The translations under genes were made by a program, and so were the position numbers. The notes below the pieces were generated by a model that ran no database searches, had not been told where the DNA came from, and was given only the letters and a program-made list of their open reading frames with translations. Positions 1 to 64,000 of a stretch of DNA of 64,000 nucleotides are shown piece after piece. Positions within the stretch are counted from its first letter, which is position 1; every line of letters starts with the position of its first letter. Source of the stretch: Clytia hemisphaerica. Lineage: Eukaryota > Cnidaria > Hydrozoa > Leptothecata > Clytiidae. The DNA lies in contig CACVBU010000492.1 of assembly GCA_902728285.1 (NCBI GenBank), positions 1,120,787 through 1,184,786 on the forward strand, read 5' to 3'.

Positions 1-21
1 TTAGCATGCTTGAGGAAAACG

Positions 22-118
22 GAGTGACTGAAGCGATTTGGAATAACGCTCAGTTTTGACCCGCAAAATCGAGGACTTTAAAAATGCCGATTTACCGTCG
101 TCCTCAGCTGGTCAGGAT
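22..118 (+). repeat. Dispersed GACGGTAAA repeat, copy 1
   Basis: This stretch is similar to the reverse complement of 18640-18735, sharing GCGATTTGGAATAAC, GACCCGCAAAATCGAGGAC and GATTTACCGTCGTCCTCAG. The two copies lie 18.6 kb apart in opposite orientation, as expected of a transposed element rather than a local duplication. Confidence 0.7.
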
Positions 119-196
119 ATAGACGAATCAGAAACTCCGTCTCCCTCTCACAAAAAGACTCAAACATAGGTACATGAACTCGCCCATGTTTACATT

Positions 197-370
197 AGTT
201 CTATTTATACTGAGACGATTAATTTGTCTGAGACTAGTAATTTAGAAAGTGAGCATTATGTAGGAGTGTACTTTCCATTCATGTTTCAATAAATAGGATC
301 TCCTCCACGGATCACATTTTACAAACTACTCTTCTCAGACGATTTTTCCGTCTCAGTATAAATGGAACTA
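197..370. mobile_element. Foldback MITE, ~174 bp
   Basis: The terminal inverted repeats are TAGTTCTATTTATACTGAGA at the left and, read inward on the other strand, TAGTTCCATTTATACTGAGA at the right, each followed by a CGTCTGAG-type stretch. There is no coding capacity. It lies in an SDHA intron. Confidence 0.75.
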
Positions 371-493
371 TTCATACAGTATTGTCACGAGACATCGACG
401 GAACAACGGGTAATTAATGCTAAATTTTGCCTGGAAGATGCGTATTTTGGTTAGAACGGACTAACATGCGTTCTTATCAGAATTCTTTATTAC

Positions 494-637
494 CTGGAAA
501 TCTTCTCTAGCATGGGCGCCTCGGCTTTCTTCTCGTGCTTCAGCAGAAACGATGGTTTGGGCTGCGTTTAACATCAAGTTTTGAAGTTCGAGGGCTTCGA
601 CCAAGTCACTGTTCCATATCATACCACGATCGTATAA
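494..637 (-). CDS. SDHA: SDHA exon: [10 protein letters not shown]...[10 protein letters not shown] segment (last visible)
   Basis: A 144-nt exon, phase 0 to 0, reading [20 protein letters not shown] and ending [12 protein letters not shown]. The SRGAHARED motif contacts substrate and FAD in the family. The donor is CAG|GTAATA. The next exon, encoding the C-terminal ~65 residues, is not visible in 1-493. Confidence 0.95.
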
Positions 638-3600
638 CTAGACAGAAGAATGATGGAGAATTGGTTTAGAATTTTATTTTAGGTTTATGCATTTCAAGTG
701 TGCACTTTTTTTAGGACCATACAAGTGCAATTGTTTTTATTCCCTTGAGAGAAGTTTCTAAATGGTTCGCCTGGATGAAAAGTAGGAAAACCTTTGGTTT
801 AGATAGAAAGAAACTTCTTCCTTTACATCGACAAAAAACGAAAAGAGAAGTTGCATGCTCAAATAATTTTGGCAGCTGTTTAAGAGCAAAAAGTAAAATT
901 TTCACCGCTAAAAAAACATTTTTTAACAAGATTTTGTCCACCATTTCCATTGAAAATTCGAAATACAGTAGACTCTCTCTAATTCGACTCTCTCTTATTC
1001 GAACCTCTATAATTCGAATCTTTCTGTAATTCGATTTTTTTTGTAATTCGAACTAAACATTGCCCCTCCCCCTCAGCTTGAAAGTAGTGTAAAATGCTCT
1101 CTGCAATTCGAATCCTACTTTACTTCGAATAAAATTTTTTGGTTCCTTGGAGATCGAATCAGGGAGAGGGTCAACTGTAAATAAACAACACAACATACTT
1201 TCAAATCTTCCATTTCGTCGTAAAGTTCATAAATCTTCTCACATCCTTCTTTCATGATTTCTCCAGTACGGAACACGGAAGCGTAATTTTGCATAGCCTG
1301 GAAAGAGAAAAAATAGTCTTGATTTTTAAAGGACCAATCAGGAATGAATTAAACTTCAAGTCGTCATAACCTTACCTTTATGCACCGTAAAATTTCACGA
1401 CGTTCATGGTTACAACTCTGCAAACTGAAGAAAATCAATAAAATGTAGGAGACCGAATACTGTACATTGTTAAACCAAACAATTTTGACCACTTTTTCCT
1501 CGTATCATCAAACAAAAAGATAAAAATTGGTAGAACGAAGTACCTTTTGCATTTTCAATCTCAAGTTGGCAACTGGAGTACGTCCATTGGAGAATCTCAA
1601 TTTGTCCATGTTGGCTACTGATTCTTCACCGGCGTTCTGGGAGAACGAGAGAATAAATAGGATAGAATGGATATACAACATGGATAACCCTGTACTAGCG
1701 GCGAGCACCTCACTCAGAACCGGGATTTTTCATCTTGTTTCTTAGTGAGTTCCACTTTGACGATTTTCGAAAATGAGAAACCTTTCAAGCGCAAATTCGA
1801 TTTTTTCGCTACTGCAAGAGCTTCGAAACATTCGAAAAAGTCGCAAAGCAAAGTGGAATAGACGTTACTGCGTAGAGAAAAGGAAATTTTCGAAAAATTA
1901 ACAAGCGATAGTGATAACAAGTTAACAAGTGATACAAGAGATAGACTTACAGCTGGCAAATCAGGAATTTTGTCTCCAGGACTGTGTTTAGAGGCGATAT
2001 CCAGAGCACATGCACGGCCAAAGATGACCAAATCTAACAAGGAATTTGCACCGAGACGGTTAGCACCGTGGACGGAAGCGCAGGCGGCCTCACCAGCGGC
2101 GTATAAACCTTCAATGAGGACGTCTTCACCGTTCTTGTGGTCGAGCACCTGTTTCAGAAAAAAAAATAGCGTAAAAATAGCACAATCTTTAAATAAATGG
2201 TCTATTGGTTCAAGATGGACTTGACCATATAACTATATGTGGGAAGCAAAAGAAAACCCAAGCTATATTACTGGTATCCAAAGAATATACAAATGACAAC
2301 GGAAATCTAACAGCTTATATTTTCATGGAGTTTGGAGTTGGCTATAGTTGTTATTTATGGTTTTATTATAGAAATGCTCAAACTAAAAACACAGATATTG
2401 ATCAATTTAACAACAAGAGACGAACCTGCCCGAGATGGTTGGTTGGAACACCGCCCATGTTATAATGAACAGTCGGTAACACGGGAATAGGGTCACGGGT
2501 GACGTCAACACCGGCGAAAATCATGGCAGTCTCTGAGATGCCAGGTAATCGAGCCTTCAAGACTTCTGGAGGCAAGTGAGACAATTGAAGATAAACGTGG
2601 TCCTTCTCAGGTCCAACACCTCTGTATGAAAAAGAAGAAAACAAAAATACAGTACTCTCGCTAATCCGAGCTTCCATTGTTCGATATAATTCGAACTAGA
2701 TCTCGGTTCCCGTCATGAAGGAGCCCAGCAAATATTACATTTCTTTAAACACTACTAGATAGGCTAACTAACTGCTGACAGATTTCCCGTGAAAATGTGT
2801 CCAGTTTTGTAGGCGAGTCGTCCGTCATGTTGTTTTCAAACCTACCTTAAATTTTCAAAGGTTCGAATTTCAAAACATTCGAATCCAGCTGTTGACGACC
2901 AGAATTTAAAATTGAACAAGAATGCTAAGCAAACCCAGGCCTGACCCGAAAATTGGAGTAGCCTCTGACCTTTACATATCCCTGGATCAAGTATCTCAAT
3001 CCCTGCAAAGCAAAATCTTTGATCAGAGTTTTTTTTTTAAGTTTTACCCTCTCGATAGTGGTGTAAATGCATCGAGAGCGCTAGGTCTACGTTCCCCCGA
3101 ATACTTTTGATGATGTAGCGCCGTTAGACGTTAATTTCTAACATTGCAATGGCTTCATCTCGGGTACCAATTCCAAAAAAACTCCAATCAAAGATGGCGG
3201 GTATAGGTTGGTCCAGGGATATATAAAGGTCAGTGGGAGTAGCTTATAAAAATAATATTGTGTACTCACCGTCCTTCACGGATTTCCATGATGCTTGATC
3301 GAGAAACAACATCTCTGGATGCCAAATCTTTGGCGGTTGGAGCGTAACGTTCCATGTATCTTTCACCCTAGATTAAAACAACTTTTAATTCCAATATCTT
3401 GTGTCTAGGTTGAAGATTTCACACGAAATTGCTTTTGAGCGTTTACCAGTAGTTGCGCGAGGCCCTTGAAGTTGTTAACAAGGCCCTATTCTCGAAAGGA
3501 GACTTATATTCTACCTATGTTTGGTTAGTGACAAAGTCAAATAAAATTTTCAAGGAGAACAAATTTTCGTTGCATAAGGATTTTTTCGACCTTCTGCTGA

Positions 3601-6600
3601 TATTGATCAATATTAATAGAGGCTTTTTATAAAAAAAGGTATCGTGAAGCAAGAAGGCACGTAAGCACGTAAGCAAGTAAGCACGACACTCGATCGAAAA
3701 GATCTCAATTTTATCGCATGCTGTATTCAAGATGAAAGAATGAATGAATGAATGAATGAATGTAAGTATATTTGAGTCCGAGACAGCTTAGCGACTCCTT
3801 AAAGGAATTACAAATGACTCCTTTTACTTTTAGGATTAAAGATATTCTGCATTTTGAATACTTTGTGGATAAAATTCCACGTGGATTAATTTTTATCGCG
3901 ATTTTTAGGCTCTTTTGCGAAAAAATTCGAAAATCCTAATTTATTTTGGTCCCTAAAACCCCTACTATGGAACTGAATGAAATAAGGTGAGGCTGATTCG
4001 AAAACTATAATCCATCCAAAAATTATATCACTTGAATAGATACTGTTTCTTCTAAACAGTCTCCAAAAGATAATTTAGATTAAAAAAAAAAAGCTATGAG
4101 TACGAACCTCACTGTTGATAAGAATACCGCCTTCACCGCGACTTCCTTCAGTAATCAGACATCCAGCTCCGTAAATTCCTGAACGTTTAAAGAAATATAT
4201 AGAAGGCAGTGAAATGTTAATTTTTCAGAATTTTGTTCTTACCTTTTATGCAAGCACGTTTTTACAGAATTTGTTTGCAACTAAGCTAAGTATATATCTT
4301 TTAAAGCCAAAATTATACTACTAGCTTAGAACCTTGGCTACGTCAAAGGATTCTTAGCCAGGTCTATTCCAGCAAGTGCTCCAGTGAAAACATGGGTGTG
4401 CATAGCACTAATTTGCCACATACCACTTATTAGTCTTCTATTTTGTTTAAGTTTCAATCAATCTTTTCTATAATTCTTATCAAAAATTGAGTGTAAAAAA
4501 AAGAAAAAGCATGTTGCTAAATGGGTTCTCTTTCTTTCATTTTTGCAGTTTGAGGTACTGCAAATTTTTTCGCGGATTCAAATTTTCCCAGTTTTGGCAA
4601 CAAGAAATACTTTGGAATATGCCAGAAATCCGTCTGAAATGAATAACTTAGCACGTTGAATAAATTGAGACATGTCGTGTAGGTGTATTTGGGATTTATC
4701 TTACTAAAATACTTAAATACTCACCAGTGGGGTGAAATTGTACAAATTCCATGTCTTCGTTGGCGAGTCCTGCTCTTGTGACCATTGCTGTGCCATCACC
4801 AGTACAAGTGTGGGCTGAGGTGCAGGAGAAGTAAGCACGTCCGTAACCTCTGGAAATGGAAAATAAAGACATGAAAATACTAGCACACTCTTATGGCAGT
4901 TTTTGTTCTTGAAGGATATTAAAGGCCGGTCTTTTTGTCTGAAGAAAAGATTACGTCATAAAAAGTTTCGCGCGAACAAAAAAAAAAGTTGAAGGAAGTT
5001 CTACTTTTTTCATCCGTTACGTCAATTTTGAACAATGGAATTGCTTCATTTTTCAATCGACCAATGACCTTACAAGAACATCAAAAAGTTTCCGCTCATG
5101 TCGCGCGAAAGTGGAGACCGGCCTCAAGGGTTTAGAATGTACCAAATATGTTAATGCCAAAACAAAACTTGAACATACCCTGTAGCTAAAACGGTGTTCT
5201 TGGCTTTGATTCGATGCAAAGATCCATCTTCCAAGTTCATAGCCAAAACACCAAGACATCTTCCTTTGTCCATCAATAAGTCCATAGCAAAATATTCGAT
5301 AAAATAATTACAGTCATGGCGAAGTGACTACAAAATAAGAGAAAATGAAACCTGTGAAATAGAAGTTTTGTAGTTCTTCGGAATCAAGGTGGAATCAAGA
5401 TACTTTGTAAAGTACTTGGGTGCAATCTAAAGCAACTGCGTTCGGTAAAAAATAAATATTTGACAGTGAAACGAAATACAAAGTAACTGCTTTTGCAGAG
5501 GATTGATATGGCTACAAGAAGGTACACCGCAAATGACAAATCTGTAGTATGTCTCCCCTGGTAATTGATTTTCGAAAACCTTGTGGACTCCTATCCGTTA
5601 TTATTTTTCAAAACATTTTCAGCTATCAAAACATTGGTAATTTCTCTAAATAGCATTGTCATATTTTTATAATTCTTATTATTTTGGAGTTTTTAGAGGT
5701 ACAATTTCAGACCCCCCATTTAAAGTTTCGGAACCCTTTAAAATTTAAGACCTTAGAGTAAGATAAAGGTTGGATCACTGACCTTTATATATCCCTGGAC
5801 CAAGCTATATCTCCCATCTTTGATAGGAGTTTATTTGGAATTGGTACCCGAGAAGAAGCCATTGCAGTGTTTGAAACTTTGCCTAGCGACAAACAGCGTT
5901 ACATCATTAGTGCACAAGCGAAACTAGCTCTAGCGCTCTCTCCGCGGGTACCAATTTCAAAAAAACTCTGATCATAATATTTTACTTGGCCGGTATTGAG
6001 TAACCAGGGATATATAAAGGTCAGTGGGTTGGATCAACCCAAATGTTCAAGAAATACCTGTCCATAAAGTGTGTGTAACAAAGAGTGTCCAGTTCTATCA
6101 GCAACAGCACAGCATCTGTGAGCTTGTCCACCTTTACCAAAGTTTAAACTTTGTCCTCCGAAAGCACGTTGGTAGATTCTGCCTTCTTCTGTTCTACTAA
6201 ATGGCATACCGTAATTTTCTAATTCGTATACAGCGGCTGGTGCTTCACGAGTCATGTAGTGGATGGCGTTTTGATCTCCGAGCCAATCAGAACCTAGAAT
6301 TAGAGAAGAAAGCCATGGCTTAGATAAGAACAGATAAATTATTATATACTTTCTATCTTCTTTTACATTTACAAAAGTATCCCACAATTATAGCAGACGA
6401 AAGTATATAAAATGTTTCTTTTTTCTAAGGTGCACATTTTAGTAAAAATTTGAGCGCTCAGTACTTTTTGGTTGGACTGAAACAGGTCTAATCCTTTGCA
6501 TATTAGATGGTCTCACAAATATTAGGATCATTGGAAACTGTTTATTTTTTATTACCACTGGGTTTTGCACTGCTCACTGCTCAATACTATGGTTTTGAAG

Positions 6601-9600
6601 GATACTGAAAATGTAAATGTTTGCTGGACATTAAAATTTTTTAGTTTGTCACTCACCATACCCTAGATTTTGGAAGTGGGTTGGTACTTCAGTAAAAAGA
6701 CTTCATTGTCATGAAATGAAATTTTTGTCTATGGAAAGCTTTAACAGTCTGTTTACACGTAATACTTCATAAAAGCAATATATTTTTGGTTAAAAAAGGG
6801 ATTCAAGATATAGTTGATCTGGTGACAGTAAATTAACATTTTTTTTAAAAGTTCAGCCTCATAATGCTACAAGAATATTATATTCAAGACTCAAAGACTC
6901 ATACCTTTTACAGTATCATACATATGCCATCTCCAATCATCTCCTTCCATATTTCCAAGCGCAGCATTGATACCACCCTATTAATAAAGTGAAATACAAG
7001 CGATAGTGTGACAGTCCAACTCTAGAAAATGTCTGTTTCTGATCCACTGGGTCAAGAAAAGAAGTCATGCAGGCGGCCATGGAAAAGTTTTTTTTAATGT
7101 ATAGTAGTTAGTCCACATATACTCAAACACAAAAATCATTATAAATTATTGTAATATACCAAAGTAGTAATATACATCTAAAAACAAAACAGATACAAGT
7201 AATTTTTTAATGTCTCAGAAAATTGACTTTGATTCTATTTTGTTACCTTTTTCTTTTATAATTATATACCGACAAAAATTGAATTTTCAGCACAATCTTA
7301 CCTGTGCAGCTACAGTGTGTGATCTTGTTGGGAAAAGTTTTGTTACACATGCTGTTTTGAATCCAGCATTTGCTAAACCAAAGGCAGCTCTAAGTCCAGC
7401 ACCTCCAGCTCCAACAACAACACAATCATAAGTGTGATCAACAACAGGGTATTGGCGACTTAGCTACAAAATGAGAATCAAAATACTATGATAAAAATAA
7501 ATTGAAAACTATGATCTATATAATAATAGTGCATAGTGGACCTGTCTTAAGCCTGTTTTGCAGCATTTTTGTTTTTTGATACAATCGGCGGCGAAATATT
7601 TGGCACAAAAGGGGAATTCCCTCAAAATTTGAAAACCGCAAGTGATTTTAAGTGCTTTAAAGGTACGGTTGGAAAGTAGAGTTTTAACTCTGAGTTTGTT
7701 TAAACGCTTTAGACTTAAAACTTAGGACCTTAAAATCTCAGGATCTAAAGGCTCAACAATGTTCCAATAAGGCAGAGAATAATAGCCTGGAAGCCACTTA
7801 ATCAAAAGATCCGATCGGTGAAGCAAAGTGGAAATACTGAAACAGTAATTCTTGCTTCAAGTTCAACCTTGAAATTTTGAAAAACGTTAAAGGGGAACTC
7901 AACAAATTTTGGATTTTTTTGTTTCTATCTTGAAATGGTTTGTTTCAACGATAAATTTCAAAATTTCAAGGTTGCAACTCTCCTTTCACTCTAAAAATTT
8001 GTTTATTAATAAGCTTTTAAAAAGAGGCTCCCCTCTACTAAAATGAAATATTTATCAAATAAAAAAGACGCACTTTCATCTGTTTTATGACACAGCTATT
8101 CAGAAAGCCAAAGATGCTTATCTTCTCAGGCTAAAAATCAGTGAAGACAGGCCTTTCAGTAGAGGATTTGTGACTAAATTTTTGTGTTTTCTGTTGGATT
8201 TTTTATTGTTATTCAGCTAAATCACCCACAATTTACCAGGAATACTTTTCTATGTAATTATTTCTTATTTAAAACAGAACTCTGAAAACATACTGTAGTC
8301 ATAACTGAATTTGTTCTGTTTTCTGAATACTGGACGTCATAATCCAAAGAAAAGTCGCACTTTTTTAAATAGAAAGGGGTGATTTTTTGAACATATTTTT
8401 AACTGAAGTTAAGAGTTTTTTCAAGATTTTTATTTGAGATATTGGACTTTCTTTCTCATTGTTATACTTAATATTACCAAAATTCAGGAAAAAAAATGAA
8501 AATGACAAATTTGTTGAGTTCCCCTTTAAAGTACCCAAAATTGCCAACATATTTTGGTGCTGATTGTAGTGATTTTAGCTTTTGCATAGTTTCCTCCTGG
8601 CCTTTAGACTGCCCGGTTGTCATATTTCACCCCTGAAAATAAAATATCCTTTTCCCAATTTTCCCCTTTTGTCTTTTTCCTCTCAAGAAATGTTCAAATT
8701 TTTCTCTTCTCCCCTTTTTCTCTTACAAGGGCCCCTTTTCACGACCTGGATCTAAGCAATTAATTTTTATGCACCTTTGACATTTGCATTGCAAAATGTA
8801 GTTCTTTAAAAAATGTCACAAGAGAAAAAGAAATTGCTAATCTACAGGTGCATGTACCTCAAAATATACAAATATTTTTTAATTGCAATATCTCTTTACA
8901 CAAAAGCCTAAATTAAACACTTTTTTCTTCTTTAGGTTGACCTATGTATTGGTTTTTCTTCCTGTGTTATCATTTTTGTTACTCTTTTATGTCTATCACA
9001 ACCCTTCAAAGTTGACATATGTTTGCACAATGCGTACCTCAAAATGTACAAATACATCTGTAGTCATATTTCATAATCCATGACTGCTAAGAAAAAGAAA
9101 TTTTGCATCGGTTTTTTTGTTCTAAATTATTGCCATTCCCATACAGAAACATTGAACTTAATCTTATTCAGTACATTAGAAACACTACAAAATGTACAAA
9201 GCAGGTACCTCAAAATGTACAAAGCAGTTACCTCAAAATGTACAATAGATTTTAAAATAGAACTCCAGAAAGGATAATATTTCGCAAATACCAGTTTGAT
9301 ACTTTTGAACTTTAATACCCAAGGGTTCATAAATGAGTATACAGAAGTGTTGTTATAATCATTAGCAGCCAACATTGTGGTCACACTAGAGATTTTACTT
9401 TTTATAAAATCGGATAACAATAGGTAGAAGCAAAATTCTTTTCAGTTACGATCTCAAATCAATTCCGGTCTGAAAAGTTTTGAGTTTTTTCTTCTCTTGC
9501 TCAAGCCAGACACAAAAGACTTTATTGTTTAAATTTTAAAAAATTTTCGAGGTGCCCCCGAGCTCCTCTTTTCTGTTTTGAATTTCAAAACAAAGGACCT

Positions 9601-12600
9601 CTCAGAAAAATGCAAAATGCTATCTGGTTGATTTCATTGTTTCCATAAAAGAAGTAGTGTATTATTCATACAGAATATAATGGGGTGGGTGTGGTGATAT
9701 AAATAAACGTGAGAAGATTTCTCTCCACACAAATCATTTCAAAGAAAGCTGTGCACTGTTTCTGTGTGCAAAGTGTTGAATTTGTGAAGCGAAGCAAAAT
9801 GAATTATAACAATTATTGTGGTCCAGGTTACAAACCTACGTATTATCCTGTACCAAGTCACCTTAACGAAATGCCACCAATGGCATCACAACAAATGGTA
9901 TCTTTACAAATGCCGCCGATGCAACCCTTTCCACCTCAGCAAATGGTACCTCCAATGTTTCCACAACAAGTCGTTCCACACCACCAAGCTCCTCAAACAC
10001 AACCTGAACCAAAGAAAATTCGTTTCACCAAAACACAAAAACATATACTAATCACGCAATGGTGCGAAAATTTCAACGAAATTCAATCAAGTCGCTGTAA
10101 CCAGGTTTGGCCGGACATCGTGAAAAAAGTTTCAAAGCATGGACAACCGAAAAATCTAAATCAATGCAAGCAAAAGATATGGGGAATGAAAGACAAATAT
10201 CATAAATGCAAAAAGCTCATGAACGAATCAACTGGTGGAGCCGCTGTTAAAAAGTGTGAATATTTTGATGATATTGACAAAGTGTTATCCGACAGAGATG
10301 TTGAAAATCTACCTGAATTTTTTGAAGTCGGCGCAGGAAACGAGTTAGAGCCTTCTGAGAACTTTGATGTAACCACACCACCAGCAGTTGAGAAAGATGA
10401 TGCGTCGGGCATTGAACCTTGCAGTGCAAGTTCAGCTATCAAGAGAAAACTTATCGAAGAAAACGAGACACAAGATGACTTAGATAGTTCACTAGAATAT
10501 GTGAAACAGTTAGAAACTGACGTGCGTAAACATTCCGCCAAGAAAGTTCCAAAGAAAGAAAAACCGAAAACATTCCAGGAACAGCTTATCGAAATGCAAA
10601 AGGAGCAAATTAAAGTTTTTGAGAGAAGTGAAGAAAACTTTCAAAAATTTCAACTATCAATGCACCAAAAACAGCTTGAGGCTGAAGCCAAAGACAAAGA
10701 AAAAGAAAGAGAGTTTTTCTTACAATTTGGAAAGATATTTGCCGGTAATAAAGACAATAACAACAACAACAAATAACTTTTTTAAGTTCAGAAAAATTCT
10801 TTTGTTAAAAACGGTATTATTACAGTAGTACGCAGTAGTATCTTTTGAAATTTTACATTGACACGAATTGGCACTTGTCACTTCGATCACTTGTCACGGA
10901 CAGTATTCTGGGAGCCCAGATTAGGATTTTTATCATAGTTTTTCTTTTGACATGTCGTTTATTGATTTAAATAGTTGGTTAATGAGATACGAGAAGTATT
11001 TCCATTAGGATTTCGATCATAATTCTGCCGTCTTCTTTGTCTTGACTGTCTCTCTTGTCTCAAAATATTTTCGAGAACACCATCCTCGTCTGTATAAGTT
11101 TCATTGTTCATTTGACAAAAATTGTGTAGAGTGACGCAGGCGATTGTCACAGCAGCGACATTTTCAATCCTATTATCAAGTCGTTTGAGTAAGATTCTCC
11201 ATCGAGCTTTTAAGATTCCAAATGCTCTCTCGACATGAACCCGACCACTCGATAATTTTCGGTTAAAAACACGTTGATCTCTTGTTAACCCTGGTCCGAA
11301 TTGGTGTGGTGTGATTAGCCATGATAGTAAGGGATAGGCACCGTCTCCGAGGACAAGGGGTCTTATTTCTGAATCATCGATTACGTCAATAGGTTTCGTC
11401 AAAATTTCTTGATTTTCGGCCCTTCTAAAGAGTGAGGAGTTTCGAAGGTTTCTAGCGTCGTGACAACTACCTGGAAATCCCGTTGCAACATCTAAAAACA
11501 TTAAATTTGCCCCAACTAAACCTTGTACTGATACTGTGTAGCACTGTTTCCTACTGTAATAGTCAGCTTTCGATTCAACACTGGGAGCAGATATTGGGAT
11601 GTGAGTTCCATCCAAAGCGCCAACTACCTGGGGAAATTCGGTTTGGTAGTTCATCTTAAATTCTTCTATCGCCTTAGCAGTATCTCTTCTTGTTTGAGGA
11701 AATTTGATAAACCTTTGGGAGAGTCTCGTTAGTTCTAAACAAAATTCCTTTGTTATTTGTACTGCCGTTGAGCTTCCAACGGCAAATGTTTTTGCGACGG
11801 TCCTAAAGGAGTTTCCAGTTGCCAGCCTCCATAAAGCAATCGCTACTCTTTTTTCTATGGGTATTGCTCTGCGTAACTGTGTGTCACGTTTTTCTAATCT
11901 TGGCCGAACAAGTGCTACTAACGACAGAAAGGTCTCCCGTGACATTCGAAAATCGTTACGCCAAAAATGATTAAAAATCTGATCTGCCTGCATACGCGAA
12001 AACCAAAACTCTTGTCTGGGGTAAGCCCATAACGAACGTGCTCTACGAACTCTTAATTGTAGCAAAGAAGTACGCATGATGGATGACAAAAAGAATCTTC
12101 TAGTTAACGAGCGATGATGGGATATTGCGTTTTTGAAACAAATTTTGCTAAAACGTCGTTTTTTATGCTTCTTTTGATAGTGCTTGAAAAGGAGCAGAAG
12201 TAGTGCTTTTGATACGGTGTCCATAATGTAAAAGGTCAAAAAGTTTGAATGAGTTTGTTTATTAATTTCCTGGTAAGAGAAAAATAAACTGAAAAACTAA
12301 TAGAAAAAAGCACTATTGAGAAGCTCTATTGTTAAAAACCATTTTAAAATTTTTAAAATTTCATAGTGTGACTACGATGCAATACTTTCTTTATAACTTT
12401 TGCAAAGTTGAAATGTGTATGAGTTTTGAGCAGTTAATGAAAGGAATATTTTTTTTTATTTTCAGGCTAGAAAAAGTAAAAAAAAGTAGAAAATGAAGCC
12501 TAAATTTACACCAAAGATATGTTATACACCACAGAGAGTGAAGACAGGGAGGCTTATAGGGAGGAAGTTGTTGGCTTACATAATATATGTTTACTTTTTC

Positions 12601-13308
12601 AAAAAGATAAGTAACTCTGAAATAACGCATTTTTTAACTTTGTACATTTTGAGGTACTGTGTCATTTTGAGGTACATGCACCTGTAATTAAAAACCCTTG
12701 CTTAAATGCTTAAATGCAATGTGATTTGAGGAAAAAACATGCATTTGTACAAAGAACTAGAAAGGTGACAGAAGACTTTATGTTAAAAAGTTGAAAATCC
12801 CCCCCCCCCAGAAAAATTTTCTTGCACCTTTTTGAAATCCTCCCCCTGGATTTCCATTTTTCCTTTTCCTCCCCCCTATTTTGCAAACTTTTTTGAAAAA
12901 AAATCCCCTCAGCAGAAAAAAAGGGGGGCTATGTCTTGCAGGACTTTTTTTGGGCCTAGGGGGTATTGTTTCATTCAAAAGTAACCATTGATTACATTAT
13001 TACTGATTACATAACTTTGCATTGGACAGTAAGTTCATTTCAACAGCCGATGGCTGATGGCTATTTTAATAAAATGTATTTATAAAATGAGGCTTTAAAA
13101 TAGTGAAAAGTCTTTTTTGACCACACCTGGGACCACAGTATTCCTAAATTTGAGAAAGAAAATACTACTGCTGTTGTTGTTTTCTCTACTCTTTTTTTTA
13201 AATAGGAAAAATATTTGGTCAAATTTAAATGCTTACCTCTGCACTAGAAGTGTCTCCGGCTTTATCATTGACGGTGAAATGGAAAGCTCTTGTACATGAT
13301 GGTGCAAG
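494..13308 (-). CDS. SDHA: Succinate dehydrogenase flavoprotein subunit, gene span (partial, 13 exons)
   Basis: The product is the FAD-carrying catalytic subunit of mitochondrial complex II, which oxidises succinate to fumarate in the inner membrane and passes electrons to the iron-sulfur subunit SDHB. Thirteen exons joined in phase give 572 codons that align by eye with animal SDHA from just before the Rossmann fold to the HAREDF motif. Visible landmarks are the GAGGAG dinucleotide fold, SHTVAAQGG with the histidine that binds FAD covalently, [20 protein letters not shown] and [19 protein letters not shown]. Exons from 5' to 3': 13308-13237, 7463-7302, 6977-6905, 6293-6058, 5327-5179, 4849-4725, 4178-4108, 3367-3270, 2621-2426, 2148-1951, 1636-1544, 1297-1199, 637-494. 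The exon with the start codon and most of the transit peptide was not located. The last ~65 residues expected for the family are not in 1-493 and must lie left of the window. All splice sites are GT-AG. Confidence 0.95.
966..1177. mobile_element. pogo/Tigger-like MITE, 212 bp
   Basis: The ends are CAGTAGACTCTCTCTAATTC and, on the other strand, CAGTTGACCCTCTCCCTGAT, both flanked by TA (964-965 and 1178-1179). Repeated ATTCGAA motifs fill the element. The CAGT...CTCTAATTCGA terminus with TA duplication is typical of pogo-type Tc1/mariner non-autonomous elements. It lies in an SDHA intron. Confidence 0.75.
1199..1297 (-). CDS. SDHA: SDHA exon: [19 protein letters not shown] segment
   Basis: A 99-nt exon, phase 0 to 0, reading [20 protein letters not shown] and ending DEMEDLK, the helical C-terminal domain of SDHA. 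The acceptor is TTTCCAG|GCT and the donor AAA|GTATGT. A pogo-like MITE (966-1177) lies 21 bp past its donor. Confidence 0.93.
1376..1417 (-). CDS. SDHA: Candidate 42-nt cassette exon inside SDHA
   Basis: A 42-nt segment with a good acceptor (TTTGCAG|AG) and a near-consensus donor (AAAG|GTAAGG). It is open in the phase required by both neighbouring exons and would insert 14 residues ([14 protein letters not shown]) between MQK and AMQN. SDHA proteins I know have no insert here. It is either an alternative microexon or chance splice signals in an intron. Confidence 0.35.
1544..1636 (-). CDS. SDHA: SDHA exon: [14 protein letters not shown] segment
   Basis: A 93-nt exon, phase 0 to 0, reading [20 protein letters not shown] and ending RLKMQK. 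In relatives MQK is followed directly by xMQNxAxVFR, which here is the exon at 1199-1297. The 42-nt candidate at 1376-1417 therefore falls between two normally adjacent codons. Confidence 0.93.
1951..2148 (-). CDS. SDHA: SDHA exon: [19 protein letters not shown] segment
   Basis: A 198-nt exon, phase 0 to 0, encoding [20 protein letters not shown] and then [16 protein letters not shown]. This C-terminal FAD-contact motif is nearly invariant among SDHA proteins. The donor is GCT|GTAAGT and the acceptor AACAG|GTGC. Confidence 0.95.
2426..2621 (-). CDS. SDHA: SDHA exon: [11 protein letters not shown]...HYNMGG segment
   Basis: A 196-nt exon encoding [20 protein letters not shown] and [16 protein letters not shown], ending at GQ in phase 0. 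The histidine in HYNMGG binds substrate in the family. The acceptor is TACAG|AGG and the donor CAG|GTTCGT. Confidence 0.95.
2650..2889. mobile_element. Degenerate pogo-like MITE
   Basis: It begins CAGTACTCTCGCTAATCCGA and ends, on the other strand, CAGCTGGATTCGAATG, with scattered ATTCGAAC motifs as in the element at 966-1177. The ends are eroded and no clean target duplication is visible. Confidence 0.4.
2963..3235. mobile_element. hAT-like MITE, copy A, 273 bp, with 8-bp TSD
   Basis: The element is bounded by CTCTGACCTTTACATATCCC and, on the other strand, CACTGACCTTTATATATCCC. It is flanked by an exact 8-bp duplication GGAGTAGC (2955-2962 and 3236-3243). It shares internal sequence (TCGGGTACCAATTCCAAAAA) with the copy at 5776-6026. 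An 8-bp duplication points to a hAT-type transposase. Confidence 0.85.
3270..3367 (-). CDS. SDHA: SDHA exon: [10 protein letters not shown]...SRDVVSRS segment
   Basis: A 98-nt exon (phase 0 in, 2 out) reading [20 protein letters not shown] and then [13 protein letters not shown]. The RDVVSR motif holds an arginine essential for proton transfer in this family. An hAT-like MITE (2963-3235) lies in the intron 34 bp beyond its donor. Confidence 0.94.
3737..3763. repeat. (TGAA)n microsatellite
   Basis: About six uninterrupted copies of a GAAT/TGAA tetranucleotide in an SDHA intron. Confidence 0.85.
4108..4178 (-). CDS. SDHA: SDHA exon: TEGSRGEGG active-site segment
   Basis: A 71-nt exon encoding [20 protein letters not shown] and ending NSE. 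The TEGxRGEGG loop carries conserved catalytic-site residues of the family. Human SDHA has Cys where this reads Ser in TEGSRGE. The donor (GAG|GTTCGT) is a slightly non-consensus GT site. Confidence 0.93.
4725..4849 (-). CDS. SDHA: SDHA exon: GGYGR...FHPTG active-site segment
   Basis: A 125-nt exon (phase 2 in, 1 out) encoding [21 protein letters not shown] and ending EFVQFHPTG. The HPTG histidine lies at the dicarboxylate site in the SDHA/fumarate reductase family. The acceptor is TTTCCAG|AGG and the donor CTG|GTGAGT. Confidence 0.95.
5179..5327 (-). CDS. SDHA: SDHA exon: [12 protein letters not shown] segment
   Basis: This 149-nt exon (phase 0 in, 2 out) encodes [22 protein letters not shown] and ends at AKNTVLATG, the loop leading to the FAD-binding ATGG turn. 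The donor is ACAGG|GTATGT and the acceptor TTTGTAG|TCAC. Confidence 0.93.
5776..6026. mobile_element. hAT-like MITE, copy B, 251 bp, with 8-bp TSD
   Basis: The termini are CACTGACCTTTATATATCCC and its inverted partner, with exact 8-bp flanking duplications GGTTGGAT (5768-5775 and 6027-6034). It is the same family as 2963-3235. The uneroded termini and duplication suggest a fairly recent insertion. It sits 31 bp from an SDHA exon donor. Confidence 0.88.
6058..6293 (-). CDS. SDHA: SDHA exon: [28 protein letters not shown] segment
   Basis: This 236-nt exon (phase 1 in, 0 out) encodes [19 protein letters not shown] and [18 protein letters not shown] through to HTLYGQ. It is among the most conserved parts of SDHA. 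The flanking sites are TTCTAG|GTTC and CAG|GTATTT. The second copy of an hAT-like MITE (5776-6026) ends 31 bp downstream of its donor. Confidence 0.95.
6905..6977 (-). CDS. SDHA: SDHA exon: [10 protein letters not shown] segment
   Basis: A 73-nt exon reading [24 protein letters not shown] and ending in phase 1. It completes the FAD-binding motif begun in the preceding exon (VAAQ|GGIN) and matches the family closely. The acceptor is TTAATAG|GG and the donor AAAG|GTATGA. Confidence 0.93.
7302..7463 (-). CDS. SDHA: SDHA exon: FAD-binding Rossmann fold and flavinylation histidine
   Basis: The exon has 54 codons, phase 0 to 0. It encodes [19 protein letters not shown], the GxGxxG dinucleotide-binding turn, and ends with [12 protein letters not shown]. 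That histidine is the residue flavinylated in SDHA. The donor is CAG|GTAAG and the acceptor TTTGTAG|CTAAG. A second AG five bases downstream would break the frame, so the upstream AG is preferred. Confidence 0.95.
7636..7872 (+). repeat. Dispersed repeat related to 49060-49310 and 55195-55450
   Basis: It shares GTTGGAAAGTAGAGTTTTAA, CTCAGGATCTAAAGGCTCAA-like and TAGCCTGGAAGCCAC-like blocks with the two near-identical copies in the NLR-gene intron. This copy is clearly more diverged. No coding frame is visible. Confidence 0.6.
7887..8530. mobile_element. Foldback MITE, ~640 bp
   Basis: The left end AAAGGGGAACTCAACAAATT is matched inverted at the right end (AATTTGTTGAGTTCCCCTTT, ~8508-8530). 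The interior is AT-rich without a credible ORF. It lies in the large first visible SDHA intron. Confidence 0.7.
9799..10776 (+). CDS. Harbinger Myb/SANT-like DNA-binding protein
   Basis: This is the accessory protein of PIF/Harbinger transposons, which recruits the transposase to DNA and helps it enter the nucleus (known for the family). The chosen start is [10 protein letters not shown] at 9799, 325 aa; an in-frame ATG at 9709 would add 30 unlikely residues. Visible in order from this start are a Pro/Gln/Met-rich N-terminus (~20-70), a trihelix Myb/SANT-like domain (~73-170) with W88, W104 and W128 in the helical pattern, an acidic linker, and a charged coiled coil rich in KEQ (~245-310) before an Asn-rich tail. 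It is convergent with the transposase gene, with 182 bp between the stops. Codon use is AT-rich like the flanks. The alternative, a domesticated host gene, is unlikely given intact flanking TIRs. Confidence 0.85.
   Translation: MNYNNYCGPGYKPTYYPVPSHLNEMPPMASQQMVSLQMPPMQPFPPQQMVPPMFPQQVVPHHQAPQTQPEPKKIRFTKTQKHILITQWCENFNEIQSSRCNQVWPDIVKKVSKHGQPKNLNQCKQKIWGMKDKYHKCKKLMNESTGGAAVKKCEYFDDIDKVLSDRDVENLPEFFEVGAGNELEPSENFDVTTPPAVEKDDASGIEPCSASSAIKRKLIEENETQDDLDSSLEYVKQLETDVRKHSAKKVPKKEKPKTFQEQLIEMQKEQIKVFERSEENFQKFQLSMHQKQLEAEAKDKEKEREFFLQFGKIFAGNKDNNNNNK
10959..12239 (-). CDS. Harbinger transposase (HARBI1-like, DDE_Tnp_4)
   Basis: A 426-aa nuclease that excises and integrates the element. The DDE superfamily 4 triad is intact: D210 in [13 protein letters not shown]299 in [12 protein letters not shown], and E337 in [14 protein letters not shown]. 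The HDARN motif at 260-264 and the helix-turn-helix-like [13 protein letters not shown] to [16 protein letters not shown] part (~104-165) are also typical. The length exceeds the usual ~350-400 aa because of a basic N-terminal extension; M55 (IMRTSLL) could be the true start. No frameshift or stop is present, so it reads as potentially active. The C-terminus ends in an RQSRQRRR basic stretch. Confidence 0.92.
   Translation of the reverse strand: MTFYIMDTVSKALLLLLFKHYQKKHKKRRFSKICFKNAISHHRSLTRRFFLSSIMRTSLLQLRVRRARSLWAYPRQEFWFSRMQADQIFNHFWRNDFRMSRETFLSLVALVRPRLEKRDTQLRRAIPIEKRVAIALWRLATGNSFRTVAKTFAVGSSTAVQITKEFCLELTRLSQRFIKFPQTRRDTAKAIEEFKMNYQTEFPQVVGALDGTHIPISAPSVESKADYYSRKQCYTVSVQGLVGANLMFLDVATGFPGSCHDARNLRNSSLFRRAENQEILTKPIDVIDDSEIRPLVLGDGAYPLLSWLITPHQFGPGLTRDQRVFNRKLSSGRVHVERAFGILKARWRILLKRLDNRIENVAAVTIACVTLHNFCQMNNETYTDEDGVLENILRQERQSRQRRRQNYDRNPNGNTSRISLTNYLNQ
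12685..13236. other. SDHA intron, low-complexity
   Basis: Between the right Harbinger end and the first visible SDHA exon there is only AT-rich DNA and a stretch of C and T runs (12795-12960). ORFs here translate to low-complexity Pro/Phe/Lys strings and are not credible. Confidence 0.6.
13237..13308 (-). CDS. SDHA: SDHA exon (first visible): end of presequence region
   Basis: This exon has 24 codons, phase 0 at both ends, and reads [13 protein letters not shown] followed by [11 protein letters not shown]. The FHFTV motif matches the mature N-terminal region of SDHA, so an upstream exon must hold the start codon and most of the mitochondrial targeting peptide. The donor is GAG|GTAAGC. The acceptor (TTTTAAG|CTTG) is weak, so the 5' border is less certain than the donor. 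The following intron is 5.8 kb and contains a whole Harbinger transposon. Confidence 0.8.
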
Positions 13309-13984
13309 CTTAAAACAAATAAAGTTATCATTAATATTATAGATTCAGATTGATTTACATTATTGTCAGCATGAAAAGTATGAGCAAGGTAATTACTAAC
13401 TGAAAAAAGATTCTACCTTGGCTTTCAACCAGATGGTGATAGTTGAAAAATTAGCTTCAAAATAAAGCTGTTTTGTAACATTTTTTTAAATTTTTTTACA
13501 AGATTTGATCCTATTTTTTTTATTGTTCTGTCCTAAAGAAGAAACTAGCATTATAGCTTAAAAATCCTAGAAAAGTCAAAAAAATCTTAGTGTGTGAACG
13601 GGAACCTTATGTGAAATGACGGTAATCAACCAACCAAAATTTGTTATTTATTTCCTGAGATAGCTTACAGAGGGGTATGAACCCTCATGATTCCTCATCA
13701 CATTCCAAAAAGGCTTCTAGAAAAATCAAATATGGTACTCTTTGATAACTTAAAGAGGCTGAAATTTTACTCAAAGGTAAACTTGCTCAGTTGGTGAGCA
13801 GAAAAATGCGCGCATCAATTATATTATGATTCTGTAAAAATATTTTTTAGAGCGTTTTCTATGAAATTTCGCCTGCTTCACGCGCCTTATGTTCATTACG
13901 TGGAAGTTTTGTCACTCTCCTATTAATTCTTCCTGGAAAACCCTGATGTCACTATATAATAGCTTTCCATTTTGAAAAAAAGCA

Positions 13985-14057
13985 GTGTCGTGGCCCAGTG
14001 GAATAGACTACATGGTTTGTAATCTGAAACATGTCGTAGGTTCGAACCGGGGTAAAG
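13985..14057 (+). repeat. tRNA-like SINE head
   Basis: An RNA polymerase III A-box-like TGGCCCAGTGG (~13991-14001) is followed ~40 bp later by a perfect B-box core GGTTCGAACC (14039-14048) and CGGGG. The spacing is that of a tRNA gene, but the cloverleaf stems are imperfect, so this is better read as the tRNA-derived head of a SINE than as a functional tRNA. A 5-bp stem ACATG/CATGT surrounds the anticodon-loop position. Confidence 0.55.
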
Positions 14058-14233
14058 TATTACCTTCAACTTGGGACTATCTGACAAATCAAGGGATGGC
14101 AATTCCGCCATCATTTCGCCTAACCTCCAAAGTAGTTAAAATTTGAATCAAATATCTAAATAGTCAAACGTGCGCAACGCACTGGGCTCAACTTCAGTGG
14201 CTTCAAATTATTCATAGGCCCAATTGTAGACCC

Positions 14234-15110
14234 CCAGATATTCACCCAAGGAACAAGTGTGCCAAATTTCAGCCAAATCCAACCATTTTTTAGGCCTGTA
14301 GGCTCTGCTCTAAAGTTTTAGCCTCGTTTTGGCGGAAAACTCGTCCCCAGGCCCCAAAAATCAAGATTTTTGAAAAATGAAAAAAAACACTTACAGATAT
14401 TCACCCAAGGAACAAGTGTGCCAAATTTCAGCTAAATACGACAATTTTCCAGGCTGCCCCAAAGTTTTAGCCTCATTTTGGTGAAAAACTTGTCCCAGGC
14501 CCCAGAAATCAAAATTTTCAAAAAATGAAAAAAGCACCCCCAGATATTCACCCAAGGAACAAGTGTGCCAAATTTCAGCCAAATCCGAACATTTTTGAAG
14601 TCTCCAGGTTGCCCCAAAGCTTTAGCCTTGTTTTGGCGAAAAACTCGTCTCCAGGCCCCAAAAATCAAAATCTTCAAAAAATGAAAAAAAACACTTACAG
14701 ATACAAAAAAACATCCCAGATATTCACCCAAGGAACAAGTGTCAAATTTCAGCCGAATTCGACCATTTTTGAAGTCTCCAGGCTGCCCCAAAGTTTTAGC
14801 CTCGTTTTGGCGAAAAACTCTTCCCCAGGCCCCAAAAATCAAAATTTTCAATAAATGAAAAAAACACCCCAGATATTCACCCAAGGAACAAGTGTGTCAA
14901 ATTTCAGCCGAATCCGACCATTTTTGAAGTCTCCAGGCTGCCCCAAAGTTTTAGCCTCGTTTTGGCGAAAAACTCTTCCCCAGGCCCCAAAAATCTAAAT
15001 TTTCAAAAAATGAAAAAAACACCCCCAGATATTCACCCAAGGAACAAGTGTGCCAAATTTCAGCCAAATCCAAGCATTTTTGAAGTCTCCAGGCTGCCCT
15101 AAAGTTTTTG
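14234..15110. repeat. Six-copy minisatellite, unit ~147-176 bp
   Basis: Copies begin near 14235, 14394, 14541, 14717, 14870 and 15026, each with AGATATTCACCCAAGGAACA, CCAAATTTCAGCC, GTTTTAGCCTCGTTTTGGCG and CAGGCCCCAAAAATCAAA. Some copies lack the middle AAGTCTCCAGG segment. The open frames across it, on both strands, are a by-product of the repeat. Confidence 0.95.
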
Positions 15111-15111
15111 T

Positions 15112-15146
15112 GACAGACAGACAGACAGACAGACACACACACAGAC
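15112..15146. repeat. (GACA)n/(CA)n microsatellite
   Basis: About six GACA units run into CACACACA immediately after the last minisatellite copy, with ATTGTCAG after it. The combination looks like the 3' tail of a retroposed or rolling element. Confidence 0.85.
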
Positions 15147-15338
15147 ATTGTCAGATTGTAGCTCAACTGAATTTGAGAATAGTCTAATATCGACATGCGT
15201 CTTGTTATTTTGACATCTAGCTGTAGGCTGGCCTTTGAAATAATAAAATCAAACATAAACAAAAACATACCAAAGTTACCAATCAATCACTAAATTCTAC
15301 TCTCCCTATCACATCACAGATTGTTGATATTACATGGC

Positions 15339-15371
15339 TTCACCCCCCCCCCTGCTCGCAGGGGGGGGGTT
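15339..15371. repeat. C-run/G-run hairpin
   Basis: A run of ten C, then TGCTCGCA, then ten G: a near-perfect GC hairpin with a small loop. Such a structure may be hard to copy or assemble, so the run lengths may be inexact. Confidence 0.8.
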
Positions 15372-15665
15372 AAAAGGTCTCAGGGCAACTGGTACCTACA
15401 AATAGTCTTTGGCCAGGGGCCACCTACTGAGCTAGGGGGGACCTAATTTTTTACATAATCAACTGGGGGCTAAATCCTTTTAAAACTGTTGTATTTAATT
15501 ACACTTGACAAAAAAGAAAGTTTTTCTAAAAGTATATCTACGATTTCAATTTTTAGCTTTTTTCGATTTTTGAACTTTTAGGGGCCACCTAGAATATTTT
15601 TCCAATAGGGGCCACCTTAATCCTAGGGGGCACCTAAATTCTTAGGGGGGACCTAGGACCTGCTT
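15372..15665. repeat. GGGGCCACCT-rich repeat element
   Basis: It contains repeated GGGGCCACCTA, GGGGGACCTA and CTAGGGGGCACC motifs with AGGTCTCAGGG at the left and GGACCTAGGACCT at the right. It is probably a small transposon or satellite; clear inverted ends are not resolved by eye. Confidence 0.4.
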
Positions 15666-16211
15666 ATAAGCCATGATATATGAGAAATTTGAAGTGTTAT
15701 TACTTATGTTTGAAAAGAAAACTTTAACGATGTAGTCATCACTAAAAAACTAATTACTGTACTGTAGCATGCTTTCAACAAATATATCCAAATCAAAACA
15801 ATGTTTTGCAAGCAAGGAATTTTTTAGTAGACCTTTTTACCATTAACCGAAAATAATAAAAAGAACCAGGTTCCATACTGGCCATCACCTCTTGGCACCT
15901 AGAGTGTGTGTTTGTGATAAATAAGGAAGGGGAAACCAGGGTCGCATGACTAAGCGCGCAAATTATTTTTATCAGGTGACTTGAAGCCTAATAAAGTTTT
16001 AAAATTTTAACGATGGGCACGAGAAAGTTTGCATGCGTTTCATGTTTCGTATGTTTTGTAAAATTGCTTATAATTTGACTGTTTTTTTAATTGAAAGAAT
16101 TGTAAACATTAAACATTAAATGTTTACTGAACTTCTAGATTGATGGATGAAGTTGTTTGATAAGAATGATACCAAGAATTTAATTCAAGGTTTGTTTTGA
16201 TTATTTTACAG

Positions 16212-16413
16212 ATCCGGTGTCAACTTTAAAGGAGAGGTGTTGATATTAGACGATTCTACGGTACCTATGACAGAAAGTATGATTGATAAACTTGGTGGAG
16301 TTATCAAAACAAGTTTGTTGTCAAAGAGATTTAACAGCAAGTTAAAATACAGGCCAGATATCAACAGTCCTATGTTTCCACCAATTGTCCCCAGTTGGAG
16401 CAGTTTACAGTAA
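16212..16413 (+). CDS. Terminal exon of an unrecognised plus-strand gene
   Basis: After a clear acceptor (TTATTTTACAG|A) an open frame of 66 codons ends at TAA (16411-16413). It reads SGVNFKGEVLILDDSTVPMT, continues through KLGGVIKTSLLSKRFN, and ends INSPMFPPIVPSWSSLQ. The composition is that of a globular protein rather than chance AT-rich translation, and the PPIVPSW ending looks like a conserved motif. I do not recognise the family. It enters in phase 2 (two bases needed from the exon before). The upstream exons must lie in 13.3-16.2 kb but were not found. Confidence 0.45.
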
Positions 16414-16898
16414 AAAGTTTAAAAAAATTCTCTAAGTCCTCCAATGCGTTGCATCATAAAGATTATAGTCAGCTTGGTAAAATCCTTGTGTTTTCATTAT
16501 GTAAACTAAAGTACTTACACATAGTTGTGACGTAGAGAAAGTCAAAACGGTATAGAACATCATAAATTCCTTGTCAATTTTAAAGTAGTATAAAAAACGA
16601 ATCAATCGTTACCGTCATAGCAGATTTTGTTTTCCCAAAAGGAGAATTAAAAACAGCACATTACATTTAATGCACAAGTGACTTTTTTGAAGCTATAAAT
16701 CGTTTTAACTGATTTTTAGTTCATTTATTTCAAGATAATTACTTTGCACTTTTAACGAGACTTTAAAATCAACAATCATTGTTTGCTACAATTCATTTCA
16801 CATTGTGTCTTAGACTATTCTAATTTCAGATAACTTGCGCTCCACCGCAGATGATTGAAAAAGTCAATTCTTTGTGTGCTTCAACTTCACAAACTTCG
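16414..16898. other. Intergenic, nothing recognised
   Basis: This lies between the ends of two convergent gene models. It is AT-rich, and no repeat pairs or coding stretch could be supported. Confidence 0.5.
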
Positions 16899-18351
16899 TC
16901 AATCCTGGTGAAGATAATATTCATATGAGAGTAATACACCATATTTTGATGCTCTCCAACGTTTGGTCTCTGGAGGTAAACAAACCCGTTATTGCCTGCG
17001 TTTCCTTAGGGAAAGTTGTTTTTTTTAGCTTTTCTTAAGTTCTGTCAAACAAAATCCCCTCAAATTTTAGTATGCTCAATCTATTCATGATATTATACCA
17101 CCCTGAAAATATTTTGCCAAAAGAAGATCGCTATCAAAAGTTAGAGGCGGCTGAAATCCCACTTTCCCTAACCCCTCGCAGGCAAAAATGCGTTTTTTTA
17201 CCTCCCAAACAATTTTATACACAAGCACAACGGTGGAGCACACATTTTACCTATATCACATGATAGAGCTCTTCAAACTGAGCACAAAAGTGTATTACAC
17301 ACCAAAGTCCCAACTTCTCTAGATCAAAAGTTATGGGCCTATTTGTGGTCAAAAATGTGTTTAATTTTGCATAAATTAATACAGATTGTGGGGAAATTCC
17401 CTGTTTTCCATCAGTTAATTTGAAGAACCCTCTTTCTTTTGTTAATTGCTTGCGTCATCAATGACTTGCAAGGTATTTCTCATAATAAATTAAACACATG
17501 GATTTTACCAAACTGACAGTAAACTCTTCAGCATGATGCAACGCATCCGACCGACCGACACATTTTTCAAAGCTTCTACTTAGGACACGAACCAAACAAT
17601 CAATTGGGCCTGGCCAAATGAAAAAAACTTTGGTTGTCGGGCATTTTGGGAGCAACTCACCAACTGCCCAACCTCACCTCACTCACAACTGGCAATATCT
17701 AACTTGACAGACTTTACGGACACTGGTCACTGCACTGGACACAAAGTCCTGTGCCGTATAAAGATACTTTTGAACACACCAGACAATGCGTCCGCCGGTG
17801 CACTGCATATATTTTTTCAAAAACACCTGTCCAGTGTCTAGAAGTTTGAAAATTTAACACCTGACAAAAGGTTTCGGATGGGGGGCTGACAGCGGACAAA
17901 ACAACGAACTGCCCGCCTGGTTTTAGTCAGCAAAGTTGTCCAACTCTTTAAGTTTCTGTGACTCAAATTTCAAACTCAAGGGTTATTCTGCCGTAAACAT
18001 GGAAAAAAAATAAACAGACGAGCTGGAGTAAAAGTAAAACAAGAATTTTCTAAACGACCATGAAATGGATGAAAGCATGAAAGTAGCTAAAAAAAACAAA
18101 ACTAATATATAGTTCTGTCTGGAATGAAATATAATGGGGCATAAACTTCATTGAAAAATATACAAACCTTTGAGAAATTCTTTAAAACTGATGCCTTGTG
18201 TGCTGCTAACATCGTTCTTTAAAAAATCATTCAAGTTCTTAGTGTCTTGTCTTGCTTCGTTTTTGGTTTTCTGTACTTCTTCGACGAGACGTGCTCTTGT
18301 GCTCACCCGTTTGGACAAATTTACGTAATTTCTTTCAGAAGCCTCGTTTAC
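16899..18351 (-). CDS. 3' end of an unrecognised coiled-coil gene (two exons)
   Basis: Exon 18351-18168 (184 nt) follows an acceptor ACTAG|GTAAAC and reads VNEASERNYVNLSKRVSTRA, then EEVQKTKNEARQDTKNLNDF, ending at SFKEFLK in phase 1 with donor AAAG|GTTTGT. An exon 16969-16899 (71 nt, acceptor ACCTCCAG|AG) continues in the matching phase as ETKRWRASKYGVLLSYEYYLHQD with stop at 16899. The first part is charged, Lys/Glu/Asn-rich and heptad-like, suggesting a coiled coil. I do not recognise the family. Upstream exons are not visible. The second exon could alternatively be read in another open frame (to 16826), but that would not match the upstream phase. Confidence 0.45.
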
Positions 18352-18600
18352 CTAGTAATATTTTCCTACTTTTGATTAGAAAACAGCTACTAATCGAGAC
18401 GAAAAAATCAGGCTTCACAAGAAAGTTATGTAATGATCTCTGAGGTCAAAATTCGCGTCCAAGGATTAACATGTAAAAGTAAAACCAAAATTTTCTAAAC
18501 GACCATGAAAAGTAGCTAAAAAAACCAAAACTAATAGTTCTGGAATGAAATATAATGGGGCATAAACTGATAAACTTCATTGAAAAATATACAAACCTTT
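18020..18600 (+). repeat. Direct repeat flanking the coiled-coil exon
   Basis: 18024-18170 and 18466-18597 are near-identical (AAATATAATGGGGCATAAAC and TGAAAAATATACAAACCTTT are shared). The first copy contains the exon's donor side; the second carries the same splice-donor block with no exon behind it. It looks like a local duplication of an exon edge plus intron. Confidence 0.75.
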
Positions 18601-18639
18601 CAGCGGCGGAGACGGTAAGGTTCTAATTTGACTAGATCA

Positions 18640-18735
18640 TGACCAACTGAGGACGACGGTAAATCAGCACCTTTACCGTCGTCCTCGATTTTGCGGGTCA
18701 GAACTGCGGGTTATTCCAAATCGCTACAGTCACTT
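18640..18735 (-). repeat. Dispersed GACGGTAAA repeat, copy 2
   Basis: Inverted relative of 22-118. Internally it holds GACGACGGTAAATCAGC facing TTTACCGTCGTCC, a short hairpin. Confidence 0.7.
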
Positions 18736-18740
18736 TACCG

Positions 18741-19534
18741 TCCCGGGAACCCATTTTGCCCTCGTACCCCCCCCCCCCCCCCCCCCCGTTCACACCATTT
18801 CCAACCGTAAAGAGTATTATCCAGATTATCTAACGAGTAACGAGCTCACTAATAACTTATTTCATTTAAAAAGTTAACAGGATTAAAAAATTCCAAGTTT
18901 TGTATTTTTTTGCGTTTATTTATAGTTATTTATATACAGTTGATTGAACTCATGTGCAAATACATAAACTCTTTACTACATACATTACCCATCGAAAAGG
19001 GTCATCTTTTTTAGAGTCTGGATCGCGTCGTCAATCTCATTTTGTGTGATGGGGGTGGATAGACAAAATGTCGAGTTTGTCAATTGTTTGTCAGCTTCAA
19101 AAATTCAAAAAGTTCGAAAATCCGAATTGTTCGAATTACATGATTAAAATTTCTTGATGGGGGGCGGAACGGAAAAAAAGTTCGAAAATTCGATTTACAT
19201 GATTTTTCATAGTAATGATGGGTTCGAATTATAGGAGTTCTCTTGTAAAGGTCTAAGGTTTCCAAGGTAAATTCTGAGGGGACCACAGAATCTGTTCGAA
19301 TTAAGTGAGTTTTCGAATTATAGGAGTTCGAATTACATGAGTTCAACTGTATATAACTATAAATAAACGCAAAAAAATACAAAACTTGGAATTTTTTAAT
19401 CCTGTTAACTTTTTAAATGAAATAAGTTATTAGTGAGCTCGTTAACTCGTTAGATAATCTGGATAATACTCTTTACGGTTGCAAATGGTGTGAACGGGGG
19501 GGGGGGGGTACGAGGGCAAAATGGGTTCCCGGGA
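18741..19534. mobile_element. Foldback element, ~0.8 kb, ~200-bp arms
   Basis: The left arm 18741-18950 and right arm 19335-19534 are inverted copies: TCCCGGGAACCCATTTTGCC, a C-run (G-run on the right), CCGTAAAGAGTATTATCCAG and AAAATTCCAAGTTTTGTATT occur in both. The centre carries ATTCGAA-rich DNA with CAGTTGAACTCATGTAATTC, a pogo-like terminus, so a pogo-type MITE may form its core. There is no coding capacity. Confidence 0.88.
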
Positions 19535-19964
19535 ATGGGTTACGGGGATGCGCCGCTGGTCAGATAGCCTGGAGATCCCCAAAATACTTAGAGAAAATCA
19601 GTCCTTCGTAGGGTACTATGTACCAGATTATATCTCATGTTTATCGCTTCGTAGTACACTATGTCTCTGTGTGCACTCTACGGCAATGAATTTTGAAACT
19701 AGCCGTAGGCGTAGGGTGCCTTTTTTGGATAATTTGGGGAAAAAGTAGAAAATTTGAGAAAATTTTGGAATTTCAGTTCCATTGAGGGTCACTTTTTTCG
19801 CAAATTTCGGCAAAATTTTTGAAAAAACGAGTCCCACCACAGGGTCCATTTTTCGAACCTCAGCGGAGCACCCCCATCGGTCGGGGCGCAAGGAGTCCCC
19901 CCCCCCCCGGATGATGAAATTTCGATCCCTGACTGACTAGGAATTTCCCCGATAACATATTAGT

Positions 19965-20592
19965 AGTAAAAACAAGAACTGAAATCCGTAAATCAAAAGA
20001 AATTTTTCAACCACCAGATCCAGTACAACCTTCTACTATCTGGATGACTTGCAGTCATGGTTTTACATGGTTCTGGTGCGTAAAGCGGCAAACAAAATCT
20101 TTAAAAAAAAATTCAAAATGGATGGCGGAAGTGGAACAAAATACAAATCTCAAATCTCAAACAAGATGTTGGGAATGTGAAGCTGATTGCATAGGGTGTG
20201 ACTAGCTGGTTTAGTTCTGGTAATTTTAGTTCATATTTTTTTTGCTTTGTTTGGACATCCCATTTGGGATACTCCTTTAGTAGGCGAACTCAACGATCTT
20301 TTGCATAAAGTATCATCTATCTTTGCTTAGTGGTCAGAGAGATAATCCTTTTTCAATCAATGATTCAAGCTTTCATATCATTCCTGTCTCTAAAAAGAAG
20401 GGTGTCAGATTTAGACAAGGGATGTCGATATTAGACCATAACGGTACAGGACTCATCCAGTCATCAGTCCGTCACAAAGAACGCTTCAAAACACCAGTCT
20501 TTTTCGAGTTTTTGTCTCGATCGTTTACCAAAACGCTTCAATCTCGCGTAGGCTTAGGGGTCAAGACTAAAACCCCCGAGACATTTGCCTGA
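19965..20592 (+). pseudogene. Coding-like but broken stretch, unassigned
   Basis: Frame-shifted open segments follow one another. About 19970-20203 reads SKEIFQPPDPVQPSTIWMTC, ending CWECEADCIGCD. A short segment then reads FGHPIWDTPLVGELNDLLHK, and 20323-20592 reads on through KKKGVRFRQGMSILDHNGTG. The Trp/Cys-rich first part and stop-separated frames suggest a decayed mobile-element gene. A short stretch (GATATTAGAC with flanking similarity) resembles the exon at 16212. No family is identified. Confidence 0.25.
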
Positions 20593-21154
20593 CCAACAAA
20601 AAATCATCAAAATCAATTTTGTTAATTGTCAGAATGGTTTACTCACTGGTCACTGGAAATACACAACTTTATGAAGTTTATTCCCCACTTACCCCTGAAT
20701 TGTTTTAGTAGGCACACACATCAAACTTTCAAAACACGCTAACTGAAAGCAGAAATATTAAAACCCTCGTTTTGATATACAAGGTCAAGAGGTCAAGCGA
20801 AACATGTTAGTAAAAGCCGCTGTACATCAGGGGGTTCAGATCAATGTTTTGGCTGTTCTATTCCTAGGTACTAGGAGAATAATTTACTGTCAGCCAAATA
20901 AGCAGCTTGGTAATCCCTGTGTTTTGCTTTGATACAATTAAGCTCTCACATTCCTTTTAACTCCCCCTGACAAATGACAATTAGGCTAGGCTAAACTTTA
21001 CCTCTTTCTCTTTTCTATTCCAACAATGAAATGCTTACATAATGGACACATAGTCTGGCTGACTTTTAAAATAAAAGAGGTCAACCTTGAAAAAATTTCC
21101 GCACTAGGTTTCTTGGTACCATTAGAAGTGCAATTTAATTAGATTAACATACTC
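20593..21154. other. Nothing recognised
   Basis: AT-rich DNA without a clear repeat partner in the window or credible coding stretch. Confidence 0.5.
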
Positions 21155-22145
21155 AAAGCCCCACAATGATAGGGACCGCGAAAGACGGGAGTAAAATGGT
21201 TGGAATCGACCAAAATGTTGTTTTTAGGTTTTAGACCACCTATAACCATGGGATAAGTTTTAGAAGCATTCTTATCATTAAATAAATGTCCTGTAAAAGT
21301 TTGGTGGCCATAACTTTATTTTTTATGAAAATATGAGCAATTTTGTAAAATTTTGAATGGCAGACGACCTACCAACAGAAAATTGGATTTAGACAGGTGA
21401 GCGCGTCCTCAAACCCCCATGATGTTATACATTTTTGGAACTGGAAGAGATCAGCGCTGTTTGTTTTTTTTGTCTCATTGACCCAATCAAATCCTACAAA
21501 AAATTATTCAGTTTTTTTTCTGGGAAAAAGCCACTTTTGAGGGCTTTAGCTGTCCTCCCCCCGGCATTAAGACAAAGATAATATGAAATTTCAACCTTTT
21601 TTACATATTCTTTGTTAATAAAAATTAACATTTTCAACCGCGCTCTGCTGTCTTTTTTGGCTCAAAGTTTATTGGTATTCGAGAAATTCTACAGAATTGT
21701 CGAGCGCGTGTTTGTTTACAATTCGAAAGTTCAAAGTCCACGGAGAGTGACAATCTGCCAGCTCTCCGGCATACAGGATATTTTCGATTCATTCGTACGG
21801 CAAACGAGAATTTTGAAAAAAAAAATTGATAAAAAATTAAAACTTTGTCTTGAGAACCTTCGTGCCAAGTTTCAATGTTATAGCATTAATAGAAGTAAAG
21901 TTATTGCAAAAAATGTATTTTTCGACATAACCCCCGGATTTTCACTTTTAAACCTATTTAACCATGATTTTTACAAAAATCCTCGAAAATCGTTCCATAA
22001 AAAGGGTCATTTTCAGGAGATAGAAAATTTCATATCTCGAGAACGGCTTGGCCGATTTTGATGAATGACCCCTCATTTTTTTTCTTTTTTGATGCTCTTT
22101 CCAAAATTTGAAAAAATCATTGCGGTCCCTAACAATGAGGCCCTT
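21155..22145. mobile_element. Possible ~1-kb inverted-repeat element
   Basis: AAAGCCCCACAATGATAGGG followed by ACCGC at the left is matched on the other strand at the right by AAAGGGCCTCATTGTTAGGG followed by ACCGC. The interior contains a 149-codon ORF (21612-22061) rich in Phe/Lys/Asn with no recognisable domain, so the element is scored as non-coding. Confidence 0.5.
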
Positions 22146-22613
22146 TGCCTTGGGCAAAAAAAATTATGAAATCAAACCTGAGGGGTACTTTTTTGCCCAA
22201 AATGCCCGGAATTCAAATTTTTCGTAACAAAGTGGACCTATTACGTCATGAACTTTTAAGGCCTAAAAAACTCCTTCATGATTAAATCTTAATTAGAATT
22301 TATGAGTTGCATTAAAATAAGAGCTTCTAAAAATATTAAAAATCTGTTTTTTTGGGGAAAACGGCCCATAAAAATCGGAAGATCAGGGAAACTGCTTCGA
22401 AAACCTCAGAAAATATGAAATTGAAAATATGACAAACTAACGCTTATCAATAACATGACAGGTTGACAAATCTAGTTCTAAAATTCTGAAAGTTTCTGAA
22501 AGCCAAAAAAACGGCATAAGATTCTAATTCTTCAGGGAAATCGGATAATCGGGAAAATGTTACAAAACTGAACTTTATTTTTAGAATTTTACAGAAGTAT
22601 TTCAGAAAGTGTT

Positions 22614-23022
22614 AAGGTCGTGATAGACGATAACATTTTTATGTAAAATTTGCTAACATTTCTAAAAATAGAAGATTTCAAAAATGTGCTCAAGAAATGT
22701 TAACATATGTTACACGCAAACATTTTGTGCATAACATTTGATTTTTTTTATTAAAAAAGAGAGAAAAATCAGCGAAAAAACATGTGCGCACTTGAAGTAT
22801 CCTTTTAAATTCCCTTTAAATGGCGGCATCCTTTGATTCAAAATGTTATTCATGAGAGCAAATCATTTTTTTTTTTTTTGCTATCTGCGCGTAACATTCG
22901 TTAACATTTGAATGTTTCTGAATGTTAATCGATGTTACACGGTAACATTTTGTACAACATTTGCTATTTTTAGAAAATGTTACACAAAAATGTTACCGAA
23001 TGTTATCGTCTAACAAGACCTT
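22614..23022. mobile_element. Foldback MITE, ~410 bp, AACATTTTTGT motif
   Basis: The left terminus AAGGTCGTGATAGACGATAA is inverted at the right as AAGGTCTTGTTAGACGATAA, and both continue into CATTTTTRTGTAA. TGTTAACAT-type palindromes recur inside (GCTAACATTTCTAAAAATAG and its inverse near 22960). Confidence 0.85.
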
Positions 23023-23399
23023 TAGATATAAAATGGTCACAACTTTTTATTGAAATCCAGCAAACTCTGCAATAACGAAAGTGGTCCCTTCTTCTCAGTT
23101 GAGTTGCTTAATTCACTCAACATCGGAAAGTTCTTTTTTAAATTTCAACCAATGAGATTGCCATGTATGATGAAGGATTAATGACTGGCCCTACTTTTTG
23201 GCGCTAATGACTTTTCAGCCCCTTGGATAACAAGGAGTCATTTAACTTTATTTGTTTCAATCGTTGATTCTAAGGGATGGATTTTTTCTTATAGTCTTTA
23301 GTTCTCAAACGAAAGCGGGAATTTGAAGCGAGTGTTATTTTTTCAAAGAATCCTTTCTGATTGGATGAAAGCCCTTCCCTTGCCAAAATATTGACTAGA

Positions 23400-24465
23400 A
23401 AAGTATAATTTCAGTATACAGAAAGTGTGCACTCATACTTTTGCTCAAATTTAATAAGGATTAAAAAGTATACTCTAAAAATCCAAATCAAAATCAAACC
23501 ATCACTCAAATTAACAAAATTTGTACTGCATTTATACTGCAATCAGAAAGTATAAGAAAAGTATAATGTTTTTATACTTAACTGTACTTGTTTTTGAAAA
23601 AAAATGATAGAAAGAAAAATTATTAGGTGAATTAAATCAAAAAGTATACTTTAAGTATACTGCCCGTTCTTGGAGAGGGAAAGTTCTTTTGTTTTGAAAT
23701 CATTTTTCCTTTGTTAATTTTCATGCATGAACGGTTTTTCTTAAAAGGAGTGAATTTCATAAAAACTTTGAAACACATGAAAAAATTCTCTCATAACATC
23801 AGAACTAAATGTGGTGTGGAGTTGTTAGAGAAATTTGTTTTTGACCATTTTTTGAACAGTTGAAATTTTAAGCATTTATAAATTTGAAGATGAAGAAGGG
23901 TTTGCTAATGATAAGCAAGTTTAAAGGATGATGTGCAGCGACCTTGCTTATGTAAGTATATGGGTTACCTGTATATTATTCAAAACTAATGGTTCACTAT
24001 ATAATGTATAATAAATCTTGTTTGTGATTATACTAGTCTGACAGCATGATGAGTTAAGGTAGTTTTTAAGTTAAACCTACTGTAGTGTGAGTGGATACGG
24101 ATTTTCTTTATCTACTAAAGAGCTTTTAAGAATATTAACTTTCAATGTTACTTTACTGTTAATTTCAATGTTTACAGATTTAATAGGAGTGTTAAGTTTT
24201 AAAATGTCTTAAAATTCATAAGCTTAGGCATGAACTTTTCAAGTTTCATTGAAGAATATGTGTTTTGAGTGGCTAAAATACTAGCGATTTCCATGAAAGT
24301 CTACTTTATTTATACTTTTTTGCAGTATATATGAAGTATATTTCCATGCAGTATAATTAAAGTATATGGAATATTGTTCCAAAAATTTAGTACTTTAAAG
24401 TATACTTCCTTTAAACATCAAAATATATACTGAAAGTATACTTTTAGTACTTCTGAAAGTGTGAG
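23400..24465. repeat. AGTATAC-rich repeat region
   Basis: AAAGTATACTTTAAGTATAC-type palindromes occur at both ends (23400-23665 and 24296-24450), with CAGAAAGTGTGCACTC near the left end and CTGAAAGTGTGAGAGCC near the right. The spacing suggests one ~1-kb element with subterminal palindrome clusters. There is no coding frame. Confidence 0.5.
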
Positions 24466-24511
24466 AGCCACTATGTTCTGAAAGCATCTTTCGTCTGCAC
24501 AGACTTGTTAA

Positions 24512-24766
24512 AAGCAAACTAACTTTTTTAAAGCTTCCCTATGTCAGAAACTCGTTCTTCGAAATCGACCTCAACGTAAGCACAATCTCGAATTAAAGAG
24601 GAATATCGCTGAAGACAGCATTAGAGGATACCAAACGAATTCACTTTACTATAGGAGCATTGATACTTGGAACGGTTTGGCAACCAATGTTGTAAATGCA
24701 CCGTCCGTTGGGAAATTCAAACTAGAATTGACAAACGAATGGAATGATAAGATCTATAAATTGTAA
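24512..24766 (+). pseudogene. 3' end of a LINE-type reverse transcriptase ORF
   Basis: An open frame of 84 codons with no start codon reads NRPQRKHNLELKRNIAEDSI, then YYRSIDTWNGLATNVVNAPS, and ends FKLELTNEWNDKIYKL before TAA. The motif (aromatic)-x-R-x-x-x-x-W-N-x-L-x-x-x-V-V-x-A-x-S-x-x-x-F-K is the standard C-terminus of non-LTR endonuclease/reverse transcriptase proteins. It is cut off 5', as most LINE copies are. No catalytic domain is present. Confidence 0.75.
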
Positions 24767-26599
24767 AGATGTAAGATTGTTTCATAGAGGTCAATAGACC
24801 TGAGAAATACACTTCTATAAATTAATTAATTTAAATGATCATAGGTCCATAAGATCACAAAAACGAGTGGTGAGAAAAATTTTGACCATTTGGCTGGTCC
24901 CCATGTGACTTCATCACTTTTGCTTGGGCTTGAAATAGAAAGTCAAAATTAGAAGCTCATATATGGCTCAAATGAAAGATATTTATCCAAGGGTTCCAAA
25001 AAATATCACAACATACTGACAATCAATATTTGAGAAGCTAGAAAGGAAAATAGCTTAAAAAATGACGTCATTGATGACGTTATTGAAAATCAAAAAATCG
25101 TCAAAATCGAAAATTTTTTGTTTCATTTGAAAGAGGACCATCTAGTGAACAAAAAATATCACTACAAAAAAATCTAGATTTCTCCTTTATAAGCCCCTGT
25201 CAGCAAATTTGTAATTCATTGAATTTGCCTGGCCACCCCCAGGAATCTTTAAAAAGCTTGAGAGTCAAGTCAAACGCATTTCACAGAATAATTTCCTATC
25301 AAGTGAAATTCAAGGTTTTTCGTAGTAATATATTTTGTTCCTCTTTCAAATGAAACAAAAATTTTATAAGTCTGTGCAAACGAAGAACATTGTAGCTCTC
25401 ACTACAACCTCTGTTCTAACATACTCCTAACCCTTAAAGGTGCGCCTATGGCCTATGCGCGTACTATACGTGCGCTATACGCACTTGCTGCTAGGGTAGC
25501 ATTTAGTGGCTTTTGTATATATTTGACCTGCAAACCATTTCAATCTTCCTTGAGTGTTGCCAGAATAATTTCAACACTAAACATTTTTTGAGATTTTAGC
25601 CTGAGAAAGTTAGAATTAACTCTAAATATGCATATGGTATGTGGTTGATGCAAGGGGTGCTAATTTTGGTAGATTGTTTCATATTTCCCATATTCAAAGT
25701 ACAAACCGTGGAAACTTATTCTTTCTTACTCACACAAGAAAATAATCTGTTATAATACATTAAACCATCTTCCAAGAGCATTATGTTACATCTTCAAAGA
25801 GCAACACAATGAATGTTGTGTTATTGAGGCCCCGCAGATTACGACATACCATAATTCAATTATTGGTATAGTTTCACTAATTAAAAGTTTGTAATATTCA
25901 AGTTAACATTTTTTCTTTCTAATCTTTGTCAAGAAATGCATGCAGAAAAGCCTTCCATTTGTAAAAAATGATGCCCTAACATGATAAACCTTTTTTGTGA
26001 AAGGATAAATGAACCAGGAAAACTGTGGCATTTTTTTATTCAAAAAAAGATTATATTTTTTCTATGTTTATCAAAAGTTGCTCTGCTTTCTGGCCTTTGT
26101 TCTTGATTTCATTTTACGGTTATTTCCAACCCAAATCCCCCTGCTTAATCCAAGAATCAGCATCCTCAAGTTAAAAGTAAATGATATATAAAAAAATTTG
26201 CCAACAAATATTTTGAAAAAAAAGGGACATGGACTAGTAGAGGGCATGTCATTGTTGAATACTCCAGATATATTACTTGCCTTGTAAACAAAATTCCAAA
26301 CTTTTTGCATTAATTTGTTACTCAGAAATAAGTTCTAAATTGTTAGTATTATTGAATTTGCCACGAAAATGATAACCTTTTTATAGTGCTTTGAAATATC
26401 AGATATCTGGAATAGCTCTCTCCTAATGTTACATTTTATGTCTGCTATCAGATTTTTTATTTAAAATATGGATCTTAATATCGTCGACTAACAGTCCAAT
26501 CTAAAAATTAGTGCCTTAAAAAATCGATAGTCCTACTGATATTACCTTTGTGTTATTCTGCTTTCCCTATTGATATTGTCTCCTTACCTGAAGGGGATT
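24767..26599. other. Long non-coding stretch
   Basis: AT-rich DNA. Small palindromic features are visible (TGACGTCATTGATGACG near 25063; CGCGTACTATACGTGCGC near 25458), but there is no gene or well-bounded element. Short Phe/Lys-rich ORFs look like chance. Confidence 0.5.
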
Positions 26600-27107
26600 A
26601 AATTTCGGTTGGCAAACGATATAATCCACCAGGATGCATCCTCTCTTATTTTCCTATCCTCTATTCTGATTTTCTGACTTTCTCCAGTGTTTCTAAACTG
26701 TTTTCTAAGTATTTTTCTCAAATTTGCCCGTACCGGTGAAATAAGTCTAGACCCCGGCTCAAACCTCCAAATGCAAGCAACCTTGGTTTGCAAACCTAAT
26801 GCCTAACCGCTTGCGCCAACGAAACACGGCATAAAACTGTCATTCACAAATACTTATAGCGTGTAATTTACAGACCTTTATTAAGAAAGCTCCCAACCCT
26901 ACCAGTGCCCCTACAAGGATCCCTACGGGATCCTAAGTTGGGTCTCAGGGTACGGATGCCCCCAAGAAGGCCTTCAGCCTTATATTGTGATTCTCGAGCT
27001 CCAACCCTAACCCTAACTGATAATAACCGAACCCCTGTCTACGTCCGCAGATTGAAAATTTTCACTTGCATGCTGGTGGATGATATCGTCTGCCAACCTT
27101 AAATTTC
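26600..27107. mobile_element. ~0.5-kb inverted-repeat element with tRNA-like core, upstream of CEP44
   Basis: Left GGTTGGCAAACGATATAATC (from 26608) followed by CACCAG is inverted at the right as GGTTGGCAGACGATATCATC followed by CACCAG (27066-27098). Inside, on the minus strand, an A-box-like TGGCGCAAGCGGTTAGGC and a B-box-like GGTTTGAGCC suggest an old tRNA-derived part. A palindrome AGGATCCCTACGGGATCCT lies near 26917. Confidence 0.6.
26752..26822 (-). repeat. tRNA-like region (A and B boxes), minus strand
   Basis: TGGCGCAAGCGGTTAGGC (A box) precedes GGTTTGAGCCGGGG (degenerate B box) by ~40 bp. The B box has T for C at the fourth core position, so this is likely a SINE relic, not a working tRNA gene. 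Confidence 0.45.
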
Positions 27108-27341
27108 GTGTGCATTAATTTTTAGTGTAAATTTTGGCGATTTCCTCACTAAGGATTGAAATTTGAATTTTGGCCAAATAACCTACACTAGGAAAATTGA
27201 AGAAATTGGGTGAAAAAGACTGCTTTGCGAAATTTTGTCCACAGGAAAGTTTAAAATTCTCAATTTTGTGAAAAAAGTCCACACAAACATTAATCCACTT
27301 ATTAATTTTCTTTTCCAGGACAAAGAATTGTAATAAGTGAC

Positions 27342-28745
27342 ATGACAACTGGAGATGTGAAAAACAATTTACGAAAACTTAAGACAGAGTTACGCTTGAT
27401 AAAGTATAAAGAGGAAATACCATGGCAACAAATCAATGTTGGATTAACTGAACCTTTATTACCAATATTGCATTATGTCTTTGGTGATTATTCATGTGAA
27501 TTCACCTCTTATTTAGGTGCAAAAGGATATGACTTCTTTTGTAAAAGCGATTTACGATTTATCGAAATAGTGTTTAAGATACTGGTAACAGAATTTAATT
27601 TGAAGCCAATGTTAACAAAACAACAATTCTTTGCTGTAGGCTTTGCTGAGATCAAGGTTATATTTGTGACAAAAATAATATCACTTTGTCGAACAAAAAA
27701 TATGGCTATTTTAGCGAAGTTGAAAAAACCGCGAAAACAGGTTCAAGTGAAACAATCAATATCTTTGGACTGTATTGCACAGAGAGAAAATACCTCTAAA
27801 GTTGATTTTCACATTGAACCAAATGAATGTGAAATACCAATTAAAATTATAAAAGATCCTACCATTCAAGGAAAATGTACTCCAAATGACGTATTAGATC
27901 TTACAACCGTTGATCAAATTTCCGACGATGAGGTTAACAACTTGGTCAACACCGGCTATGATTCTATCAGCACTGTTAGAGATGTTCTTGACTTAAGTGA
28001 AATTAATGGTGATGATAATATTGAAAAATTAATCGATGATGAAAGTCGGTTATTTATTGATAACAATGAAGACATTTGTGGGAATAATTTACCTCGATTC
28101 ACTGTATTGAAAAATGCTTTACCTGAAGTTAGATTGGTTGAGGAAAGCATTGTTAATGAGCTTGATGGTGAAGCTAAAGTGAAAAACATGAACGAGATCA
28201 CTCTTGAGAGTTGTACTCAATGTATAAACAATACAAAGAAAATGAGTGTTATGGAAAATCGTATTTCTTCGCTTGAAAAGAAATTTACAGCATCAGTTAA
28301 ATTGAATAACGAGTTATCTGCAAAAATAATTTTGCTAGAAACTAAAGTGAATTTATTGGAGTCGTCTTCAAGTAAGAGAGCAGAGGAGAAAGATGAATTT
28401 GTGGATTCTACTTCAATGATAAGTGATGAGAAACAGATTACACAACCAACGCTTTATTCGCCATTGAAATATTCAGATGATGATACCATTATGAAAGGAT
28501 TTCGCCCCATTACAATGAAGGATGTCCGAGCAGCACATGGGATTAATTCCGGACAGGTCGATGGTAAAGAGAACCACCCACGTGTTGTTGTGGATCCAGC
28601 AACTGAATTGAAATGTATCTCTACTTCATCGAATAGGAATGTTTCTTTTGATTCGAAAACTAAAGAAACTATTTTTAATGTGGAGAAATATTTTCAAGAT
28701 GCTGACCAATTATTATCGGCTCGATCGAGCGTGGAAAGATTTTGA
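27342..28745 (+). CDS. CEP44: Centrosomal protein CEP44, single coding exon
   Basis: CEP44 is a centriole/spindle-pole protein that binds microtubules and helps convert centrioles to centrosomes. The 467-aa product begins MTTGDVKNNLRKLKTELRLI, and residues ~1-125 carry the conserved N-terminal CEP44 domain (DLRFIEIVFKIL, PMLTKQQFFAVGFAEIKV), alignable by eye with animal CEP44. Residues ~130-290 are acidic and probably disordered. A coiled coil spans ~298-345 (MSVMENRISSLEKKFTASVK), and the tail is low-complexity. The family is ~390 aa in vertebrates. The start is supported by the domain beginning at residue 1. A splice-acceptor-like TTTTCTTTTCCAG (ends 27319) lies 22 bp upstream, so a 5' UTR intron is likely. 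An intronless CDS is unusual for the family: it could be a processed copy that replaced or accompanies the ancestral gene. Confidence 0.88.
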   Translation: MTTGDVKNNLRKLKTELRLIKYKEEIPWQQINVGLTEPLLPILHYVFGDYSCEFTSYLGAKGYDFFCKSDLRFIEIVFKILVTEFNLKPMLTKQQFFAVGFAEIKVIFVTKIISLCRTKNMAILAKLKKPRKQVQVKQSISLDCIAQRENTSKVDFHIEPNECEIPIKIIKDPTIQGKCTPNDVLDLTTVDQISDDEVNNLVNTGYDSISTVRDVLDLSEINGDDNIEKLIDDESRLFIDNNEDICGNNLPRFTVLKNALPEVRLVEESIVNELDGEAKVKNMNEITLESCTQCINNTKKMSVMENRISSLEKKFTASVKLNNELSAKIILLETKVNLLESSSSKRAEEKDEFVDSTSMISDEKQITQPTLYSPLKYSDDDTIMKGFRPITMKDVRAAHGINSGQVDGKENHPRVVVDPATELKCISTSSNRNVSFDSKTKETIFNVEKYFQDADQLLSARSSVERF

Positions 28746-30132
28746 AACCATGTTTATTATCAATATTGTTTTTAATGATACAAAGATATATTTATTTGAG
28801 ACAAAAAGATTTAGCAATTGGATAAATGAAAAATTGTAGCTGTGGCAGTTTCAAAATGAAAAATTATATTTCTCCATTCCTATTTAATTTTTTCTGGAAA
28901 GGTCCAAAATTTTGTTAAAATTATGTTAATATGTAATTGACTAGCCGTCCCGGCGTCGTCCGAGACGACTTCTTACTCCTTTTAATACGCTCGCTTTTCT
29001 ATTTTTCAGAAACTTGTAGGGATTCGTATACAAATGTACTTATTTTGCGAGAAGAAATGTTCTTAAATATAGGCCTTTTTCGTATTTGATAATTGATGTT
29101 TAAAATTGTTAAGGGGACAGACACTAAAATTAATGCACATTAAAAAATATGGTGAAAGTATTTTTAGTTGAATTTTGATTTTTCTTCTCCTTATTAAATT
29201 GTATAAATTTGTCATAATTTCTTTTGTTGAAAACCTTCAAACAATAATGTTCTTGACTCGCTAAAAATAATGCTCATGCAAATATTGGTGAAAATTGAGT
29301 TAAAAATTTCTCGCGAGAAATCGGTCATACTTTAAACGTGCTTTTTTTGGGTTTTTTGGGAGAGGAAAGACTATTATTTTCCTCACGCAAGGATGAAGAT
29401 AAAAAACAAATAGAAATTCAAATTCAGTATTAGAGGTACTTGGCAACACCGATCACTCCAAAGACCACAGTGCTTTACGGTGGAATATAAAGAGTGCCTT
29501 TTTCAATACCTCTTAACAGAGTCAACAATTATTTAACAATTAAACTCAATGCGTAAGTAAAAGCGTTTTCATTTTGCTATCTCAATAGAACAAAAAATAG
29601 CAAACATTGATTAAAAAAATTTCATAATTGAATTGGGAATAAGTCATCAACTTTTCTCATATTGTCAAGTCCATTAAATTGAAATGTTTTTATCAGAGTA
29701 TCAATTAGAAGGGAAATGTCATCGGAGCTTTATTAATCTCAAGGGTAATCATAAATATGATGTCTTTTTGAAAACTCAAATTTTATCTTCGACGTATTCC
29801 CATGTGAATCAAAATTATTTCATAACCGACATAAACTTTTTTTTAAAAAACTATAAATTATGCTGATAGTGCTATTGCACAGTCACTTGTGTTTCTCCAT
29901 CAAGGAGAAATGTGCTCTCTTGAATGGAAGTGCACTTGGCGAATAGAATTGAATATACAATCAAAAAGGCGCGAAAAAAAATGCCGTGTATTTAAAAATC
30001 GCTAGCGAAAAAGCCTCATGCGAGAATGGGAGAGTTCCGATTTAAGCGTATTATATGTAATTGATGTTTCGTAATATTTCTAAATCATTTATACAAAACT
30101 TAAATTTTCACTGCAAGGTTCTCTATTTTCAA
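28746..30132. other. Downstream of CEP44; nothing recognised
   Basis: AT-rich sequence that includes the presumed CEP44 3' UTR. A 60-codon ORF (29684-29866) has no recognisable feature. No repeats with a partner in the window were found. Confidence 0.5.
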
Positions 30133-30487
30133 TACACGCTTTTTTTTATTGTAAGAATGATGTAAATCCATTTCATCGTGGATATTTTTAACCTTTTTGG
30201 GAAAATCATCCTAAAATATTCTAACCGCACTCTAAGGTTAGGATCCTAATTCAGACTATATTTAACATTTAGTACATACGTCTCAAGCATAAAATGGCAT
30301 TTTAGTGAAAGGATCGTGAGCTTTTCTTGGGGGTAATTGACAATTTTTAATTGAAAAAGCTCTAAAAATGGCACTCTTAGCTTGAGTAGCAAAATTCCAT
30401 GATGGTGATATTCTTAGCATATTCTCAATTTTTCGGCTATTTTCATCATGGACATTCTTATAAAGTGTATTCTTATAAAAGCGTGTA
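30133..30487. mobile_element. MITE of the TACACG...TTATAAG family, 355 bp
   Basis: It starts TACACGCTTTTTTTTATTGT and ends with TTCTTATAAAAGCGTGTA, its inverted partner. The same termini bound 34622-34775, and similar single ends occur near 40232-40284, 52246, 57137, 60295 and 63957, so the family is abundant here. Confidence 0.75.
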
Positions 30488-30517
30488 CACTTTGTCTTCA
30501 TGTGTGAAATGAGATCA

Positions 30518-30562
30518 AAACAAAATTAGTTCCCGCCAAAAAAGGTTCCCTTAAGGTATAAA
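30518..30562. repeat. Fragment of the CCTTAAGGGAAC foldback family
   Basis: AATTAGTTCCCGCCAAAA and GGTTCCCTTAAGGTA match the right end of the foldbacks at 49370-49721 and 55523-55874; the left end is missing. Confidence 0.65.
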
Positions 30563-30779
30563 TAAACCAGCTGCGCTGGAAGGTCAGCCTAAATTGCTTA
30601 ATATGATTAGAAAGATATGTTGTTAAAAATTGATATGATTTACTAAAACGAGAGTAAAAAAATCAATAATTATTCGTCTCTTAATTAGGATAGATATTTA
30701 GATAAAAAAAAATTAGATATACAGATGAACAGCAACAAATGGCTACATCAACAACAGATTCAAGAAAATAAAAATCCTT

Positions 30780-31560
30780 GCAAGGAAGTTAAATGCAAGG
30801 CATACTGATTGCATTCAAAAATAGAACCCCAAAAAGTGAGGTTTTCAATCACAGCCACTTTTTAGCCCACAGCGTTGATATTCTTGTGGCTGCTGTGTAG
30901 TACAAAATTCTATAAAATAAGGAAATTGATGAGCTTTCCAAAAATGTGGCTCCCTTTGAAGTTGAGTAATTCAGTCTTGAAATATAAGATGGCAAAGTGA
31001 GGGCAGGTTTTGTGGCTGTATGTCATGTGGCTCACTCAACGGGTTGGCTTATATGTGCTGTCCTGCTTTAAGACTTCAATATTTTTTAACCGTTTTTCTT
31101 GGAATTGGTAGTTTGAGGTCTGATAAAGATACTTATGGGTTTAATTTGTGGCTGCAGGGTTTTCAATGGGCTTAAAACAGCTTAAAATGTGGCTTCAATC
31201 ACTAATTTATCAATTTACAAATTCCAGGTTGGGTTTTGTTTTCGAAATATGAATATTTGCAAAGCCTGATGCAAAACAAACACAATCTGACACAATACAG
31301 TGTTATTTTAAGAAAAAGTGTACATTTTGTGGCTGCAAATACCATTTTTGTACATAAAACCTTCTGAGCTGTTACATATAAGTATTAGTTGGCATTTTTA
31401 GGGTTGGCTCATGTGCTGTCCTGCTTTAAGACTTCAATATTTTTTAACCATTTTTTTTGAATTTGGTAGTTTAATGTCTTATAAAGATACTTATGGGTTT
31501 AATTTGTGCCTGCAGGGTTTTCAATGGGCTTAAAATGTGGCTTCAATCAAAGCATCGTCA
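30780..31560 (+). repeat. Direct repeat pair, ~170 bp units
   Basis: 31036-31200 and 31395-31556 are ~90% alike (TGTGCTGTCCTGCTTTAAGA, AAGATACTTATGGGTTTAAT and AGGGTTTTCAATGGGCTTAA are in both). The surrounding DNA repeats TTTTGTGGCTGC many times. It may be one diverged element with internal duplication. Confidence 0.7.
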
Positions 31561-32337
31561 AAAAATCGTCAACTTTGAGCCGCAATTCTAGCCCGGTGAC
31601 CCAATGATTTTGGTTCCATTTTTGATATTTTGTGGATAAACCCTTTTGCTACGAGTTTCATCTGAAAAAAATGATTTTTACTCATTGAACAAATTTGTGG
31701 CTGCTGTTTTATCAACATAGTGTTTTTCTTGATTTGTGCCGCAGTTTTGGCTCATTTTACAAAAATTATTTTTTCAACCTACTTATATCACCTTTAAAAC
31801 CAATATTGTGAAGTTTTGTTTGAAAAGAGTTATTTTTAAAAAGGATATTCAAATTTCTTTTTTTTTGCTGTTTTTGAAAACCTCACGCAATTTTTGAATG
31901 CCATCTACTGTACTTATCAAAAATCACAAAAAATTTATACACTTATTATTTTTTACTAAGCTTAGACTTATAATTATATTCAAGCTCAAGCTGGACAAAA
32001 AATCAAAAAAGTTTCAAAAACAAAGATGCTGTAAATCAGTAAAAGTTAAAATGGTGTCATTCTTATTCATCTTAACTGCAGAGAAATAGTTAATAGCTTA
32101 AACTACATGTTTTTATAATAAGCAATGAAAAATTCAAAATAAGGTTTACACTGACATCTAAAATTTATTCAAATTTAAAGTTTTATGTTTAGCATACCCG
32201 GTGTCGTCCCAGAAAGACGGTAATTATTGTACTGTATTTTCCCTAACCTGAGCCTAAATATATATGCTTAAACGTGCAATATTTATCTATTAAAAAATAT
32301 TTAATCCATTTATATACATTTATTATTTATCATTATT
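31561..32337. other. Nothing recognised
   Basis: AT-rich, with a few more TTGTGGCTGC motifs from the neighbouring repeat. The 63-codon ORF at 31898-32089 is Lys/Phe/Leu-rich and probably chance. Confidence 0.5.
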
Positions 32338-33250
32338 AGTCCAGAATGTATAAATGTCCGCCATCAAATCACAGTGAAAAAATGCAAGTCTAGAAAAACA
32401 TAATTTTTGTCAATAATTTGATGAAGAATACTTCAGCCTTTCTGAAATTTACACAGGAGCTGCACTTTAAATATATACTTGATTAATTTCCATTTACGCT
32501 TGATCCTAATTATCTCCAAGTCAAAGAGAACAAATGCAAGTGTCTGCTTTCAAATCGCAGTGAAAACTTAAGTCTAGAAAAAATCATTTTTACGTCAATA
32601 GTTTGATGAAGAACTTCGGTCTTTCTCAAATTCACATAGGAGCGGTTCTTTAATATACTTGATCAATTTCCATTTAGGCTTTATCATAATAATCTCCAAG
32701 TCGGTCCAAAAAAACAAACGTAACTGCCAGTGAAAAACGCAAGTCTAGAAAAAAATCATTTTTGCGTCAATATAATTCGACGAAGAACTTCGTTCTTTCT
32801 TAAATTTACATAGGAGGTACTTTAATATACTTGATCAATTTCCATTTACGCTTTATGATAATTATCTCCAAGTCGGTCCAAAAAACAAACGTAACTACCA
32901 GTGAAAAACGCAAGTCTAGAAAAAAATCATTTTTGCGTCAATATAATTTGATGAAGAACTTCGGTCTTTCTCGATTCACATAGGAGCGGTACTTTAATAT
33001 ACTTGATCAATTTCCATTTACGCTTTATAATAATTATCTCCAAGTCGGTCCAAAAAAACAAATGTAACTGCCAGTGAAAAACGCAAGTCTAGAAAAAAAT
33101 CATTTTTGCGTCAATATAATTTGATAAAGAACTTCCTTCCTTCTCTAATTTACATAGGTGCTGTACTTTAATATACTTGAACAATTTCCATTTACGCTCT
33201 ATCAATATTATCTCCAATTGTCCAGAAGAACAAGCATATAAAATGTCTAT
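32338..33250. repeat. Tandem repeat, ~175-bp unit, about five to six copies
   Basis: Each unit carries TCTCCAAGTCGGTCCAAAAA, CCAGTGAAAAACGCAAGTCT, AAAATCATTTTTGCGTCAAT, GAAGAACTTCGGTCTTTCT and ACTTTAATATACTTGATCAA. The central copies are nearly identical and the outer two or three more diverged, as in arrays that grow from the middle. Confidence 0.9.
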
Positions 33251-33894
33251 AAATGTACAGTATCAAATAAAAAAAAACACTCAAGTTCGAGAAAACATTA
33301 TTATTGTGAATAATCAGATAATTAAGCTGTGAACCGTAATATATATACACTCCATCAAATTCCAGCAATTGTTGGTGGTTATTCTATATTCAAGTCCAAA
33401 ATGAAAAAATATGTTTTCATGCTACAAAAATAATGTTAATGAGGTCTGTAGCAGGTAAAACAATAACTCACAATTCAGGAAAAAACTTGAGCAAATAAGT
33501 TAAAATCCTCATACTTTAAAGAAAAGAACATCTTAATAATCTAACTCCAGTGTTGTATCTTCCTTAGTTATAAGTTTAAAAGCCACTTCAACAAAATATA
33601 ATGATTGTATATAAAATAAAAGCTGGCAAGAGATAAACAACGAACAAACGAAAAAGCACCGCTTTGGCAGCCATATTGAATTGTTTTTAACACATATCGG
33701 GAAACCAAACTTAGCCCGATTGGATGAATTGAAAGCGTATCCCAACCGGAACACTGCCCTAAAAAAGCTTGAGAGTAAATACACAGATCGGGAGACCAAA
33801 CTTTACCCGATCGGATAAAAACTTTAGAAATCGGAATAAAAAAACCAAACTCTTAAGTTGCGGCGGCTGGAAAAAAGGGATTTGAAGGGTCATC

Positions 33895-34445
33895 GGGGCT
33901 GACTAAAAAGGGCCTCAAAAATATTCACTGGCTCTTAAAAAAATAATAAAGCAATGTATCTGACCATATTTACCGTCGTTTTGCAAAAAATTCCCTTTCA
34001 CCCTTTCACGCACTCAGATAACTCTGGCATTTTTCAACCAGAAAAAGACTAAAACTCCGGGTAGTTGAGAAATGAGCTTCGGAAAGTTAGGGAGTTTCGC
34101 AAGTAAACACAAGATTTTCCGCACCTTTAGAAGAAAACCCTTTCCAATGTCAAGCCGAAAATCCCGGAAAATGACGAGAATCTTAGTGTGAGAATAGTGT
34201 AGCAAGCTAGACGATTATTCAGACATAATAGAAATGAAGCAAAAAGTATTGGAGGGAACTAAATCCCGTAACAATAATCGTATTATCATATAACGCCTAT
34301 ACTACTGTATTATACGCATTATATATAATAACGACTCCAGTCTAGTGCGGGAATGGAAATCTTATGCAAAACGACGGTAGTGGATGAATAGAATTTTCCT
34401 TCTTTCATTTTGTTGACACTGTTTGCCCTCAATATTAAATTGAAA
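33895..34445. repeat. Dispersed repeat with CGACGGTA motifs
   Basis: TTACCGTCGTTTTGCA near 33970 and TGCAAAACGACGGTAG near 34365 face each other, giving ~400-bp foldback ends. Its outer flanks (AAAATATTCACTGGCTCTTA; TTGTTGACACTGTTTGCCCT) are found fused together at 63822-63945, which therefore looks like the empty site or a copy lacking the insert. Confidence 0.65.
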
Positions 34446-36092
34446 TACATATAATTAATTAAACAAATAATTTAATTTGGCGAATGACGCCAGAATAACT
34501 TTAATCTCCAAAATTAAATTCAAGTAAATCCGTAAAATCTAACAAAACCTTTTTCCGTCAAATTTTCTTCATTGAAAGTATTGAATTACTCTCGGGTACC
34601 TAATAAACGGCGGGTTTGGAATACACGCTTTTTTTATAAGAATAGTGTACTTTGGTTGAGGGTGAGCATTATTCTTATTATTCTATTGTTCTAAACAATA
34701 GGCCTATTGTTTTAAACCCGAAATCTCACCCTGATATTCTTATAGAAGTTATTCTTATAAAAGAAAAAGCGTGTAAGCAGGCAGGCAGGCAGGGTGGAAA
34801 AATTCTCAAAACGTAATAAGCGGGGGTTGGAATAAAAATGTCCTGGCTGTAACATTTTTGAAAATGAGGCTAATGTAATTAGGGCAAAAGAGGGAACTTT
34901 CAAAAACATTTTCTCAAAAATTAATGTCCTGGATGGAAAATTTGAAAAATCAATTAGCTGCGGGGGGACCCTTATTAGGTTACCGAGAGGAATTCAAGAG
35001 ATTTTCGAAACTCTTTACCAAACCAAGGACACATGAATAGCGAATACAAGTGTGCTTGACCAAACATCACGAAAAAGAAATTCAAACCTTTGTTTTTCAG
35101 CACAAATAATTGTTTAATTTTAAAATAATTGTTTTTTCTTTTTTTAGAAAAAAATGAAAATGAAAACACTTTCGAGAATGGTATTTTGCAGATTTTAGTT
35201 TTGTATAAAAACTAAGGGAAATGGCATTCAAATCTTCAACGACTTCACTCGATCTTCACTCCGTATCTATTTAAAGGTTTGTTTGATGATTTTTAATCAG
35301 ATCAGTCTGTGTTTGAACCCAGTGCAACAATCCCCCTTTGAACTCGCATTATTCCTAATCGTTTTTTTTGGACCTACCTGGAGGTCCTATAAATTAACCG
35401 TTGTTCGTTCGATCGTTTTTCCGACCGGAAAAACTGTTTTGACATTTTCTCGAACTTTCATCCTTAATTTTTTCTGAATTTTTGCAGAAAGATGCGTATT
35501 CGCAATGCTCAAAACATGACCGAGTTCCATTTTTTGAGAAAAACTTTTTCCTTTTAGAATATTTCTTTGTTTTTTTTCACACAAAAATATTATTGATAAT
35601 AATGCCCACCATCAAGCATGATTCAATTGTCAATAAAACTGATTTTTGCAACCGGATTTTTTTATTTCTATTTTCTCTACTCCCCTTCCCTCTCCCCCTA
35701 GTCTAGCAAGCTAGACGACTAATTCATACATAGTAGAAATAAAGCAAAAAGTAATAAAGGGAACAATTTTAGTCGTCTAGAAACCTTTGTGCACTAACTC
35801 CAAACAAAAGAAAAATGTCAATATTTGCAATTATAATCTTTTTCCCGCTCAAAAAAATTCTTGAGAAAAACATGTATGTGGATTTGTGTATTGGAAGTTT
35901 TTCATTTGAGTTAATTTTGTTTTGAGAGTTTGTTATTGCTTGATAAATTATTTTCTCGCTACGCAAGTTTCTGCGTAGCTAGCCCCTGTATATCTATAAG
36001 GCTGGAACACCGAATTCTTCCAGTCGTTTATACAAACTAAATCCCGTATTATTTTTATTATTATTAGTATTACACGAATTATAAACGACTCC
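34195..36092. repeat. Pair of related blocks (34195-34345 and 35700-36092)
   Basis: AGCAAGCTAGACGA, AGAAATRAAGCAAAAAGTA and AACTAAATCCCGTA plus ATAAACGACTCCAGYCTA occur in both blocks. The second is split by ~230 bp of other sequence. They are probably two copies of one short transposon. Confidence 0.55.
34622..34775. mobile_element. MITE of the TACACG...TTATAAG family, 154 bp
   Basis: Termini TACACGCTTTTTTTATAAGA and (inverted) TACACGCTTTTTCTTTTATA. Short, hairpin-forming and non-coding. It is followed by four GCAG/GGCA units. Confidence 0.8.
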
Positions 36093-36848
36093 AGCCTACT
36101 CTCCCCCCAATAACAATCAATGATGAATTTATTGCGTTATGCATTTTCGCTAAACACTTTATCTTTTGACTGATCGTTTTCTTTTTTTCTCCTTATTGCT
36201 ATTTAACTTTCATCATCAGGTAGGTCCATTCAGCATCTAGCTTGTTTAATTTGATTTTAAAGTCGATTTGCAAAATGAATGAGTCCCCCAGCGGTTTTTG
36301 TGAATGGCGTGATTGCCGTTTTTTCAAGACTTTAAAAGTGACTAATATTGCGTGATCGGAGGAACCAACGTGATCGACATGGTCGTGGTAGAAAGGAAAT
36401 TTAACTCGTGATAACGCGATTTGAATTTTTTTTTGCGCGATTGCGTGATTTGAAAGGTGACTGGGGGCTCATGAATAGCGTTCTCTGCTGAGATTTCAGA
36501 TTTTCGTACTTCCTGGGCACAATTGGCCACAGATATCTTATATACATCTTATATATTTAGTTTTTTTTAAGAAACTAGTTTTACCAAACAGCCTCAATGT
36601 TTCTTAAGAAATCGGCCTTTTGAGCCTTAAATGTTTCTTACATGTTTTTAAACTTTTTGACACAATCAGCCTCATGGAAGGCTGGATTGGAAGGTTCTTT
36701 AAAAAAACGAATTTAAAAATGTTTTTTTCTCGTTCTCAGCCTCAGCATGTTTCTTACATGTTTCTTAGTTTCTTAAAAGTGTGTTTCTTAAAAGTGTGTT
36801 TCTTAAAAGTAAAAGAAAACGTGTAAAACAATAGAGCTACTCTATCCT

Positions 36849-37504
36849 AAAGTCTATTCACGATAAGTGTGCACTCTTTTTTCTTTTACCTATAACTTTT
36901 GAAGGAATTATTCAATCGTTATAAATTTGGTATCATTGGAAAGATATTAGTGAGGGGAACAATTTGAAATAAAAAAGTCTTTAAAGAAATTCTAAAAATG
37001 AAGATGAAAATGAAGAAGAAAAAAATGAAGATCTTTTAGAAAAGTGCTATAACTATCATTTTCACTGAAGTGAATCCTTGATCATCGAAAGTCATCACTG
37101 TGAAAAAATTTCTCAAAAATAATCATTCAGTCAAAAGATATCAAACAAAGTTATAAGCTGATTGCTTTTTTTGCTGTTTTTTTGGGGTCAATCACTTATT
37201 AACTTTATATCATAACTTTATATTGAATAAATATTTTAATGAAATTTTTTCACAGTGATGACCTCCTAAGATCAAAGAATCTCTCCAGTGAAAATGAAAG
37301 TTGTAGCACTTTTCTACAAGATCTTCTTTTTTTTCATCTTCATTTTCATCTTCATTTTTAGAATTTTTTCAAAGGTTTTTTTATTTCAAATTGTTCCACT
37401 CACTAATATCTTTCCAACAATACCAAATTTATAAAGATTGAAGAATTCTTTCAACAGTTATAGGTAAAAGAAAAAAGAGTGCACACTTATCGTGAATAGA
37501 CTTT
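36849..37504. mobile_element. Foldback element, 656 bp, >200-bp arms
   Basis: AAAGTCTATTCACGATAAGT starts the left arm and its reverse complement ends the right arm. The similarity continues inward through GCACTCTTTTTTCTTTTACC, AAAGATATTAGTGAG and AAAATGAAGATGAAAATGAA, so nearly the whole element can fold into one hairpin. Confidence 0.9.
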
Positions 37505-37757
37505 AATCTGCCATCTTTGCTGAAATTAGACCACAATAGAAACCCTTGCTTTGACCGTTGACATATATTTGAAACTGCAAATGAATTTAAAATTTCAAGG
37601 ATCGCACGATCTTCATTCAAGATGGCGAATTAATTTGCGTCAAATAGGGAATATCTAGTATTATAATAGCTTTATCTAGTGTTCTATGTAAAATATCTGT
37701 GACTTTTGCTCAATCGAGGAGCGCTTCTAGTAGATCTACTTTAATCTGCTTTGATGA

Positions 37758-38042
37758 GATAAAATTTGGTGGGGATTAAATTTCGCGGAATTCGTAGATT
37801 TGGGTGTCATCTACGAAATTATATCTGAGAAACTAAAAAAAAATATCAAATAAACTTAATGTTTACTGGCATCAAAGAAGCAAACAGTATGCATGATTTG
37901 GCAGTAAAAGGCACAAAACAGTGAAAATATTGTCACCCCAATAGTGCCATATGCAAAGATTAGTCCCAATAAGTCCCCGCGAACTCTTTGAAATTTCGCA
38001 GATGAGCAAACCGCGAAATTTAATCCCCGCAAAAATTTATCC
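37758..38042. mobile_element. MITE with GGGGATTAAATTTCGCGG ends
   Basis: Left TGGTGGGGATTAAATTTCGC is inverted at the right as TTGCGGGGATTAAATTTCGC. The interior has a second short inverted pair around TCTACGAA. The style resembles the other TTCGCG-containing foldbacks of this window. Confidence 0.75.
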
Positions 38043-38459
38043 TATTACAGCGTTTATAGATAAATAGAAAAAACTTCTAGATTAACCCTATTTTTAGCTT
38101 CTGAAAACTTTTTGATAATACTTTGTTTAGATGCCCGTAATGTAGAATTACTAGAAAATACTTTCACTCTTTGGTCACAGAATCACAAGGCTTCAAATCG
38201 TGTTCAGATCTAATTTCTTTCATTTTAGAGTAGTTTTTCGCTCTTTCGCAAGCACTTTTTTAAAATGTGATTTTCAAAGGCATGCCTAGATCGATTGACG
38301 TCGGAGCTTCCAGGAAAGCCTTTCTTGCCTCTATCACTAGATTTAGATGTGTTACAATCTTAAAATACTAAAATATTAAGTGAAATAAATTTTCCACGAT
38401 ATACTAAGCATATTGATATAATATATAATGATAGGGGTTAATGATATTATCTACAAAAC

Positions 38460-38635
38460 GTTTCTCTAAAGGAACTAATTTTCGCGTTTTTGGGTGTCTA
38501 CCGGGAAATGCAATTTTCACTAAAATCCTCAAAAACCCCTAGGAATATGAAAGAATTTCGGCAAAAAGTGGGTGTCAACCGCGAATAAATAAGTTCCGCG
38601 AAAATTAGCTTCCATGAAAAAGTTCCATTGAGGAG
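38460..38635. mobile_element. MITE with AAGGAACTAATTTTCGCG ends
   Basis: AAAGGAACTAATTTTCGCG at the left faces CGCGAAAATTAGCTTCC and AAAAAGTTCCATTGAGGAGA at the right. GGGTGTCTACCG / GGGTGTCAACCG is repeated inside. It is diverged but clearly palindromic. Confidence 0.6.
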
Positions 38636-38913
38636 AAGATTTCTAGAGTTTACAAAATTCTATTCATCTTCGTCATCTTACTAAGATAGAAGTTTTTTTT
38701 GGAAAAATTTTCTAAGTTTTTTTCTAAAATGGTCATGTTTTTATTCTAACGACTCAATAGTATTTAATGAGAATTAGAAGTAAAATGAGCCTCGTGATTC
38801 TTAAAAAAAGCTTCGATTTTGAGTCTTGAAATATTCTTAATTGATTCTTAAATTTTAAAACAGCAAGGACATTCTTTTATTTAATAAATGTTTAAAATAC
38901 ACTCTCTCTCTTT

Positions 38914-40131
38914 ATGTCGGTGTTTTTTACACTTTTGGCGAAAACGTGACATTAAATTTTCTAAAAAACGGTTTTTCTTGATTAATATAAGTTTCAACAA
39001 GGATTTTGGGATGAAATCTTCCAAAAAGGTGGAGCACACAAGCTTAGAGCTTTGGTTTTGGTCCCAGGAGCGAAGAAGGATTCAATATTCCAAAATATTA
39101 GATTTTATGAACTTTGGAATTATGAGAGTTACGTGGCTCTTGGATTTATTCTGATGGTCTCAACATGTTACACGATCTCCATATTTTATGAAACAATGAT
39201 GAAGAGCACTTTTGGATCCGAAATTCCATCCGGAAAACATCTCTGAACTTGAACAATTATAAAAGATACATTTCATCGTTAAAATGGGCTGATTACAATC
39301 TAAAATCAATCAAAAGTCAATTGCACTTTACGTTAAAACATTCTCAGATACCAAAAAGTGCGGTTTCACGAGCGTTTTAGGATTAAAAACTCCAATTTAA
39401 AGCGATTGAAGTGGTGCACCCAACCCCAGCCCCAACTTTTCGCAAAATGGAATTATTAATCCTTTGGGGCTCTATCTGAGGTTATTTTAAGGCATAGACG
39501 TAACGACATATCACGTATAACGTAAAAAATCAGTTTAGAGCCTTGTAGGATATTTCATTCCAGACTAATACGCTCATTTTGGATAAGGCAAAGTATGCTT
39601 CTTTCAATGAAGGATTCCATAATCCTTGGATGCTCTATTCTAGTGGAAAATTTTATTTTCGTGGTCTTAGGGACCCAAACCTTCCAGATAGTTAAATTCG
39701 AACTACTTAATGTCGAATAAACATACTCCAATCCTCAGTTCAAAAAGACTCAAACTCAAAAAGAAATCAGGAATGAGTAATTCCAAACTGCTCCCAGCTG
39801 GAAGATTTTTTATTTAGGAAAAGAAAGTACACAAATGCTCCATCTTGCAAAATTTCAGTTCTAAAGCCACATTATATCAAAAGTTATTGCTCTTGGAATC
39901 CATAATCCATTTTCATTATGGAACCGTTTAATCCTAACGTGCTCCTAACTTTCAAAGGTTATAAGTACTAGCTTAGTTTCTGTAGAAGGCTCGGGTAAAA
40001 AGGAATGGAATCTTCAATCCTTTGCCGATCCCCTGATATCCAATTAAGAAAAGGTGCACTTTGTATTTATTTTTAAAACGTGTTTTAAAAATCTTCACGT
40101 TTTCGCCAAAAGTGTAAAAAACACCGACTTA
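38914..40131. mobile_element. 1.2-kb element with ~43-bp inverted ends
   Basis: GTCGGTGTTTTTTACACTTT plus TGGCGAAAACGTGA (38916-38952) recurs inverted at 40092-40128. The interior has several weak ORFs (for example 39052-39246, VLVPGAKKDSIFQNIRFYEL) with no recognisable domain. The right end abuts TTATAAGCATA repeats of another family. Confidence 0.75.
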
Positions 40132-41110
40132 TAAGCATACGGGAAAATCGGGTCGAGGCTTATCAAACTTAGCGATATTTCATTTCAGCCTCAAGTTATG
40201 CTTAGCATTATGCTTACATTTAGCGATTTTGAACCTAAGCATGCTTATAAACGTTATGCTTATAAAAAAGAGTGTATATTTTTCCCTTGAGTTTTGAACA
40301 AGAAAAAACAAACAAAAAATTACTATTACTAACTGAAAAAAATTATAAAATATTATGTTAGGCTTAGCATTATTCTTGAAAACTATTAAGAATTCTGCAT
40401 TATTGTGTCTAATGATTCTTATAAAAAGAATATGTCTATATGTCATGCACTTTATATTTACAAACTACTATAGTGTATTTATTTACGTTTTACGTTTTCT
40501 TATTTCGTGTTTGATAAAGAGGCTACTTTTGGCGCGGGTATATTTAATTTGGCGGTTTATGAATTTTGTTAATATCAGTGGATGCGAAGACGTAAGGCCT
40601 AGTGCTATCTATCCTGACCCAAGATAATTTTACTTGATATTCAATCGGATATTAAAGTTGGCGCTAGATCTTAATTTTGGGGATCTAGCCTAAAACTGCT
40701 AACCCCACATGATTTGATTCCCGATGAAATTAACACACTAAAGCAAAGGAAGGTTCCTTCATAATTTGTTGAATAATGAAATAATAAAAATCGTTATTAC
40801 ACCCCCTCCTTATAGACCCACGGGGGTCCGTCCCCACTGGAAAAATTGTTCAGAATATAGCCCCCGATAGAATATTAACCTGCAATTTTTATCCCTACTG
40901 AAAATATTCGAATAAACCAATCCTTCCTGCAAAATATTATGCTATTTTTTCCATCGCCAATAATTTTTTTGTCTTGGAAACAAAAGAATTGAGAACCTCA
41001 GCCATAAAAAACATGGAAATATAAATCACCGTCGAGTTTAAGTCCGTTACTTTTATCCACACTGGCTGAAAAAATCCTACCGTGTCTGTGAGAAGGGGGC
41101 GTGTTCTTAA
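40132..41110. other. Non-coding, fragments of TTATAAG-family MITEs
   Basis: GCTTATAAACGTTATGCTTA and TATAAAAAAGAGTGTATA near 40230-40290 are ends of the TACACG family in inverse orientation. The rest, to 41110, shows no gene. Confidence 0.5.
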
Positions 41111-41251
41111 CTAGCTCAGCATGCAACGGTTACTTGCGACTTTATTTTTACATCTTGACAAAATATATTTTGTTTTTAATGTTTCCTCGTGGTTTTTACC
41201 CAATGTATGGATTCTCCTATTCATAACATCTGTATATATAACTCGATCGCT
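41111..41251 (-). pseudogene. Displaced 3' end of the HEPN/NB-ARC/TPR gene (last TPR)
   Basis: On the minus strand this matches one TPR unit of the gene at 45777-48430 (MNRRIHTLGKNHEETLKTK), close in sequence to the unit at 46041-46166. It ends in a short tail and a TAG at 41111-41113. Relative to the intact units it has a 2-nt expansion (TATATATA for TATATA), which puts a TGA at 41221-41223 in the frame coming from upstream. It is separated from the rest of the gene by the 4.5-kb element. As it stands it cannot be translated with the gene unless spliced in some unknown way. Confidence 0.8.
41242..41251. other. Target-site duplication, left copy
   Basis: CTCGATCGCT, identical to 45798-45807 and directly abutting the element. 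The site contains the palindrome CGATCG. The motif also occurs at the same place in each neighbouring TPR unit, so a recombination origin is not fully excluded. Confidence 0.65.
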
Positions 41252-42594
41252 CCCAGCCGGCACACAACGTTTTCAAAACGTTTTTTTTAGGTTTAAATTA
41301 CGTTGTGAAAAAACGCGTTGCCAAAAAACGTTTTAAAAACCTTTTTTCAACGTTGTAGAGAAAACGCGTTATTTCATAACGTTTATAAAACGTTGTTGAA
41401 ACGTTATAATCCATACGTTTTTCAAAGGTTTTGCTAACAACGTTTAATAAACGTTTTTTCTAAACTTGATTTAAACGTGATTTTGATCAACGTTTTTTAA
41501 ACGTCTATAAAACGTTTTTTTGAGACGAAAGTGTAGTGCCCAAGATTTATATTTGAAATATATAAATACATAGAGGTAATAAAAGTTAGATGGAGTAACA
41601 ACTTTTCTGTAATAGCCAGAGAAGTCATAAAACTCTTTAGAAATTTCTTTCAAATCGGCCCTCTTTGATTACCAATCCTTGATAGCAAAAATCAGTCAAG
41701 ATATAGATTATAAGAACTAAAGTAGTCCATCGAAACCTCGTATTTTTAGGTAAAATGCGAATTTTTTTCGAGTAATAATTTCTTTATAGTTTTAAAAGAA
41801 GTTTTTATTTTATCGGGAAACTTTCGAGAGGTAAACTTCTTCAAATTTTGCGAATTCTTTGTTGTTTGTGGAAGGTTCTTTGCTATTAATATCTTTAGAT
41901 CTAAAATAGCAGCTGTCTCAAAATTTTGATAGAATATAGTTGAAAGACTGGCATTAGTAAATATGTAAAAATTGACAAAATTTGCCGAGGATTCCCTGAG
42001 CAGCGAACATTTCAAATTCAATGTTCTGTGCTTATTCTTGCAAGGTTTTCTTATGTTTTATCAACAAAACTGTCATCACACAATGAACAAATTAAAAATG
42101 TAGCGTGATTATATTCAAATTCTCTTCGACTCAAGTATTCCCATGAGCGAAAGCAAAATTAATGGCTTTTTCCCAAAGTAACAAAGCAACAGTTTGCTAT
42201 CAACGATACAATACAATAGAATAGTAGGAGTGGTATCTCCATCTATATTTTTATTACCTCCATGATAAATATAACCTCATCGACTCTCAGCTTTTATCCC
42301 AAGAAAATTTCTGAGACTTTACCTACCTGCTCTGAGATATATAGGATAGATATTCTATATATCTTTTTCTCTTTTACTTTATTGACTTCTCTTAAAGTGT
42401 TAAATATATTTTAATAAAACGCCCACTCCCTGTTTGAATACCTCGTAAGATTGCCCACCCGTAGAATAGAACCTTTTGAAATTCTCTCCGTCACGCCCTT
42501 TCCAAATTACAAACCACGTACCCGCTCCCCGTCCCACTTGCCGCCCCCATCGTCGGCCGAATTAACAATGGAATGGCTTCTTTTCTGGACAGCT

Positions 42595-42632
42595 TTCGAA
42601 CGTTCGAACGTTCAAACGTTCGAATTCGAAAT
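42595..42632. repeat. TTCGAACG palindromic array
   Basis: TTCGAACGTTCGAACGTTCA and the following AACGTTCGAATTCGAA form a nested palindrome of ~38 bp just outside the left arm of the inner foldback. Confidence 0.8.
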
Positions 42633-43277
42633 CACTTGTAGTTCAAAACAAAACAAAGATGTGGCTAGTTCGAAACACGGGTCACGGGTCCGGGTCACGG
42701 ATCCGGGGCACGGGGCACGGGGCACGGGGTGACTGGGCAGCTGAGATCAAAGTAATTCAAACAGAAAATGTTTTAAAAACACTAAAAATTATCGAAAAAA
42801 TCAATTTTAAGGTATTTTATCCACCTATGACTATTTAAAACGCTAAAACCTAACCACGTGCTTTCCACGTGCTTTCGAAGTTTGCGTCGTGTATAATGCA
42901 GACCAGAAAACACCGTAACATATTACATACATATAATAAGCTTATATTATCAATACAAATACACTTTAAGTGTTATATGCATGTTATATGTTATACGTAA
43001 GTAATATACATATTACAATTCCCATCGCCTGAAAAAGCGAGCTTTCTCAAGAAAATGATAGTACGGCTATTGTTAAATCATATCTCATTATATCCCCTCC
43101 ATCACCTTGAGTATGAATATAATTTTAATGGATAATAACGTAGAAATGATGGTATTTTATATATAAATGTGTCAATATTTTCCACCTACCATTATGAATT
43201 TTTAATAAAAATGACGTAATTATACTCATATCTCTAAAACCACTATCTTGCAGCATTTAATCGAGTGTGATTATTTA

Positions 43278-43505
43278 CGTGGGTCCCGTGCCCTCGTGGG
43301 TCCCATGGGTCCCGTGCCCTCGTGGGTTCGTGCCCCCGTGGGTCCAAAAAAAAACCCGTGGGTCCAAAAAAAAAACCCGTGGGTCCAAATAAAAAACCCG
43401 TGGGTCCGAAAAAAAAACCCGTGGGTCCAAAAAAAAAACCTGTGGGTCCAAAAAAAAATCCCGTGGGTCCAAAAAAGAAATCCCGTGGGTCCAAAAAAAA
43501 ACCCC
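43278..43505 (+). repeat. Minisatellite, left arm: (CCCGTGGGTCCAAAAAAAAA)n
   Basis: About nine ~20-21-bp units after three units with GTGCCCTCGTGGGTCC. A-run length varies from unit to unit. All six frames stay open, giving artefactual Trp/Gln/Lys- or Pro-rich ORFs. Confidence 0.95.
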
Positions 43506-44283
43506 GAAAAAAAATCCAACTTCGTGGATTTCATTGGTTGGTTTGGTTCCGGAAAAATAAATGTCTCGAAACATTCTATTGTTTGCTTGTGTGTTTTAAA
43601 CTGCGGGTCGGTTTTAGATATTGTCTGCGGGAGACTGAGTGTTGGAAAGTCTTTTTCTCGAGTTCAAGGTAGGACAAAACAGTCGAATATCAACTCTTTC
43701 AATACCGCCAGAAAGAAAAAGTTTCCGGATTCTAACAATTGACATATGAGAAAGTTTGTTGCAGGGCGATTTCTCACTGTTGAAAAGACTTGCTTCATTT
43801 TTGCTTTAACCGAAAGTAAACTTCATTAACTTTGAAGAGACCCCTAATCAGACCCAAATCAGGCGATCACGCTAAATTTCAAGTTCAATCACTCATCACG
43901 AAAAATGACCAAATTGAAGTTTATCACGCAATTATCGGCAATACATACAGAGCAAAATTTCGTTTAATCACGCATCACGCTCCAAAATTTTGTCAAATCG
44001 TGATCACATTCTAACTTCCAATCACACAATCAAGCCAAAAAAATTCGGAATCGCGATGGCAGACAATATCGAGGGGGGGTTTGTAGGGGTTCGAAATACC
44101 GTTACTGTCTGATTTTAAAATACCGTTTTCCTGTCTCTTTTTTCGTCAAATCCCCCCCCCCCCAATATCTAAAACCGACCTGCAGTTTAAAACACACAAG
44201 CAAACAATAGAATGTTTCGAAAACCGGAACCAAACCAACCAATGAAATCCACGAAGCTGGATTTTTTTTTCGGGGTTTTTTTT

Positions 44284-44541
44284 TGGACCCCCACGGGATT
44301 TCTTTTTTGGACCCACGGGATTTTTTTTTGGACCCACGGGTTTTTTTTTTGGACCCACTGGCTTTTTTTTCGGACCCACGGGTTTTTTTTTGGACCCACG
44401 GGTTTTTTTTCGGACCCACGGGTTTTTTTTTGGACCCACGGGTTTTTTTTTCGGACCCACGGGTTTTTTTTTTGGACCCACGGGGGCACGAACCCACGAG
44501 GGCACGGGACCCACGGGACCCACGAGGGCACGGGACCCACG
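44284..44541 (-). repeat. Minisatellite, right arm, inverted copy
   Basis: The same unit on the other strand (TTTTTTTGGACCCACGGG), about ten copies, ending in GGGCACGGGACCCACG units that mirror the left arm. Confidence 0.95.
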
Positions 44542-45776
44542 TAAATAATCACACTCCATTTAATCGTTTTAAAACATGCCAATCTATATCCAGTCACATG
44601 ATTAACATCCTATTGAGTATGAAAAAACATTTTGCTGTAAATTGGTTCAGAGGCGTTATATTTAATGATTTTGACAATATTTTTGTCATTCAATATCATT
44701 TTGTCAAAATTTGTGGGTGACAATATTATTTAAAAATTTTCATGATAATACTATTCGTATATATATAATTGTTTCAGACATACTATACTAGTAGTATTAG
44801 TACTATTATATGTGTTATGTAGTACGTGTTATGAATTATACGTTATGATATCGTTATATTTTTTCCGGTCTGTAAATTGTATGCCCCGTGACCCGTGACC
44901 CGTAACCCGTGACCCGTGTTTCGAACTAGCCGCAAATAAAGCATAATACTTATACAGTACCAAAAGTTCATAGGCTATAGGCCAAAGACTGAGGCCGAGA
45001 TAATTGAAAATTCCCCAAACTATGAGTGATTATAAACGTTTCATGTTTAGAAGAGGCTTTTTCTTGAAATCCAATAAAAGTTCCAAAATAAATCCAATCT
45101 CCTTTTCCAATTTTTTTGCTGGTAAAAAGAAGGGGAACTCTCACTGTTTTCTTACCAAACATCTACGAATGCCGTCTAAAAACGAGAGTAATTTTTGTCC
45201 CTACAAGCTGCGCACGGCAGCGCAGCGAACGGCTCCAGAATTTGGCTAATAGCAATCATACTGGAAACGTTTGGAATGATCATCACGAAGATGCCAGAAA
45301 GGAAGCGTGGAAGAGAAAGAACATCAAATTTTTGATTTCATTACGTTCAATTTATACTGATTGTCATACCCAGAAAATTATATAGAAAATAGCATTCAAA
45401 GAAAATTCAAATGTGTCTATGGTCTTTCTCATAATAGTGCAATGAATAGGAATTATTTTGGCAAAGGACGTCTTAGAGACGTGTTAAAACTAATCTATAA
45501 TAACTTTTAAAGACGTTTTTAAGTCGTCTCAGAAACGTACCATACAGAAATTAATAAAATTAAGACGTCTCGGAAACGTCCTACTAGAGACGTCCATAAT
45601 TCGTTCCAAAAAGACGTATTTCAAGTGGCTAGAAGAAAACGTAGAAACAACGTTTTTTAAACGTCTTGCAAAAACGTTTGAAAAACATTTTTTTGACATT
45701 GTGAAAAAACGTTGTAAAGTGCGACAAATACAACCTGAAAAAAACGTTTTCAAACGTTTTTTTTTTTTAACGTTTT

Positions 45777-48430
45777 TTAAACGTCTTTTGCCGGCTGCTC
45801 GATCGCTTTGATGTAATCTTTGTAGCAATGGGCAAGCCGATATTTTGTGTCTAATGTTTTATCGTGGTTATCGCCCAATGTATGGATTCTCCTATTCATA
45901 ACATCTGTAAATAACTCGATCGCTTTGATGTAATCGTTCTGCTTCCTGTAGCACTCGGCAAGCATATATTTTGTGTGTAATGTTTTATCGTGGTTATCGC
46001 CCAACGTATGGATTCTCCTGTTCATAACATCTGTATATAACTCGATCGCTTTGATGTAATCTTTCTGCATCCTGTAGCACTCGGCAAGCAAACATTTTGT
46101 TTTTAATGTTTCCTCGTGGTTTTTACCCAATGTATGGATTTCTCTATTCATAACATCTGTATATAACGCAATGGCTTTTAAATAGTTTTTGATTTTTGAA
46201 TATTTATTAGCTAAGTTGCATTTTATTTTTAGTGTAGTTTCATCGTTTTCACCAAAAACTTGATTGTTACTCTGTATTACTTTTTCACCCAATGAAATCG
46301 CTTTTTCGTGATCACCCATGTTTGAATAATCATTCATCAGGTTACTCAATGTAATTAGTGTTGATTCATCATATTCACCATAAAGTTCAGATTGTTTCTT
46401 GAAAACTTCTTCATGCATTTCCAAGCTTTTCTTGTGGTTGCCAATCAGTTGGTAAAATGTTGCTAGGTTGTTTTTCACCACTAGAAAGTGGTGCATATTT
46501 ATGGTGTCCACTTTAATCGATGATAATGTTTCTTCTAGTGTATTGATAGCGTCTCTGAACCTTTGCAAATCTTTTAAAATTAATGCTTGGAGATGTTTAA
46601 TGTGGAAACAGGGAAAATCGTTTGAAAATTCACATTTTGTAATAATTCTGTCAATGATTGTCAAAGCAGCTTCAGACTTTTGTTTTACTCTCGCGATGTC
46701 TCTTATTTCACCACCGTAATCGATCATCTCTTCATAAAACCTTTCGTCATCAACTTCAGTCGTTAAGATTTCAAAGAAATGATTAAAATATTCTTTTGCA
46801 AAGTCAACATGATGAATAGAACGAGCTTTTTGTTCTTCGTCAATTTCTTTAAAGAAAGCTTTTAAACACTTGATAAGATAACCGATTTCATTAGTTTTAC
46901 TCAACGTAAGGACAGTTGCTTGAATCAACGAATGGATGGTCACGATTATTCCATTGTCAGTGTTTCGTTTATTTATAATCGATGCACTTTCTAACTGGTG
47001 AAGGGCAGAATCAAGATCAATTTTGGATGATTCTCCAGCATCAAGTATACGGACAACATTTATTGAAATTTCTTCACTTCTCAAATAGCACATTCGGTTC
47101 AGAATCTCAATAGCCAGTTTAGAGTCTTCATCCTGCTCTGAGAGACGTTTAAGATTGATCTCAATAGCAGCAATGGTTGAAACGCCATGATGGGTTTTCG
47201 ATATTGGTTTCTGGAGGACGTTGGCTGTTTCCGATTTCAACAATCCGATAAATTCTTCAGAGGTCATTGTTGTATTGTTCAAAGCTGATATGACCTGCTG
47301 AAGACCGAGGGGATGTCCCTGAATCAAGTCCACGATGTCCTTGATTTGTTGGTTGGTTAGATTAGCTCTACACTGTTCAGTTAATAGTGTTTTTGATTCT
47401 ACTACAGTTAAACTTTCCACTGCGATTTTCTCAAAATCTGGAGTAGGAAAGTCTTTCTTTTGTGACGTAATCAAAGCTGTGTATTTGTTGTATGGCGGAA
47501 GAAAATTTTTGATGACGTTAAATTCCCATGCATCATCAAAAACAAATAAAGGTTCGATGTCGTCAAGGTAACCATAAACGCTGGCGATGATGGATGGCAT
47601 ACTCTTTATCTTTTGATGCTGGTCTCGGATTTCTAAATTGAAGTGTTCAGCAAGTTTGATAAACGCTTTATTAAGTGAATCCTGGCTTTCACTTTTTAAC
47701 CATATCACATTCTCGTTAAAGTGTTTTCCGTAAACCTCTACGTATCGTCTAACGATTTCCGATTTTCCTGTTCCAGCAGCTGCGTGCAAGACGACATGGT
47801 AAGCCTTGGTGTTGTTTTGTTTGATTAGTTGGTCAATCTGTTTCAAGATGTCCTCTCTACCGGTAAAGCTAGCGACGGCCTTGGTGAAGCCATATCTTAA
47901 TGGTGAAAGAAGATCATTAATCTCCTGTTGTGGTACCCCTAAAGCGATCAGTGACGGTACGATAAATTGATAAGCTTCTTGGTAGAACTTATTCTCCATA
48001 TACATGGTTGAATGTTGACCGATGTTTCTGCCAATACTCATTCTTTTGCAATGTGCTCCACGTTTAATGTCGGTGTTGTTTGGCCGTTTCTGCCATCCGG
48101 TTAAAGGTTGATCCACATTGGGACAGAAATTAATGATTAGGAAGTCCAATAAAGTACTATCGAAAGTATCAGAATAAGTTTCGTCGGTGTTTTGTGGAAG
48201 TAATTTGAAGTACCATTGTGCTGATATTTTATTCTGAGAACGCATTTGTTTCAATTGTGCTTTACGTTTTTTGAATTCTTGATATAGGAGTTTGGGGTCT
48301 CGTGGGAAAACTTCGTGAAAGAGGTCTCTCTTGACAACCTCACATTTATCAATGAGCACTCTCATTTTTCGAGCGTTCTTTCGGTTCTCTCCTGTCCTTA
48401 TCGACTTGAGCGGTGCCGTTGTTGGCGCAG
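45777..48430 (-). CDS. HEPN-NB-ARC-TPR protein, main exon
   Basis: After the acceptor TTTTCTATTATAG (48431-48443) the frame is open from 48430; the first internal ATG is at 48363-48365 (862 aa from there; numbering follows that Met). HEPN (~1-145): SAQWYFKLLPQNTDETYSDT, FDSTLLDFLIINFC, GWQKRP and the catalytic-type R113-N-I-G-Q-H118. NB-ARC (~155-370): FTGREDILKQI, Walker A AAAGTGKSE (K201, first Gly replaced by Ala), Walker B LFVFDDAW (D277, D278), TSQ in place of TTR at sensor 1, and GHPLGLQQ. A HSLIQ motif at 478-482 ends the winged-helix region. TPRs span ~585-856; the last three units are near-identical in DNA. The final codons Q-P-A-K-D-V-stop are supplied by the inserted element. The last unit also lacks 9 nt. 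Confidence 0.88.
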
Positions 48431-51400
48431 CTATAATAGAAAAATCAATAGATTAATATTAGCAGCTAGCAGCCCTGTTAGCTAAACTAGGCATCACGGC
48501 TTTCTTTCTATGCTGTAAAATGTTTATTCAGTTTTAATTAAAACTGAATAAACAATTGAAAGAGTTAGTTTTTTTGATCATGTGATTAGAAAATAGACCA
48601 ATCCCAAGAGGAGATTTTGGTAACGTGATCAAAAAGTATGCAAACCGCAACTTGTCTTTTGTTTGTAACAAAAGAAAATTGAACAAAAAACTAAAACAAT
48701 GCATAATGACTATGGTCAATGAAAGTATAAGTTAAATGGGCGGTATAAATGGGCGGGTTTAACGTATAGATTAAGCTGTAGTCTTTCTGTTACGCCATGA
48801 AGGCTTCCCAAGCCTTAATGAAACTTGATTTTCAGTTAAATGGAGTGTTTTGATTACCGCCCTCCTCCTCCCTACATATATCAGTTCTTTAACGGTTGCA
48901 GGTGAACTCTGAAGTTTTTGTGTATCTAGTATACCTCGTGTACCTAGGTCGGTGATAATTTTTCCCCGAAAACTACTGCCAAAACATATGTATCAAAAGA
49001 TGTAGCTACAATCATGGATAAAACATTGGAGACAAAGGAGAATTTCCCTGCGAAAATTTAAACACCACAAATGATTTTAAAGCGCATTAAAGTACGTTTG
49101 GAAAGTAGAGTTTTAAGTCTGAGTTTTAACATGAGACTTAAGCCTCAGGATCTTAGGATTTAAACGCTCAAATTTGCTCCAGAAAGGCTTGGAATATAAC
49201 CTAGAAGCCACCGAACCCCTCCAGAATCGAAATATTTGAGGAAAGAAAGTGAGAGTGCTAATATAGCAATTCTCGCCCGAAATTTAATTTCTGAAAAACG
49301 TCAAAATACACTAAAATCTCAAAATGTTTCGACCATGATTTATCAACACACTCCCTAGATTCAAAAATACCTTAAGGGAACTTATTTTGGTGGGAACTAA
49401 TTTTGGCGAATTTGACGAATTTAGGCAAAATTCGCCAAAATTAGTTCCCGCCAAAATTAAATATTTTGCTCACTCGCCAAAATAAGTTCCTGCCAAAATT
49501 AAATTTTTTGTTCCCTTGCCTAAATAACCCCTGAAATTCATCAAAATTGCTCAAAATAAGGCAAAATAGAACAGATTTACGCTGTCATTCGCCAAAATTA
49601 GTTCCCGCCAAAATTAAAAAAATTCACTATTCGCCAAAATAAGTTCCCGCCAAAATTAAAATATTTTAAGATTTTCGCCGCTCGCCAAAATTAGTTCCCG
49701 CGAAAATAAGTTCCCTTAAGGTAAGTTAAATCAGTTTTTATTAGCCAGTACCTCAGCAGAAAGCTGTATATTTTTAAAAAGTAAGCCTTTCAAGTCAACT
49801 TTTGACGCAAATTTGTAAGTTTTTGCTGAAGTGTGGATACGAAATAAGTTGAGGCAAATTAGAAATTAGAAATTCTTTACAATCATTGATTAAGTATCAG
49901 AACGGAAATTTTTGCTATTTTCTATGAAAAGTTTTCCGAAGATGATTGGATTTCATTGAACTGAAAATCAAGTCAAGTCAATCCTATCAATAGAAAATAT
50001 TTGAAAATGGGCAAAATGGACGCACTATGGAGGGCAGTCTTAAAATCATCCACTTAAAGGGATAACCACCAAATATTTTTAAGAAAAAGCATTCTGAATA
50101 GAATATATGACGATTTAAAATCTAAACCTAACTATCTTGACTTTGAAAAGTAAAATTTGTAAAATTTCTGCTAAGAACTACGAAAAGAATCTTTGGTTGA
50201 ATTTCTTTTTTTTCTTCCCTTAATTCCATTCATTTTCGCGCGCCTTTTATTTTCGCGCCTCTAATTTTCGCGATTTTAATGTTAGCACAGCTCGTAAAAT
50301 AGATTCTTTGCACATCCTTTAATTTTCGCGCATCTTGCAATTTCTGGGATATTTTCTGAGTGTTTTTGACGATTTAAATGCTAGATTTTGCATATTTAAT
50401 TATGAACCGAATCGAGATCCCATTCTATTAAAGGCTCTGACCATGAAAATTGATGTCATTATTTGGACATGAAAGTTATGTTTTAGGTTCTTTAACACTT
50501 TTAACAAAGAATTGCCTTTATAAATTGATTTTTAATCAAATCCTTTAAGAGTAATTATTAAGAATTTAATTGCAGAAATGACGCTATGGACTTGAAAAAG
50601 ACGTTGATAATAAAATTTTGCATTACCTTTTTTTATAAGTTCTAATGGGTAATTAGCCTTTTTGTTTCAAAGTTTTTTCAAACTGTCCTCAAAGAATTGA
50701 ACGATTTTAAATTTTTCGGAAAAGTTTTCTAAATTAATGCATCAAAAGTTATCAAGAAATTGGTCAAAAAGTACTATTTTCAAGATTTTGAGTATTTGAG
50801 GCAAATAAGGATTTTAGAAATTTTCCGAAAATCTATTTTTAGTTCGATAAAAAATACACATTTACCGCAAAAAAATTTTCAAAATGTTTTTTCTTAGTTT
50901 TTCAAAGTTGAAATAATATTTTTCACAAAAGTCTTCATTTTCTTCTTCATCAAACTTTTTCATTGTTATTTTTAAATTTTCAGACTAGGATAATTGGGCT
51001 AACAGAAATATCCCTCGAGGAATTCCTAAGAGATTTCTATTGAAACAATCCCAATGCATCGCTCTTTTAGAAAAATAAAAAATTCCGATAAGATCTATCA
51101 AGAATACGTGCGTGGTCGAGGGACCCACGTGGAAAATTTCCCAAAGGGGTATTCAGAATAACTCGATTTGGCAATGACTTGGGAAATCACTCAAAAGAGC
51201 CAAAAAACCAAAAACAGATGCAAGCTAACATGCATGGAAATAATGTTTAATAAGTAGACTTGCTAACTAGGGCGTGGCTTTTGCGTGGTCATGGAAAATT
51301 CCCTAATTCTTTGTTAAGGTTTTAACCATTTTCAACAGAGAAGTTTTAAACTGCTCTGCAGTCTTGGGAAATGACTCGAAAGAAACCAAATAAAAAAATA

Positions 51401-54400
51401 TGATAAGTGTAAAATTCTTGCTTATTAGTTTAGACTGGCACGTCAGTCGGGCTGGAACGGCAGCCTCTCACCATTCTTTGCTCGTTCTCCTACGCAGCTC
51501 CTATTCTAGCAAACACCCGCTGACTTTATGTTCCCGCCCTCTGGCATGATTAATTAACAGACTAGTTTGCTAGTCTAGCCTCTATTAGTTAAGAAAGTTT
51601 AAAAGACCTTACGTGATTGAGGGAAATTCCTCAAATGGATATTCAAAATATATTTGACAACTTTGGAGTGCTCTCAAAACTAAGGAAATGTTTTTAATGA
51701 CCCCAAACCAAAAACGAATGCAAGCCTTACATTATAGTGAATACAATAATGGACTATTGAAATGATCAAAAAAGGAATTGCTTTAGTGTGAGAAATTTTC
51801 TTAAATCGAGATTTGCACCTAATATTCAAATGCAACTTTGAATTATTTTGCAGACTTTGTGAAAGGCTAGAATACACCCCTGTGTCACAGACCTGCTGGG
51901 ATCCCAGCCCCATTGGAAAATTTGACAAAAATTTCGTCCCCGTTAGGAAAATACCTTGAAACTTTAGCCCCCCTGGGAAATTGACTTTGATTTCATTCCC
52001 ATTCGAAATTCATGTTTAGAAATTGCACTCCAAACCCATCCCCAGAGGATCTTTTAACCTTGAAACAATAAATTTTCTATCCCCATTGGGCTCTCAATAA
52101 GTTCCACCAAGGCTGTGAGACAGGGGTGTTAGAATGAATTCGAACTGAAAACGGAAATTGTTTATTCGTCAACTTTGGACTTCTATAAAAATCTAAGCAT
52201 GTGCTGTATTACAAATGACTCAAATGATATTGAAAATTATATACACGTTTTTTTATAATAAGAAACACGTTTAAAAGGAACTTGAAGCTCAAAATGGTCC
52301 GAAAAACTAGGAATTGTTAAGGAACAGCCCAGCCTGAGAATAACAAAACAAGTCAAGTCACAGAGAGTTAAACTTGAATTTGCACACATTTACAAAGCCT
52401 AAACACAAAGATTTAACGATTTACTTTCGATTTATGATTTATTTTTTATTTATTTTTGATTTATGATTTATTTTTGATTTATTTTTGATTTATTTTTGAT
52501 TTATTTTTGATTTATTTTTGAATTATTTTTGATTTATCTCTAATTTATGAATAGGAGTAATTTTATGGAAATTTATTTTCAAATTATAACGAACTGATAA
52601 TCAAAATTGTTGTCAAAAAATTAAAAAAAGTTGAAAAGTCAATTTTTTTTCAAAATATTTTTTATTTATTTTTGATTTATTTCTTGTTTATTTCTGCTTT
52701 ATTTTTTATTTATTTCTGATTTATTTCTGATTTATTTCTGACTTATTTTTGATTTATGATTTATTTCTGATTTATTTCTGATTTATGATTTATTTTTGAT
52801 TTATTTTTGATTCATAAAATTATGTACGAGATTTATTTTAGTGATTTGCCCCTCTCGGTTTGAAACGTCATAACGACTTATAATTATCAATTAAGTGGAA
52901 GAATCAGACTCTCACAGGAAAGTTTTAAGTCTCTTTTGGGAATTGGATGAGTGATTTTCGATAAGAAATGCAATAAAAATGCTTCGAAAAATCATTTAAT
53001 GAGAGAAGGAGAGTGAACAATAATATCATTACTGCGGACATAGCTAGTACACAAGAAATCGGCAAAAATCTGTTACTTGTATACACAGTGTATAATAAAT
53101 CCTTGCTCAAAGGTTGATCACCTATCAATCTGTTTCTAAAATGAACCTTATCAAGAATTATTGATTTGACTCTTACAAAATATATGTTTATATAAGAAAA
53201 ATAAATATGCTCACATATGCTCACATTTCGTGCTATCCCTTGTTTACTTTGTAAGAACTAATTACCGAAAGGTACATCAACGTCTATCAAGAGTTATTGA
53301 TCTGATTTTTATAAAGTATAGATGCTTATAAGAAAAATAAATATGCTCACATTTCCTGCTATCCCTTGTTCTTGCAAAAACTAATAACCGAAAGATATAT
53401 TACCCTCTATCAAGAGTTATTGATTTGATTCTTATAAAGTATATGCTTATAAGAAAAAATAATATGCTCATATTGTGCGCCATCCCTTGTTTACTTTGTA
53501 AGAACTAATTACCGAAAGGTATGTCACCGTCTATCAAGAATTAGTGATTTGATTCTTATAAAGTATATGCTTATAAGAAAAATAAATATGCTCATATTGT
53601 GCGCCATCCCTTGTTTACTTTGTTAGAACTAATTACCGAAAGGTATGTCACCGTCTATCAAGAGTTATTGATTTGACTCTTATAAAGTATATGCTTATAA
53701 GAAAAATGAATATGCTCATATTGTGCGCCATCCCTTGTTTACTTTGTAAGAACTAATTACCGAAAGGTATGTCACCGTCTATCAAGAATTATTGATTTGA
53801 TTCTTATAAAGTATATATGCTTATAAGAAAAAATAAATATGCTCATATTGTGCGCCATCCCTTGTTTACTTTGTTAGAACTAATTACCGAAAGGTATGTC
53901 ACCGTCTATCAAGAGTTATTGATTTGACTCTTATAAAGTATATGCTTATAAGAAAAATGAATATGCTCATATTGTGCGCCATCCCTTGTTTACTTTGTTA
54001 GAACTAATTACCGAAAGGTATGTCAACGTCTATCAAAAGTTATTGATTTAACTCTTATAAAGTATATGCTTATAAGAAAAATAAATATGCTCATATTGTG
54101 CGCCATCCCTTGTTTACTTTGTGAGATCTAATTACCGAAAGGTACATCACCGTCTATCAAAAGTTAAGAAAGAATAAATATGGCTATATTGCGCGCTATC
54201 CCTTGTTTACTTTTTAGGAACTAATTACCCAAAGGTATATCACCATCTATCGAGAGTTATTGATTCTTTAAAAGTATTGCTTATAAGAAAATAAGAAAAT
54301 AATCCAAACTGTCAAGCTAAAGACTTTAAGATATATGACGTAATTAAAAAAAAACCCACGAAAATCGTCTGTGGCTATACGTGCGTGTAATTTGTAAATT

Positions 54401-57400
54401 AAATTTAGTGAGCCACTGTATCGAATACTTTCGTTTCTAATTTGTTTTTCAATATCGCCACCACTGTCGCCATACCATGCGACTTGTTGTAATACTTTTG
54501 CCAAGGAAAATTAAAAATATCAAAACAGAGATATATGTTGGGGGATTCTGGCGCAGTCGCGCACACGCGCACGCGAACGAACATACAGAAAGTGAGTAAA
54601 AGGGAAATTCCCGGGATTCTAGCGCACACGCGCACGCAAACGATTTGAAAAAATGCTGAGTCATCAAAAAAAGTTGTCGAAAATTTGATTCTAGCGCAAT
54701 CGCACAATCACGCACGCGCACGCGAACGAGCATACAGAAAGTAAGTAAAGGGAAATTCCCGTACAGAAAGTGAGTCTGTTCAATGACGTCATTAACACTT
54801 ACGCCCGCGCGACCTAAAATGATCCGCGCGACCAAAAAAATTCCGTTGACTATGGTCAATGAAAGTATAAGTTAAATGGGCGGTATAAATAGGCGGGTTT
54901 AACGTATAGATTAAGCTGTAGTTTGATTGTCTTTCTGTTACGCCATGATGGCGTCCCAAGCCTTAATGAAACTTGATTTGCAGTTAACAGGAGTGTTTTG
55001 ATTACCACCCTCCCCCTCCCTACAGATATCAGTTTTTTAACGGCTGCAGGTGAACTCTGAAGTTTTTGTGTATCTAGTATACCTCGTGTACCTAGGTCGG
55101 TGATAATTTTTCCCCGAAAACTACTGCCAAAACATATGTATCAAAAGATGTAGCTACAATCATGGATAAAACATTGGAGACAAAGGAGAATTTCCCTGCG
55201 AAAATTTAAACACCACAAATGATTTTAAAGCGCATTAAAGTACGTTTGGAAAGTAGAGTTTTAAGTCTGAGTTTTAACATGAGACTTAAGCCTCAGGATC
55301 TTAGGATTTAAACGCTCAAATTTGCTCCAGAAAGGCTTGGAATATAACCTAGAAGCCACCGAACCCCTCCAGAATCGAAATATTTGAGGAAAGAAAGTGA
55401 GAGTGCTAATATAGCAATTCTAGCCCGAAATTTAATTTCTGAAAAACGTCAAAATACACTAAAATCTCTATTTGTTTCGACCATGATTTATCAACACACT
55501 CCCTAGATTGAAAAAAAGTATACCTTAAGGGAACTTATTTTGGCGGGAACTAATTTTGGCGAATTTGACGAATTTAGGCAAAATTCGCCAAAATTAGTTC
55601 CCGCCAAAATTAAATATTTTGCTCACTCGCCAAAATAAGTTCCCGCCAAAATTAAATTTTTTGTTCCCTTGCCTAAATAACCCCTGAAATTCATCAAAAT
55701 TGCTCAAAATAAGGCAAAATAGAACAGATTTACGCTGTCATTCGCCAAAATTAGTTCCCGCCAAAATTAAAAAAATTCACTATTCGCCAAAATAAGTTCC
55801 CGCCAAAATTAAAATATTTTAAGATTTTCGCCGCTCGCCAAAATTAGTTCGCGCCAAAATAAGTTCGCTTAAGGTAAGTTAAATCAGTTTTTAATAGCGA
55901 GTACCTCAGCAGAAACCTGTATATTTCAAAAAGTAAGCCTTTCAATCAACTTTTGACGCAAATTTGTAAGTTTTTGCTAAAATGTGGATACGAAATAAGT
56001 TGAGGCAAATTAGAAATTAGAAATTCATTACAGATCATTGATTTAGTATCAGAACGGAAATTTTTGCTATTTTCTATAAAAAGATTTCCGAAATGATTGG
56101 ATTTCATTGAACTGAAAATCAAGTCAAGTCAATCCTATCGGTAGAAAATATTTGAAAATGGGCAAAATGGTCGCGCTATGGAGGGTAGTAACTTTTGATC
56201 CATGAAAGATAAAATAATCGTGAAAACATATTTGAAATCAGCAAAGTTAAAATTTTCAGAAAAATATAAATTCTAGGTTTTTTTAAGGTTTTAACCATTT
56301 TCAGCAGAGAAACTTTGAACTGGTCTGCAGTCTTGGAAAATGACTCGAATGAAACCAAATCAAAAAATGATAAATGTGAAAATCTTGCCTACCCAACTGG
56401 CAAACAACGTTGTTTTTACGTTCAAATAACGTTGTTTGGACGTTATGAATGTCACACGGATGTTGTTTTGACGTTGTGTGCCGTTTGGGTATTAGTTAAG
56501 AAAGTTTAAAAGGGCTTGGTTTCTACGTGGTCGAAGGAAATTCTCCAAGTGGATATTCAAAATAAATATAATTGACAAATTTGGAGTATTCTCAAAACTT
56601 AAGGAAATGTTTTTAATGACCCCAAACCAAAAATAAATGCAAGCCTAACATTATAGTGAATACAATAATGGACTATTGAAATGATCAAAAAAGGAATTGC
56701 TTTAGTGTGAGAAATTTTCTTAAATCGAGATTTGCACCTATATTTTGCAGACTTTGTGAATGGCTAGAATACACCCCTGTGTCACAGACCCGCTGGGACC
56801 CCAGCCTCATTGGAAAATTTGACAAAAATTTCGTCCCCGTTAGGAAAATACCTTGAAACTTTAGACCTACTGGGAAATTGACTTTAATTTCATTCCCATT
56901 CGAAATTCATGTTTAAAAATTGCACTCCAAACCCATCCCCACTGGATCTTTTAACCTTGGAAGAAGAGATTTTCTATCCCCATTGGGCTCTCAATAAGTT
57001 CCACCAAGGCTGTGAGACAGGGGTGTTAGAATGAATTCGAACTGAAAACGGAAATTGTTTATTCGTCAACTTTGGACTTCTATAAAAATCTAAGCATGTG
57101 CTGTATTACAAATGACTCAAATGATATTGAAAATTATATACACGTTTTTTTATAATAAGAAACACGTTTAAAAGGAACTTGAAGCTCAAAATGGTCCGAA
57201 AAACTAGGAATTGTTAAGGAACAGCCCAGCCTGAGAATAACAAAACAAGTCAAGTCACAGAGAGTTAAACTTGAATTTGCACACATTTACAAAGCCTAAA
57301 CACAAAGATTTAACGATTTATTTTCGATTTCTGCTTCATTTTTGATTTATTTCTGATTTATTTCTGATTTATTTTTGATTTCTGATTTATTTCTGATTTA

Positions 57401-59689
57401 TTTATGATTTATGATTTATTTTTGATTTATTTTTGATTTATGATTTATTTTTGATTTATTTTTGATTCATAAAATTGTGTACGAGATTTATTTTAGTGAT
57501 TTGCCCCTCTCGGTTTGAAACGTCATAACGACTTATGATTATCAATTAAGTGGAAGAATCAGACTCTCACAGGAAAGTTCTAAGTCTCTTTTGGGAATTG
57601 GATGAGGGAAGGAGAGTGAACAATAAAATCATTACTGCGGACATAGCTAGTACACAAGAAATCGGCAAAAATCTGTTACTTGTATATACAGTGTATAATA
57701 AATCCTTGCTCAAAGGTTAATCACCTATCAATCTGTTTCTAAAATGAACCTTATCAAGAGTTATTGATTTGACTCTTACAAAATATATGTTTATATAAGA
57801 AAAATAAATATGCTCACATATGCTCACATTTCGTGCTATCCCTTGTTTACTTTGTAAGAACTAATTACCAAAAGGTACATCACCGTCTATCAAGAGTTAT
57901 TGATTTGATTCTTATAAAGTAAATGCTTATAAGAAAAATAAATAAGGTCATATTGTGCGCCATCCCTTGTTTACTTTGTAAGAACTAATTACCGAAAGGT
58001 ATATCACCGCCTATCAAGAGTTATTGATTTGATTCTTATAAAGTATATGCTTATAAGAAAAATGAATATGCTCATGTTGCACGAAATCCCTTCTTTACTT
58101 TGTGAGATCTAATTACCGAAAGGTATATCACCGCCTATCAAAAGTTATTGATTTGATTCTTAAGTATATATTTATAAGAAAAAATAAATATGGCTATATT
58201 GCGCGCTATCCCTTGTTTACTTTTTAGGAACTAATTACCCAAAGGTATATCACCATCTATCGAGAGTTATTGATTTGATTCTTTAAAAGTATTGCTTATA
58301 AGAAAATAAGAAAATAATCCAAACTGTGAAGCTAAAGACGCTAAGATATATGACGTAATCCAAAAAAAAAACCCCACGAAAATCGTCTGTGGCTATACGT
58401 GCGTGTAATTTGTAAATTAAATTTAGTGAGCCACTGTATCGAATACTTTCGTTTCTAATTTGTTTTTCAATATCGCCACCACTGTCGCCATACCATGCGA
58501 CTTGTTGTAATACTTTTGCCAAGGAAAATTAAAACATAATTAATAAAAATTTGACGTCAATCAGAAAGGTTGTGCTCTTCGTTTTTTCAAAAAAATGGAG
58601 AACTTTTAATAAAATTTCAAAAAATGGAAAAAACAACCAAAATTCGACAAAAACTGGCATCACCTGACAAGAACCTGACCCTTGATGAAGATGAGATTGA
58701 CAACAACCGTTGTACGGAGCATAATTGCATTAAAGATAATGAAAAAATGAAGATTCAATGCCATAAATGTCAAAGAATGCTACATTATGCCTGCACTGGA
58801 CTACCACCATAAAAACATAATTAACAAAACTATTCTCCACTTTTTTCGTTTTTATCAGTTTAAGTTATTTGTATATCAATACTCTTAGGTTCCAAATAAC
58901 CGGGGGTGTTTTTAAAATTTTATCAAACGGGGGGGACCTAACTGCTTGGGGGTTGGAAATTGTCCTTGCGAAAACCCAAAAATAAGGTAAATATAGGCTA
59001 AAATCAGGCTACTTAAAGCAGAGTAAGGGACCTTCTCTTTGAAAGCTGAAAAAAAATCTTAATACAATTAATAAACTGGGGGGGGGGGGGGGCCTAATAA
59101 GTCCGGGGTTAAAGTGGGGGGGGGTGATTATTAGAACCTAAGAGTACTTTTCTCTTTCTACAATGACAGATATTACACCCCTGTGTCAAAGGTCCGGTGG
59201 ACCCCCCACCCCGATGGAAAAATAGGCCGAAAATCGTCCCGATGGAAAAAATACCCTATAATTTCANAAACACTCTCAAATTTTCCAAATAGTTCTTTGG
59301 TAGTAGAGGCATAATTGGAACGAATCATTTTTTCGATATTTTTCTCTCAGTACACCAAGTGGGCCGTCACTCTATTTTTTTAAACTTCAGAGTTTTTTTC
59401 AGAAATATTGGGTCTAACATGTCCATTATTTATTATTTACGTAAAACTGCTTCGTTCAAAACATGCTCTTCATATCAAAGAGAACGTGTTGAAAATTTCA
59501 AGTCAAAAGCTTCAACCCCGAATATAAGTCCAGATTGATATTTTTATTCTTAGTTAGGGCGTGTACGCCGTGCATTTGAAAGCAAAAAATATTTGACACG
59601 CTCAATGGATAAAATTTCGGAACGTTTCAATTCATTATTTACGTACCTTGTGCCACTGATTGTGTAATCCCTGTAGCAGCAGAAGCCAT
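45777..59689 (-). CDS. HEPN-NB-ARC-TPR protein (NLR-like), gene span, two exons
   Basis: Two exons, 59689-59647 and 48430-45777, join in phase (VAQ|A) and give a predicted 898-aa protein. Domain order: DZIP3-type HEPN with an Rx4H motif, NB-ARC P-loop ATPase, winged-helix-like linker, and about seven 42-residue TPRs of kinesin-light-chain type. Proteins with this plan act as intracellular sensors: the TPRs bind a ligand, NB-ARC oligomerises on ATP, and the N-terminal domain acts as effector. Here the effector would be an RNase. That role is inferred from architecture only. The 11.2-kb intron contains a tandem duplication. The 3' end is cut by a transposon. Whether the product is expressed or functional is unknown. 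Confidence 0.7.
45798..45807. other. Target-site duplication, right copy
   Basis: CTCGATCGCT directly after the right end of the 4.5-kb element; identical to 41242-41251. On the coding strand it is the AIE part of a TPR unit. Confidence 0.65.
45798..46166 (-). repeat. Three near-identical TPR-coding units (126/126/117 bp)
   Basis: Units at 46041-46166, 45915-46040 and 45798-45914 differ by few bases. Each begins CTCGATCGCTTTGATGTAAT on the plus strand. The last lacks 9 nt (three residues). Upstream TPRs in the same gene are far more diverged, so these three arose by recent unequal exchange or conversion. Confidence 0.9.
48431..48707. other. Start of the NLR-gene intron
   Basis: Short AT-rich stretch with a perfect palindrome-like TTTTAATTAAAACTGAATAA near 48532. 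No other feature. Confidence 0.5.
49060..49310 (+). repeat. Dispersed repeat, copy related to 7636-7872
   Basis: Contains GTTTGGAAAGTAGAGTTTTA and CCTCAGGATCTTAGGATTTA; repeated in the second duplicon at 55195-55450 and, diverged, in an SDHA intron. Confidence 0.65.
49370..49721. mobile_element. Foldback MITE CCTTAAGGGAAC, copy 1, TA TSD
   Basis: Ends CCTTAAGGGAACTTATTTTG and inverse, flanked by TA (49368-49369, 49722-49723). The body is built of alternating TTCGCCAAAATTAGTTCCCG and CCGCCAAAATTAAA modules in both orientations. Confidence 0.88.
51431..51582. mobile_element. hAT-like MITE, 152 bp, only in duplicon copy 1
   Basis: Exact 8-bp duplication TATTAGTT (51423-51430, 51583-51590). The left end is TAGACTGGCACG; the right end, inverted, is GAGGCTAGACTAGC. 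The interior TCGTTCTCCTACGCAG plus ACAAACG/AGCAAAC-type sequence is shared with 60615-60715. It is absent at the matching place in copy 2, where another MITE is found instead. Confidence 0.85.
51874..52129. mobile_element. MITE ACACCCCTGT, copy 1, 256 bp
   Basis: Ends ACACCCCTGTGTCACAGACC and (inverted) ACACCCCTGTCTCACAGCCT with flanking TAGAAT (51868-51873, 52130-52135). The same insertion is in duplicon copy 2 (56771-57026), so it predates the duplication. A partial copy lies at 59174-59270. Confidence 0.85.
52430..52815. repeat. (GATTTATTTTT)n short tandem repeat, copy 1
   Basis: Many 11-12-bp units GATTTATTTTT/GATTTATTTCT in two blocks separated by ~130 bp; shorter in duplicon copy 2 (57325-57475). 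Confidence 0.9.
53215..54295. repeat. Tandem repeat, ~121-bp unit, about nine copies
   Basis: Each unit has CCATCCCTTGTTTACTTTGT, AGAACTAATTACCGAAAGGT, CACCGTCTATCAAGAGTTAT and the hairpin CTTATAAAGTATATGCTTAT+AAG. Neighbouring units near 53500-54100 are almost identical. The second duplicon has about four units (57830-58290). Confidence 0.93.
54517..54847. repeat. CGCGCACACG-rich spacer between duplicons
   Basis: Three diverged units contain GATTCTAGCGCA, CACGCGCACGCGAACGA, CATACAGAAAGTGAGTAAA and GGGAAATTCCCG. It is locally rich in CpG compared with its surroundings. ORFs here are repeat artefacts. Confidence 0.75.
55523..55874. mobile_element. Foldback MITE CCTTAAGGGAAC, copy 2
   Basis: Inherited with the duplicon; TA flanks (55521-55522, 55875-55876). 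The right terminus has mutated to GTTCGCTTAAGG. Confidence 0.88.
56392..56489. mobile_element. 98-bp MITE related to the ends of the 4.5-kb element
   Basis: Ends CCCAACTGGCAAACAACGTT and (inverted) CCCAAACGGCACACAACGTC, flanked by TA. Four AACGTT/ACGTT motifs lie inside. The termini resemble CCCAGCCGGCACACAACGTT at 41252, so this may be a minimal form of the same family, though the flanking duplication differs. Confidence 0.75.
56771..57026. mobile_element. MITE ACACCCCTGT, copy 2
   Basis: Orthologous to 51874-52129 within the duplicon; TAGAAT flanks at 56765-56770 and 57027-57032. Confidence 0.85.
57325..57475. repeat. (GATTTATTTTT)n short tandem repeat, copy 2
   Basis: Contracted version of 52430-52815. 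Confidence 0.9.
57830..58290. repeat. Tandem repeat, ~121-bp unit, about four copies
   Basis: Contracted version of the array at 53215-54295, with the same unit. Confidence 0.92.
58570..58812 (+). pseudogene. Truncated zinc-finger (PHD-like) N-terminal fragment
   Basis: The likely start is the ATG at 58624 (MEKTTKIRQKLASPDKNLTL). It runs to C-x4-C ... IQCHKCQRMLHYACTGLPP and stops. The spacing of Cys/His in CTEHNC...CHKCQRMLHYAC is that of the first half of a PHD-type finger, as found at the start of ORF1-like proteins of some retroelements. The second half is missing. ACATAATTAA occurs both just before (58532) and after (58815) the ORF, which may be a target duplication around an inserted fragment. 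Confidence 0.45.
58880..59145. mobile_element. MITE TACTCTTAGGTTC, copy 1
   Basis: Left ACTCTTAGGTTCCAAATAAC is inverted at the right (TTATTAGAACCTAAGAGTA). The interior has G-runs (up to 14) and GGTAAATATAGGCTAAAATC, also present at 61650. Confidence 0.75.
59174..59270 (+). repeat. Partial copy of the ACACCCCTGT MITE
   Basis: ACACCCCTGTGTCAAAGGTC then CCCCACCCCGATGGAAAAAT-like sequence, matching the left ~95 bp of 51874-52129. The undetermined base N at 59267 is in this copy. Confidence 0.65.
59647..59689 (-). CDS. Predicted first coding exon of the HEPN-NB-ARC-TPR gene
   Basis: ATG at 59687-59689 opens MASAATGITQSVAQ and ends in phase 1 at a strong donor (CAAG|GTACGT). The only large minus-strand exon downstream, 48430-45777, begins with two bases that complete an Ala codon and stays open (APTTAPLKSIRTGE...) into the HEPN domain. 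The match of phase, strand and small/polar N-terminus supports the join, but no transcript evidence is available. Confidence 0.6.
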
Positions 59690-60761
59690 GTCAAATTCAA
59701 ATTTGAAGTCGAAATTGAAAAAAACAACAATCAAACAAAATTAGCAAGAAAACGACGCTCTTATTTTTATCTACTAAACGTTTTATGAGTGTTGACTCAT
59801 CATCAGAACTTTCATGATTTTTTTTATTTACTGCTTACTATTGTATGTCTGTTTGCTTTTTATCTTTGTGTAAACTTTCGTTTCATTTCGCAACCAATGT
59901 TTTTGTTCTCGTTAAGTTTGTTTTGATAGAGGGATCGAATTCTTTTCAAAAAAAACAAAATCTTTTTTGCAGTTATCAAGGACCCCCTTGAATAATTGTA
60001 GAAAAAAGTAATAGTGGGGTACTAGTACTATATTACGCATTTGAGGGTGTTCCCATCTTCCTAGAGGTGGGTTTTTTTTTGGTGATTCCTGACTTGTTCC
60101 TGAACCTCTGTGCAAAATTTCATCTACACCATTTTTGTCTGGGTAGTTATGCAATTTTAGCTGATTAAATACCCTGGTTGACTGGAAGTCTCCCTCTGAG
60201 AGGGGGATCTTCTTGTAACAACATGAGAAAGATGAAACGGAATGTATTGGCTCCAAAGTCTAGGAGCAACTGATATATAGCCCTTGTTTCTAGACTACAC
60301 GTTTTTTTATAAAATCATCTAAAAAGATGTTCTTAATTTTTTTGGGCTTAAGCTTAAAAATGTTCTAAATATGTTCTTTTATTCAACTTTTTTTGAGCAT
60401 TTTGGGCATTTTTTTGAGTGTTTAGAGTCCACGAAGCCTTAAAATGTTCAACTTGGTCTTAGTATTTTTGCCATCGAACCCGTTTGTAATATTGTGCGTT
60501 CCCAAAACTAGAATGGTTGTGACAGTATCTCTATGGAAAAGTGAGCATAGGATTTAGGTAAGCGTAGGAAGAAAATTTGTTGGTTAAAGGGGCTGAAAGT
60601 GTTATTCAACACCGTCTCGCCGCCGCTTGCTGCGTTCTCCTACGCAGATCTTATATTTTAACAAACGCTCACCACCTTCTGACATGATCAGTTAATAGGT
60701 AATACTTGTCTATCAAAACAGTAAATAACTAGTCATTAGCGCAAAAACATCAAAAAGCTGA
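59690..60761. other. Presumed NLR-gene promoter side, then non-coding
   Basis: The region upstream of the predicted start at 59689 should hold the promoter; no TATA box or other element could be assigned with confidence. A hairpin CTCCCTCTGAGAGGGGGA lies near 60190. 60615-60715 is related to the hAT-like MITE at 51431. A single TACACGTTTTTTTATAAAAT end is near 60297. Confidence 0.45.
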
Positions 60762-61136
60762 TACATGTTTTTTTTATAAGCATAACGGTTATAAGCATAT
60801 GAAGGCCCACATTTACAGAATTCCCACGCATAACATGAGCATATATGTCAGCCAAAAATATTTTTCAAGCTGTCATTATTTATCTCTGTATAAAAAGATT
60901 TGGTAGAGATCAAGTAAAAAAAGAAATTCCACGGCTAGCTACATTCAACTGCTCTAAAAATTAGAACAAATTTTTACAAAATTTCTGAAATTTCACTAAA
61001 AACTTGGCTTGGCATGGGGTGAATTATAAGCATGATTTGTAGGCATATAATAAGCATAAGCTATGCCTGGATGCTTTAAGAACTCAAGCATACAAAAGCC
61101 TGACAAAGGGGCCTACACTTGCTTATAAAAAAACGT
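60762..61136. mobile_element. MITE of the TACACG...TTATAAG family, ~375 bp
   Basis: Left TACATGTTTTTTTTATAAGC and right GCTTATAAAAAAACGT are inverted. The interior repeats AAGCATAT/GCATAAG. Confidence 0.6.
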
Positions 61137-61531
61137 TTGAAACCAGGTTAGCCATGCATCACAACTTAACTACGTTGCATCATAACTAGCACAGTTTAAC
61201 GTTGTACCTACGGCTAATTTTCAATATTCATTGCCGGGTCTGTTGTCATTGTCTTTTCTCATTTGAAATCTTTTAAACCGACCACTATGATGGAGTGTTT
61301 GTGAGAGAGGGGAGATGATGAGAGAAGCGTTGTTATTTGATACACTCTAGTACAGATTGACTGTAACTTTATCTTATATTGTTGACAGACGAATCAAAGA
61401 ATTTGTTTTTGTCATTCGTATCAAAACATCAACCTTAAAACTTGAGAGATCATGTGATCCTTTGGTGCGGAAAATACACTTCAAAGCGCTTTCTTATCAG
61501 CTCCGAGTTCAAATTCACAATTATAGATGAT

Positions 61532-61675
61532 TACTCTTAGGTTCTAAAGAAACGGAGGGGTTCGAATAAATGGAGGGGGTTAGAAAATTTTCAGAATTGT
61601 AATAAAAACAGGGGGTTCTAATTGCTGGGGGTCAGAAATTGTAAAAGTAAGGTAAATATAGGCTAAAATCAGACT
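61532..61675 (+). mobile_element. MITE TACTCTTAGGTTC, copy 2 (right end missing)
   Basis: TTACTCTTAGGTTCTAAAGA, GGGGGTT runs and GGTAAATATAGGCTAAAATC match 58880-59000; no inverted right terminus was found. Confidence 0.6.
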
Positions 61676-62874
61676 TTTTCGGGCCAATTTTGTCCCTGCG
61701 TATTTACAGCTTTTTAAAGCTTAGTGATAGCACTAGATAATACCCTGACGCATTGCCAAAAGATTACGTATTCAAAAAACAAAACGTGAGGTTTCAATTG
61801 TTTTGAGAAGTCCTCCCTATGTACCCTGGGTACCAGAGGCCAAGTTTTCATAAGAGTGTCAATCAGGCGAAAATAAAAAAATGTAGTGTTTCCGTAAACC
61901 GGCCGGGTGAAAAAACAAATTTTCTGACCCGGCCGCAGACTAGGGGTTCAGGTATATTGTTCATCATAAAGAAAATCAAGTTGACCGCTCGCAAGCTATC
62001 AAACGTCGTTTGGCTAGATATTTCCGCTTTAAATCAAGTTTTGTTCGTTAGTAGTTGATACATAAATACAAGATAGCTTTCTTCATACTGTTTGTACATA
62101 AAAGTTATCTTTAAAGTTCTATTTCAATGATCTTAAGTTATCAAAAATAGCACGAGATCTTTTTTCTTTCAACCGCATTCCGGAAATACTACATTTTTAT
62201 ATTTTCGCCTCAAATTTTATTTTTAAAACCCAGAACACAGAAATCGAATTAATGACACCCATAGCCCTGAAGCAAATGTTTCACTCGATCCAAGTACTCA
62301 AATCTTCCTTTGATCTGGAGGAGTGGAGAGGATTTTTTTAGATTGGATTCCAAGCCATCACACGCCCGCTACAGTTTGCGATGAAGAATTGACAATCTTG
62401 TTTTTTGTGTTTGATACGAACGATGAAGTCGTGCAAAAAACTGTAAGTCTTTTAATATTATAGATAATAGCTTGAAAAAATAATCACCCAGCTTCTTTTT
62501 ATCCCCCCAAAAAAATTAATCTTTTCTCCGTTTGAAGAATTTCTATGACCCAATTTCCACTCAATTTGTGTGCCATAATAGGGTATTTATTTCTAAAGTT
62601 AAGGGAAACTACCAGGAAGTTTATTTGGCGATATTTGTTTTAATTTGAATCATCTATTGAGACAAGGTGAAGCGTGGCGCTGCAGATCAAATCTGTGTTT
62701 TGACTGAACGCGCCAATCTTTATGATTATAAAAGGAACAGTCTGTTTATCGCAACAACTCATGCTAAATACACATTTTTCCGGTTAGCCGTTTCGTATAA
62801 AAAGTCACCAAAATTTTGAGTAAACAAACCATCCCATTGGCTAAAAGCAAAGATAGATATATAGATGGATAGAT
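61676..62874. other. Non-coding or unassigned
   Basis: A stop-free but ATG-less frame (62096-62340) is Phe-rich and not convincing. The 79-codon ORF at 61819-62058 has no recognisable domain. No repeats with partners were found. Confidence 0.45.
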
Positions 62875-63072
62875 ATGCTCTCCGATACATCGGAATGGGT
62901 CCTTACCCACGATGGAGTAGGAATCACAGCGCAAGCAGACATTGCAACCCTGCAGATGCGACCTGCCAAGTCAGTCATGGTGTATACCACGACACTCAAA
63001 CTACACGGGAGAACGGATGTCCTCGCAGGTGTAGAACCTCTTGTCTCAGCATGCCACAATCCATTGAATTAA
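62875..63072 (+). CDS. Unrecognised short ORF, GC-richer than flanks
   Basis: 65 codons, MLSDTSEWVLTHDGVGITAQ, then MRPAKSVMVYTTTLKLHGRT, ending SACHNPLN. Base composition is visibly richer in G and C than the neighbouring DNA, and all codon positions look used, suggesting real coding origin. The opposite strand is also open (62841-63059), so strand is uncertain. No family recognised; it may be an exon or a piece of a mobile element. Confidence 0.3.
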   Translation: MLSDTSEWVLTHDGVGITAQADIATLQMRPAKSVMVYTTTLKLHGRTDVLAGVEPLVSACHNPLN

Positions 63073-63201
63073 AAAGCAAAAACAAAACAATGTGCAGAGT
63101 ATGAGAAAATTTGCTTTCTGTGCTCTTACTCACGTCGATATTTATTCGAGCTGTGATACTCATGGTACCCCCCTCTGGGAGAGGGTATTCTCTGGTTTCA
63201 G

Positions 63202-63380
63202 TCAGTAACGAAAAATAAATACATCGGGACGAGGTTGATGGTTAGCTTCTAGTTTTACCAGATCCTGAATTCCTTCAAGAGCGAGACAAATTTTGTCGAT
63301 GATTTGTTTCTGTCTCTTGTCTTGTCCTTCCATCCCTGTTTTGAAATTTCTTTCCAAAAAACTTGTGTAAATATGCGATT
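63202..63380 (-). CDS. Possible terminal exon of an unrecognised minus-strand gene
   Basis: After an acceptor-like GGCTACCCAG the frame reads SHIYTSFLERNFKTGMEGQD, then KRQKQIIDKICLALEGIQDL and ends PRPDVFIFRY before TGA at 63202-63204. It is helical and amphipathic with balanced charge, unlike chance translation of this DNA. An ATG at 63396 would give an intact 64-aa ORF instead. Upstream exons would lie beyond the right edge or in 63.4-64 kb. I do not recognise the family. Confidence 0.4.
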
Positions 63381-63587
63381 CTGGGTAGCCTTCCACAGGG
63401 GAGGATATTATTATTCGGTGTTTTTCTACATGTTGTTACCGCTTCGGTAAATATTAAAAAAAACGGTCCAAGTTTTGTAGTCTTTTGTTGAAGATCTTTC
63501 GTATTTTTGCTTTTCTTTACATAGTTCTGGACTAGTTGTGTTGATTGGTCAAGGTCTCCTTCTTTTTACACCTGGCCCAAGTTTTTG

Positions 63588-63640
63588 TTTCAGTGACCTG
63601 TGACTTGTGACCTGCGTTTTGAACTAGCTGCAATTTTTCA
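63588..63640 (-). repeat. Fragment of the 2.3-kb foldback's outer end
   Basis: GTGACCTGTGACTTGTGACC then TTTTGAACTAGCTGCAA is a diverged match to 44884-44935. Confidence 0.6.
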
Positions 63641-63814
63641 AAATGAAAAAATATGAAAAATTTAACAACAAAGCTGAGCCTGGATTTGATGAATTTCAAA
63701 CAATTTGAGGGTCAAAATAGTAAAATTGGGCGATGCCTAATAAACCTTAATTTTTGTTCTAAAAATAACAGCAGGTTAAGAACAATTTGATGATCAAAGT
63801 GTCATTGAACTACG

Positions 63815-63950
63815 GCCTCGAAAAATATTCACTGCTGGCTCTTATAAAAAAATATGTAGCAATACTAATCTAACCATACTTAGTGGATGAACAAAATTTT
63901 CTTTCTTTCTTTGTTGACACTGTTCGCCCTCAATATTGAATTAAAGACTA
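63815..63950 (+). repeat. Repeat related to 33905-34440, without its centre
   Basis: AAAAATATTCACTGCTGGCT, then TAGTGGATGAACAAAATTTTC and TTGTTGACACTGTTCGCCCT. These match the two outer flanks of the CGACGGTA element at 33.9-34.4 kb. Confidence 0.6.
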
Positions 63951-64000
63951 TCGAGCTACACGTTTTTTTTTTATAAGAACAAACTATATAAGAACATAAG

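What the first reader, a model, noticed from the sequence alone, without database searches (positions are those of the whole stretch)
45777..48430. NLR-like protein with an intact HEPN ribonuclease motif at its N-terminus
The ORF joins a DZIP3-type HEPN domain, an NB-ARC ATPase with Walker A (K201) and Walker B (DD277-278), and a TPR array. The HEPN part keeps R113-N-I-G-Q-H118, the Rx4H signature of HEPN RNases. HEPN domains are metal-independent RNases in RNase L, Ire1 and many bacterial defence systems; NB-ARC/TPR proteins are oligomerising sensors. Together they suggest a sensor whose assembly switches on RNA cleavage, an animal analogue of abortive-infection systems. The architecture is seen directly; the function is inference.
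Basis: partly seen in the sequence, partly recalled or inferred. Interest (0 to 1): 0.8.

Follow-up and report, generated by a model that had tools for sequence, protein, structure and literature searches.

The report
Truncated HEPN–NB-ARC–TPR immune-type gene
This gene, probably from an invertebrate animal, joins a predicted RNA-cutting domain to an immune-sensor-like switch and repeat array; the kind is already described in corals and molluscs, and this particular copy has lost its tail to a mobile element.

Summary
The architecture is real. The minus-strand ORF 45777-48365 (862 aa from the first ATG, not 898) holds a DZIP3-type HEPN domain, an NB-ARC-like STAND NTPase with intact Walker A/B, and a kinesin-light-chain-like TPR array. 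The unnamed 417-Mb genome holds at least 115 HEPN_DZIP3 matches. Arg and His with exactly four residues between are kept in 99 of 106 copies aligned over the motif and in 6 of the 9 others aligned singly; residues in between vary. This fits a selected active site. The full-length model matches STAND/TPR, Apaf-1 and CED-4 structures; the HEPN model matched no solved structure. RNase activity is untested. Two corrections: HEPN_DZIP3 on NACHT/NB-ARC proteins is already in print for corals and molluscs; and this copy is interrupted by a ~4.5 kb repeated element that supplies its last six codons and stop. A paralogue with a 1092-codon open frame lies 24.6 kb away. Best reading: a truncated member of a known, expanded family whose intact members probably couple NTPase-driven assembly to HEPN pairing and RNA cleavage.

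The parts
45777..48365 (-). ORF, 862 aa from first ATG: HEPN_DZIP3 - NB-ARC - TPR; C-terminus truncated
48430..48432 (-). putative 3' splice site (AG at 48431-48432, exon from 48430); first 5' exon not identified
   Evidence: read by eye; homology to the neighbouring paralogue continues into this leader
47907..48293 (-). HEPN_DZIP3 domain, residues 25-153
   Evidence: Pfam PF18738, 59.5 bits, cut-off 27; AlphaFold2 all-helical, mean pLDDT 90.8
48012..48029 (-). R113-N-I-G-Q-H118, the Rx4H motif
   Evidence: conserved in the family
47235..47840 (-). NB-ARC/STAND NTPase, residues 176-377
   Evidence: Pfam PF00931, 36.7 bits, cut-off 23.5; fold match of the full model to Apaf-1 and CED-4
47760..47774 (-). 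Walker A core G198-T-G-K201-S
   Evidence: G198, G200, K201 invariant in 18 aligned copies
47532..47549 (-). Walker B, LFVFDD, residues 273-278
   Evidence: D277 invariant in 18 aligned copies
45798..46745 (-). TPR array, helix pairs from about residue 541 to 856
   Evidence: 126-bp DNA tandem repeat 45821-46178
45777..45797 (-). last six codons (QPAKDV) and stop, supplied by the inserted element
   Evidence: paralogue homology ends at 45798
41252..45797 (.). inserted repeated element, inverted ends CAGCCGGCA..., about 4.5 kb (left end uncertain by two bases, 41252 or 41254)
   Evidence: both ends recur elsewhere in the genome
41242..41251 (.). direct repeat CTCGATCGCT, left flank of the insert
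45798..45807 (.). direct repeat CTCGATCGCT, right flank of the insert
41150..41251 (-). TPR remnant beyond the insert
   Evidence: tblastn of the neighbour's tail, 66.7% over 30 aa

Best explanation
The locus is a C-terminally truncated member of a lineage-expanded family of HEPN-NB-ARC-TPR proteins. Intact members most likely work as STAND switches: the TPR array senses a ligand or partner, nucleotide exchange at the NB-ARC lets protomers assemble, and assembly brings N-terminal HEPN domains together so that Arg and His of two protomers form a metal-independent RNase site. The outcome would be RNA cleavage, host or viral. SHOWN here: domains, motifs, family-wide conservation of R/N/H and of the nucleotide-binding residues, a higher dN/dS in the TPRs than in the other domains among three copies, and interruption of this copy. 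INFERRED: oligomerisation, RNase activity, immune role, ligand, substrate.
For: Profile hits above cut-off for all three domains. R and H with exactly four residues between in 99 of 106 copies aligned over the motif, out of 115 matches; in 28 of 32 clusters below 70% identity and 15 of 19 below 50%, from 98 of the 115. On 33 representatives R113, H118 and N114 rank 9th, 10th and 16th most conserved of 117 columns, while 115, 116 and 117 rank 103rd, 55th and 110th. Six copies that lack about 21 residues of the domain still keep RNxxQH. G198, G200, K201, D277, H351-P352-L353 and H478-S479 are invariant in 18 chosen copies. Full-length model mean pLDDT 84.4; best PDB matches a TPR-bearing STAND protein (6mfv, E 3.5e-15), then Apaf-1 and CED-4. 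HEPN lies upstream on the same strand within 20 kb of 37 of 42 NB-ARC and 33 of 45 NACHT matches. Pairwise dN/dS among three close copies: HEPN 0.10-0.37, NB-ARC 0.18-0.30, TPR 0.63-0.80.
Against: No RNase activity of this domain type appeared in anything I read. The HEPN model had no match at E <= 0.001 in PDB or BFVD, so the HEPN fold rests on sequence profiles and on the cited comparative work. Matches of the 56 A1 members to other HEPN Pfam families are weak (RiboL-PSP 0.0087, Swt1 0.027, Apea 0.047) and little or no better than to unrelated families in the same table such as DREV 0.017 and Annexin 0.019. Seven of 106 aligned copies lack R or H. No expression data. This copy is interrupted. 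The neighbour with the long open frame has no NB-ARC match at E <= 0.01. TPR dN/dS comes from three sequences and repeat exchange can inflate it.
Confidence: 0.5

Rival explanations
1. The DZIP3-type HEPN in these proteins is a non-catalytic RNA-binding or adaptor domain: R/N/H bind RNA or hold a dimer, and the proteins signal by recruiting partners.
For: The coral paper calls the domain RNA-binding (PMC10236652, passage). No fold match to a solved HEPN RNase at E <= 0.001. One of 56 members weakly matches an effector-associated domain, EAD11, E 0.0087.
Against: R-N-x3-H is kept while two of the three residues between are among the most variable of the domain, and it is kept in copies that have lost other conserved parts of the domain; that pattern is more typical of catalysis.
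Confidence: 0.25
2. This particular copy is a decaying gene; its open N-terminal part is a leftover of recent duplication and insertion. (About this copy only; not exclusive with the best explanation.)
For: Element insertion in the TPR array with a 10-bp direct repeat, and in tblastn only a short TPR remnant beyond the insert. The C232 copy carries several stops, and the C604 copy ends early with further TPRs in a separate frame that carries a stop: the subfamily turns over.
Against: The remaining 856 codons are open, and dN/dS of HEPN and NB-ARC against the close paralogues is 0.10-0.37; but with dS about 0.16-0.17 a recent loss would leave little trace.
Confidence: 0.5
3. A sensor or decoy without enzymatic output, such as a truncated regulator that poisons assemblies of the intact neighbour.
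For: HEPN and NB-ARC are kept while the TPR tail is lost; a paralogue with a 1092-codon open frame lies 24.6 kb away.
Against: Nothing shows expression or interaction.
Confidence: 0.08

Closest known systems
NACHT/NB-ARC proteins with N-terminal DZIP3-like HEPN in corals (five species compared; PMC10236652, passages seen)
   Same: N-terminal DZIP3-like HEPN in high number among NACHT/NB-ARC proteins; TPRs reported as the usual C-terminal repeats of the NB-ARC ones
   Different: The passages do not state the exact HEPN-NB-ARC-TPR triple; the copy here is truncated, its species and expression unknown
[quoted passage not shown]
   Same: Lineage expansion; Rx4-6H in 194 of 202, Rx4H commonest, N after R; HEPN at the N-terminus of more than 50 NACHT proteins; RNase proposed
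   Different: There the NTPase is NACHT; this copy is scored as NB-ARC
DZIP3/hRUL138 family in the HEPN superfamily survey (PMC3710099, passages seen)
   Same: Motif 'mostly conserved'; fusions to TPR, NACHT, DEATH, LRR, CARD; lineage expansions in animals and Capsaspora
   Different: A computational survey; no member assayed in the passages read
STAND protein with TPR sensor (PDB 6mfv) and Apaf-1/CED-4
   Same: NTPase and, for 6mfv, TPR layout (best fold matches)
   Different: No HEPN named in the entries; Apaf-1 and CED-4 carry a CARD instead (recalled)
Bacterial HEPN-STAND proteins mentioned in PMC3710099
   Same: N-terminal HEPN joined to a STAND NTPase
   Different: My one scan of prokaryotic genomes, with two short peptide patterns, found only a 24% match over query residues 166-330, the NTPase part (L157)

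Membership tests
DZIP3/hRUL138-like HEPN (Pfam PF18738) | profile score above the curated cut-off | tested here: met
   59.5 bits against 27
DZIP3/hRUL138-like HEPN (Pfam PF18738) | Rx4-6H motif | tested here: met
   R113-N-I-G-Q-H118, family-conserved
HEPN RNase superfamily | helical HEPN fold similar to solved members | tested here: inconclusive
   all-helical, pLDDT 90.8, but no PDB match at E <= 0.001; the second aligner was not available
HEPN RNase superfamily | composite active site across a dimer | not testable with these tools
   no two-chain prediction; no model coordinates in the Python box
HEPN RNase superfamily | metal-independent RNase activity | not testable with these tools
   needs biochemistry
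STAND / NB-ARC NTPase | Walker A and Walker B | tested here: met
   G198, G200, K201, D277 invariant in 18 copies; NB-ARC 36.7 bits against 23.5; Apaf-1/CED-4 fold match. In the neighbour L011 NB-ARC does not appear at E <= 0.01, only AAA and nSTAND profiles do
STAND / NB-ARC NTPase | nucleotide-driven oligomerisation | not testable with these tools
   needs biochemistry
NLR in the strict sense (NACHT plus LRR) | NACHT domain and leucine-rich repeats | tested here: not met
   neither among the 25 best families shown (30 matched at E <= 1; 5 not shown); NB-ARC and TPR instead. NLR-like only
Bacterial abortive-infection / anti-phage systems | match to a known defence family | tested here: not met
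   no PADLOC match for the full protein at E <= 0.1; of 56 HEPN members 2 match PDC-M03B (best 0.0066) and 1 DpdH (0.017) at E <= 1. Analogy only

The most novel reading that the evidence does not exclude
Intact members of this expanded HEPN-NB-ARC-TPR family are assembly-activated ribonucleases: an animal resistosome-like complex whose effector is an RNase rather than a death-fold adaptor, NADase or pore, with catalysis being what selection keeps (R-N-x3-H survives even where about 21 residues of the domain are gone).
Probability: 0.35. Interest if true: 0.7.

Novelty: new member of a known kind. Interest (0 to 1): 0.3.

Why it matters
If the RNase prediction holds, corals, molluscs and similar animals carry dozens of sensors with a built-in RNA-cutting output, a route to antiviral defence parallel to RNase L and to bacterial HEPN effectors. 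The nearby open paralogue and the clear R/H prediction make this directly testable. The locus itself adds a clean example of mobile-element turnover in such a gene.

Tried and rejected
Chance motif: rejected, since the R.{4,6}H pattern search gave one hit in 862 aa, at the family position. Pseudogene throughout: rejected for the HEPN and NB-ARC parts, which are open and show dN/dS of 0.10-0.37; kept as a rival for the copy as a whole. The C-terminal region as a natural end or a simple intron: rejected, because homology stops exactly at a 10-bp direct repeat followed by inverted ends and both ends recur in the genome: 40 candidates scored in each search (of 231 and 66), giving 75 matches for the left end and 62 for the right, weaker reverse-strand ones included. 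On several contigs the two ends lie about 2 kb apart in the same orientation (for example C419 and C633, read by eye), so this copy of the element is longer than those. Attempts to place the organism by GFP and molluscan haemocyanin gave nothing and are not informative, since nothing rang in the controls either; the species is unknown, and 'animal' is an inference from the family's reported distribution (PMC3710099) and the genome. Comparison of the HEPN model with PDB and BFVD gave nothing at E <= 0.001. The HEPN profile against PDB chains gave five matches at E 0.14-0.8, none named HEPN. The prokaryote scan gave one Chloroflexi match, to the NTPase part only, and the viral scan none; two short peptide patterns were used in each, so this is weak evidence of absence.

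Selection in alignments: A1 holds 56 of the 63 representatives; I left out seven (L070, L113, L132, L137, L140, L144, L149), four of which lack R and/or H (L070, L132, L140, L144), so its 'invariant' columns, the HEPN fold built on it and the scans lean towards motif-bearing members, and I take no conservation count from it. A2 holds 18 copies chosen from the better matches; more distant ones were left out. The counts without that choice are those. One search set aside 5 loci with a stop inside the domain and 12 with under 95 aligned residues (98 of 115 kept). In one search, 9 of 115 copies were not aligned over the motif; one search found R and H in 6 of these 9, the other 3 unresolved. The 115 are rows of one search; some may be two haplotypes of one gene.

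Full report
WHAT IS THERE. The minus strand of 45777-48365 is an open frame of 862 codons from its first ATG; stop to stop it is 891. Pfam scores HEPN_DZIP3 (residues 25-153), NB-ARC (176-377) and TPR_12 (five stretches), each above its curated cut-off. Among solved structures the TPRs are nearest in sequence to engineered TPR proteins and kinesin light chains.

IS THE MOTIF MORE THAN CHANCE? The genome has 417,433,876 bases in 951 contigs and shows 115 HEPN_DZIP3 matches. I fetched all 115 and aligned them iteratively. Of 115, 106 align over the motif; 99 of the 106 have R and H exactly four apart, and 7 do not: D/E twice, R/L twice, M/H, V/E and H/V once each. Six of the other nine, aligned one by one, lack about 21 residues just before the motif helix but still read RNxxQH at the right place; three were unresolved. 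Near-identical copies do not explain this: 28 of 32 clusters below 70% identity and 15 of 19 below 50% keep both residues (from 98 of the 115). On 33 representatives R113, H118 and N114 rank 9th, 10th and 16th most conserved of 117 columns, against 103rd, 55th and 110th for the three residues between.

STRUCTURE. AlphaFold2 gives a confident all-helical HEPN (mean pLDDT 90.8), with R113 in the helix of residues 102-117 and H118 just after it. Foldseek found no PDB or BFVD match at E <= 0.001 for it, so the HEPN fold is supported here by profile and motif and not by structure comparison. The full protein (mean pLDDT 84.4) best matches a STAND protein with a TPR sensor (6mfv, E 3.5e-15), then Apaf-1 and CED-4; plant resistosome NLRs appear further down. 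G198, G200, K201, D277, H351-P352-L353 and H478-S479 are invariant in 18 chosen copies; I read the last, 'IHSL', as the counterpart of the MHD motif of NB-ARC proteins, from memory.

FAMILY CONTEXT. HEPN matches lie upstream on the same strand within 20 kb of 37 of 42 NB-ARC matches (22 within 1.5 kb) and of 33 of 45 NACHT matches (3 within 1.5 kb); a rough random expectation is 0.003 per match. Close paralogues: C604 (89%), the same contig 24.6 kb away (86%, 1092-codon open frame), C232 (broken by stops), and two on C796 (45%). Pairwise dN/dS among the three closest is 0.10-0.37 for HEPN, 0.18-0.30 for NB-ARC and 0.63-0.80 for TPR: effector and switch are held while the presumed sensor changes, though with three sequences and repeat exchange this is suggestive only.

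THE COPY IS INTERRUPTED. Homology to the neighbour and to the C604 copy stops at 45798. Beyond it lies about 4.5 kb (41252-45797) with inverted ends CAGCCGGCA..., flanked by CTCGATCGCT at 41242-41251 and 45798-45807. Both ends recur in the genome (40 candidates scored in each search). A short TPR remnant survives at 41150-41251. The last six codons and the stop of the 862-aa frame therefore come from the element. The neighbour runs about 200 residues longer (1064 against 862 from the same ATG). Whether this copy is expressed is unknown.

HOW IT MOST LIKELY WORKS. For intact members: TPR sensing, nucleotide exchange, assembly, HEPN pairing, RNA cleavage. The first three follow from established knowledge of STAND proteins; HEPN pairing and cleavage follow from HEPN RNases such as RNase L and Csm6 (recalled) and from the conserved motif. 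None of these steps was tested here.

WHAT IS KNOWN. PMC3710099 (passages) lists DZIP3/hRUL138 HEPN with a mostly conserved motif and fusions to TPR, NACHT, DEATH and LRR among others, with expansions in Nematostella, the oyster and Capsaspora. PMC8260672 (passages) found it the commonest non-LRR partner of NACHT in nine of 15 cnidarians. PMC9646362 (passages) found Rx4-6H in 194 of 202 pearl oyster proteins, Rx4H in 131, and proposed RNase activity. PMC10236652 (passages) reports N-terminal DZIP3-like HEPN in high number in coral NACHT/NB-ARC proteins, with TPRs the usual partner of NB-ARC; it does not, in those passages, spell out all three domains in one protein. PMC12165695 (passages) notes structural similarity of Cas13an HEPN domains to DZIP3, Swt1 and AbiD/F, which supports the superfamily link that my own fold search did not. 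PMC9334734, PMC8195603 and PMC12314368 were also read in passages. My searches listed no biochemical assay of a DZIP3-type HEPN; I judged this from the titles and abstract openings shown, which are capped lists of open-access papers, and from the passages named.

VERDICT. Observation confirmed, interpretation partly supported, kind already known, this copy truncated. Interest 0.3; the untested RNase mechanism would be worth about 0.7 if shown.

Noticed in passing
window 9703-12296: A Myb/SANT-like ORF (9703-10776, +) beside a DDE_Tnp_4 transposase ORF (10959-12296, -): looks like a PIF/Harbinger-type transposon pair (type recalled).
   Followed up: partly
window 27306-28745: An ORF with a CEP44 centrosomal domain (PF15007, 124.6 bits): an ordinary eukaryotic gene.
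   Followed up: no
window 43255-44564: Two arrays of a 21-bp repeat (43335-43506 and 44273-44484) lying as inverted arms of about 200 bp inside the inserted element; they make repetitive ORFs on both strands.
   Followed up: partly
L145, L146, L147, L151, L152, L153: A subfamily on C834, C197 and C84 lacks about 21 residues of the HEPN domain, conserved W91 included, yet keeps RNxxQH.
   Followed up: partly
L070, L071, L100, L132, L133, L140, L144: HEPN_DZIP3 copies without R or without H (D/E twice, M/H, R/L twice, V/E, H/V): candidate inactive members.
   Followed up: no
contigs C793 and C913 of G000: Clusters of 9 and 8 HEPN matches with 10 and 6 NB-ARC matches in separate open frames, some a few kb downstream; the two contigs may be two haplotypes of one cluster.
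   Followed up: no
window 37881-50180: Flanks of the gene match the flanks of the neighbour 24.6 kb away in pieces (82-96% identity), pointing to a tandem duplication later broken up by insertions.
   Followed up: partly
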